Below are positions 1 to 47,173 of a DNA stretch of 47,173 nt, in pieces. Position numbers and translations under genes: made by a program. The notes under the pieces were generated by a model, which was given only the letters and a program-made list of their open reading frames with translations, was not told where the DNA came from and ran no database searches. Source of the DNA: Desulfovibrionales bacterium (GTDB taxonomy: Bacteria > Desulfobacterota > Desulfovibrionia > Desulfovibrionales > Desulfonatronaceae). Position 1 is the stretch's first letter. Each line of letters starts with the position of its first letter. The stretch spans positions 1 to 47,173 of the forward strand of contig REDL01000047.1 in the NCBI GenBank assembly GCA_007693505.1. The letters are read 5' to 3'.

Positions 1-72
1 CAGTCCCGAGGAATGAATTTTCAAGCCAAGGCGACACACTTCGTTTTGATCCAGAAAAGGCGAACCAGGATC

Positions 73-621
73 ATGTCCAGACCGTCCGCGCCACTCCACC
101 TTTTTCTTCCCAACCAAGACGCCACCATGAAACTGGGCAGCAGCCTTGTCCAGGTGATGCGTGCCCTGGACACGTATCCGGCATTGTTGCTGGATGGTGC
201 ATTGGGCGCGGGAAAAACCACATTCGTTCGTGGCCTGATCCAGGCTCTCCCCGGAGGCGACCTGGCCGAAGTGGCCAGCCCCAGCTTCAATTATGTAAAT
301 GTTTATCCGACCAGACCGGAAACGCTGCACTTTGATTTTTACCGGTTGCAAGGCCAACCTCTGGACGACGACCTGACGAGTGCGCTCAACGAAACCGATT
401 ATTTTGTTGTCGCGGAGTGGGCTTGTGCTCTCCAACCGCATGATCTCCCCACGCCGCATCTCACCATTGAGTTTGCAATGGTTTCTGATGGCCGAGCCGT
501 AACCATCAAAGCCGAGGGTGATGCATCCACACTCGTTCTTGAGCGACTCCGGGAAGTACTTCCTGAAACCACTATTCTTCACGATGCCTTGCAAGGAGGA
601 GATCCGGTATGCGGATCGTAG
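73..621 (+). CDS. tsaE: tRNA threonylcarbamoyladenosine biosynthesis ATPase TsaE
   Basis: TsaE is the small P-loop ATPase that works with TsaB and TsaD to make the t6A base at position 37 of ANN-decoding tRNAs in the cytoplasm. The Walker A motif GALGAGKTT and the family motif HFDFYRL are both visible, followed by a VVAEW segment that matches the LVEW of E. coli TsaE. I chose the ATG at 73 because the protein from there (182 aa) aligns from its first residues with the family N-terminus (LFLPNQDATMKLG resembles the PLPDEQAT region). An ATG at 13 would add 20 residues with no family counterpart, although GAGGA lies directly before it. The 3' end overlaps lysC by 13 bases and carries the lysC ribosome binding site, so the two genes are translationally linked. 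Confidence 0.93.
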   Translation: MSRPSAPLHLFLPNQDATMKLGSSLVQVMRALDTYPALLLDGALGAGKTTFVRGLIQALPGGDLAEVASPSFNYVNVYPTRPETLHFDFYRLQGQPLDDDLTSALNETDYFVVAEWACALQPHDLPTPHLTIEFAMVSDGRAVTIKAEGDASTLVLERLREVLPETTILHDALQGGDPVCGS

Positions 622-1853
622 TTCAGAAATTCGGGGGCACATCCGTGGCCAACCTGGAATGCATGCGCCAGGTCCTGGTCAAAAATAAAAAAATTCTGGA
701 CCAGGGCGCCAAGCTGATCGTCGTTCTGTCGGCCATGGCCGGGGAGACCAACCGCCTTTTGGCCATGGCCAGGGAGTGGAGTTCTCATCCGGACCCATGG
801 GAGATGGATTCCCTGGTCTCCACCGGGGAGCAGGTTTCCGTGGCGCTCTTTGCCATGCTGCTCAAGGAGCACGGCATTCGGGCCAGATCCGTGCTTGGCC
901 ATCAAGCTGAAATCCTGACGGACTGCTCCGCCGGACGAGCCAGGATTCTCGGAATCAACACCGAACAGATCATGGAACTGTTCACACAATATGATGTGCT
1001 GGTTGTCGCGGGGTTTCAGGGCTGCGACATTCGCAAACGGATCACGACGCTGGGTCGCGGAGGGTCGGACACGTCCGCGGTTGCCTTGGCTGCCGCGCTT
1101 CGAGCCGATCTTTGTGAAATCTTCACGGACGTGGACGGTGTGTACACAACAGACCCGAATATCTGCCCCAAGGCCCGTAAAATCAACCGGATCACCTACG
1201 ACGAGATGCTGGAGATGGCCAGCATGGGAGCCAAGGTGCTCCAGATTCGGTCCGTTCAATTCGCCAAAAAATACCAGGTTCCCGTGCATGTTCGTTCAAC
1301 ATTTTCCGACGAGCCGGGAACCATCGTCACCAAGGAGGAGGAAGGCATGGAAGAAGCGTTGGTGTCCAGCATCGCCTATGACAGGGATCAGGCACGGGTC
1401 ACCTTGATGGACGTCTACGACGAGCCTGGGGTGGCGGCGACGATTTTCGCTCCCATTTCCGACGCGGACATCGTCGTGGACATGATCGTCCAGAATCCCA
1501 GTCGGGAAGGCCGCACGGACATGACCTTTACCGTGCCGCGTGGAGACCTGGAAGGTACCATCCGCATCCTCGAACGTCTGAAAACGGAAATCGGTGCTCC
1601 GGCGGTGGTTTCCGACGCTGGCGTGAGCAAGGTTTCCATCATAGGCGTCGGAATGCGCAACCACTCCGGAGTGGCGGCCATGGCGTTCACGGCCTTGAAA
1701 AACGAGGGCATCAATATCCTGATGATCAGCACCTCGGAAATCAAGATTTCCATCCTCCTGGACGAAAAATATATCGAACTGGCCGTGCGGACCCTGCACG
1801 AGGCGTTTGGCCTGGACAAACCGGAAGCCGCGGCCACCTGTGAGCAGTCATGA
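609..1853 (+). CDS. lysC: Aspartate kinase
   Basis: Aspartokinase phosphorylates aspartate, the first step towards lysine, threonine, methionine and diaminopimelate. The 414-aa protein starts with the kinase signature KFGGTS at residues 7-12 and has the typical catalytic segments GRGGSDTSAVALA and FTDVDGVYTTDP. The C-terminal third holds tandem ACT domains (about residues 265-400; VSIIGVGMRNHSGVAA and INILMISTSEIKIS), which usually give feedback control by lysine or threonine. A strong AAGGAGG ribosome binding site at about 594-600 precedes ATG 609. No homoserine dehydrogenase domain is fused. The stop overlaps the cimA start (ATGA), so lysC and cimA are almost surely one transcript. Confidence 0.97.
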   Translation: MRIVVQKFGGTSVANLECMRQVLVKNKKILDQGAKLIVVLSAMAGETNRLLAMAREWSSHPDPWEMDSLVSTGEQVSVALFAMLLKEHGIRARSVLGHQAEILTDCSAGRARILGINTEQIMELFTQYDVLVVAGFQGCDIRKRITTLGRGGSDTSAVALAAALRADLCEIFTDVDGVYTTDPNICPKARKINRITYDEMLEMASMGAKVLQIRSVQFAKKYQVPVHVRSTFSDEPGTIVTKEEEGMEEALVSSIAYDRDQARVTLMDVYDEPGVAATIFAPISDADIVVDMIVQNPSREGRTDMTFTVPRGDLEGTIRILERLKTEIGAPAVVSDAGVSKVSIIGVGMRNHSGVAAMAFTALKNEGINILMISTSEIKISILLDEKYIELAVRTLHEAFGLDKPEAAATCEQS

Positions 1854-3454
1854 ACAACAATATCAGCATCTACGACACCACGCTACGGGACGGAGCGCAA
1901 TCCGAAGATCTGCACCTCTCCACCGAAGACAAGATCCGCATCGCCCGGAAACTGGATGACTTGGGCATTGCCTACATCGAAGGCGGTTGGCCCGTTTCCA
2001 ACCCCACGGATCTGCATTTTTTCAAGGACATCAAGAACTACGACCTGAAAATCGCCCGTGTGGCCTGTTTCGGCAGCACCCACAACCCCAAAAGCACACC
2101 GGACAAGGACCCGAATCTGAAGGCAGTGCTGCAGGCGCGGACCGAGGTGGTCACCCTGTTCGGCAAGACCTGGGACATCCATGTCCAGGAGGCGTTGCGC
2201 ACCACCCTGGAGCACAACCTGGAAATCATCGCCGGCTCCCTGGCCCATGTCCGGCCCGAAGTCCGGGAGCTGTTCTTCGATGCCGAGCATTTTTTCGACG
2301 GTTTCAAGGCCCGGCCGGAATATGCCCTGCAGTGCCTGCGCAAGGCCTGGGAGGCCGGTGCGGACGTACTGGTGCTCTGCGACACCAACGGCGGCTGCCT
2401 GCCCCAGGAGATTGGGGAGATCACATCCCGGGTCCAGGAAGCCCTTCCCGGAGCCAAGCTGGGCATTCACACCCATAATGATTCCGAAACCGCCGTGGCC
2501 AGTTCACTGATTGCCGTCGGCAAGGGCGCGGTCCAGGTTCAGGGAACCATCAATGGTTACGGAGAACGCTGCGGCAATGCCAATCTCTGTTCCGTAATTC
2601 CCAATTTGGAACTGAAAATGGGCTGCACCTGCCTGCCCGAGGGCCACCTGCCCCTGATTACGTCCACGGCCCACTTCGTATCCGAGGTGGCCAATCTGAA
2701 GCCCTTCCCCCGCCAGCCTTTTGTGGGCAACTCCGCCTTTGCGCACAAAGGCGGCATCCATGTCAGCGCCGTGACGCGCAACCCGATGACCTACGAGCAC
2801 ATCCAGCCCGAACTGGTGGGCAACAAGCAGCGTATTCTCCTCTCGGACCTGGCTGGACGCAGCAATATCCTGTTCAAGGCCAAGCAGTTCGGCTTTCACC
2901 TGGAAAAGGACGACCCGTTCGTCTCAGAGCTGCTGGCCGAGATCAAACAGCGTGAGAGCACCGGTTACGAATACGCCGCGGCCGAGGCCTCATTCGAACT
3001 GCTCCTGAACCAGACCCTGGGACGGATGCGTCGATATTTCAGCTTACTCAGTTTCCGGGTCATCGACGCCCGCCACGAGGATCAGGCCCAGCCCTGGGCC
3101 GAAGCCACGGTCATGCTCAAGGTGGGTGGAGTGGTGGAGCACACTGCCGCGGCCGGACAAGGCCCGGTCAACGCCCTGGACCACGCTCTACGCAAGGCCC
3201 TGGAACGTTTCTACCCCAACCTCAAGGAAATGCGTCTTGTGGATTTCAAGGTCCGGGTTCTCTCCGGGCGCTCCGGTACGGCTTCCCATGTCCGGGTGCT
3301 CATCGAATCCGGGGACGCCCATTCCAGCTGGATCACTGTGGGTGTTTCGCACAACATCATCGAGGCCAGCTGGCAGGCCCTGGAAGATTCCATGAACTAC
3401 AAACTGTTCAAGGACGACCAGCGCAAGCTGGATCAGATCACCGCGGAAAAATAG
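1850..3454 (+). CDS. cimA: (R)-citramalate synthase
   Basis: The 534-aa protein belongs to the HMG-CoA lyase-like / LeuA superfamily. It shows the N-terminal DTTLRDGAQSE motif, the metal-binding HTHNDSETAVA segment and GYGERCGNANL, followed by a C-terminal LeuA-type allosteric domain (about residues 400-520). The extended EDLHLSTEDKIRIARKLD N-terminus and IEGGWPVSNPTD are typical of the long citramalate synthase type that condenses pyruvate and acetyl-CoA for threonine-independent isoleucine synthesis, rather than of 2-isopropylmalate or homocitrate synthases. It overlaps lysC by four bases. Placement beside aspartokinase suggests coordinated control of the aspartate and branched-chain families. 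Substrate choice is inferred from family resemblance, not proven. Confidence 0.9.
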   Translation: MNNNISIYDTTLRDGAQSEDLHLSTEDKIRIARKLDDLGIAYIEGGWPVSNPTDLHFFKDIKNYDLKIARVACFGSTHNPKSTPDKDPNLKAVLQARTEVVTLFGKTWDIHVQEALRTTLEHNLEIIAGSLAHVRPEVRELFFDAEHFFDGFKARPEYALQCLRKAWEAGADVLVLCDTNGGCLPQEIGEITSRVQEALPGAKLGIHTHNDSETAVASSLIAVGKGAVQVQGTINGYGERCGNANLCSVIPNLELKMGCTCLPEGHLPLITSTAHFVSEVANLKPFPRQPFVGNSAFAHKGGIHVSAVTRNPMTYEHIQPELVGNKQRILLSDLAGRSNILFKAKQFGFHLEKDDPFVSELLAEIKQRESTGYEYAAAEASFELLLNQTLGRMRRYFSLLSFRVIDARHEDQAQPWAEATVMLKVGGVVEHTAAAGQGPVNALDHALRKALERFYPNLKEMRLVDFKVRVLSGRSGTASHVRVLIESGDAHSSWITVGVSHNIIEASWQALEDSMNYKLFKDDQRKLDQITAEK

Positions 3455-3461
3455 CGTCATG

Positions 3462-3497
3462 TCCACGGCACATCGTCGGGAAACGATAGGCCGTGGA
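3462..3497. terminator. Hairpin between convergent cimA and acyl-CoA ligase
   Basis: A two-part stem, TCCACGGC (3462-3469) with GCCGTGGA (3490-3497) and ATCGT (3472-3476) with ACGAT (3483-3487), fills the 55-base gap between two converging genes. It could terminate transcription from both sides. The T-tract is short (TTTA on +, weaker on -), so this is a modest call. Confidence 0.45.
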
Positions 3498-3509
3498 TTT
3501 ACGATTACC

Positions 3510-5219
3510 TCAATTTTTCACGCGTTTCGTGCCCTGCTGCTCCATTTTTTCCAGCTCTTCCTGGCGCAAGGCCCGACGCAACACCTTGCCCACCAGGGTT
3601 TTGGGCAGCTCGCCGCGGAATTCCACCCGCCGGGGAACCTTGTACTTGGCCAGCCTCTTGGAGCAGAACTCGATGATTTCGGACTGCTCGATCACGTCAC
3701 CGTCTTTGGGCACGACGAACGCCTTGACGATTTCACCCCGTGTGGGATGGGGAATCCCCACAGCCACGGCCTCCTTGACCTTGGGATGTTCGTAGAGCAC
3801 CTCGTCCACGTCCCTGGGGTACACGTTGTACCCGCCGGTGATGATCAGATCCTTCTTGCGGTCCACGATGAAGCAGAATCCGTCCTCGTCCATGGTGGCG
3901 ATATCGCCGGTATACAGCCAGCCATTGCGGATGGTGGAGGCGGTCTCGTCGGCCCGGTTCCAGTACCCCTGCATGACCTGGGGGCCTTGGACCACCAGTT
4001 CGCCCAACTTGCCCGTGGGAACGGGCACTGCCCCACCCTCCATGTCGACGATGGCCGCTTCGGTGCCCGGGACCGGGATGCCGATGGAACCGGGCTTGTG
4101 TTTGCCGTCCAAAGGATTGAGGTGGGTCACCGGTGAAGCCTCAGTCAGGCCGTACCCTTCGATGATCTCGGCTCCGGTCAATTTCTGGAATTTTTGCATG
4201 ATTTCCACGGGGAGCGGCGCTGATCCGGAAATGCAGTAATCAATGGAAGACAGCCTGTACTGGCCAAGATTCTTGTGCTGAATCATGGCCACAAATATGG
4301 CCGGAACGGCCGGAAAAATCGTGGGCTTGTATTTCTGAATGGCCTTGAGCAGGTCGGCCACCACCAGTCTGGGGAAGGGGATGATGGTCGCCCCCAGTCC
4401 CACGGCAAAATTCATGCAAACCGTCAGGCCGAAAATGTGAAAAAACGGCAGTACGGCCAAGAGGGTGTGCCGGGAGTTCCTGAGCTTGGGCAGCATGGCC
4501 AGGCTCTGTTGGACATTGGCGGTCAGATTGGCGTGAGAGAGCATCACTCCCTTCGGCACTCCGGTGGTTCCGCCGGTGTACTGGAGCATGGCCAAGGCAT
4601 TGCCCGGATCGGAAACAACATGACTGTAAACGTCATGTCCCTTGAGGATCTCCGGCCAGGACAGGATGGTCGGATCGTCCCTGGGGACGTCCTTGCCCAT
4701 ACCCTGCTTCCAGGCCTTGAGTTTGTAAAGTTGACGCAAGGGAAAGCCCAAGGCGTCGGCAATGCTGGTAACGATGATTTTCCTGAAATGGGTGCGCCCG
4801 CGCAGTCCGGTTACCTTGGGCCACAGGAGGTCCAAGGTAACCAGAAACTCCGCCGAACTGTCCGTGACCTGATCGGAGAGTTCTTTTTCCATATACAGTG
4901 GATTCATCATTACCACCACGCCTCCGGCTTTGAGGATGGCAAAGTAGGTAATCAGGGTTTGCGGCAGATTCGGTAGCAACACAGCCACCCGGCTTCCTGC
5001 TTCCAGGCCGTTTTTTCGCAGATTCGCGGCCATGACCCCTGTCAAACGGTCAAATTCCGCGTACGTCGCCGACCAGTTTTGAAAAACAATGGCCTTGCTC
5101 TGCGGGGCCTTTCTCGCGGAGCGGTTCAACAGCTCATGAATGGCCATGACCTCGGGATCGAAGGGGGTCGGAATTTCGGGATCATAATACTTCCGCCAAG
5201 GACTGGAGACGTCGATCAT
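3510..5219 (-). CDS. fadD: Long-chain acyl-CoA ligase, AMP-forming
   Basis: This 569-aa enzyme of the ANL superfamily activates a carboxylic acid, most likely a long- or medium-chain fatty acid, to its CoA thioester via an acyl-adenylate. The P-loop-like motif YTGGTTGVPKGVMLSHANL, the GYGLTEASPVTH motif, the YTGD motif and the hinge region DRKKDLIITGGYNVYP are all present, and the catalytic lysine of the C-terminal subdomain lies in KTLVGKVLRR. The length is normal for the family. The start at 5219 has a GAGGT ribosome binding site five bases upstream. It is a single-gene unit on the minus strand. Exact chain-length preference cannot be read from the sequence. Confidence 0.88.
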   Translation of the reverse strand: MIDVSSPWRKYYDPEIPTPFDPEVMAIHELLNRSARKAPQSKAIVFQNWSATYAEFDRLTGVMAANLRKNGLEAGSRVAVLLPNLPQTLITYFAILKAGGVVVMMNPLYMEKELSDQVTDSSAEFLVTLDLLWPKVTGLRGRTHFRKIIVTSIADALGFPLRQLYKLKAWKQGMGKDVPRDDPTILSWPEILKGHDVYSHVVSDPGNALAMLQYTGGTTGVPKGVMLSHANLTANVQQSLAMLPKLRNSRHTLLAVLPFFHIFGLTVCMNFAVGLGATIIPFPRLVVADLLKAIQKYKPTIFPAVPAIFVAMIQHKNLGQYRLSSIDYCISGSAPLPVEIMQKFQKLTGAEIIEGYGLTEASPVTHLNPLDGKHKPGSIGIPVPGTEAAIVDMEGGAVPVPTGKLGELVVQGPQVMQGYWNRADETASTIRNGWLYTGDIATMDEDGFCFIVDRKKDLIITGGYNVYPRDVDEVLYEHPKVKEAVAVGIPHPTRGEIVKAFVVPKDGDVIEQSEIIEFCSKRLAKYKVPRRVEFRGELPKTLVGKVLRRALRQEELEKMEQQGTKRVKN

Positions 5220-5604
5220 GGTCTACCTCGTGATGAATGGTTCAGTTATCGTCGGCCGCGATCCCCAAGCGCTCGCGACAAAGAAAGGGCAATCTCCCCT
5301 TCTATGGGTCCAAATGCCGTGATTCGCCGTTCTCGTAGCGATTCCAGCCGTCGAGAGCAATCCGTGTTCACGATTTTCAATACGTCTCACCGCACAGGTC
5401 ACATTTTCAGGGAGACAGGTTGGAGGCGATGATCCACACTGATGGGATTATTTGCGTTTGCGGGCACTCTCAAGTAAATAGTCAGCGATTCATTCATCTG
5501 TTATCCTCTTCGCTCGAAAATGCGGACTTCGGCTGAAATTCGACATGAAGGCAACGTCACATGTCGCCCATACCTTCCATCGAACTTTTTTTGAGACACC
5601 GAAC
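5220..5604. other. Intergenic region between divergent acyl-CoA ligase and carB
   Basis: This 385-base stretch holds no gene I can support. It must carry the promoters of both divergent genes. A weak TTGCGT / TAAATA pair with 17-base spacing lies around 5450-5480, upstream of carB. I saw no riboswitch, PyrR-type attenuator or clear operator palindrome. Confidence 0.4.
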
Positions 5605-8838
<3,234 letters not shown>

Positions 8839-8908
8839 TTACCATGGACCTAGACTCTCCACTGAAAGCCGAAGAATTTGATCGACGTTTCGGTAATGGA
8901 GAAGATGT

Positions 8909-9090
8909 GTAACTGCTCAATAACTACGGGCAAGTGAACCATACCAAAACACCTGGACCCCGGCCTGCACCGGGGTGACGACTGCGGTAAATCGCCAATG
9001 CGGCACTCCATTCCGTCATACCGGCGAAGGCCGGTATCCAGGCAGCACAGTATCCCGATGCCAGGCTGCCCTGGCTTATTGAGCAATTAC
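8909..9090. mobile_element. 182-bp MITE-like element with 15-bp TIRs and 8-bp target duplication
   Basis: The element is bounded by terminal inverted repeats GTAACTGCTCAATAA (8909-8923) and TTATTGAGCAATTAC (9076-9090), identical at 14 of 15 positions. It is flanked by perfect 8-bp direct repeats GAAGATGT at 8901-8908 and 9091-9098. Removing the element and one repeat restores a reading frame, which supports real insertion. It has no transposase, so it must have been moved in trans. An 8-bp duplication with GTAA-starting ends is what I recall for the IS66 family; this link is inference. The interior carries an inverted pair of REP-like hairpins. Confidence 0.85.
8952..9042. repeat. Inverted pair of REP-like hairpins inside the MITE
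   Basis: Two 29-base units, 8952-8980 and 9014-9042, are inverted copies of one another with a few changes. Each is itself a hairpin: CCCCGG-CCTGCA-CCGGGG in the first and TACCGGC-GAAG-GCCGGTA in the second. The minus-strand reading gives the WIPAFAGMT and RHPGAGRGP peptides that recur as spurious ORFs in many proteobacterial genomes, so this belongs to a widespread palindromic repeat class arranged like a REPIN. Confidence 0.8.
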
Positions 9091-9300
9091 GAAGATGTTT
9101 CCGATTATCTTGATTTCTAACAAGCAAAAAGGCCTGGCTTGGAAAAACAAACCATTTCCTTTTCCTTTCCGAGCTGGATGACTCTCGTCCATGGCTGATC
9201 AAGCTCAAATCCTCGAGGGCTCCACGGAAGCCCTGGTAACCATATGGATTTCCGAGAAATTACGGAAAACGCACCGACATATCTTTCAGGGACTCCCTCA

Positions 9301-10698
9301 ATGAAACGAGAATACTGCGGACTCGTGGGCATCTCCGGACATCCGGAAGCGGCAAGGATGGCCTATTTCGGACTGTACGCCCTGCAACATCGTGGCCAGG
9401 AGAGTGCGGGCATCGTGACCTGGGACGGAACCAAACTCCGGGAACAGCGGGGCATGGGACTGGTGGCCGACGTCTTCAACGAGCGCCATTTGGGCAAGGA
9501 GCTCAAAGGATCCATCGCCGTGGGCCACCTCCGCTACTCCACCACCGGGGCCTCCCTGCTGCGCAATGCCCAGCCGTTCATGGTCCGTTTTGGTGATTAC
9601 CGGATAGCCATTGGTCACAACGGCAACCTGGTCAATGCCCAGGACTTGCGTTTGGAGTTGGAAGAACAGGGATCCATTTTTCAAACCACCATGGACAGCG
9701 AGGTCATTGTTCACCTCATCGCGCGCAACCTGAACGGCAAATCCCTGGAAGAAGCCGTCGCCCTGGCCTGTTCCCGGATCAAGGGGGCCTACTCGCTGGT
9801 CATTCTCGCCAACAACAAACTCATTGCCCTGCGCGACCCCCTGGGCTTTCGCCCTTTGGCGCTGGGTCGGATGGGAGATGCCTACGTGGTAGCCTCGGAG
9901 ACCTGCGCTTTCGACCTGCTGGAGGCCGAGCACCTGCGGTGCATCGAACCCGGAGAAATGGTCGTTATCGAGGACCGCTGTTTCACCTCACGCCGATTCG
10001 CCGATACGGTTCCGACCAAGTCCTGCATTTTCGAACTGGTCTATTTTGCCCGCCCGGATTCCCTGGTTTTCGGCAAAGAGGTCTATGCGAGCCGAAAAAC
10101 CATGGGAGAACTCCTGGCCCAGGAAGCCCCGGTGGATGCGGATTTCATCATGCCTTTTCCGGACTCCGGAATGTATGCGGCCGTTGGCTACGCCCAGGCA
10201 TCTGGCATGCCCTTCGAGCTGGGCATGATCCGCAATCACTATATTGGACGGACCTTTATTCAGCCTTCCCAGGACATGCGGGACTTTGGCGTCCGGGTCA
10301 AGCTCAATCCCGTGCGCTCCCTGATCAAGAACAAGCGACTGGTGATCATCGAGGATTCCATCGTCCGGGGCACGACCATCCGAACCAGGGTCAAGAAGCT
10401 GCGCGAGCTTGGAGCCCGGGAAATCCATATGCGGGTCAGCTGTCCACCCATTCGCCACCCCTGTTTTTTCGGGATTGATTTTTCCTCCAAAGGCGAACTG
10501 ATCGCCTCCAACCATCCGGTTCCGGATATTGCTCGGTATATCGGTCTGGACAGCCTGCACTACCTGAGCATCGACGGCCTGTTGACCGCCGCTGGAAAGG
10601 ATATAAGCTATTGTTTGGCATGTTTCGACGGAAACTACCCAGTCGAGGTGAATGCGGCCTGCTCCAAGATGTGTCTGGAGGATAAGTGCTGCGGATGA
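9301..10698 (+). CDS. purF: Amidophosphoribosyltransferase (Fe-S type)
   Basis: PurF catalyses the first committed step of purine synthesis, PRPP plus glutamine to 5-phosphoribosylamine. I chose ATG 9301 (465 aa): MKREY is a short propeptide before the catalytic Cys6 of the class II glutaminase domain (CGLVGISGH, then LQHRGQESAGI). An open frame from 9244 would place that Cys too far inside. The PRTase domain has the PRPP loop VIIEDSIVRGTT. Cysteines in KSCIFELVYFARPDS, HPCFFGID and YCLACF match the ligand pattern of the B. subtilis-type 4Fe-4S enzyme, which is oxygen-sensitive. The C-terminal tail ends in four extra cysteines (NAACSKMCLEDKCCG). Its ATG overlaps the TGA of the ruined antitoxin frame. 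Confidence 0.96.
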   Translation: MKREYCGLVGISGHPEAARMAYFGLYALQHRGQESAGIVTWDGTKLREQRGMGLVADVFNERHLGKELKGSIAVGHLRYSTTGASLLRNAQPFMVRFGDYRIAIGHNGNLVNAQDLRLELEEQGSIFQTTMDSEVIVHLIARNLNGKSLEEAVALACSRIKGAYSLVILANNKLIALRDPLGFRPLALGRMGDAYVVASETCAFDLLEAEHLRCIEPGEMVVIEDRCFTSRRFADTVPTKSCIFELVYFARPDSLVFGKEVYASRKTMGELLAQEAPVDADFIMPFPDSGMYAAVGYAQASGMPFELGMIRNHYIGRTFIQPSQDMRDFGVRVKLNPVRSLIKNKRLVIIEDSIVRGTTIRTRVKKLRELGAREIHMRVSCPPIRHPCFFGIDFSSKGELIASNHPVPDIARYIGLDSLHYLSIDGLLTAAGKDISYCLACFDGNYPVEVNAACSKMCLEDKCCG

Positions 10699-10720
10699 TG
10701 GCCCAAGGAAGACCCGAGAA

Positions 10721-11845
10721 ATGCTCATGGAACGCCACACGCGAGAGCATGAAAGAGTGCACGTGCATTTGGTGAGTGCCTTGGCGACCCAAAACCCAGG
10801 CCACGGATCGTTACCGGCTTCCTCTTCCACTCCAGTCTCGTCGCAACCCCAATCTTTCCCGGAGTCCTCGCCTCGCGACTGGCTGGCCTTGGGCCGAGAA
10901 GTCATGGACGTGGAGATTGCCGGTTTGGCTGCTGTTCGTGATGATCTGGGCCAAGGCTTTTTGGATGCTCTGGAAACGCTGGCGTGTTGCTCCGGCCGGG
11001 TCGTGGTCATCGGCCTGGGCAAATCCGGTCTGGTGGGGCGCAAGATTGCCGCAACCTTGAGCAGTACGGGAACACCGGCTTTTTTTCTGCACCCCGTGGA
11101 AGGCGCCCATGGCGATCTGGGCATGATTCGGCCCGAGGATGTGGCCCTGGCCATTTCGAATAGCGGTGAAACCGACGAGCTGAACGCGATTTTGCCCGCC
11201 TTGCGCTCCCTGGGCGTGCGCATCGTGGCCGTAACCCGAGATGAATGCTCCTCACTGGCAGGACTGAGCGACATCGTCATCAAGGTTGCCGTTCCCAAGG
11301 AGGCCTGTCCCTTGGGTTTGGCCCCCACGGCCAGCACCACCGCGGCCCTGGCTGTGGGCGACGCTCTGGCCGTAGGTTTGATCCACTGGAAACGATTTGA
11401 TGCCTGCGCCTTTCGACGCTGTCATCCCGGCGGCACCCTTGGACAGCGATTACGCTTGCTGATCCAGGACGTCATGCACCGGGACAACCTTCCCGTGGTA
11501 CGCTCCGGAGTCTCCCTTGCCCATGCCCTGAACGTGCTCAACACCGGCGGCTTGGGCACCGTGGCAGTTATCGACAACCTCGGCCGCCTCATGGGCATCC
11601 TCACGGACGGAGACGTTCGCCGTCTGGTTTGCCACAGTCGCTTACATACCGAGAATGCCGTGGACACGGCCATGACCGTTTCGCCCCGCAGCGTTCTTCC
11701 GAGCCAAACAGCCGCTCTCGCTTTGGACGTCATGGAGTCCGCGGCGATCACGGTCCTGCCCGTTGTGGGAGCAGATGGTCTGCTCTGCGGAATGGTCCAC
11801 CTGCACGATCTGTTGGGCAAGGGAGGCGTCACGTTTTCCCGTTGA
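10721..11845 (+). CDS. kdsD: D-arabinose 5-phosphate isomerase, KpsF/GutQ family
   Basis: This enzyme interconverts ribulose 5-phosphate and arabinose 5-phosphate, the first step to Kdo for lipopolysaccharide or capsule. A SIS domain (about residues 60-190; VVVIGLGKSGLVGRKIAATL and ISNSGETDEL) is followed by FRRCHPGGTLGQRL and two CBS domains (about 245-370), the standard KpsF/GutQ layout. The N-terminus is longer than usual by about 50 residues of Pro/Ser-rich sequence, so the true start is uncertain: ATG 10721 is the first start after purF ends, ATG 10727 is equally possible, and a later non-ATG start nearer REVMDVEIAGL cannot be excluded. It lies 22 bases after purF on the same strand. Confidence 0.9.
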   Translation: MLMERHTREHERVHVHLVSALATQNPGHGSLPASSSTPVSSQPQSFPESSPRDWLALGREVMDVEIAGLAAVRDDLGQGFLDALETLACCSGRVVVIGLGKSGLVGRKIAATLSSTGTPAFFLHPVEGAHGDLGMIRPEDVALAISNSGETDELNAILPALRSLGVRIVAVTRDECSSLAGLSDIVIKVAVPKEACPLGLAPTASTTAALAVGDALAVGLIHWKRFDACAFRRCHPGGTLGQRLRLLIQDVMHRDNLPVVRSGVSLAHALNVLNTGGLGTVAVIDNLGRLMGILTDGDVRRLVCHSRLHTENAVDTAMTVSPRSVLPSQTAALALDVMESAAITVLPVVGADGLLCGMVHLHDLLGKGGVTFSR

Positions 11846-11893
11846 CTTCTTCATTGCCCCTCTTCGCTCATCAACTCGGAACGCGAGGTGACG

Positions 11894-12469
11894 ATGTGCA
11901 ACGAAACCGTCATGCCCGGAAAAACAACCGTGGACCAATCCCATGTCTGCGCCCGCTGCGCCGAGCAATATCCAACCTGTTGCCGGATCAGCCCGGGCAT
12001 GGAAGCCTCCTGCTTTCCGATCAGTTCCGAGGAGTTGGCCAGATTGGCGCCCCACGCCGCCACTCTCGGAGTTCCCCCAGTCGTGGAAGAACCAAACACC
12101 GAAACGTTCGTCCAGGCCTTGCACAAGCTGTTTCCCGGGTATTGCGATCAACTTCGCCTTGCTTTTCCTCTCCATCAGCTTCATTTTCGCCTTCGCGTAT
12201 CTGCGGGCGGCGAGTGTCTCTTTCTGGGGAAAAAGGGCTGCGTTCTGCCTATTCCGGACCGTCCGTATTATTGCCGACTCTATCCTTTCTGGTTTATCAA
12301 TTCCACGGTATTCACGTTCACGTCATCCCAGTGTCTGGCCGTGAACAATTCTGCCTCAACCGCGGGGCTTTACGCCCTGTTCAAGACTGATCAGCCCACC
12401 TTGCGCATCCTTCACGATTCCCTGCGGATCGCCTGGGGATTGCATACGGATGAGCTGAGACCGAGATAA
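11894..12469 (+). CDS. YkgJ-type cysteine-cluster protein (zinc/iron chelating family)
   Basis: The 191-aa protein has a cysteine pattern typical of the UPF0153/YkgJ family: CARCAEQYPTCC near the N-terminus and CLFLGKKGCVLPIPDRPYYCRLYPFW in the middle. Such clusters probably bind zinc or an Fe-S centre; the function is unknown. ATG 11894 is preferred over the GTG at 11888 because GAGG (11885-11888) is then well spaced. It ends three bases before the PBP1A start, so the two are co-transcribed. Confidence 0.8.
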   Translation: MCNETVMPGKTTVDQSHVCARCAEQYPTCCRISPGMEASCFPISSEELARLAPHAATLGVPPVVEEPNTETFVQALHKLFPGYCDQLRLAFPLHQLHFRLRVSAGGECLFLGKKGCVLPIPDRPYYCRLYPFWFINSTVFTFTSSQCLAVNNSASTAGLYALFKTDQPTLRILHDSLRIAWGLHTDELRPR

Positions 12470-12472
12470 ACA

Positions 12473-14893
12473 ATGCGTAAGCTTTTGATTATTGGCGCCA
12501 TACTCCTGGTTCTCCTTGTGCTCACCGGAATCGGAGGCCTTACCGGGCTGTATTTCTGGGCCGCGCGCGATCTGCCCAGCTTCAAAAAGATCACCGACTA
12601 CAACCCCCCGCTGGTGACCACGGTCCTGGACCGCAACGACGACGTCCTGGGATACTTCTTCCATGAGCGCCGATTCCTTGTGGAATCCACGGATCTTCCG
12701 CCCCATGTCGTCCAAAGTTTTCTGGCCGCGGAAGACAGTAACTTCTATCATCATGAAGGGATCGATATTTCCGGCATTCTGCGTTCCCTGATCCGGAACA
12801 TCCAGGCCCGGAGCATTGTCCAGGGGGGCAGCACCATCACCCAACAGGTTATCAAATCCCTGCTGCTAACCCCTGAGCGCAGTTACGAGCGCAAGCTCAA
12901 GGAGGCCATCCTGGCCTATCGACTGGAGCGCTATCTGACCAAGGATGAAATTCTGACCATCTACCTGAATCAGATTTTTTTCGGAGCCGGGGCCTATGGC
13001 ATCGAGGCCGCTGCCCGGACCTATTTCAACAAGCACGCCCATGAACTGGATTTGGCGGAAGCCGCCTTGCTGGCTGGTTTACCCAAGGCTCCCTCGGTCA
13101 ACAATCCCTTGCGCAATGCCGCTGGGGCCAGATCCCGGCAGGTTTATGTTTTGGAGCGCCTGCTGGCCCTGGGGTGGATAACTCCAGAGGAGCACGGCGC
13201 CGCCCTGGAACAGCATTTGGTTTTTGACTCTGGAAGCGATCCGTCATGGCGACGGGGAGCCTGGTATCTGGAGGAGGTCCGCCGGGAACTGATCGCCAGA
13301 TACGGCGAGGAGAAGGTCTATACTGGCGGGTTGACGGTGCGAACCGCCGCGGACCTGCGCCACCAGGTAGCCGCGGAAAAGGCCATGCGTTCCGAGTTGA
13401 CGGCTCTGGGCAAGCGACAGGGCTGGCGGGGTCCCATTGAAAATCTTTCGGGAACGGCCGTCGACGACTTTTTGTTGAACCAGCAGTTGGACGTGGAGGC
13501 CTTTCTTGAGGGAACCTGGGTTCGTGTCCTGGTCACCAACGTCCGCACCGACGGCGCGTATGTTCGCTTCGGCCCCTACCACGGATGGATGGACGTGGCG
13601 ACCATGGGATGGGCCCGAACACCGAACCCACAACGTGCCCCCGAGGATGTCCGCCCGGTCCGTGATGCCCAGCAGGTTCTTCAGGTTGGAGACGTTATCT
13701 GGGCATCGCTGTCAACTCCGGATGACATCCACGTTGAAGGAATCGACCTTGAAGCTGTTGAGGACATCGGGAGCAACGAGGTTACCCAGGCCCTGCTGGG
13801 CAAGACCTGGGAACTTGCCCTGGAACAGGAACCAACGGTTGAAGGCGCCCTGGCTTCCATCGATCCCGTGACCGGTGACGTTCTGGCCCTGGTAGGCGGG
13901 TACAGTTTTCAGCGCAGCCATTTCAACAGGGCTACCCAGGCCATACGACAGCCTGGTTCCACATTCAAGCCCGTGGTCTACTCCGCGGCCCTGGACCATG
14001 GCTACACCGCGGCATCCATCGTGATGGACGCACCCATTGTCTTTACGGACGCCGCGACACGGGACACCTGGAAACCGGAAAACTTCGAAGGTCGCTTCCA
14101 CGGCCCAACAATGCTCCGCGACGCGTTGGTCAAGTCCAGGAATCTGGTCACAATTCGGGTTGCGCAGTCCGTGGGGATCCCAGAGATCATTGAACGGGCG
14201 CAAACATTAGGACTGCGGGGGGATTTCACCCCGGACCTTTCCGTCAGCCTCGGCTCCATCCCCGTCAACCTGCTGAATATGTGCGAAGCCTTTTCCGCTT
14301 TTGCCCGGGATGGCTCAACGGTCGCCCCCCGTACAATTCTTTCCGTGCATACAGCCTGGGGTGACACCTTGCTGGAGCAAGACACGCAGATTACTCCGGG
14401 CATTTCCGCTCAGAACGCCTACATCATCACCAATATGCTGGAAGAGGCGGTACGCGATGGAACTGGTCGGCGGGCTCGAGCTTTGGGTCGCCCCGTGGCC
14501 GGTAAAACCGGCACCACCAACAACCACCACGATGCCTGGTTTATCGGCTACACTCCGTACTTGCTGACCGGGGTGTATGTCGGATTTGACCAACTGGCCC
14601 CGCTCGGGCGACTGGAAACCGGCTCACGTGCGGCCTTGCCGGCCTGGCTGGCCTATCGGCAACAAGTGGAAGATATGTATCCGGTGCAGAACTTTACCCC
14701 CCCTCCGGGTTTGATCATGGCCCGGGTTGACGCACGCAGTGGACTGCTGGCCGGGCCTGGGTGGGAAGGCGACACCTTTCTGCTGCCCTTCATCTCTGGA
14801 ACCCAGCCGCAACAGATTGCCAGTTCGCGAAGGGATGATGGTCGTGGGGCCCGACCGAGTTCCGAGGAAGATCTGCTCCGCCAAATCTTTTAA
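12473..14893 (+). CDS. Penicillin-binding protein 1A (bifunctional class A PBP)
   Basis: This 806-aa inner-membrane enzyme polymerises lipid II and cross-links peptidoglycan in the periplasm. One N-terminal transmembrane helix (about residues 4-30) is followed by a GT51 glycosyltransferase domain with catalytic Glu87 in AAEDSNFYHHEGID and the GGSTITQQ motif. An OB-like insert occupies about 310-430. The transpeptidase domain has the three active-site motifs: STFK with Ser496, SRN at 555-557 and KTG at 678-680. Length and order match the PBP1A (mrcA/ponA) type. The C-terminal tail is short. The gene is tightly linked to the upstream cysteine-cluster gene. Confidence 0.95.
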   Translation: MRKLLIIGAILLVLLVLTGIGGLTGLYFWAARDLPSFKKITDYNPPLVTTVLDRNDDVLGYFFHERRFLVESTDLPPHVVQSFLAAEDSNFYHHEGIDISGILRSLIRNIQARSIVQGGSTITQQVIKSLLLTPERSYERKLKEAILAYRLERYLTKDEILTIYLNQIFFGAGAYGIEAAARTYFNKHAHELDLAEAALLAGLPKAPSVNNPLRNAAGARSRQVYVLERLLALGWITPEEHGAALEQHLVFDSGSDPSWRRGAWYLEEVRRELIARYGEEKVYTGGLTVRTAADLRHQVAAEKAMRSELTALGKRQGWRGPIENLSGTAVDDFLLNQQLDVEAFLEGTWVRVLVTNVRTDGAYVRFGPYHGWMDVATMGWARTPNPQRAPEDVRPVRDAQQVLQVGDVIWASLSTPDDIHVEGIDLEAVEDIGSNEVTQALLGKTWELALEQEPTVEGALASIDPVTGDVLALVGGYSFQRSHFNRATQAIRQPGSTFKPVVYSAALDHGYTAASIVMDAPIVFTDAATRDTWKPENFEGRFHGPTMLRDALVKSRNLVTIRVAQSVGIPEIIERAQTLGLRGDFTPDLSVSLGSIPVNLLNMCEAFSAFARDGSTVAPRTILSVHTAWGDTLLEQDTQITPGISAQNAYIITNMLEEAVRDGTGRRARALGRPVAGKTGTTNNHHDAWFIGYTPYLLTGVYVGFDQLAPLGRLETGSRAALPAWLAYRQQVEDMYPVQNFTPPPGLIMARVDARSGLLAGPGWEGDTFLLPFISGTQPQQIASSRRDDGRGARPSSEEDLLRQIF

Positions 14894-14975
14894 CAGGCTC
14901 TGATCATCGGATGTTGCCCGTTGCGTCAGTGAACGTGACGCGGACTTGTCACGCAATCTTCAAGGAGTGCCCAGC

Positions 14976-15434
14976 ATGAGTATTGAAATCGCCAAGTCGT
15001 TCATCAAGGCCACATCAGAAGTGTTGTCCACGATGGCCATGATCTCACCCGTGGCCGGCAAGCCCTACGTCAAAAAAGACAGCATGGCCAAAGGTGACGT
15101 AACCGGTGTGATCGGGTTGACCGGGGACAAGCTGGGAACCATCTCGGTGACCTTCACGCAAAAATGCGCTCTGGCGGTGGTGAAGAACATGCTTGGTGAG
15201 GACATCCAGGATGTGATTCAGGATACAAAGGACGCTGTCGGGGAAATCACAAACATGATTTCCGGAAAATCCCGCCAACTTCTGGCCGAATCCGGACTGA
15301 CCATATTGTCCGCGACGCCAACGGTGATCATGGGCAAGGGGCACACGATTCACCACATATCTTCCGAACCGATCATGGCCATTCCGTTCACCACGGACCA
15401 TGGTGAGTTCACTGTTGAATTCTGTTTTCAATAA
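14976..15434 (+). CDS. cheX: CheX-like chemotaxis phosphatase
   Basis: CheX/CheC-type proteins dephosphorylate CheY-P and so reset the flagellar signal. The 152-aa protein carries one conserved E-x-x-N catalytic motif, EITN at residues 90-93, in the sequence DAVGEITNMISGKSRQLL, as expected of CheX dimers. ATG 14976 has AAGGAG eight bases upstream; the open frame extends 10 codons further without support. No other chemotaxis gene is nearby, so its partner CheY must be encoded elsewhere. A stand-alone regulator of another response system is also possible. Confidence 0.82.
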   Translation: MSIEIAKSFIKATSEVLSTMAMISPVAGKPYVKKDSMAKGDVTGVIGLTGDKLGTISVTFTQKCALAVVKNMLGEDIQDVIQDTKDAVGEITNMISGKSRQLLAESGLTILSATPTVIMGKGHTIHHISSEPIMAIPFTTDHGEFTVEFCFQ

Positions 15435-15445
15435 CCCCTTGTGGC

Positions 15446-15468
15446 GGCCACTTTTGCTTACGGTGGCC
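15446..15468 (+). terminator. Possible hairpin downstream of cheX
   Basis: GGCCAC (15446-15451) pairs with GTGGCC (15463-15468) around an 11-base loop just after the cheX stop. No U-tract follows, so it may only be a weak or factor-dependent stop. Confidence 0.3.
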
Positions 15469-15547
15469 CGCATCGATCTATCGGCACCATTCACCGGTGC
15501 TGCGGTCCGCTGAAAACTCAACCGGATTTTTTCCAGGAATCTTCTTC

Positions 15548-17132
<1,585 letters not shown>

Positions 17133-17213
17133 CCGTTATTTCCCTGGCTTGTCCCTCCGGCGGTCCCAGGTCTCTTCGCGAGAACGACAGCCAAAACAGA
17201 CAGCTTCGTGTTC

Positions 17214-20003
17214 ATGGCCAAATTTTCCCAACCGTCCTCGGTCCGTGACAACAATGCCGCTTCCAGATTGCGCGCGGAGCGCAACGAACTGCTACGAACA
17301 GCAGTGGCCACGGGCTGCATCCCGGAGAACTTCTCGTTACGGCTGACCCGGCTCACGGACCGCTATTTCCAGGCCAGGGTTGCAGAGATCCAGTCATGCT
17401 CCTGCATCGGCACGCCACCTCTTTCAGGCGCAGCGTTTGTTGTTGTCGCCGTTGGAGGTTATGGCCAAGAAACCCTTTGTCCCGGTTCGGACCTGGACGT
17501 GCTGGTGCTCTTCCAGGACAGCGTGCCCGCGAGCACGGAAGACTTCTGTCAAGACCTGTTTCTTCCGCTCTGGGACCTGGGATTGGAACTGGGGCACGGC
17601 GTTCGCGGTCTGGATGAATGCCTTCGTCTGGCAGATGAAGATCAAAAGACATTCACCGCCCTGCTTTCAGCGCGCTACCTGACCGGTGATCCTGCTGTGA
17701 TGCGCCGCTTTGCCGAGGCATTCATTCAGCAGGCCGCCCACCACGATTTTTCCGTCCTGGCGGATATTTTCGATCCCCCCGAACGCACGGAGCGGATACC
17801 CGTGCGCACGGAAACCGGTGCTACGGAAAACGACCCACGGCTTGCCGAGTTCGATTTTGACCTGACCGCGGAGAATCTTCTCGAACCCAATCTGAAATCC
17901 ACTCCGGGCGGTCTCCGTGACTACCATCGTCTACTCTGGTTGGCTGTCCCGCGTCTGACGGATCAAGGTCGCCGGATTACCACCTCTCCCGCGGGCCCGT
18001 TCTCGGACATGGATGTTGCCGATCTGCACCAGGATGTAACCTTTTTGCTTCGAACCCGCTCAGCCCTGCACATGACGGTTGGACGCAAGGCCGATGTTCT
18101 GCATCTGGAAATCCAGCCGGAAGTGGCCCGACTTCTGGGTTTCGTGAATCCTGATGCCGGATTGGCCGTGGAAGTGTTTCTGGGACGGCTGCACAGGGCC
18201 ATGGGACGCATCCGGGCCATGTACCTGACTGTCCTGCGGACACTTCGCGGCCTGGATCAGACACGCTCGATTCACTTCCTTAACCAGGAAACGGAGCAGG
18301 ACATCATTTTAGCCGCCGATGGACTGGCCCTGGCTCAGCCCCCCACCTCCCAAGCGTCCCCTTCTTCTGGAAAACAAGTCATGGCCCTTTTCCAGGCCAT
18401 GGGGCGTACCGGTTTGCCGCTGTCCTGGGCAGTACGCAGTCCGCTCGCCGCTGTCTGTTCTCACCTCCTCCGGGACGTGGGGGAAAGGTCTGCAACTCTT
18501 CAGCAACTGGCCATGATTCTGGCCGCGCCCGGAGGGCGACAAGCCGGTCGGGACATGCTCGCCACGGGGGTTCTGGCCGCCTTGATTCCAGAACTGGGTC
18601 GCGTCCAAGACCACATTCAGTTCGATGCCTATCATCTGCGTCCAGTTGGGGCGCACACCGTGGAAGCCATCGGTTTCCTCAGCACATGGCGCAATCAGGA
18701 TGCAGTTCAGGACCCGGACCGTCACCCATCCCAGATAATGAGCCGGGAAGCCCAGTTGGCCAGCGACATTTGGCAACGTATTCCAGAGCCAACAGCCCTG
18801 ATCCTGGGGACGCTCCTGCATGACATCGCAAAGGGGGCTGCTGATCATGCCCAAGCCGGAGCGAACGTAGCCAATCAGATCCTTCGGCGTTTTCAGGCCC
18901 CGGAAGAACTGCTTGACGAGGTGGAGTTTTTGGTCCGCGAACACCTGTTGCTGTTCAAAACCGCCACTCGCAAGGACCTTCACGACGAGCAGGTCGTGGC
19001 CGGCTGTGCCGAACGTATCGGGATAAGCACTCGGCTGGATCATTTGATGCTCCTCAGCATGGCCGATGCCCGAGCCACGGGGCCAAAAGCCTGGAATGCG
19101 TGGAACGCCGCCCTGCTCCGCGATCTTTATTTCAAGATTCGCAAGCTGTTCACCCATGGCCCGCTGTCCCACCCCCAGGCCATGCAGCGCCTTGAAATGC
19201 TTCGGCTAACAGTTCTCCACGGTTTTTCGGAATCTGACATTTCGCCAGAACTGGACGGTTTGCTGCATCACCTTCCTCTGCGCTATCTGCTGACCACTCC
19301 TGCTGAAACCATTGTCCGCCACATTCAAATTGTCGATCGACTTCAACGGAACACGGTGGCAGAGAAAATCCGCATCCCCGGAGGTCGCGGCGGCCTGGGG
19401 CTGGCTGAGGTGGAGGTGGTCACGCTGACTGACTCGGGTTGTCACGAAGTGACATTTGCCGTCATGGCCCAACCCGGCATCTTTCCTGTGCTTTGCGGCG
19501 TTCTGACGCTGCATGGGCTGGATGTTCTTGCCGCAGAAATGATCTCCTGGCCAGAAGACGTCGTGCTCACGGTGTTCAAAACCCAGGACCCGCCAGATCT
19601 CTTGCACTTGGAGGAACTGGCCTTCCGGCTCAAACAGTCAGTCAAGTTCACCATGACCGGCAAACTGTTTCTGGCAGAACGACTGACGGAAAAATGGCAG
19701 TCCCGATTGAACAGCATCGCTCCACCCTCAGCCCTGCCCCCGACCGTACACATCGACAACGAAGCAAATGATTTCTCTACCCAGATTGAGATCGTTGCCG
19801 ATGATGGCCCTGGTTGCCTGTATCAGCTAGCTGAAACCTTCGAACGCCTTCGCGTCCAAATCATTCGGGCCAAGATCGCCACCCAGATTGACCGCATTGC
19901 CGACAGCTTCGATGTCCGAGACCATCTTGGCCAAAAAATCACGGACACTGCCCAGATTAATGCAATTCGGGAAGCCTTGCTTGATGCCCTGAGCCAGATC
20001 TGA
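17214..20003 (+). CDS. glnD: [Protein-PII] uridylyltransferase / uridylyl-removing enzyme
   Basis: GlnD adds UMP to P-II when glutamine is low and removes it when glutamine is high. The protein (929 aa from ATG 17214; a GTG at 17208 adds two residues) has the nucleotidyltransferase motif GGYGQETLCPGSDLDVLVLF (Asp93 and Asp95), the GlnD-type linker with NLKSTPGGLRDYH, an HD phosphohydrolase domain with HD at residues 536-537 in LLHDIAKG, and two C-terminal ACT domains (about 725-800 and 850-925) that bind glutamine. All domains appear intact. The ribosome binding site is weak, which may mean translation is coupled or modest. Confidence 0.95.
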   Translation: MAKFSQPSSVRDNNAASRLRAERNELLRTAVATGCIPENFSLRLTRLTDRYFQARVAEIQSCSCIGTPPLSGAAFVVVAVGGYGQETLCPGSDLDVLVLFQDSVPASTEDFCQDLFLPLWDLGLELGHGVRGLDECLRLADEDQKTFTALLSARYLTGDPAVMRRFAEAFIQQAAHHDFSVLADIFDPPERTERIPVRTETGATENDPRLAEFDFDLTAENLLEPNLKSTPGGLRDYHRLLWLAVPRLTDQGRRITTSPAGPFSDMDVADLHQDVTFLLRTRSALHMTVGRKADVLHLEIQPEVARLLGFVNPDAGLAVEVFLGRLHRAMGRIRAMYLTVLRTLRGLDQTRSIHFLNQETEQDIILAADGLALAQPPTSQASPSSGKQVMALFQAMGRTGLPLSWAVRSPLAAVCSHLLRDVGERSATLQQLAMILAAPGGRQAGRDMLATGVLAALIPELGRVQDHIQFDAYHLRPVGAHTVEAIGFLSTWRNQDAVQDPDRHPSQIMSREAQLASDIWQRIPEPTALILGTLLHDIAKGAADHAQAGANVANQILRRFQAPEELLDEVEFLVREHLLLFKTATRKDLHDEQVVAGCAERIGISTRLDHLMLLSMADARATGPKAWNAWNAALLRDLYFKIRKLFTHGPLSHPQAMQRLEMLRLTVLHGFSESDISPELDGLLHHLPLRYLLTTPAETIVRHIQIVDRLQRNTVAEKIRIPGGRGGLGLAEVEVVTLTDSGCHEVTFAVMAQPGIFPVLCGVLTLHGLDVLAAEMISWPEDVVLTVFKTQDPPDLLHLEELAFRLKQSVKFTMTGKLFLAERLTEKWQSRLNSIAPPSALPPTVHIDNEANDFSTQIEIVADDGPGCLYQLAETFERLRVQIIRAKIATQIDRIADSFDVRDHLGQKITDTAQINAIREALLDALSQI

Positions 20004-20012
20004 GCAGCCTTG

Positions 20013-20043
20013 CCCATGCGGTTCCCGGACAAAGGGAAATGGG
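20013..20043 (+). terminator. Possible terminator hairpin after glnD
   Basis: CCCAT (20013-20017) and TTCCC (20022-20026) pair with GGGAA (20034-20038) and ATGGG (20039-20043), giving a bulged 10-bp stem ten bases after the glnD stop. There is no clear U-tract. Confidence 0.4.
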
Positions 20044-20206
20044 GGGAGCCATTTTCTCGCCCAGGTACACGGATTCCCTGCACAGTAGACAGAAACCTGA
20101 AGTTCAAACGCCTTGCTCAACCTCACACCCTGTTTCGGGAAAAGAGACATACCGAGAACGTCCGGCACCATTAAGACCATGTCGCAAATGATGCCGGACC
20201 GCTGAT

Positions 20207-20224
20207 CTTCGACGACCGTCGAAG
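20207..20224 (-). promoter_or_regulatory. SECIS-like hairpin for the second UGA codon
   Basis: On the minus strand CTTCGAC-GGTC-GTCGAAG forms a perfect 7-bp stem with a GGUC loop. The loop starts 17 bases after the UGA at 20237-20235, inside the 16-37 base range known for bacterial SECIS elements, and GGUC resembles the apical loop of the E. coli fdhF SECIS. It lies just after the TAA stop. It could be mistaken for a terminator, but no U-run follows. Confidence 0.7.
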
Positions 20225-20225
20225 C

Positions 20226-20435
20226 TTATACGCCTCAGGTTCCCCCGAAGCCCACGGTGGTCTTTTGCTCAGTCACGATTACGGGCACCTTTCGTTGGCC
20301 CTGACTGTGCTTGAGCATCTGTTCCATGTGTTTGGGATTGATTTTTACATCATGGTAGACATGGCCGGGATGCGCCTCACGGGCGCGTGTGGTATGGGGT
20401 CACCCCTGTTTTCCATAAATAATCGTCTGGCTCAT
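20226..20435 (-). CDS. Uxx-star-type glutaredoxin-like selenoprotein with two in-frame UGA codons
   Basis: Read with UGA as selenocysteine (U), the minus strand encodes 69 aa: MSQTIIYGKQGUPHTTRARE at the start, a thioredoxin-fold middle ending in RKVPVIVTEQKTTVGFGGT, then UGV and a TAA stop. U12 (codon 20402-20400) sits where glutaredoxins have the CPYC cysteine, in GKQGUPHT. U67 (20237-20235) gives the C-terminal U-x-x-stop arrangement after which, as I recall, the Uxx-star family is named. Each UGA has a hairpin downstream at SECIS distance. An AAGGAG site lies seven bases before ATG 20435, and a good promoter lies further upstream. A frame this conserved in pattern across an internal stop is hard to explain otherwise. 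If only U12 is decoded, the protein ends at residue 66. The function is probably thiol or selenol redox chemistry. The Sec machinery itself is not in the window. Confidence 0.85.
20372..20386 (-). promoter_or_regulatory. SECIS-like hairpin for the first UGA codon
   Basis: On the minus strand GCGCC-CGTGA-GGCGC forms a 5-bp stem whose loop starts 18 bases after the UGA at 20402-20400. A G is present at loop position 2, as bacterial SECIS rules require. It lies wholly within the coding sequence, as is normal in bacteria. Confidence 0.65.
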
Positions 20436-20473
20436 AATCCTTCTCCTTGGCTGAATGTGACAAGCATTCATCC

Positions 20474-20502
20474 ATTTGACATTCACCGCTTTCCTGAGTC
20501 AA
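20474..20502 (-). promoter_or_regulatory. Sigma-70-type promoter of the selenoprotein gene
   Basis: On the minus strand TTGACT (20502-20497, 5 of 6 consensus) is followed after exactly 17 bases by TCAAAT (20479-20474, 4 of 6). Transcription would begin near 20467, giving a leader of about 30 bases before ATG 20435. Confidence 0.5.
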
Positions 20503-20732
20503 CCTGCATACCGAACGGTCGATCAAGGCCCGGAAGAGCGCTAGCATTGATTATACCGTCCGAGCGTTGATTGAACCCTTTGATTCAAACCTACCCACGG
20601 GACCGTGTCACGGCCACTTGCTTCAGGCAAAAAAAAATGGACAACTCCGTTGCGAAATTCTCCGCAACCGTGGACGGGGAACCTCCTCCTGCTGCATTTG
20701 GGCTGGCTCCACGGGCCGCTTAAGGAGCAGCC
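20503..20732. other. Non-coding leader upstream of the trehalose gene
   Basis: Between the selenoprotein promoter and the start of the trehalose gene I see no gene. A short palindrome CCGTGTCACGG lies near 20603-20613. The otsA start has GGAG about six bases upstream (TAAGGAGCAGCC). Confidence 0.35.
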
Positions 20733-22934
20733 ATGCGTCTTGTTATCGTTTCCAATCGTCTGCCCATCAGCCTTGTGGAACAAGACGGAAAAATCATCGC
20801 CAAGGAATCCGTCGGCGGCCTTGCCACCGGATTGAATTCCTATCTGGACACCCTGGACAGGAACTCGCCCTTCAGCGGTGATCCGCTCTGGGTCGGCTGG
20901 CCTGGAATGTACCTGGACGACCCGAGCCGATTCGATTTTACCTCGCGGATCATGGGCAAATTTCGAATCTGTCCGGTCAACGTGACCCCGGATCAAATAG
21001 ACAGTTTTTATCTCGGTTTCTGTAACTCGACGCTTTGGCCACTGTTCCACTATTTTCCGTCATACGTGGCCTTCGACGAAGCCTCCTGGGACAGCTATGT
21101 TCAGGTCAACGACATCTTTCGTCAGGCCGTGGAATCTGTTCTGGAACCTGACGATGTGGTCTGGGTGCATGACTACCAGATCATGCTTCTGCCGGAAATG
21201 ATCCGTGCCCGCCGTCCGGACGTGACCAGCGGTTTCTTTTTGCACATCCCCTTTCCGTCGTATGAAATCTTTCGACTGCTGCCCAGCATCTGGCGCTCAC
21301 GTCTGCTCCAGGGGCTGCTGGGTTCGGATCTCATTGGTTTTCATACCTACGATTATTCCCAACATTTTTTGAGCAGCGTGTCCGCCATTCTCGGTCTGGA
21401 ACACCATTTGGGCAAAATCATGGTCGGGGATCGTCTGGTCAAGGTGGACACTTTTCCCATGGGTATTGACTACCACAAGTACGCTCAGGCTGCCCGGGAC
21501 CAGCGCACCCAGGACGAGAAGCAGGAACTTCGCGAATCCCTGGGCTCGGCCAAAATCATGCTGTCCATCGACCGCCTGGACTACAGCAAGGGCATTGCCA
21601 ACCGGCTACGGGGATACGAGGCGTTTTTGGAGCGCTATCCGCAGTGGCATGAGCGGGTCATTTTGATGCTCGTGGTCGTCCCGTCCCGGACCGGTGTGGG
21701 CAAATACCAAGAGATGAAGAAACAGATCGATGAGCTGGTGGGGGCGATCAACGGTCGTTTCGGCAAACTGTCCTGGTCTCCGATCATCTACCAGTATACG
21801 GCCTATCCGCTCCGGGAACTGACCATGCTCTACGACATCAGCGACGTGGCCCTGGTCACTCCGCTTCGGGACGGGATGAATTTGATCGCCAAGGAATACA
21901 TCGCAGCCAAGACAGACGATCAGGGTGTCCTTGTGCTCAGCGAGACGGCCGGAGCGGCCACGGAGTTGGGGGAAACCTTGATCGTCAACCCCAACAGCCT
22001 GTCGGACATCGCCGATGCCATTCACAAAGCCCTGGAAACACCGAGCGAGGATCAGCGCCAGATCATGACCCTGCTCAAAAATCGGCTGGAACGATTCGAC
22101 GTCAACCACTGGGCCGAAGACTTCATGAATTCGCTTTTGCAGGTCAAGACGGAACAGGAACGGATGGAATCCACATTCATCAGCACCGAGGCTGCCTTGC
22201 AGGTGGTGCAGCAATGCGCTTCCGCCCAAAGCCGTTTGCTGCTCCTGGATTATGACGGCACGCTTGTGCCTTTTCACGACGCCCCGTCCATGGCCTGCCC
22301 ATCCGAGGAGATCAAGGCCTCTTTGCAGGCCTTGACCGCCTTGCCGAATACCCAGGTGGTCATTCTCAGCGGCCGGGACAAGCATAATCTGGAACGATGC
22401 CTGGACAGCCTGCCGGTGGCCCTGGTGGCCGAACACGGGGTCTGGGTCCGGGAGGCAGGAGGCCAGTGGCAGATGATCCGGCCTCTGCTCAACGATTGGA
22501 AGGATCAGATTCGACCAATCCTGGAGCGTTTCAGCTCGCGGGTGCCCGGCACCTTCATTGAGGACAAGGATTTTTCCATGGCCTGGCACTATCGCCGGGC
22601 GGACCGCAATCTCGGCCAGCAACGGTCCCGGGAGCTGGCCGAGACGCTGCGCGGATTGGCCTCCAACGTGGGCATCCAGGTTCAGCAAGGCCCGATGGTT
22701 GTCGAGGTCCGCAGTGCCGGAATCAGCAAGGCCGTGTCCGCACTGCACTTCAGTGCCAAGCAGGCATGGGACTTCATTCTGGCCATGGGCGACGCGGAAA
22801 GCGATGAAGACATGTTCAGGACCCTGCCGGACCACGCCGTGACCATCCGGGTCGGCCACGACCAGTCCCATGCCACCTACAATATCCGCAACCCGCGGGC
22901 CGCCGGTGTGCTTTTGCGAAACTTCGCCTTGTAA
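20733..22934 (+). CDS. otsAB: Fused trehalose-6-phosphate synthase / phosphatase
   Basis: The 733-aa protein makes trehalose, an osmoprotectant, in two steps. Residues 1-480 are a GT20 trehalose-6-phosphate synthase: N-terminal VSNRLPIS, GGLATGL, WVHDYQIMLLP, HIPFPSYEIFR, SIDRLDYSKGI and LRDGMNLIAKEY bind UDP-glucose and glucose-6-phosphate. Residues 490-733 are an OtsB-type HAD phosphatase with DYDGTL at 506-511, SGRD and GDAESDEDMF. Fusions of this kind occur in several bacteria and in eukaryotes. An AAGGAG site precedes the ATG. The gene stands alone, divergent from the selenoprotein gene and convergent with pyk. Confidence 0.95.
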   Translation: MRLVIVSNRLPISLVEQDGKIIAKESVGGLATGLNSYLDTLDRNSPFSGDPLWVGWPGMYLDDPSRFDFTSRIMGKFRICPVNVTPDQIDSFYLGFCNSTLWPLFHYFPSYVAFDEASWDSYVQVNDIFRQAVESVLEPDDVVWVHDYQIMLLPEMIRARRPDVTSGFFLHIPFPSYEIFRLLPSIWRSRLLQGLLGSDLIGFHTYDYSQHFLSSVSAILGLEHHLGKIMVGDRLVKVDTFPMGIDYHKYAQAARDQRTQDEKQELRESLGSAKIMLSIDRLDYSKGIANRLRGYEAFLERYPQWHERVILMLVVVPSRTGVGKYQEMKKQIDELVGAINGRFGKLSWSPIIYQYTAYPLRELTMLYDISDVALVTPLRDGMNLIAKEYIAAKTDDQGVLVLSETAGAATELGETLIVNPNSLSDIADAIHKALETPSEDQRQIMTLLKNRLERFDVNHWAEDFMNSLLQVKTEQERMESTFISTEAALQVVQQCASAQSRLLLLDYDGTLVPFHDAPSMACPSEEIKASLQALTALPNTQVVILSGRDKHNLERCLDSLPVALVAEHGVWVREAGGQWQMIRPLLNDWKDQIRPILERFSSRVPGTFIEDKDFSMAWHYRRADRNLGQQRSRELAETLRGLASNVGIQVQQGPMVVEVRSAGISKAVSALHFSAKQAWDFILAMGDAESDEDMFRTLPDHAVTIRVGHDQSHATYNIRNPRAAGVLLRNFAL

Positions 22935-22994
22935 ATGGCTTCATTTGGGGGCCAGTCTGACTCAAAGCGCAAACATCATGGGGATTTTCCAATC

Positions 22995-23026
22995 CCTCTT
23001 GTTGCCCGCCAAGGAGCAAAAAGAGG
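22995..23026. terminator. Imperfect hairpin between convergent otsAB and pyk
   Basis: CCTCTT-G-TTGC (22995-23005) pairs with GCAA-A-AAGAGG (23016-23026) with one mismatch around a 10-base loop, in the 169-base gap between two converging genes. No clear U-tract is present on either side. Confidence 0.35.
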
Positions 23027-23103
23027 AGCGGCTGCCGGTCGCTGCAAAACTCCGCCCCCCCTGACGGTCATGGACAGGTTGGAGGCCCCAAGACGACCAA
23101 CCA

Positions 23104-24543
23104 CTATTTCACATAAATCTTCACCAGATTCGTGGCCACACGCTCCTGGCGCGGCTTGGGCTGGCCGGCGGTGATCACCACGGCTTGGCCAGTGGCGAAA
23201 TCCCGATTGCTGTCCACGAAATATTCCGTCCGATCCAGGTGATCCGACAATTGTTCCTTGATCGAACAGGGCAGCACACCTTTGGAAAAATTAAGAAACT
23301 GTCGAGCGGGATAATCCGGGCTGAGAGCGTAGATGGGCTGTTCCGGACGGCAGGCGCTGAGATGGCGAATCGTGGCCCCGGAGATGCTATGCGCCACCAA
23401 GGCCCGGACCCTGGCCTTCTCGGCCAGCAGGCAGGCGGCATAAGCAAGGAACCAGGCCGGATCAGACTGATCCCTGGGTGCCTTTGGTCCCCGGCGATGA
23501 TTCGCTCCAAACCGTTCCGCCTCCAAGCCGATGTCCTGCATGGTGCGCACGGTGTCCACAGGGTGGGCACCGATGGCTGTCTCCTCGGAAAGCATCACGC
23601 AATCCGTGCCGTCATGAATGGCATTGGCCACATCGGTAATTTCAGCACGGGTCGGCATGGGGTTGTCCACCATGGAGAGCAGCATCTGGGTGGCCACGAT
23701 CACTGGTTTGCCGGCCTGGTTGCAGGCCGTGATAATTTCCTTTTGCAATCCCGGTAGAGAGGCCAGCTGGCACTCCAGTCCCAGGTCGCCCCGGGCGACC
23801 ATCACGCCATCCACCAGCTCCAGAATCTCTTCCAGATTCTCCACCGCGTTTTTGCGCTCCAGTTTGGCAATCACCGGAACCCGGTAGCCCAGACGCTCCA
23901 TTTCGTTGATCAACGAGCGAATATCTTCGGCATCCTGGACAAAGGACAAGGCCACCACATTCACCCCAAGTTCCAGACCATAGGCCAGATCCAGCCGATC
24001 CTTGGGCGTGAACGCCGGCAAGGGACTGACTTTGCCGGGAAATGCCACGCCCTTTTTCGAGGACAGGAGCCCGGCATTGGCTGCCTGAAGCAGTGCCGTA
24101 TGGGCATCGAGTTTTTCCTGAACCCGAAACTGCAGGCCGCCATCGCTTAAGGTCACTGTATCCCCGGGTTCCAAAACTTCCAGCAATCTCGGTTGATCCA
24201 GGTCGATCCATCTGGAGTTTTGCTGATGTTGTCCAGTAGAATCCAGATCCTTTTGACCACCAGGAAGCCCCATGTAAATCAGGTCGTCCTTGTGCACATC
24301 CCATGGAGCATCCGCGATTTCTCCGATGCGAATTTTTGGACCGGAAAGATCCTGGAGCAGGCTCAGGGAAACGTCCATTTCCGTTTCCAGCTTTTTCAAC
24401 CGGGCAATGATTGTTTCAAAATAGGGCCGGTCACCATGAGAAAAGTTCAATCGAAAAATACGCACCCCTTGCTCGATCATCCGACGCAGCATGTCCTCTG
24501 AATCGATTGCCGGCCCTACCGTAACCACGATTTTTGTCTTCAT
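23104..24543 (-). CDS. pyk: Pyruvate kinase
   Basis: Pyruvate kinase transfers phosphate from phosphoenolpyruvate to ADP. The 479-aa protein begins MKTKIVVTVGPAIDSEDML, has RLNFSHGD, the catalytic-lysine region VPVIAKLERKNAVEN and MVARGDLGLE, followed by TQMLLSM and a C-terminal regulatory domain. Start 24543 has GGAGG seven bases upstream; the open frame continues 37 codons further without homology. It lies 135 bases downstream of mrpE on the same strand and may be co-transcribed, but has its own ribosome binding site. In a lactate-oxidising cell it would serve stored sugar (such as trehalose) or run near gluconeogenic crossover; that is inference. Confidence 0.95.
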   Translation of the reverse strand: MKTKIVVTVGPAIDSEDMLRRMIEQGVRIFRLNFSHGDRPYFETIIARLKKLETEMDVSLSLLQDLSGPKIRIGEIADAPWDVHKDDLIYMGLPGGQKDLDSTGQHQQNSRWIDLDQPRLLEVLEPGDTVTLSDGGLQFRVQEKLDAHTALLQAANAGLLSSKKGVAFPGKVSPLPAFTPKDRLDLAYGLELGVNVVALSFVQDAEDIRSLINEMERLGYRVPVIAKLERKNAVENLEEILELVDGVMVARGDLGLECQLASLPGLQKEIITACNQAGKPVIVATQMLLSMVDNPMPTRAEITDVANAIHDGTDCVMLSEETAIGAHPVDTVRTMQDIGLEAERFGANHRRGPKAPRDQSDPAWFLAYAACLLAEKARVRALVAHSISGATIRHLSACRPEQPIYALSPDYPARQFLNFSKGVLPCSIKEQLSDHLDRTEYFVDSNRDFATGQAVVITAGQPKPRQERVATNLVKIYVK

Positions 24544-24678
24544 ACGCTTGCCTCCAGGTTTGGGATATGGATTTTGCTGGTCGTAACCCCAACGGCTGCA
24601 CGAGGTGCCGCAATGGGCAGGTTTGGGGCCGCCATGGGTGCAACGACATAACACCCCATACCGATGGACTGAAACGAG

Positions 24679-25272
24679 CTACTCACGGGTCTTGCTGTAA
24701 TGACCCCCGTTCCAAGCGTCAACGCGGAACATCGTCGCGATTCTTTCTTCCAGATCCCGCAACGCCGCGGGGGTGACGAGGCCTTGGTCCAGAGCATGGA
24801 TGCTGACCTGGTCGCCTTGGGTGTCCACCGCGGCGGTACCGGGCAGAAGGCTGACCACCCACAGAAAGAGCACCCGGGCCGGATCGGTATGTAAATGAAG
24901 GATGTGGGGAACCACGGTGGGCGACACGTCCACCTGCAAGCGCATGGCCCGCGAGGCAACGTCCAGGCCGCCCAGCAGTGATTGCCAGAAAAAGTAGGGC
25001 AGGAAACGGAGCACGGCCAGAGGCCGCATGCGCCAGGATCGCGAAGGCGAGAGATAAAAGCTGGTCAGTACGGCCAACCCGATCCCGAGCAGTCCCAGCA
25101 TGGAGAACAATGTCCCACCCTCAAGTACAATCCACCAGAGCAGACTGAATCCCAGAGTACGCTGGACAATCCGGGACAAGAGAGTCCTCGAACCATGATG
25201 AAACCATGCCGGTTCATCGTTGCGGGCTGCTGCATTGAAAGCATTACCAGTTCTGGTTTTCAATTTGGCCAT
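24679..25272 (-). CDS. mrpE: Na+/H+ antiporter subunit E, MnhE/MrpE
   Basis: The 197-aa membrane protein is the last gene of the Mrp operon. Two or three hydrophobic segments (about residues 35-75) are followed by the MrpE-type region PYFFWQSLLGGLDVASRAM and by VSLLPGTAAVDTQGDQVSIHALD, the family signature. It has a hydrophilic N-terminal extension of about 30 residues. The gap to the upstream antiporter gene is only 10 bases. MrpE is needed for full assembly or activity of Mrp complexes; its exact job is unclear. Confidence 0.88.
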   Translation of the reverse strand: MAKLKTRTGNAFNAAARNDEPAWFHHGSRTLLSRIVQRTLGFSLLWWIVLEGGTLFSMLGLLGIGLAVLTSFYLSPSRSWRMRPLAVLRFLPYFFWQSLLGGLDVASRAMRLQVDVSPTVVPHILHLHTDPARVLFLWVVSLLPGTAAVDTQGDQVSIHALDQGLVTPAALRDLEERIATMFRVDAWNGGHYSKTRE

Positions 25273-25282
25273 TAACGCTCTC

Positions 25283-27106
25283 CTACCGCCCGGTCCACCA
25301 GGTCACGGCCAGAAAGACCAATACAAAACCGACAAACACGACACCTACGGTATGCCAGTACAGCAAACGTCGTTCGATCCGGTCCGGCACGGTTTGCATC
25401 CAGCGGCTTTGCAGGATCCGGTCCGACCAGGCCACGAGATTGATGGTCCCGCATGTTGGATCGCAGTAAGGACTGCTTCCCCACCAGGCGTGCAGACGGG
25501 ACGCCCTGCGTTCCAGGGCTGACAGAAGCAGATCATCCAACCCACTACCTTCTCCGCGCCCCCGGTTCAGGCCAAGAAACAATCCAGACGCGATCAATCC
25601 CAGGACAATGGGCCAAAGTCCGTCCCAGACGGTCTTCCAGCCCTTTCCTGAAAGTCCAGGCAATATATTGATGATTTCCGGGAACAGCAGTGATGCCCAA
25701 AGAGGCAAGGCCACCACCAGAAGCAAAAGTCCGCCCCAGGCCAAAACCATTCCCCGCATTGGCGTCGTTTTTATCATATCGTCAGCAGTCTTGGAATGCA
25801 CTCCGTGCGGCAAACGCTCTGCAGCCGTGCTCTGCCAGATTCGCCAGAGAAACATGACCATCAGCAGAGTCGTGCCCACGGCGGTCAGGGGCAACACCGC
25901 ACTGAAAAATTCACTCCAGATCGGCGGCAACTGTTCTGCTCCGGATTTCAGGGTCTGTTTGACCAGGGCTCCAGCGGTGAACGGCGCCCCAATCAGGACA
26001 AGTCCCACGGCAGCCAGGCCGGCCAGAACCCACTGCCGATGGGTTACCTGCCATGGTGTCGCCTTGGCCACGCCGACGCCGAGAAACAGGGCTGCCTTGG
26101 CCAGACCGTGGACCAGTACGAACAACAGGAGCCCAGCCAGAGGCACGGAATGGGCCAGGGACGCTTCACCATGCTGGTAACTTGGAGCGGCCAGGATAAA
26201 GCCTACGGCCATGGTCATCAGCCCCATCTGACTGACGCTGGAATAGGCCAGAATGGTTTTTGGATCATGCTGGGTGAAGCCGGCGGCCACGGCGTAGACC
26301 GCACCGGACAAGCCCAGCCAGGCCAGCACCATTCCCCAGTCGGGCTGCCCGGCAACGAGGGGAAACAATTGCAGCCAGCCCAGCAGGCCGATCTTGATCA
26401 TCACCCCGCTGAGCACCGCACTGGCCGCGGTGGGAGCCGCCGGATGGGCCAAAGGCAGCCAGAAGTGCAACCCGATCACCCCAGCCTTGATTCCAAAGCC
26501 GGCCACAGCCAGTGAGATGACCAGGGTCGATTGGGCATATCCGCCATTCGGGTCTGCCAGCGCTTGCGCCGCGTCCGTGAAGAGCAGACTGTCACCGAGG
26601 ATTCCGGCGTAAAAAAAAGCCGTCGCCAGCAGCACCTCCCCGACCACGGCCATGATCAGATAGACTTTTCCGGCATACAGGGCCGTGGGCGATTGATCGT
26701 GGATGATCAACCCATAGGCGGCAAAACTCATCGTGGCGAAAAAAACATAAAAGGAGGCCAGATCCTGGGCCAGACAAACCCCGAGGTTGCCCGTCAAGGT
26801 GACCAAAAAAAAGAAGGCAAAACGGATCCGCTCCTGGCCACCTGACCAGGCAAACACCCCCGCTGCTGTCCAGAGTACAGCGGTCAAGAGCAGAAAAAGC
26901 CGTCCATATGCTCCGAAATGAAGTGTCGTATCCAAAAACAAGGCCGGAAAAGCACCGGGTGTTCCCCCCTCAACGAACAAGGCTAGCCCCAGGGCCGGCA
27001 ACGGCGCAAGCCAAAGCCCCGGGCCGGCGGCCACATCCCGCACTCGGCCAAAACCAAGCAGGCAGCACACAAGGAGCGGAAAGCCGATGACGCCCAGCCA
27101 GATCAT
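25283..27106 (-). CDS. MrpD/NuoM-like antiporter subunit (third copy)
   Basis: A 607-aa polytopic membrane protein of the proton-antiporter M family (NuoL/M/N, MrpA/D, HyfB). The conserved helices are recognisable: the segment FYVFFATMSFAAYGLII, then GIKAGVIGLHFWLPLAHPAAPTAASAVLSG and AYSSVSQMGLMTMAVG. It has an unusual C-terminal part (about 480-607) with a hydrophilic region and a last helix, longer than in standard MrpD. It is the third of three paralogous antiporter subunits in tandem. Its ribosome binding site (GAGG) is rather distant, and a 120-base gap separates it from the gene upstream. Confidence 0.88.
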   Translation of the reverse strand: MIWLGVIGFPLLVCCLLGFGRVRDVAAGPGLWLAPLPALGLALFVEGGTPGAFPALFLDTTLHFGAYGRLFLLLTAVLWTAAGVFAWSGGQERIRFAFFFLVTLTGNLGVCLAQDLASFYVFFATMSFAAYGLIIHDQSPTALYAGKVYLIMAVVGEVLLATAFFYAGILGDSLLFTDAAQALADPNGGYAQSTLVISLAVAGFGIKAGVIGLHFWLPLAHPAAPTAASAVLSGVMIKIGLLGWLQLFPLVAGQPDWGMVLAWLGLSGAVYAVAAGFTQHDPKTILAYSSVSQMGLMTMAVGFILAAPSYQHGEASLAHSVPLAGLLLFVLVHGLAKAALFLGVGVAKATPWQVTHRQWVLAGLAAVGLVLIGAPFTAGALVKQTLKSGAEQLPPIWSEFFSAVLPLTAVGTTLLMVMFLWRIWQSTAAERLPHGVHSKTADDMIKTTPMRGMVLAWGGLLLLVVALPLWASLLFPEIINILPGLSGKGWKTVWDGLWPIVLGLIASGLFLGLNRGRGEGSGLDDLLLSALERRASRLHAWWGSSPYCDPTCGTINLVAWSDRILQSRWMQTVPDRIERRLLYWHTVGVVFVGFVLVFLAVTWWTGR

Positions 27107-27226
27107 GATTTTCTGATGCCTCTGTTTTCTTCAGGTTTTACCGTTACACTGTCGGGGCTATCCTTTCGGTTGCCCTGGGCAGACGCAAGGCCTGCCCCTG
27201 CAAGTGACCGATCCTTCGATTGCAAT

Positions 27227-28771
27227 TCATGGAAATGCTCCCCGACCGGCGGTGATGATTTTCGCGACACCCAGGGGGCTCCATTCCCAACCGGCAAAAA
27301 CCCCGGCAGCCAGGGAGAAAAAGGCTGTGGCCAAGGTGGGCAGCAAAAGCATCCATGGTGCTTCCCAGGCTCGGCATGCCCCCGGAGACACTTCCCGACT
27401 TTCCTTGAAAACGGTTCCCTGGCCGGCATCTCCGGATTCCCCTGAGCAGGGGCGAAACCAGGCCCGGTAAAGGATGGGCAGAAAGTAGGCAGCGTTGAGC
27501 AGACTGCTGAGGACCAAAACCGCCACCACCCAGTCCTGGCCGGCCTGAATGCCCGCTTGGGCCAGGTACCACTTGCTGACAAAGCCGGCCACCGGAGGCA
27601 CGCCGACCATGCCGAGGGCGGCAATGGTGAACAAGGCCATGGTCATGGGCATGGTCCGGCCCAGCCCGTCCATCTGGTCGATGCGGTGGATGTTACGAGA
27701 CCGGGCAAAAATTCCGGCGCAAAAAAACAGGGTGATTTTCATGATCCCTTGATGAACCAGATGGACCAAACCGCCCACAGTGGCCAGTGGGCCGAGAACC
27801 ACTGCGCCGAGGGCGATATACGACACCTGACTGACCGTGGAATAGGCCAGTCGGCGCTTTAGTTCGCTTTGCATCAACGCTCGCAAAGAGCCGAAGAGAA
27901 TCGTGGCCACCACCAACGCGGCCAAGGGATCCAGCACCCCGAGATGGGTCGCGAAATCCTTGCCGTAAACGTCCTGAACCACTCGCAGGAGGCCGAAGGC
28001 TCCGGCCTTGACCACGGCCACGGCGTGCAGCAGCGCGCTGACCGGCGCAGGAGCGACCATGGCCACGGGAAGCCAACCATGCAAAGGGACAAAGGCTATC
28101 TTCACGGCCAGCCCGCAGATCAACAACGTAAAAATAACCCGGGCTTCCCATATTCCGACATGTTCCATGGCCGACAGGACCCCGCCGGAGACAAAGTCAA
28201 AGGGGCCGACCAGGGTTTGCAGCCCGACAACTCCCAGAAACAGTACAGCCCCCGCGCTCATGGCATACCAGAGATACGTCCGTCCGGCGGCCAGGGCTTG
28301 TGGGGTACCTTGATGAATTACCAGGGGATAGGTGACCAGGGTCAGGAATTCATAAAAAATGAAAAAGGTAATCAGGTTTCCGGCCAGGGCCACACCGGTG
28401 GATGCGGTTACGCACAGGCTGAAGAACCCGAAAAATCGGCTACGGTTTGGCGAGCCTTCCAGGTAGCCCACAGCGTAGAGGGTGGTCAGAAACCAGAGGT
28501 TGCTGGACAGCGAGACAAAGGCAAGAGAGAGCAGATCGACCTTGAGCAGAAAGTCGAATCCCAGCCCCATGGCGAAGCGGACCTCATAGGTCATGCCCTG
28601 GGCCAGGACACCCCAGGCCATGACAAAAACACCGACCACCTTCACGGTGGCCCCGGCCATGTTCAAGGCGGTCCGCAACCCTGAACGATCTTCCGGCAGG
28701 AGAAAGATGATCAATCCGGTAAACAGGGAACTGTACAGTACGATCAACGGTAGCCAGAAGCTCATGGTCAT
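27227..28771 (-). CDS. MrpD/NuoM-like antiporter subunit (second copy)
   Basis: A 514-aa polytopic protein of the proton-antiporter M family. Conserved stretches include FIFYEFLTLVTYPLVIH, AVKIAFVPLHGWLPVAMVAPAPVSALLHAVAV and RRLAYSTVSQVSYI, and it contains the family's pump-like lysine/glutamate helices. ATG 28771 is preferred because AAGGAG lies seven bases upstream and the ATGA overlaps the stop of the preceding subunit; the frame opens 38 codons earlier in sequence that belongs to the upstream gene. Together with its two neighbours it forms the ion-translocating core of the complex. Confidence 0.9.
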   Translation of the reverse strand: MTMSFWLPLIVLYSSLFTGLIIFLLPEDRSGLRTALNMAGATVKVVGVFVMAWGVLAQGMTYEVRFAMGLGFDFLLKVDLLSLAFVSLSSNLWFLTTLYAVGYLEGSPNRSRFFGFFSLCVTASTGVALAGNLITFFIFYEFLTLVTYPLVIHQGTPQALAAGRTYLWYAMSAGAVLFLGVVGLQTLVGPFDFVSGGVLSAMEHVGIWEARVIFTLLICGLAVKIAFVPLHGWLPVAMVAPAPVSALLHAVAVVKAGAFGLLRVVQDVYGKDFATHLGVLDPLAALVVATILFGSLRALMQSELKRRLAYSTVSQVSYIALGAVVLGPLATVGGLVHLVHQGIMKITLFFCAGIFARSRNIHRIDQMDGLGRTMPMTMALFTIAALGMVGVPPVAGFVSKWYLAQAGIQAGQDWVVAVLVLSSLLNAAYFLPILYRAWFRPCSGESGDAGQGTVFKESREVSPGACRAWEAPWMLLLPTLATAFFSLAAGVFAGWEWSPLGVAKIITAGRGAFP

Positions 28772-30342
28772 GGCCGTTCTCCTTGAGAGAACCCAAGGTA
28801 GAGCCCGCCTGGTGAGACATCCAGTCCAAGACCATGAGGCAACAGGGCAATGACTTCTTCGGCCCGGAAACCGAACAGCACGCACAGCACGGCAAGGGCC
28901 AGCGCCGCCAGGGTCATCAGCCTGGGAACAGGGCGCACCGCCTGGGCATCTTTCGATTCCAGTGCGCCCTGGTTTTCATGGGGATCAGAGCGGGAATTCG
29001 TTGTTCTCCTGGCGGCCGGAACAAAGGCGAAGGCCAGAACTTTGAAGACATAGGCCGCGGTAAGCAGTCCCCCGAGAGCTATGACCACGGCCCACCACCA
29101 CTGTCCACTGGCCAGGCTGGCCTTGAGCAGCATCCATTTGGCAACAAAGCCGGCACTGGGAGGCAAACCCATGAGACTGACGCCGGCCACTCCAAGCGTG
29201 AAGGTGATAACGGGCAAGCGTCCAGCCATGTCCGGCATGGCTGCCAGTTCGTCCGTATCCATGGCCAGCAGCAGGCAGCCGGCGGCCATGAACAGGGACG
29301 CTTTGGCCAAACCATGGGAAACGACATGAAACACCGTACCGGTCCAGGCCATGACCGCCCATTCCTCGGCCCTGGTCGCTCCCCCCGAAGGTGCAAGCAG
29401 GGCAAAAAGGAAAAACAGGTATCCCAACTGCCCCACTGTGGAATAGGCGACCAACAGCTTCAAACGGGTTTGGCGCACGGCCTGCAATGATCCCCAGAGA
29501 ACGGCCGCCCCGCCGAGCATCCCCAAAAGTTGGCCCGTGAGGGGCACGGTGAGCATCGGAAAGACGACGAACCAGATGCGGAGCAACAGGAAAAAAGAGG
29601 CTTTGGTTACCACGCCGGAGAGGATGGCGCTGACCGGTGCCGGTGCGCTGGCATGGGCCGGAGGCAGCCAGAAATGGAAGGGCAACAGCGCGCTTTTGAT
29701 CAGCAATCCGCCGGTCATTAAACCAAAAGCAATCACCGTAGGGAGCGAGACACGCATCTGTTCAGCCAGCCGAAACAGATCCAGATGGCCTATCTCGGCA
29801 TAAAGCAGCGCCACTCCCAAAAGATAGATCAGTGAACCGAACATGGCCGCCAAAAGATACCGCAATCCCGCTACCAAAGATTCACGGGTGCCGGAGAGAA
29901 TGGTCAGTCCAACAGCGGCCAGCCCGACAACTTCCAGGAGCACATACGCGTTGAAGATGTCCGAGCTGAGATAAACCCCGTTCAACCCGCCCCAAAGCAC
30001 CAGCCAGATCGGCCAGAAGTACGGTTCCATGCGCCGGTAGTCTGCTGCCCTGCCAAAAAAACCGTTCGCATACACGCCCACCAGCAAACCAACCAGTGCC
30101 GTGAGCAACAAAAACATCATCCCCAGGCCGTCAAGGTACAGTCCGATACCCAGCGGAGTTGTCCAGCCACCCAGGTCGATGCGGATAACTTCCTGGTTCC
30201 AGACCTGCAGGAGTTGAGCGAGACAGGCTCCAAACGTCCCACCGGACGCGGTCAAACCGGCCCAGGCGACGAATCGCCCTCGGAGCAGCAAACATGCCGC
30301 TGCCCCTAAAAACGGGATGAGGATCATCCAGACGGGTTGCAT
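28768..30342 (-). CDS. mrpD: MrpD-like antiporter subunit (first copy)
   Basis: A 524-aa polytopic proton-antiporter M family protein, and the most MrpD-like of the three copies: it directly follows mrpC, as MrpD does in standard operons. Conserved helices include FNAYVLLEVVGLAAVGL, LIKSALLPFHFWLPPAHASAPAPVSAILSG and LVAYSTVGQLGYLFFL. Start and stop both overlap neighbours (TAATG with mrpC upstream and ATGA downstream), which shows tight translational coupling. Confidence 0.91.
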   Translation of the reverse strand: MQPVWMILIPFLGAAACLLLRGRFVAWAGLTASGGTFGACLAQLLQVWNQEVIRIDLGGWTTPLGIGLYLDGLGMMFLLLTALVGLLVGVYANGFFGRAADYRRMEPYFWPIWLVLWGGLNGVYLSSDIFNAYVLLEVVGLAAVGLTILSGTRESLVAGLRYLLAAMFGSLIYLLGVALLYAEIGHLDLFRLAEQMRVSLPTVIAFGLMTGGLLIKSALLPFHFWLPPAHASAPAPVSAILSGVVTKASFFLLLRIWFVVFPMLTVPLTGQLLGMLGGAAVLWGSLQAVRQTRLKLLVAYSTVGQLGYLFFLFALLAPSGGATRAEEWAVMAWTGTVFHVVSHGLAKASLFMAAGCLLLAMDTDELAAMPDMAGRLPVITFTLGVAGVSLMGLPPSAGFVAKWMLLKASLASGQWWWAVVIALGGLLTAAYVFKVLAFAFVPAARRTTNSRSDPHENQGALESKDAQAVRPVPRLMTLAALALAVLCVLFGFRAEEVIALLPHGLGLDVSPGGLYLGFSQGERP

Positions 30343-30722
30343 TACGGTGCGGAACCAGTCCGGTTTTCCGGGGGCTCGTCGTTTTGGCTGTCGTTTTGTT
30401 GCACTTCGTTCATCAGGTCCGAACCCATGTCCTGCTTCTGGGCATGGTAGATGCGTCGCACCAGTGCCAGGGCAAACGCCGTGGCGCTGATGGCCACAAC
30501 AATTCCGGTCAGGACCATGGCATGGGGCACGGGATCGGCAGAGGAGGATTCACCGATTCCCTGATTGCGGTATGCCGTGCTAATCAGCAAGAGGAACACA
30601 CCACCGGCCAGGACATTCAAGGCCATGATCTGCCGCAAAAGGTGCCGGCGGCTGATCAGTCCATGGATGCCCAGTCCTGCAAGCAGGACAGCGGTCAAAG
30701 AATAGATCAGGAAAGGGGTCAT
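30342..30722 (-). CDS. mrpC: Na+/H+ antiporter subunit C, MnhC/MrpC (NuoK-like)
   Basis: A 126-aa NuoK-like membrane protein with three predicted helices (about residues 4-22, 29-48 and 66-88). The LLRQIMALNVLAGGVFLLLI and DPVPHAMVLTGIVVAISATAFALALV segments are typical of MrpC. The C-terminus carries an unusual hydrophilic, Asn/Gln/Glu-rich tail of about 30 residues. I start at 30722, since the longer frame upstream overlaps the mrpB fusion and lacks homology. Start and stop overlap both neighbours. Confidence 0.9.
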   Translation of the reverse strand: MTPFLIYSLTAVLLAGLGIHGLISRRHLLRQIMALNVLAGGVFLLLISTAYRNQGIGESSSADPVPHAMVLTGIVVAISATAFALALVRRIYHAQKQDMGSDLMNEVQQNDSQNDEPPENRTGSAP

Positions 30723-31708
30723 GGCTCTTCGTCCACCACCAGGACCAGAATCACCAGGGCGGCCAGCGTGACGCCGATGGAAACGGTTGCCGCGGCTTCC
30801 AAGGTCAGGATCATGGTTTTGGACCAAAGTGGTGGGTATTCCAGAGGGTGGTAGATGGACAAAAGAGTGGTCGCCACGGCCAGGAGCAGGATGGTGGCAA
30901 AACCCAGGACAACAAGGCAGACCAAAGTGACGCGAGGCAGTCGGTCCACGGAAGGCAGGCCCACCAATCGAAAAAGCACCAGTCCTGCAGCCAGGACGAC
31001 TCCGGCCTGAAAGGCGCCTCCCGGGGCATGGTCACCCAGCCAGAGCAAATGAACTGTAACCAGTACCGTCAGTGGCCCCAGCAGCAGTACCAAGCCGCGT
31101 AATACAGGGGCATCGACCGGATGCGCGGGCAGGGATCGCAAATCCTGGGCGCCGCGCACACCGAAAACACCGATCAAGGCCAAGAGCAGAACTCCCAGTT
31201 CCAGCCAAGTGTCGTAGAGACGAAAGGCGAGCAGCACCGCGGTTACCGGGTGATCGACACCAACCATCTCCAGGTTATCGGCAACGATTTCGGTCAGTCC
31301 CGTTCCTTGCCGCGGCAGGTCCATGACAGCCAGAGCCAGCAAAAGGGTAAGCATGCCGGCGCATCCACCGGCCATGCCGTAGTGAAACCGTCCAGGACAG
31401 GCCGCGGCCTGGTCCAGTCGGCAGGCGCCCGGTGGCTGGACATCGTCGTTGGCATCGTGGTTTTGTCGCGACTGCGGCTCGATACGCTTGAAGGTTCCAA
31501 TCAGCAGCACCCCGGCAAGACCGGCACCTACGGCGGCTTCGGCCAGAGCAATGTCCGGAGCCTGGAGACGGACCCATGCCAAAGCCAAAAAAAGTCCGAA
31601 GGAGATGAACAGCACCGTGGCCTGGAAAAGATCCGAAGCCTGTAAAAGGCGCCAGCTGACCAGCAACAAGGCCCCGGCCAGCAGCAGATCAAAGGCCAGG
31701 GACAACAT
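30719..31708 (-). CDS. mrpB: Fusion of MrpA C-terminal (DUF4040/MbhE-like) domains with MnhB/MrpB
   Basis: The 329-aa membrane protein joins parts that are separate or differently joined in classical Mrp. Residues 1-75 resemble DUF4040, the MrpA C-terminal/MbhD part (FGLFLALAWVRLQAPDIALAEAAVGAGLAGVLL). Residues 110-200 resemble the MbhE-like segment (DHPVTAVLLAFRLYDTWLELGVLLLALIGVFGVRG). Residues 210-329 are MnhB (LLWLGDHAPGGAFQAGVVLA, then VSIGVTLAALVILVLV). No full MrpA gene is present; its antiporter half seems replaced by an extra MrpD-like protein. Start 31708 overlaps the mrpG stop as TGATG. Confidence 0.87.
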   Translation of the reverse strand: MLSLAFDLLLAGALLLVSWRLLQASDLFQATVLFISFGLFLALAWVRLQAPDIALAEAAVGAGLAGVLLIGTFKRIEPQSRQNHDANDDVQPPGACRLDQAAACPGRFHYGMAGGCAGMLTLLLALAVMDLPRQGTGLTEIVADNLEMVGVDHPVTAVLLAFRLYDTWLELGVLLLALIGVFGVRGAQDLRSLPAHPVDAPVLRGLVLLLGPLTVLVTVHLLWLGDHAPGGAFQAGVVLAAGLVLFRLVGLPSVDRLPRVTLVCLVVLGFATILLLAVATTLLSIYHPLEYPPLWSKTMILTLEAAATVSIGVTLAALVILVLVVDEEP

Positions 31709-32031
31709 CAGTGCCGATACCTCACCAACGGCTGGGCATCCCCCCCGCTGGGGGATTGGGAGCGACGCTGCATGCTCCGTCCCAGGAGAAAGCAAATCGT
31801 GGAGCTGGCTGCCAGAGCCACCAGCCAAATCAGCAGGATTTTCAGCATTTCAGCCAGGGATTGGCTGGTGAGCATCAAGGCCAGGGCGATCAGCCCCAGT
31901 CCGAGGTTATCGGCTTTGGTCAAGGCATGAATGCGGCTCATGGCATCTGGAAACCGCAACAGGCCGACTGTCCCAGCCAGAAAAAAAAATGCTCCGGCCA
32001 GACACAACCCGATGGCCGCCGCTGCGATCAT
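31708..32031 (-). CDS. mrpG: Na+/H+ antiporter subunit G, MnhG/MrpG
   Basis: A 107-aa membrane protein with three helices and the MnhG signature LAGTVGLLRFPDAMSRIHALTKADNLGLGL. I start at ATG 32031, which has AAGGTG suitably spaced; a GTG at 32043, two bases after the mrpF stop, is the alternative. The C-terminus is a short basic, hydrophilic tail. It is coupled to mrpB through a TGATG overlap. Confidence 0.9.
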   Translation of the reverse strand: MIAAAAIGLCLAGAFFFLAGTVGLLRFPDAMSRIHALTKADNLGLGLIALALMLTSQSLAEMLKILLIWLVALAASSTICFLLGRSMQRRSQSPSGGDAQPLVRYRH

Positions 32032-32044
32032 CGCATCAAGCACC

Positions 32045-32359
32045 TTATTTCTCGCCTGCTCGGTTACGGATGTCTTCCCGGCCAGAGGGACGGTCCTTGC
32101 CGCGGGTCGCATTCTCCGTGCTCTGCACAAAGGCCACCACGGCCAAAACGGCCAAGACCGCGAAGACCATCGCGGTGTTGCGCACAGCCGGAGCGTCGAG
32201 GGCCGCGCCCAACAAGAGCAATACGGCCACACCCGTGGTCCCGAAAAGTTGGACCGCAACCAAGCGGTCCTCCTGCCCAGGGCCGACAAACACCCGCAAC
32301 AACCCCGCGATCATGGTCAGCAGGAGGAAGCAGGCCACGCTGAGATAAAATGTCTGCAT
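32045..32359 (-). CDS. mrpF: Na+/H+ antiporter subunit F, MnhF/MrpF
   Basis: A 104-aa membrane protein with three helices. GPGQEDRLVAVQLFGTTGVAVLLLLGAALDAPAVRNTAMVFAVL carries the MrpF pattern, with the conserved D-R-L and the N-x-A before helix 3. It has a charged C-terminal tail. A GGGAG site lies five bases before ATG 32359. It is the first gene of the eight-gene antiporter operon, so the operon promoter is probably within or beyond the 101-base space upstream. Confidence 0.9.
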   Translation of the reverse strand: MQTFYLSVACFLLLTMIAGLLRVFVGPGQEDRLVAVQLFGTTGVAVLLLLGAALDAPAVRNTAMVFAVLAVLAVVAFVQSTENATRGKDRPSGREDIRNRAGEK

Positions 32360-32401
32360 GGGTACTCCCGTTCAACCCAATCAACATGCTGCATCATGTA
32401 C

Positions 32402-32435
32402 GCAGGGCCAAAGGGTTGCACCCTGAAGGCCCTGC
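32402..32435. terminator. Strong two-part hairpin just upstream of mrpF
   Basis: GCAGGGCC (32402-32409) pairs with GGCCCTGC (32428-32435), and inside it AGGGT (32412-32416) pairs with ACCCT (32420-32424). It lies between the unknown gene at 32461-32934 and mrpF, both on the minus strand. It could end the upstream transcript or act as a structured leader of the mrp message. No U-tract follows on either strand. Confidence 0.5.
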
Positions 32436-32460
32436 TCTCAAACCGACACCCGCGCCTATG

Positions 32461-32934
32461 CTAGCCGACCCGCAACTGGGCCAGTGTGGCGAAGGCTTGT
32501 GCATTGCTGATATCCGGGTTGATGATCACCTCCAACGTGGTCACATTGGCGATATCCAAATAGATGTTTTCACTCTCTTCCTGCATCCCGTCCGGACTGA
32601 AATTCCATTGCTGCCGGACAATGTCCGTGAATTTTCCACCATTGTCCGCTGACCAGCGCAGCACGAATTGGTGCGTCCGCTCGACAGCAGTCTCCTTGAA
32701 ATGAATCCAGATCCTGCGAATGACCCGAGGCTCGTCGAACAGAATGCGTATGGTCTGCTCCCCAGGTGCACCCGCCTTCCAGCCTTCGGGGTGCCCCGGC
32801 GTTAAGGCATGCTCAATGGGATGATCCGGATCTTCGGAGGTGATTTCCACCTCCGCGACATCCTCCAGGTTCAGCCAATTCTCTTCCGGTGTCGCGGGAT
32901 GCATTGATTCTGTTGAAAGGAGGCGTTTGCGCAT
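32461..32934 (-). CDS. Conserved protein with F5/8-type C (discoidin-like) domain
   Basis: A 157-aa soluble protein without signal peptide or membrane segments. The segment GEQTIRILFDEPRVIRRIWIHFKE followed by FVLRWSADNGGKFTDIVRQQWNF and by LEVIINPDISNAQAFATLAQLRV resembles a galactose-binding/discoidin beta-sandwich of the kind found in carbohydrate-binding modules. I recall similar stand-alone bacterial proteins of unknown role. GAGG six bases before the ATG supports the start. It lies upstream of the Mrp operon on the same strand; there is no evidence that it works with the antiporter. Confidence 0.65.
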   Translation of the reverse strand: MRKRLLSTESMHPATPEENWLNLEDVAEVEITSEDPDHPIEHALTPGHPEGWKAGAPGEQTIRILFDEPRVIRRIWIHFKETAVERTHQFVLRWSADNGGKFTDIVRQQWNFSPDGMQEESENIYLDIANVTTLEVIINPDISNAQAFATLAQLRVG

Positions 32935-33083
32935 GAAGTCCTCTGTTCTTTACGTTAGTCTACCTGCTTGGAGTTCGTCGCCAAATGCGTCACGTGAGCG
33001 GGTTTTCTTCTTTTTTGGGAAGCGACGCATTCCTGTTCGGCCCGAATCGTGACGTCATGTCAAGAGCCTTTGTGAGTCCGGAG

Positions 33084-33614
33084 TTACAATGTTAACCGTT
33101 CCTGGGCATCACCTTCCTCGGCTCCTTCCTGGAATTCCTGGATGGAACGCTCCCATGCCTCATTGAGGGTGGTAAACGCATCCAGAAATCCTTCTCGAAG
33201 TTGCTCCCATGCTCCTTCCGAAGCACTTTTCAGGGCTCCGTACTTTTCTGCCAGAGCGATGCGCTGCCTGCGCAGTTCACGCAAGGCCTGCCGCGAACGT
33301 TCTCGTGCGGCCTCGCTCATTTCATCCCAGTTTTTTTCGAGTGCATCCTCAAGTTCCTTCAGGCGCTGGTCCAAGGCTTCCAAGGCCGGTCGCGATCGCT
33401 CCAAAGCCTTGTCCCGTTGTTCAGCGCCATATCGTTCCAGGGCCTGGGCCAATTCGCGCATCTCCCGGCGTACCTCGTCAAATTCCACTTCTTCTGGTGT
33501 GGCTGACGGTGCTTCAGGCTCGACAGCATGCACCTGGGCGCCCCCTGGCAACCAGATGAGCATCGCCAGGGCAAGCAGCACCATGCTCATTTTTCTGGTC
33601 AAAGCATATCGCAT
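33084..33614 (-). CDS. Exported coiled-coil protein of unknown function
   Basis: The 176-aa protein starts with a signal peptide (MRYALTRKMSMVLLALAMLI through about residue 30, ending GGAQVHA) and is otherwise an almost unbroken, highly charged helical coiled coil from about residue 42 to 165, rich in Glu, Arg, Ala and Leu. A GGAGG site lies six bases before the ATG. I do not recognise a family. It is probably periplasmic. It is followed downstream, across 149 bases, by the discoidin-like gene and preceded by a small lipoprotein gene on the same strand. Confidence 0.7.
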   Translation of the reverse strand: MRYALTRKMSMVLLALAMLIWLPGGAQVHAVEPEAPSATPEEVEFDEVRREMRELAQALERYGAEQRDKALERSRPALEALDQRLKELEDALEKNWDEMSEAARERSRQALRELRRQRIALAEKYGALKSASEGAWEQLREGFLDAFTTLNEAWERSIQEFQEGAEEGDAQERLTL

Positions 33615-33682
33615 GACATCCTCCGGGTTGCATCGCAGATCAAATCGCGGTTGGGAAACAATTGTTCAGTTTCAGCCAATTA

Positions 33683-33919
33683 TCAATAAATCAGGGAACC
33701 TCGAGAAATCTGTTCCTTGCGAGCCTCATACTCTTCCTGAGTGATCCGCCCCTCGCGCAGATCCTGCTCCAGGCGGTCCATTTGGCGTTTATGTTGATAT
33801 TCATAGGCTGCACCGGCCCCAACAGCACCCACCGCAGCCCCTCCGACAAATCGGTTGCATCCGGCCTGCGCCCCAGCCAGTCCAATCAGCAACGCCACAA
33901 TCAAGATTCTCGTCTTCAT
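33683..33919 (-). CDS. Small lipoprotein with glycine zipper and SHOCT-like tail
   Basis: The 78-aa product starts MKTRILIVALLIGLAGAQAG and has a lipobox ending in Cys21 (GAQAGC), so it should be a lipoprotein. A short Gly/Ala-rich stretch FVGGAAVGAVGAGAAYEY resembles a glycine zipper. The C-terminus MDRLEQDLREGRITQEEYEARK is a SHOCT-like motif, common in small oligomeric envelope proteins. GGAGG lies five bases before ATG 33919; the open frame starts 17 codons earlier without support. Function unknown. Confidence 0.75.
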   Translation of the reverse strand: MKTRILIVALLIGLAGAQAGCNRFVGGAAVGAVGAGAAYEYQHKRQMDRLEQDLREGRITQEEYEARKEQISRGSLIY

Positions 33920-34818
33920 ACTGCCTCCGAAAAGATTTTTTTGTGAGCATCGAGCCGAAACATATGGCATATATCCTGTGAGAACAGCTCAGAGGTCATT
34001 TTCTTCATGACCAGTTTCGCCTCTCCGCGAACGCGTCAAGGCGAAAGAGAAGCGACGCTCACCTGCCCTGGTTCTCCACAAGCCGTTACATTCAATCTAT
34101 GCCCAACCGGGAGGATGATCAAGCCGGTTGAACTGGCGACGATTCCAGTCAGAGTCACGGGCATGGACGCCGTCACCGTAGCGGGCAGAGATCCATAAAC
34201 AGAAGGAAATATTTGAAAAGATGCATGCACTCCCGGAATACCGTGAGGGCTTTGGGCCACTATGTGTAAAGAACGAGTGACGGGCGAACGAGGGGGGCAC
34301 GAGGCCCCTCTCAGCAGGTCCACTTTTTCAGACCAGTCTTTTTTTTCGGAAAATCCCTGGAAAAGGAACATATTCCCTCTGATCAACTTGTCCAAGAATC
34401 TTCTTTCGCGTATCGAGTACGACGGAACGGTTTGAGTCAGATACTGGATGACAGGTCGAGCCCCCTATCGACATAAGGTTTCAGTCAAGGGGTAATGAAC
34501 TGCGCTGACACCTTGAAATTGCAAAATATTCTTTGACTTTGGATTCAGAATGCCGGACACGGGCGGTCTGGTGATCATGGTTGATTTGTACAAAAACCTC
34601 CGGCTCTGTCCAATATTTTGCAGCTGTCCTCCATGTGATTTCAGGCACGTTTTTTGATAGAGAGCCACGGACATCCTGTGGTTTCTTTGGCAAAGGCTGG
34701 TTGGCTCCCCTTCAGCCAGGCAAACGGCCGGATGGGGATTGGCGAGGGAAAAAACCGATGCATGCAAAAGGCTTGCAGCCCTGCCGAGTGATTAACTTTT
34801 TTCAAGGAGGAGTTGTAC
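33920..34818. other. Long intergenic region upstream of the lactate operon
   Basis: About 900 bases carry no gene I can support, although open frames exist on the minus strand. The region is richer in A+T than the flanking genes. It probably holds the control region of the lactate operon. A sigma-54-like sequence (AGGCAC, then TTGAT) lies at 34643-34658, with GG and GA ten bases apart; the -12 element departs from consensus. A six-bp hairpin GAGGGG/CCCCTC lies at 34290-34310. Confidence 0.4.
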
Positions 34819-36534
34819 ATGTCCATTGGAGTCTTGGCACTTTTCGCCGCATTGCCCATTGCCCTGGCATTGGTGCTGATGGTCGGCTTTCGCTGGCCGG
34901 CCACCAAGGCCATGCCGTTGGCCTGGCTGGTCACCGCCCTGGCCGGGGTGGCCGTCTGGAGCCTTCCGGTCGGCTACGTCGCCGCGTTGTCCATTCAGGG
35001 CGTGATCACGGCCATCGGCATTTTGATCATTGTTTTCGGAGCAATTTTGATTCTGCATACCCTGCGCGATTCCGGAGGCATGGAGACAATCCAGTACGGG
35101 ATGCAGACCATCTCGCCGGATATGCGCGTGCAGGCCATCATCATTGGTTATCTGTTCGCGGCCTTCATCGAAGGGGCGGCAGGCTTCGGCACCCCGGCGG
35201 CCTTGGCCGCTCCGCTGCTCCTGGCCTTGGGCTTCCCTCCCCTGGCCGCGGCGATCATCTGCCTGGTCTTCAACTCCTTTCCAGTTACGTTTGGTGCAGT
35301 GGGCACGCCGGTCATTATCGGCCTGACCTTCCTGCGCGACCTGGTCGGCGACGCTGTGGCCAGCGGAGCCGCCGGCGTGAACTTCACCAGCTATGAATCC
35401 TTCGGCATGCTCATCGGCCAATGGGCCACCCTGATGCACCTGCCGATGATCTTCATCCTGCCCATTTTCATGCTCGGATTCATCTCTCGTTTCTTTGGCC
35501 CAAATCGTTCCTGGTCCGAGGGCTTTGCCGCTTGGAAATTTTGCGTTTTCGCCGGTGTGGCCTTCACCATTCCCTACCTGCTCTTCGCCTGGTTCCTGGG
35601 TCCGGAATTTCCGTCCCTGATCGGCGGCCTGGTCGGGTTGGGCATCGTGGTCTGGGGAGCCAAGCGAGGCATTGCCTTGCCCAAGGAAACCTGGACCTTC
35701 GGCTCTCAGAAGAACTGGGATCCCGAATGGACCGGTACGGTCAAAACCGCGACCGAGGGTCAAAAGTTCGAGGCCAAGATGAGTCAGCTCAAGGCCTGGA
35801 TGCCTTACGTGCTCATCGGTGCTATTCTGGTGGTCACCCGGATCGATCAACTCGGACTCAAAGGCTGGCTGTCCGCCCAAACCCTGACCTGGAGCGGCAT
35901 CCTCGGCTATGACAGCGTTTCCGGTTCCGTTGCCTACCTCTATCTGCCCGGCACCATTCCGTTCATGCTCGTGGCCATCCTGACCATCCTTATCCATGGA
36001 ATGTCTGGAGATAAGGTCAAGACGGCCTGGGTGGATTCCATCAAGAAGATGAAAAACCCGGCCATCGCCCTGTTCTTTGCCGTGGGCCTGGTTTCCATCT
36101 TCCGCGGATCCGGCATCGGTGACCTGGCTTTGAACCCCAATGCCTACCCCTCCATGCCCCTGGCCCTGGCCCAGGCGCTGTCCGAGCTGGTTGGCCCGGC
36201 TTGGCCGATGTTCGCCTCCTTTGTCGGCGGCCTGGGAGCTTTCATTACCGGCTCGAACACAGTGTCCAACCTGCTCTTCGCTGAATTCCAATGGGGCATG
36301 GCCACTCAGCTTGACCTGCCCCGGCAGCTCATTGTCGCGGCCCAGGCCGTAGGCGGGGGCATGGGCAACATGGTCTGCATCCACAACATCGTGGCTGTAT
36401 GCGCCGTGGTCGGTCTGTCCGGCCAGGAGGGAGCCATCCTGCGCAAGACCTTCTGGCCCTTCCTGCTCTACGGAGTTGTCGTGGGGATCATGGTCCTCGT
36501 ATTGATGAGCGTCCTTCCCCCTGATCTGTTCTAG
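34819..36534 (+). CDS. lctP: L-lactate permease (LctP family)
   Basis: The 571-aa inner-membrane protein belongs to the LctP lactate/glycolate permease family. It has about 12-14 hydrophobic helices, with conserved segments [44 protein letters not shown] and [28 protein letters not shown] seven bases before ATG 34819 fixes the start. It is the first gene of the lactate-oxidation cluster and delivers the substrate for the dehydrogenases downstream. The gene is followed by an unusually strong hairpin. Confidence 0.95.
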
Positions 36535-36541
36535 ACATACG

Positions 36542-36579
36542 CACCTCTCCGGGCGGACGATGGTCCGCCCGGAGAGGTG
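36542..36579 (+). terminator. Perfect 17-bp hairpin between lactate permease and oxidase genes
   Basis: CACCTCTCCGGGCGGAC (36542-36558) pairs perfectly with GTCCGCCCGGAGAGGTG (36563-36579) around a GATG loop, eight bases after the permease stop. There is no U-tract, so it may block 3' exonucleases or set the ratio of permease to enzyme messages rather than end transcription outright. Confidence 0.6.
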
Positions 36580-36681
36580 ATTGCCGGAGCATCTTCGGGT
36601 ATTGATGGACACGGTCCACGATCCACGCTTACCCCTTGGACAGTGCGCATCGAAACTTGAACCTCGCAAAGGAGAGATATC

Positions 36682-38073
36682 ATGATCAGAGACGCGTTGA
36701 AGAACGAATTCCAGAAAATTGTCGGAAAAGACAACGTAATGACCGAGGCCGCGGAACTGCATGCCTATTCCTACGACTCCGCGGTGCTGGACCAGGCCCA
36801 GCCGGCCGTGGTGGTCCGCCCGGAAAATTCGGAGAGCCTGGGCAAGGTGGTCAAACTGTGCAACGAGAACGGCCTGAAGTTGACCGTGCGCGGGGCCGGG
36901 ACCAACCTGTCCGGCGGCACCATCCCTCATCCCGGCGGTGTGGTCTGCCTGACCACGGCCCTGGACAAGGTTCTGGAGATCAATGAGGAAGATCTCTACG
37001 CCGTGGTCCAGCCGGGCGTAGTCACGGCCAAGTTTGCGGCCCAGGTGGCGGCCAAGGGTCTGCTCTACCCGCCGGACCCCGGCTCCCAGGCCGTTTCCAC
37101 TTTGGGCGGCAACGTGGCCGAGAACGCCGGGGGCCTGCGTGCCCTGAAGTACGGTGTAACCAAGGATTATGTCATGGGCGTGGACTTTTTCGACGTCAAT
37201 GGCGAGCTGGTGGCCAGCGGCGGAAAGACCGTGAAGTGTGTCACCGGCTACAATCTGGCCGGCCTGATGATCGCTTCCGAAGGCACTTTGGGCGTGTTTG
37301 AGAAGATCATTCTCAAGCTGGTTCCACCGCCGGCGGCCTATAAGTCCATGATGGCCGTGTTTCCGGACATGATGGACGCCTCCCGGGCCGTGGCCGCAAT
37401 CATCGCCAACAAGATCGTCCCGGCCACCCTGGAGTTCATGGACAATTTCACCATCCGCACCATTGAGAACTTCCGCAAGGCCGGTCTGCCTCTGGACGCC
37501 GCGGCCATGCTGCTCATCGAGGTGGACGGTCATCAGGCCCAGGTGGAGGACGACGCGGCCAAGGTGGAGGCCATCTGCAAGGAGCACAAGGCCGTCAGCG
37601 TGCGCGTGGCCAAGGACGACGCCGAACGCAACGCGGTCTGGCAGGCCCGCCGCGACGCCCTGCCGGCCCTGGCCCGGGTCCGTCCGACCACGGTCCTGGA
37701 AGACGCCACGGTGCCCCGCTCGAAAATTCCGGCCATGATGGAGGCTTTGGGCCGTATCGCCAAAAAATACGACCTGACCATCGGCACCTTCGGTCATGCC
37801 GGGGACGGCAACCTGCACCCGACCATCCTCACGGACAAGCGCGACCAGCAGGAATGGCACCGGGTAGAGGCGGCCATTGACGCCATTTTCGAGGAGGCCC
37901 TGGCCCTGGGCGGCACCCTGTCCGGCGAACACGGCATCGGTCTGGCCAAGGCCAAGTACATGAAAAACGAATACGGTGTGGGGGCCATCAACTACTCCCG
38001 CAGGATGAAGAGCGTGCTTGACCCGAACAACATCCTCAATCCGGGCAAGATCCTCGGCCCCCTGCTTGCCTAA
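36682..38073 (+). CDS. glcD: FAD-linked lactate/glycolate oxidase subunit (GlcD/Dld-like)
   Basis: The 463-aa flavoprotein oxidises a 2-hydroxy acid, most likely D-lactate given the context, to pyruvate. The FAD-binding PCMH domain shows RGAGTNLSGGTIPHPGGVV, PPDPGSQAVSTLGGNVAENAGG and the GYNLAGLMIASEGTLG stretch. The C-terminal FAD-oxidase domain shows FGHAGDGNLHP and SGEHGIGLAKAKY. AAGGAG precedes the ATG. An Fe-S subunit gene follows after 15 bases. In Desulfovibrio the same pair sits at the same place in the lactate cluster. D- versus L-lactate preference is inferred, since the LUD proteins downstream are the likely L-lactate enzyme. Confidence 0.92.
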   Translation: MIRDALKNEFQKIVGKDNVMTEAAELHAYSYDSAVLDQAQPAVVVRPENSESLGKVVKLCNENGLKLTVRGAGTNLSGGTIPHPGGVVCLTTALDKVLEINEEDLYAVVQPGVVTAKFAAQVAAKGLLYPPDPGSQAVSTLGGNVAENAGGLRALKYGVTKDYVMGVDFFDVNGELVASGGKTVKCVTGYNLAGLMIASEGTLGVFEKIILKLVPPPAAYKSMMAVFPDMMDASRAVAAIIANKIVPATLEFMDNFTIRTIENFRKAGLPLDAAAMLLIEVDGHQAQVEDDAAKVEAICKEHKAVSVRVAKDDAERNAVWQARRDALPALARVRPTTVLEDATVPRSKIPAMMEALGRIAKKYDLTIGTFGHAGDGNLHPTILTDKRDQQEWHRVEAAIDAIFEEALALGGTLSGEHGIGLAKAKYMKNEYGVGAINYSRRMKSVLDPNNILNPGKILGPLLA

Positions 38074-38088
38074 CTCCTGGAGGACATC

Positions 38089-39369
38089 ATGGCCGATATA
38101 AAAAAACTCGTTTCCATGCTCAAGGAGCTGGATGACCTGCTCACCGGCTGCATGCGCTGCGGCATGTGCCAGGCCCAGTGTCCGGTCTTTGCCCAGACAG
38201 GCAAGGAGACCGATGTCACCCGGGGTAAACTGGCCCTGCTCTCCGGGCTCTCCGATGAGATCCTCAAGGACCCGGAAGCGGTCAACGAAAAGTTGCAGCG
38301 CTGTCTGCTTTGCGGCACCTGCGAGGCCAACTGCCCTTCCGGGGTCAAGGTTACGGACATCTTTCTGCGCGCCCGGGCCATTCTTTCCGGGTACCTGGGG
38401 TTGCCGCCCTCCCAGCGACTGGTTTTTCGTCGCCTGCTGACCAACCCGAAGTTGATGAACAATCTCCTCTCTCTCGGGGCTTCCCTGCAGGGTTTGTTCA
38501 CCAAGGAGGCCGACGGGGTTATTGGAACTTCCTGCGCCCGGTTCAACGCCCCACTGATTGCGGACAGGCATTTCAAAAAACTGGCTTCCAAGCCACTCCA
38601 CTCCGTGACCCCAAAAAAGGATACCCCGCCGGGCAAGTCCGGGTTGCGGGTGGCGTTTTTCCCCGGATGCGTCACGGACAAGGTCTTTCCCCAGGTTGGT
38701 CAGGCCGTGCTCAAGGTCTTGGAGCATCACCAGGTTGGGGTTTTCATGCCGCCCAACCAATCCTGCTGCGGCATTCCCGCCCTATCCAGCGGTGAAACCG
38801 AAGTCTTCGACAAGCTGGTCCGCCAGAATCTGGACCTGTTCGCCCAAAGCAAGTGGGATTACCTGATCACACCTTGCGCCACCTGCACCGCGACCATCGC
38901 TGAACTTTGGCCCAAGTATTATGGCGACAAAATGGACGGCATTCGGGCCGCGAACATTGCCGACAAGGTGATGGATATCAGTCAGTTTCTGCATGATGTC
39001 CTGAAAATCCCCACCAAGGAGTCCGCAAGTCCGGCCAAGGTGGCCTACCATGACCCCTGCCACCTGCGGAACACGCTGAAAATCACGACCCAGCCGCGCC
39101 AAGTCCTGGCAGCCGGGGGAAAATACGCCACAGCTGAGTTGCCCGGTGGACCGTCCTGTTGCGGATCCGGTGGAAGCTTCAACCTCAAGCACTACAAACT
39201 CTCCGACGTCATTGGTCGCAAAAAGGCTGAAAGCATCGCGGCCACCGGAGCAGGGGTTGCTGCAACCAGCTGTCCGGCCTGTATGCTTCAACTCGCGGAC
39301 ATGCTCTCCAAGACAGGCCACTCCATTCCCGTGAAGCACGTTGTGGAGTTGTACGCGGAAACATTGTAA
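38089..39369 (+). CDS. glcF: Fe-S subunit of lactate/glycolate oxidase (GlcF-like)
   Basis: The 426-aa protein passes electrons from the flavoprotein towards the membrane quinone pool. Two N-terminal 4Fe-4S motifs are visible, GCMRCGMCQAQCPVF and CLLCGTCEANCPSG. Two CCG domains (PF02754) follow, with the motifs SCCGIPA, TPCATC, DPCHLRN, SCCGSGGSF and CPACMLQL, which bind an unusual non-cubane cluster in relatives. GGAGG lies before ATG 38089. All expected cysteines are present. Confidence 0.92.
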   Translation: MADIKKLVSMLKELDDLLTGCMRCGMCQAQCPVFAQTGKETDVTRGKLALLSGLSDEILKDPEAVNEKLQRCLLCGTCEANCPSGVKVTDIFLRARAILSGYLGLPPSQRLVFRRLLTNPKLMNNLLSLGASLQGLFTKEADGVIGTSCARFNAPLIADRHFKKLASKPLHSVTPKKDTPPGKSGLRVAFFPGCVTDKVFPQVGQAVLKVLEHHQVGVFMPPNQSCCGIPALSSGETEVFDKLVRQNLDLFAQSKWDYLITPCATCTATIAELWPKYYGDKMDGIRAANIADKVMDISQFLHDVLKIPTKESASPAKVAYHDPCHLRNTLKITTQPRQVLAAGGKYATAELPGGPSCCGSGGSFNLKHYKLSDVIGRKKAESIAATGAGVAATSCPACMLQLADMLSKTGHSIPVKHVVELYAETL

Positions 39370-39419
39370 CGGGCCGGGGGCGTATTTGTTCTCATTTTCC
39401 AATGTGTATTCGGATCGGC

Positions 39420-39443
39420 ATCGAAATCGTGATCGAAATCGAT
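39420..39443. repeat. Degenerate hexanucleotide repeat upstream of pta
   Basis: Four adjacent 6-base units, ATCGAA, ATCGTG, ATCGAA and ATCGAT, lie 90 bases before pta in the 163-base gap after glcF. The pattern resembles short ATCGAA-type repeats scattered in many proteobacterial genomes. No role is evident. Confidence 0.5.
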
Positions 39444-39532
39444 TTCTGGTCACTTTCCGATGACGATTTCAATGTCGATGAGAGAACAGATTCGCTCCAG
39501 CCCAACCACCGCAAACCAAAGGAACCTCCCCC

Positions 39533-41650
39533 ATGGCCAAGAACCTCTATGTCATCAACACAGAGTCCCGCAGCGGCAAATCGGCCATCTGCCTTGGCTT
39601 GATGCAGATGCTCATGCGCCATGTCCGGCGTGTGGGCTTTTTCCGGCCGATCATCAGCGCCCAGGGCAACGGCAAACGGGATCACGACACCAATCTGATC
39701 CTGACCCAGTTTCATCTCAACGAAACCTACCAGGATGCCTTTGCCTATACACTGGAGCAGGCGCGGGACCTGATCAATCAAGGGGAACACGCCCTGTTGA
39801 TGGAGAACATCCTGGCCAAATACAAGGCCCTGGAAAGCCGGTATGAATTCATCCTCTGCGAGGGCTCGGACTTCATCGGCGGTGACTCGGCCTTTGAATT
39901 CGACATCAATGCGGAAATTGCCGCCAATCTCGGCTCACCGGTGATCCTGGTGGCCAACGGCCAACACAAAACACCGAAACAAATCGTGGCCCAGACCCAG
40001 ATCGCCATCGACACCTTTTCCGAGAAAGGCCTGGACGTCCTGGCCACCATTGTCAACCGGGCGGAAACCGTGAACAAGGAGGAAATCATCGGCGGCCTGC
40101 GCTGCAAGTACCGCTTGCACGAGGAATGCCTGACCTACGTGATCCCCGAGGTGGCCTCCCTGGGCAAACCAACCATCAACGACGTTCGCAAGTGGCTGGA
40201 TGCCGAGGTGATTGCCGGCGGGGACCTGTTGGACGTTCAGGTGGACGACTACGTGGTGGCCGCCATGCAGGTGAACAACTTTCTGCAGTACGTATCCAAG
40301 AACTCCATGGTCATCACTCCGGGCGATCGGGCTGATATTCTCCTGGGATGCATCGCCACCCGACAATCCCAGACATACCCTGAGGTTGCCGGGATAGTTC
40401 TGACTGGTGGGATCAAGCCTCCGGATTCGGTCATGAAGCTTTTGGACGGCTGGACCGGCGTGCCCATGCCCATTCTTTCGGCTAAAGGTCACACCTACAA
40501 GATCACCAGGACCCTGATGGAAATGTACGGCCGGATCGAACCGGAAGACCAGAAAAAAATCGCCACGGCTCTGGGGTCCTTTGAAGAACATGTGGATACC
40601 GCCGAGTTGCTCACGCGCTTGGAAACAAAAAAATCCACCAAGGTCACCCCGGTAATGTTTGAGTACAGTCTGATCGAAAAAGCCAAGGCCGAACGTCGAC
40701 ACATTGTACTGCCCGAGGGTGCCTCCACACGCATTCTCCAGGCCGCGGACATTCTCCTGCGTCGGAGCATCGCGGACCTGACCATTCTCGGCCAGCCGGA
40801 CGCCATCCGGGCCAAAGCCTCCCAGATGGGCCTTTCCCTGGACAAGGCCATGTTTATCGACCCGGCCAAATCGGAATACTTCGAGGAGTACTGGAAGTCC
40901 TACCATGAGCTGCGCAAGAGCAAGGGCATGACCGAGGAAGTGGCGCATGACACCATGGCCGAGCCCACCTACTTCGGAACCATGATGGTTCACAAGGGGC
41001 ACGCCGACGGAATGGTATCCGGGTCCATCACCACCACCCAGCAGACCATCCGCCCAGCTCTGCAGTTCATCAAGACCCGGCCGGGCATCTCCCTGGTGTC
41101 CTCGGTCTTTTTCATGTGCATGTCCGATCGGGTCCTGGTCTTTGGCGATTGCGCGGTGAATCCCAACCCTACGGCCCAACAGTTGGCGGAAATCGCCCTG
41201 GCCTCCGCGGATACGGCCGTCCAGTTCGGCGTTGAGCCCCGGGTGGCCATGCTTTCCTACTCCACCGGCGAATCCGGAGCCGGACAGGAAGTCGTCAAGG
41301 TCCGAGAGGCCACGGCCATTGCCAAAAAAATGGCTCCCAAGCTACTCATTGAGGGGCCGATTCAGTACGATGCGGCCTATGATCCGGACGTGGCCCAAAC
41401 CAAGATGCCCGATTCCCAGGTTGCCGGGAGGGCTACGATTTTTATCTTTCCGGACCTGAATACCGGGAACAACACCTACAAGGCCGTCCAGCGAGCGGCC
41501 AACGCCATTGCCATCGGCCCGGTGCTCCAGGGGTTGAACAAGCCGGTCAATGACCTGTCCCGCGGCTGCACCGTGGCGGACATCGTCAATACCGTGGCCA
41601 TAACCGCCATCCAGGCCCAACATCCGAGTACAGCGGCTGATGCACAGTAA
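39533..41650 (+). CDS. pta: Phosphate acetyltransferase (long form)
   Basis: Pta converts acetyl-CoA and phosphate to acetyl phosphate. The 705-aa protein is of the long type: an N-terminal BioD-like P-loop region (INTESRSGKSAICLGLMQ), a central DRTGG domain (about 210-320) and a C-terminal PTA_PTB catalytic domain (about 375-700; IVLPEGASTRILQAADILLRR and LSYSTGESGAGQEVVKVREAT). Its size equals that of the Desulfovibrio enzyme. With ackA directly downstream it yields one ATP per acetate by substrate-level phosphorylation, essential for net energy when sulfate must be activated with ATP. Confidence 0.96.
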   Translation: MAKNLYVINTESRSGKSAICLGLMQMLMRHVRRVGFFRPIISAQGNGKRDHDTNLILTQFHLNETYQDAFAYTLEQARDLINQGEHALLMENILAKYKALESRYEFILCEGSDFIGGDSAFEFDINAEIAANLGSPVILVANGQHKTPKQIVAQTQIAIDTFSEKGLDVLATIVNRAETVNKEEIIGGLRCKYRLHEECLTYVIPEVASLGKPTINDVRKWLDAEVIAGGDLLDVQVDDYVVAAMQVNNFLQYVSKNSMVITPGDRADILLGCIATRQSQTYPEVAGIVLTGGIKPPDSVMKLLDGWTGVPMPILSAKGHTYKITRTLMEMYGRIEPEDQKKIATALGSFEEHVDTAELLTRLETKKSTKVTPVMFEYSLIEKAKAERRHIVLPEGASTRILQAADILLRRSIADLTILGQPDAIRAKASQMGLSLDKAMFIDPAKSEYFEEYWKSYHELRKSKGMTEEVAHDTMAEPTYFGTMMVHKGHADGMVSGSITTTQQTIRPALQFIKTRPGISLVSSVFFMCMSDRVLVFGDCAVNPNPTAQQLAEIALASADTAVQFGVEPRVAMLSYSTGESGAGQEVVKVREATAIAKKMAPKLLIEGPIQYDAAYDPDVAQTKMPDSQVAGRATIFIFPDLNTGNNTYKAVQRAANAIAIGPVLQGLNKPVNDLSRGCTVADIVNTVAITAIQAQHPSTAADAQ

Positions 41651-41693
41651 TTAACCCGAATGCATCGTTTACATCGTATTACAAGGACCGTTC

Positions 41694-42935
41694 ATGAAAA
41701 TTCTCATCCTCAACTCCGGTAGCTCCTCGGTCAAGTATCAGCTTTTGGACATGACCGAACAGACCGTTCTGGCCTCGGGCCTGGTGGAACGTATCGGCGA
41801 GGCCACCAGCAAGGTGAAGCATGTTCGCCGTCCCGGCACGGACCAGGAGCATTCCCACAGTGAAGCGATGTCCATCCGCGATCATGCCACCGGTTTGACC
41901 CGGGTGGTGGAATTGATCACGGGTCCGGAAACCGGGGTGATCGCATCGGTTTCCGAGATTCAAGGCATTGGACATCGGATTGTCCATGGTGGTGAGGCGT
42001 TCAGTGCGCCAACTCTGGTGGATGAGGCCGTCATCCAGGGCATCAAGGACCAGATCCCCCTGGCCCCACTCCACAATCCCGGAGGATTGGCCGGCATTGA
42101 GACGGCCTTGCGACTGATGCCCGGCGTCCCCAACGTGGCGGTGTTCGACACGGCCTTTCATCAGACCATGTCCCCAGAGGCCTACCGCTATGCCATTCCC
42201 AAAGAACTGTATTCGGAGCTGAAAATTCGCCGTTACGGCTTCCATGGGACGTCGCATTTCTACGTGGCCAAGCAGTGCGCCCGAATACTGAAAAAATCCC
42301 TTCAGGAAACCAGCTGCATCACCGTGCATCTGGGCAACGGTTGCTCCATGGCCGCGGTCAAGCACGGCAAATGTATCGACACCAGCATGGGGCTGACACC
42401 CCTGGCCGGACTGGTCATGGGCACCCGATCCGGTGACGTGGACCCTGCACTGCACGCCTTTTTGGCGGACAATAAAGGATTGAGCATCCGGGAGATAGAT
42501 ACCCTGTTGAACAAGGAAAGCGGTCTGAAGGGCATGTGTGGACACAACGACATGCGCGACATCCACGACCTGATCGCCCAGGGCGATACGGATGCCCAGG
42601 TGGCTTTGCGGGTGTTCTGCCGCCGGGTGACCCAGTACATCGGACAGTACCTGGCCCTGTTGGATGGAACGGACGCGATTTGTTTCACTGCGGGAATCGG
42701 TGAAAACGACGCCACGGTTCGCCGCCTGTCCTGCGCGACTCTTGCCGGGCTTGGTGCGATTCTGGATACGCAGCGCAACGCTGATGCCCTGCGAGGCCAG
42801 GTCACGGAAATCAGCACCCCCGCCAGTTTGATCAAAATCTTCATCATCCCCACCAACGAAGAGTTGGAAATCGCCACCCAGACCATGGAAGTTCTGGGCG
42901 CCAAGGAGGCTGAACGTGAGTCAGGAACACATTGA
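41694..42935 (+). CDS. ackA: Acetate kinase
   Basis: AckA turns acetyl phosphate and ADP into acetate and ATP. The 413-aa protein begins with the ASKHA phosphate-binding motif MKILILNSGSSSVKYQLLDM and carries GIGHRIVHGGE, the catalytic FDTAFHQTM, RRYGFHGTSH, CITVHLGNGCS and FTAGIGEN. AAGGA precedes ATG 41694. The 3' end overlaps the next gene by 20 bases and contains its ribosome binding site, so the lactate-to-acetate genes are co-translated. Confidence 0.97.
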   Translation: MKILILNSGSSSVKYQLLDMTEQTVLASGLVERIGEATSKVKHVRRPGTDQEHSHSEAMSIRDHATGLTRVVELITGPETGVIASVSEIQGIGHRIVHGGEAFSAPTLVDEAVIQGIKDQIPLAPLHNPGGLAGIETALRLMPGVPNVAVFDTAFHQTMSPEAYRYAIPKELYSELKIRRYGFHGTSHFYVAKQCARILKKSLQETSCITVHLGNGCSMAAVKHGKCIDTSMGLTPLAGLVMGTRSGDVDPALHAFLADNKGLSIREIDTLLNKESGLKGMCGHNDMRDIHDLIAQGDTDAQVALRVFCRRVTQYIGQYLALLDGTDAICFTAGIGENDATVRRLSCATLAGLGAILDTQRNADALRGQVTEISTPASLIKIFIIPTNEELEIATQTMEVLGAKEAERESGTH

Positions 42936-43542
42936 GCTTTTTACCAAGAAAGCCGAGGCCGTTTCCGCGATCATCAAACCAATCGGTTCGATGGATGAGG
43001 CCTACGCTTATGCCGTGGACGTTTGCTTGAACAAGGACGCTTGCCAACTTTTGCTATCCGGTTGCGAGAACGCCATATCCGACGAAGCCTCGGAGCTTTG
43101 CGTGGCCAAGGCCGCGGACAAGGTCATTGCCGCACCGAAGCTGGCTGATGACCAGTATGCCGAGCTGGCCAAGGCCGCGGACAAGGCTGGGGTCAAACTG
43201 ATTGCCGATGGGCTGCGCTCCCACCTGGCCGGCATTGACATCGGTTTTGCCGTTGCCGATCTGGGCTTGGCCGAAACCGGCAGTCTTGTCTTGGATTCCT
43301 CATCCGAGGACCTGCGCCTGTCCACCATGGTCAGCGAGATCAACGTGGTGGTCCTCCCGCTTTCGAAGCTGCGAGCCACCAGCTACGAGGCCGAGGCCGA
43401 ACTGCTGCCCATGATGCAAAAATCACCGAACTATCTGGCTTTTATCACCGGTGCGAGCCGGACCGCGGACATTGAACGGGTCCTGGCCATCGGCGTCCAT
43501 GGGCCACTGGAACTGCACATTCTGCTTTTGGAGGATGCCTGA
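42916..43542 (+). CDS. lutC: LUD-domain protein, LutC-like (lactate oxidation)
   Basis: The 208-aa protein is a single LUD domain of the LutC/YkgG type, with GFAVADLGLAETGSLVLDSSS and a C-terminal ITGASRTADIERVLAIGVHGPLELHILLLED that matches the family's end. In B. subtilis and Shewanella LutC acts with LutA and LutB as an Fe-S L-lactate dehydrogenase. Translation starts at GTG 42916, with AAGGAGG seven bases upstream inside the end of ackA. It overlaps the next gene as TGATG. Confidence 0.9.
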   Translation: MSQEHIELFTKKAEAVSAIIKPIGSMDEAYAYAVDVCLNKDACQLLLSGCENAISDEASELCVAKAADKVIAAPKLADDQYAELAKAADKAGVKLIADGLRSHLAGIDIGFAVADLGLAETGSLVLDSSSEDLRLSTMVSEINVVVLPLSKLRATSYEAEAELLPMMQKSPNYLAFITGASRTADIERVLAIGVHGPLELHILLLEDA

Positions 43543-45701
43543 TGCAAACCGCCGTCAAAATTGAAGAATATCTTCAGGAAGTCGAGGAGTCATTGGGCAA
43601 TGAGTTCCAGCGCAAAGCCCTGGACACCTTTGCCGTGGCCTATCGCACCGGCCGGGCCAACGCCTTTGCCGGAATGGACGTCAAAGGCCTGGTCGATGAG
43701 ATTGCCCAAGCCAAGGACGAGGGCATCCGGCGAATGGACGAACTGTACGCCCAGTTCAAGCAGAAGGCCGAGTCCATGGGCGTGCACGTCCATCTGGCCA
43801 AAACCGCCCATGAAGCCAACGAAATCATTGCCCGAATTGCCAAGGAGAACGACTGTAAGAAGGTCATCAAGGCCAAGTCCATGACCGCGGAGGAAACCCA
43901 CCTCAACCAACACCTGGAAGGAGAAGGTCTGAAAATTGTTGAATCCGACCTGGGGGAGTGGATTATCCAGATGCGCGGGGAAGGCCCCTCGCACATGGTC
44001 ATGCCGGCCATCCACCTCTCCCGCTACCAGGTGGCCGATCTTTTTGCCGGAGTGACAAAAAAGGAACAGGACCCGGATATCCAGAAGCTGGTCAAGGTGG
44101 CCCGCAGGGAGTTGCGCAAGGAATATGTGGAAGCGGACATGGGCATCTCCGGCAGCAACTTCGCGGTGGTGGAAACCGGAACCATCGGCCTGGTGACCAA
44201 CGAGGGCAACGCCCGCCTGGCCACCACGCTGCCCCGGGTGCACGTGGCCCTGGTCGGCCTGGAAAAACTGACCCCCACCCTGCATGACGCCCTGCGCATC
44301 CTTCGGGCCCTGCCGCGCAACGCCACCGGCCAGCAGATCACCTCCTACGTGACCTGGATCACCGGACCCAATGAATGCACGGGGGCACCGGACAACAAGA
44401 AGGTCATGCACGTGGTTTTCATGGACAACGGCCGCAAGGCCCTGGCCCAGGACAAGGATTTCAGCCAGATTCTGCGCTGCATCCGCTGCGGAGCCTGCGC
44501 CAATGTCTGTCCGGTTTACCGCCTGGTGGGCGGGCACAAGTACGGACACGTCTACATCGGGGCCATCGGCCTGATCATGACCTACTTCTTCCATGGCCGG
44601 GACAAGGCCAAGTTCCTGGTCCAGAATTGTGTCAACTGCGGGGCCTGCAAGGAGATCTGCGCCGCAGGCATCGACCTGCCTCGGCTGATCAAGGAAATCC
44701 ACGCCCGGATTCAGGACGAGGATGGGCATCCGACCCAGTCCAAAATGATGGGTATGGTGCTCAAGAATCGCACCCTGTTCCACACCCTGCTGAAGAACAT
44801 GCGCTGGGCCCAGAAACCCTTTGCCGAACGCGGCGGGGAATACATTCGCCACTTGCCGACCATTTTCATGAAAGAGAAGGATCAGGATTTCCGGAAGTTG
44901 CCGACCATTGCCAAAAAGGCCTTCCGGGATGAGTGGAAATCCATCAAGCCCACGGTGACCAATCCCAAGCTCCGGGTGGCCCTGTTCTCCGGCTGCGTCC
45001 AGGATTTCGTCTACCCCGAACAGATGAAGGCCGCCGTCAAGGTCATCGCCTCCACGGGTTCCGTGGCCCTGGATTACCCCATGAAGCAGTCCTGCTGCGG
45101 CCTGCCCGTGAACATGATGGGCGAAAAGCAGGCGGCCAAAGAGGTGGCCCGGCAGAATGTCCTGGCCCTGGACCCCGCGGACTACGACTACATCATGACC
45201 ATGTGTGCCTCCTGCGCCTCGCACCTGAAGCACGCCTACCCCAAACTGCTGGAGAACGAGACCGACTTGGCGCCCAAAGTGGCCCAGTTCGCGGACAAGG
45301 TCATTGACTTCAGCTCGCTGATCCACGACGTGCTGCAGCTCTCTTCCATGAAATTCACCAGATCCGGAAAGCGTGTCGGATACCACGCCCCCTGCCACCT
45401 CTGCCGCGGCCTGGAAGTGCGTGAAGCACCCCGGGAGGCCATCAACATGGCCCATGACTATGTGCCCACCTCGGAGGAAGAGGTCTGCTGCGGTTTCGGC
45501 GGCACCTACTCCATGAAGTTCCCGGCCATCTCCAAAACCCTGCTGGCCAAAAAACTGGCCAACCTGGAGGCCGGAGAGATCACCGCCGTGGCCACGGACT
45601 GTCCGGGCTGCGTCATGCAGATCCGTGGCGGAATGAAGGCCGCGGGCAAGGAGATCGAGGTCAAGCACGTCGCTGAATTGCTGGCCGAACGCCTGCGCTA
45701 G
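43542..45701 (+). CDS. Fused LutB-LutA type Fe-S L-lactate dehydrogenase subunit
   Basis: The 719-aa protein joins two Lut components. Residues 1-310 are a LUD domain (SMTAEETHLNQHLEGEGLKIVESDL, SGSNFAVVETGTIGLVTNEGN). Residues 310-390 carry two 4Fe-4S motifs (CIRCGACANVCPVY and CVNCGACKEICAAG). Residues 470-715 form two CCG domains (QSCCGLPVNMMG, MCASCASH, HAPCHLCRG, EEVCCGFGGTYS, DCPGCVMQI) corresponding to LutA/LldE. Together with LutC it should oxidise L-lactate to pyruvate. A protein of this length lies at the same place in Desulfovibrio vulgaris. It is coupled to lutC by TGATG and ends the operon. Confidence 0.92.
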   Translation: MQTAVKIEEYLQEVEESLGNEFQRKALDTFAVAYRTGRANAFAGMDVKGLVDEIAQAKDEGIRRMDELYAQFKQKAESMGVHVHLAKTAHEANEIIARIAKENDCKKVIKAKSMTAEETHLNQHLEGEGLKIVESDLGEWIIQMRGEGPSHMVMPAIHLSRYQVADLFAGVTKKEQDPDIQKLVKVARRELRKEYVEADMGISGSNFAVVETGTIGLVTNEGNARLATTLPRVHVALVGLEKLTPTLHDALRILRALPRNATGQQITSYVTWITGPNECTGAPDNKKVMHVVFMDNGRKALAQDKDFSQILRCIRCGACANVCPVYRLVGGHKYGHVYIGAIGLIMTYFFHGRDKAKFLVQNCVNCGACKEICAAGIDLPRLIKEIHARIQDEDGHPTQSKMMGMVLKNRTLFHTLLKNMRWAQKPFAERGGEYIRHLPTIFMKEKDQDFRKLPTIAKKAFRDEWKSIKPTVTNPKLRVALFSGCVQDFVYPEQMKAAVKVIASTGSVALDYPMKQSCCGLPVNMMGEKQAAKEVARQNVLALDPADYDYIMTMCASCASHLKHAYPKLLENETDLAPKVAQFADKVIDFSSLIHDVLQLSSMKFTRSGKRVGYHAPCHLCRGLEVREAPREAINMAHDYVPTSEEEVCCGFGGTYSMKFPAISKTLLAKKLANLEAGEITAVATDCPGCVMQIRGGMKAAGKEIEVKHVAELLAERLR

Positions 45702-45717
45702 GCCAACTCGTCAACCA

Positions 45718-45758
45718 GGAGTGGCGGTTTCCAAACCGCCACTCCCCATTTCTTTTTT
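45718..45758 (+). terminator. Rho-independent terminator of the lactate operon
   Basis: A 13-bp perfect stem, GGAGTGGCGGTTT (45718-45730) with AAACCGCCACTCC (45733-45745), is followed by CCATTTCTTTTTT. Stem and T-tract both fit a strong intrinsic terminator, 17 bases after the last gene of the cluster. Confidence 0.92.
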
Positions 45759-45814
45759 ATCCCTTCCCAGTTTTCTTTTTTCCGCAGAACCATCCGTTTC
45801 GAGGCCAATGAGCA

Positions 45815-46261
45815 ATGCCCCCTAAAACCGTTTCCTGGCACAATTTTGAGCGTGTGGAACTCCGTGTGGGTACGGTGGACGCGGTTCCCCCCTTTCCCGA
45901 GGCACGCAAGCCTGCCTACATTATTGATGTGGACTTCGGACCGGAAATCGGCTGCAAGCAGACCAGTGCCCAGGTCACGGACAACGACTCCCGGCATGAT
46001 CGGATCGGACGGCAGGTTCTCGGCGTGGTCAACTTCCCTACCAAACAAATCGGCCGGATTCGCTCAGAATTCCTGCTGACTGGATTTTATCGTCCGGACG
46101 GCAGTGTCATCTTGTCCGTGCCGGACAAGGACGTTCCCAACGGGGCTAAACTCGGCGAGACATCGTGCTCATCACGAAACAGTCTGACAGTGCCTCAAAT
46201 TAAGTATTTTTTTGAGCGCACCCGACTTGGCAGCAAAAGCCACGCAACGGAACCGTTCTGA
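45815..46261 (+). CDS. csaA: CsaA-like tRNA-binding domain protein with C-terminal extension
   Basis: Residues 1-111 match the CsaA/EMAP-II type OB-fold that binds tRNA and may act as a chaperone: [55 protein letters not shown] and VPNGAKLG. In most members the protein ends at about PNGAKL; here the frame runs about 37 residues more ([20 protein letters not shown] and onward), giving 148 aa. The tail looks unrelated and may come from loss of the usual stop. The ribosome binding site, GAGG about 10 bases before ATG 45815, is a little distant. Confidence 0.85.
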
Positions 46262-46316
46262 AGAACAGCACAATCAGATTCTCAAATCCTGATGGCTCGT
46301 GCAAAGGAGCACTGTC

Positions 46317-46679
46317 ATGGGCAAACGTGGTTTGCGGGGCATCCCGAGATTGACCCAGGCCTTTGTCTGTTCCATCCAGGGCCTGCGCAGCGCCTGGCAC
46401 AACGAGGAAGCCTTTCGGCTTGAAGTTGTTGCAGCCTTGCTGTTGACCCCCTTGGCCATATGGCTGGGCGCAACCGGCGTGGAAAAAGCCCTTTTGTTGG
46501 GCAGCCTGGTCCTGGTGCTGATCGTCGAACTGTTGAACTCGGCCGTGGAGGCCGTGGTGGACCGGGTGGGCCTGGAGCACAATGAGCTTTCCGGCAGAGC
46601 CAAGGATATCGGCTCCGCGGCAGTCCTGCTTTCCCTGCTTCTGGTCCCGGTGGTCTGGTTTCTGGTTCTGCTGAACTAA
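46317..46679 (+). CDS. dgkA: Diacylglycerol kinase (DgkA type)
   Basis: The 120-aa inner-membrane enzyme rephosphorylates diacylglycerol for phospholipid turnover. It has the DgkA pattern: amphipathic N-terminus (GLRSAWHNEEAFRLEV), three transmembrane helices and the active-site segment ELLNSAVEAVVDRVGLE, followed by KDIGSAAVLLSLL. ATG 46317 has AAGGAG six bases upstream; the frame opens six codons earlier. It is the last supported gene before AT-rich DNA. Confidence 0.93.
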   Translation: MGKRGLRGIPRLTQAFVCSIQGLRSAWHNEEAFRLEVVAALLLTPLAIWLGATGVEKALLLGSLVLVLIVELLNSAVEAVVDRVGLEHNELSGRAKDIGSAAVLLSLLLVPVVWFLVLLN

Positions 46680-47173
46680 ACAATCATAAATTTTAAAATG
46701 AATTATTTTGGAAGATGATTATTTTAGCGCAAGCGACAGTGTAAGCTAATTCGACAATTCCATTGATCTCACCAAGCCATTTTTTTGTATAAAAAAATTC
46801 AATTCAAATGAAACAAATGTTATATAAATATGTTACAGTACAATTCATTGTGTTGCTTTCCTATAAACCTCACAAAAGCCAGTGTAAAATTTTCCGACAA
46901 GCACTCGTCATCTGGAGAACAAGCCTGACCAGTCCCAACGGGAAGTTATATCTCAACAATTCGAAGAGTTGGAACATCATTTTAAGCCGATTTTTTCGCA
47001 TATTTCAAGTATTTTCCGTCAAGAAGACCCCACTTGTTTTCAGTCGAGCGCTTGAAAAGCCTCAATTTTCATTCGCATCATTAATGATTAGACAAAAATG
47101 CAATAATTAAGATAACATTATAATATCTAATAATTTTAGAACCACCTTTTTAAAATATTCTCAAGATATCAGA
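46680..47173. other. AT-rich intergenic or foreign segment
   Basis: Base composition drops abruptly after dgkA to strongly AT-rich, unlike the GC-rich genes before it. One open frame on + (46808-47110, 100 codons) has no recognisable domain or good ribosome binding site, and its codon use is unlike the neighbours. I see no tRNA, repeat or terminator. It may be a promoter-rich region or the border of acquired DNA that continues past the window. Confidence 0.45.

Follow-up and report, generated by a model that had tools for sequence, protein, structure and literature searches.

The question raised by this locus was whether an apparently empty interval of a Desulfovibrionales genome encodes a selenoprotein and, if so, how many of its UGA codons are recoded and what its product might do. 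The interval lies in the contig REDL01000047.1, positions 1 to 47,173 of which form the window, between glnD (17208-20003) and a fused otsA/otsB gene (20733-22934). Under translation table 11, positions 20004-20732 contained no large open reading frame and standard gene finding gave nothing there, as a preliminary description of the window had stated. That description placed in the gap a minus-strand selenoprotein gene with a thioredoxin fold, to be read through one in-frame UGA.

Identification of the gene and its product

The frame, the UGA at 20402-20400 and the peptide GKQGUPHTTRARE with RKVPVIVTEQKTTVGFGGT were all found as the preliminary description gave them. When UGA was translated as selenocysteine (Sec, U), the product (20435..20226, minus strand) had 69 residues, beginning with MSQTIIY ahead of that peptide and ending in GFGGTUGV. 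The UGA at codon 12 was real, but it was not the only one, and a second in-frame UGA at 20237-20235 (U67), inside the range that had been described, had been overlooked. The C terminus read UGV-TAA (20237-20226), with U67 two codons ahead of the end. U12 was followed by T15 as UxxT, and with Thr at residue 15 the active site was left without a CxxC-type partner. Taken together, the sequence comparisons indicate that this is very probably a stand-alone gene for a 69-residue double selenoprotein of glutaredoxin fold, belonging to the NCBIfam UXX-star family 1, in which UGA12 and UGA67 are both recoded.

The signals proposed upstream of the gene were also located. The AAGGAG site that had been described lay seven bases before the ATG. 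The promoter-like sequence, with TTGACT at 20502-20497, a 17-base spacer and TCAAAT at 20479-20474, was present as well, and the arrangement TTGAC(T/C)-N17-(T/G)CAAA(T/C) stood upstream of the same gene in five of the seven congeners compared (this one counted); its -10 part was weak, however, and a consensus promoter scan did not flag it. The features of the locus are collected in Table 1.

Table 1. Features assigned to the predicted double selenoprotein gene (positions in the window)
Feature	Position	Strand	Basis
UXX-star family 1 double selenoprotein gene (NF041114), predicted, 69 aa, ATG to TAA	20226..20435	minus	translation with TGA as U, NCBIfam match, alignment of 144 relatives
UGA codon 12, predicted Sec; UPHT motif, start of helix 1	20400..20402	minus	144 relatives: U in 101, C in 43
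UGA codon 67, predicted second Sec, in C-terminal U-x-x-stop	20235..20237	minus	TGA in 144/144 relatives
True stop codon TAA	20226..20228	minus	read from sequence and translation
SECIS-type hairpin for UGA12, GCGCC-CGTGA-GGCGC, within coding sequence	20372..20386	minus	covariation, absent in C12 relatives
SECIS-type hairpin for UGA67, CTTCGAC-GGTC-GTCGAAG, just 3' of TAA	20207..20224	minus	pairing, compensating pairs, shuffles
Ribosome-binding site AAGGAG, 7 nt before ATG 20435	20443..20448	minus	read from sequence
Promoter-like TTGACT-N17-TCAAAT	20474..20502	minus	read from sequence; kept upstream of gene in congeners

Family assignment and predicted fold

The product matched NF041114 (UXX-star selenoprotein family 1) over model positions 2-70 of 70 with 107.2 bits against a cut-off of 72 (E = 3.6e-31), and it passed the cut-off of the Uxx_star superfamily NF041212 (69.1 against 66 bits), whereas its scores for families 2 and 3 (NF041211 and NF047338) were far under their cut-offs. 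With family 1 the product shared a full-length match, two Sec, the UxxT motif and the U-x-x-stop ending, and no difference that matters was found; with the superfamily and families 2 and 3 it shared a glutaredoxin-like fold and the overall length. In a 2026 review the family is entered as "Distant Grx-like protein 1", with UxxT and two Sec (PMC13188914). The gene is an ordinary member of a family already modelled and published with two Sec, and its novelty is low.

The assignment of the product to the Uxx-star glutaredoxin-like proteins in the preliminary description was thus borne out as to the family, but "Uxx-star" had been taken there for an N-terminal active-site motif, whereas the shared hallmark was the C-terminal U-x-x-stop. 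The name itself probably refers to this ending and not to the active site, because in 142 of the 144 family members extracted the terminator fell exactly three codons past U67. The two residues in between were mostly GV, NV or HV.

The thioredoxin fold that had been described was seen in the predicted structure as a glutaredoxin fold. An AlphaFold model, built from an alignment of 67 family members with Cys standing in for Sec, reached a pLDDT of 90. Its best Foldseek matches were glutaredoxins, with modest E-values (about 0.001) and a probability of 1.0; a profile search recovered Grx3 and other glutaredoxins, and the score for Pfam Glutaredoxin (PF00462) was 26.7 bits against a gathering score of 22.9. 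In its fold, its cis-Pro region (KVP/TVP) and the position of its active site the product resembled the classical glutaredoxins, for example Grx3 of E. coli (1fov, 3grx). Unlike the Grx3-type proteins, it had UPHT in place of CPYC, stopped shortly past the last strand and carried an extra Sec near its C terminus.

Conservation of the two UGA codons

A full-length gene with both UGAs was present in seven of eight genomes from the family or genus, and matches to NF041114 above its cut-off were found in 73 of 348 genomes of the class and in 100 of 395 genomes of a phylum sample. Chance origin of the predicted reading frame is excluded by the E-value of 3.6e-31 and by the full-length genes in these close relatives. 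The 144 members were extracted from one phylum as matches to the NF041114 model only, and within this sample position 12 was U in 101 members and C in 43. These are the homologs with U or C at this position that the preliminary description had looked to as a check. Position 67 was encoded by TGA in all 144 members and never by TAA or TAG, with the extraction script set to report any member lacking U67. Among these sequences, the predicted Sec at position 67 is more conserved than that at position 12, with the stronger putative SECIS element. In a tree of 141 members, which was weak owing to the few alignment columns but in which the interchange of U and C was nonetheless clear, the state at position 12 had switched at least 7 times on well-supported branches and 10 times by parsimony. 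No relative was encoded in phage records.

The terminator after U67 could be called clearly in 143 members and was TGA in 65, TAA in 39 and TAG in 39. In about 45% of the clear cases (e.g. L066, L076 and L083), UGA would be read in two ways nine bases apart. One member (L053, match 1501-1695) carried a further in-frame TGA (three in all) in place of the YGK glycine, which is probably a mutation or a sequencing error.

Selenocysteine machinery of the genome

The genome (136 contigs, 98.5% complete) was searched for sel genes, and all four that the preliminary description had named for such a check were found elsewhere in it: selA (607 bits), selB (384 bits), selD (329 bits) and selC, the gene of tRNA-Sec (82 bits, anticodon TCA). 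The machinery and the family match above cut-off both agreed with the 69-residue selenoprotein with U at position 12 that had been described. The selD gene (G000:C37:40202-41119, minus strand, L019) is a selenoprotein gene too, its active-site motif AGUASK containing an in-frame TGA.

Hairpins downstream of UGA12 and UGA67

The preliminary description had noted a SECIS-like hairpin 18 bases after UGA12. The hairpin was found, with its loop CGTGA starting 18 nt after the UGA; taken alone, its folding was no better than that of shuffled sequences (z -0.11), but across relatives the stem covaried. In 43 U12 members 87% of the stem cells were paired, with compensating changes in 29 cells versus 7.4 in shuffles, and the covariation was 0.413 versus 0.147 in shuffles (0/500). 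The same columns in 35 C12 members gave no signal (0.186 versus 0.161). Part of the pairing reflects the conserved A-R-E-A, since this hairpin is under coding constraint, for which the comparison with the C12 members controls partly.

This hairpin was not the only one: a second (20224-20207) lay beyond the stop codon and outside the coordinates given before. In near relatives it was 100% paired with three compensating pairs, and the stems around a constant GGTC loop were CTTCGAC/GTCGAAG, GTTCGGC/GCCGAAC, TTTCAGC/GCTGAAA and TTTCGGC/GCCGAAA. Plain MAFFT alignment with RNAalifold gave no consensus structure for the UGA67 region because the spacing of the hairpin varies, and this region was assessed by an anchored alignment and shuffle tests instead. 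Against dinucleotide shuffles, the mean energy of the site 67 hairpin was -9.8 versus -1.5 kcal/mol in U12 members and -9.8 versus -1.3 kcal/mol in C12 members, whereas that of the site 12 hairpin was clear in U12 members (-4.8 versus -1.0 kcal/mol) and weak in C12 members (-2.7 versus -1.7 kcal/mol). This contrast is a natural control, in which the first putative signal fades with Cys12 and the second stays. The predicted hairpins at the two sites are the best evidence for the recoding of both UGAs. No SECIS family of Rfam was found at this locus, which says little because bacterial SECIS elements are highly variable.

Two readings with fewer recoded codons were weighed against the recoding of both. 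If only UGA12 were recoded and UGA67 were a real stop, the product would have 66 residues and end in GFGGT, which is what the sequence quoted in the preliminary description implies. Taken alone, a UGA so close to a further stop, only two codons ahead of it, could well be a normal terminator, and the next terminator is TGA in 65 of 143 relatives; however, a plain stop would hardly remain TGA in every member, followed by two preferred codons and a stop, nor would it be accompanied at the right distance by a strong, covarying hairpin in U12 and C12 members alike. NF041114 also models residues beyond U67, and the review counts two Sec (PMC13188914). The shorter product is thus very improbable. That both UGAs are ordinary stops, in a pseudogene or a spurious similarity, would agree with the blank left by standard gene finding, but it is hardly credible when 101 relatives from across the phylum keep both UGAs at these codon positions in a frame that is otherwise open, when the Sec machinery of the genome is complete and when the stems covary at both sites.

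Proposed mechanism and function

In the dual recoding that we favor, SelB, tRNA-Sec and a SECIS hairpin 3' of each UGA would recode UGA12 and UGA67, the former through the hairpin in the coding sequence and the latter through the hairpin in the 3' untranslated region, and the TAA would terminate translation. The protein would be a thiol/selenol redox protein of the glutaredoxin type with Sec12, placed where helix 1 begins, as its likely nucleophile, and the invariant Sec67 may be the resolving partner of Sec12 through a diselenide or selenylsulfide, or a second soft-metal ligand. We prefer a putative mechanism in which two selenols carried by a minimal glutaredoxin fold would work as a redox pair, and metal binding is a serious rival.

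Under this rival the dual recoding would stand, but the two selenols would serve chiefly to bind or chaperone soft metals or metalloids, and the protein would not be primarily a redox enzyme. The review suggests that the Sec residues of UXX-star proteins may be metal-binding ligands or may bind unknown substrates (PMC13188914), and an invariant Sec67 beside a Sec12 exchangeable with Cys, in a motif without a second CxxC-type thiol, is consistent with such a role. The glutaredoxin fold and the profile matches argue against it, as do the adjacent genes, glnD and otsAB, and no metal-resistance gene was recognised among the neighbours recurring in relatives. We consider metal binding as the main function rather unlikely. 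Across the family the gene neighbourhood was not conserved, with only lineage-specific neighbours (named by eye), and gave no functional clue.

A further reading starts from the contrast between U67, which never changed in the 144 members, and position 12, which went from Sec to Cys or back at least seven times. Sec67, and not Sec12, might be the residue for which the family is kept, and the protein might be a two-selenol device in which the C-terminal tail does the chemistry, not a working glutaredoxin. This is put forward as a tentative possibility.

With these results a gene overlooked by standard ORF calling is now confirmed. In this family nature has also provided a clean test case of dual UGA recoding: at the inner UGA the SECIS is in frame and fades when Sec becomes Cys, and at the terminal UGA the SECIS lies past the stop codon, while the next stop, often UGA too, must yet terminate. 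Elsewhere in the window, hydrophobic frames on the minus strand at 27227-31828 resembled, by eye, subunits of a multi-subunit cation/proton antiporter.
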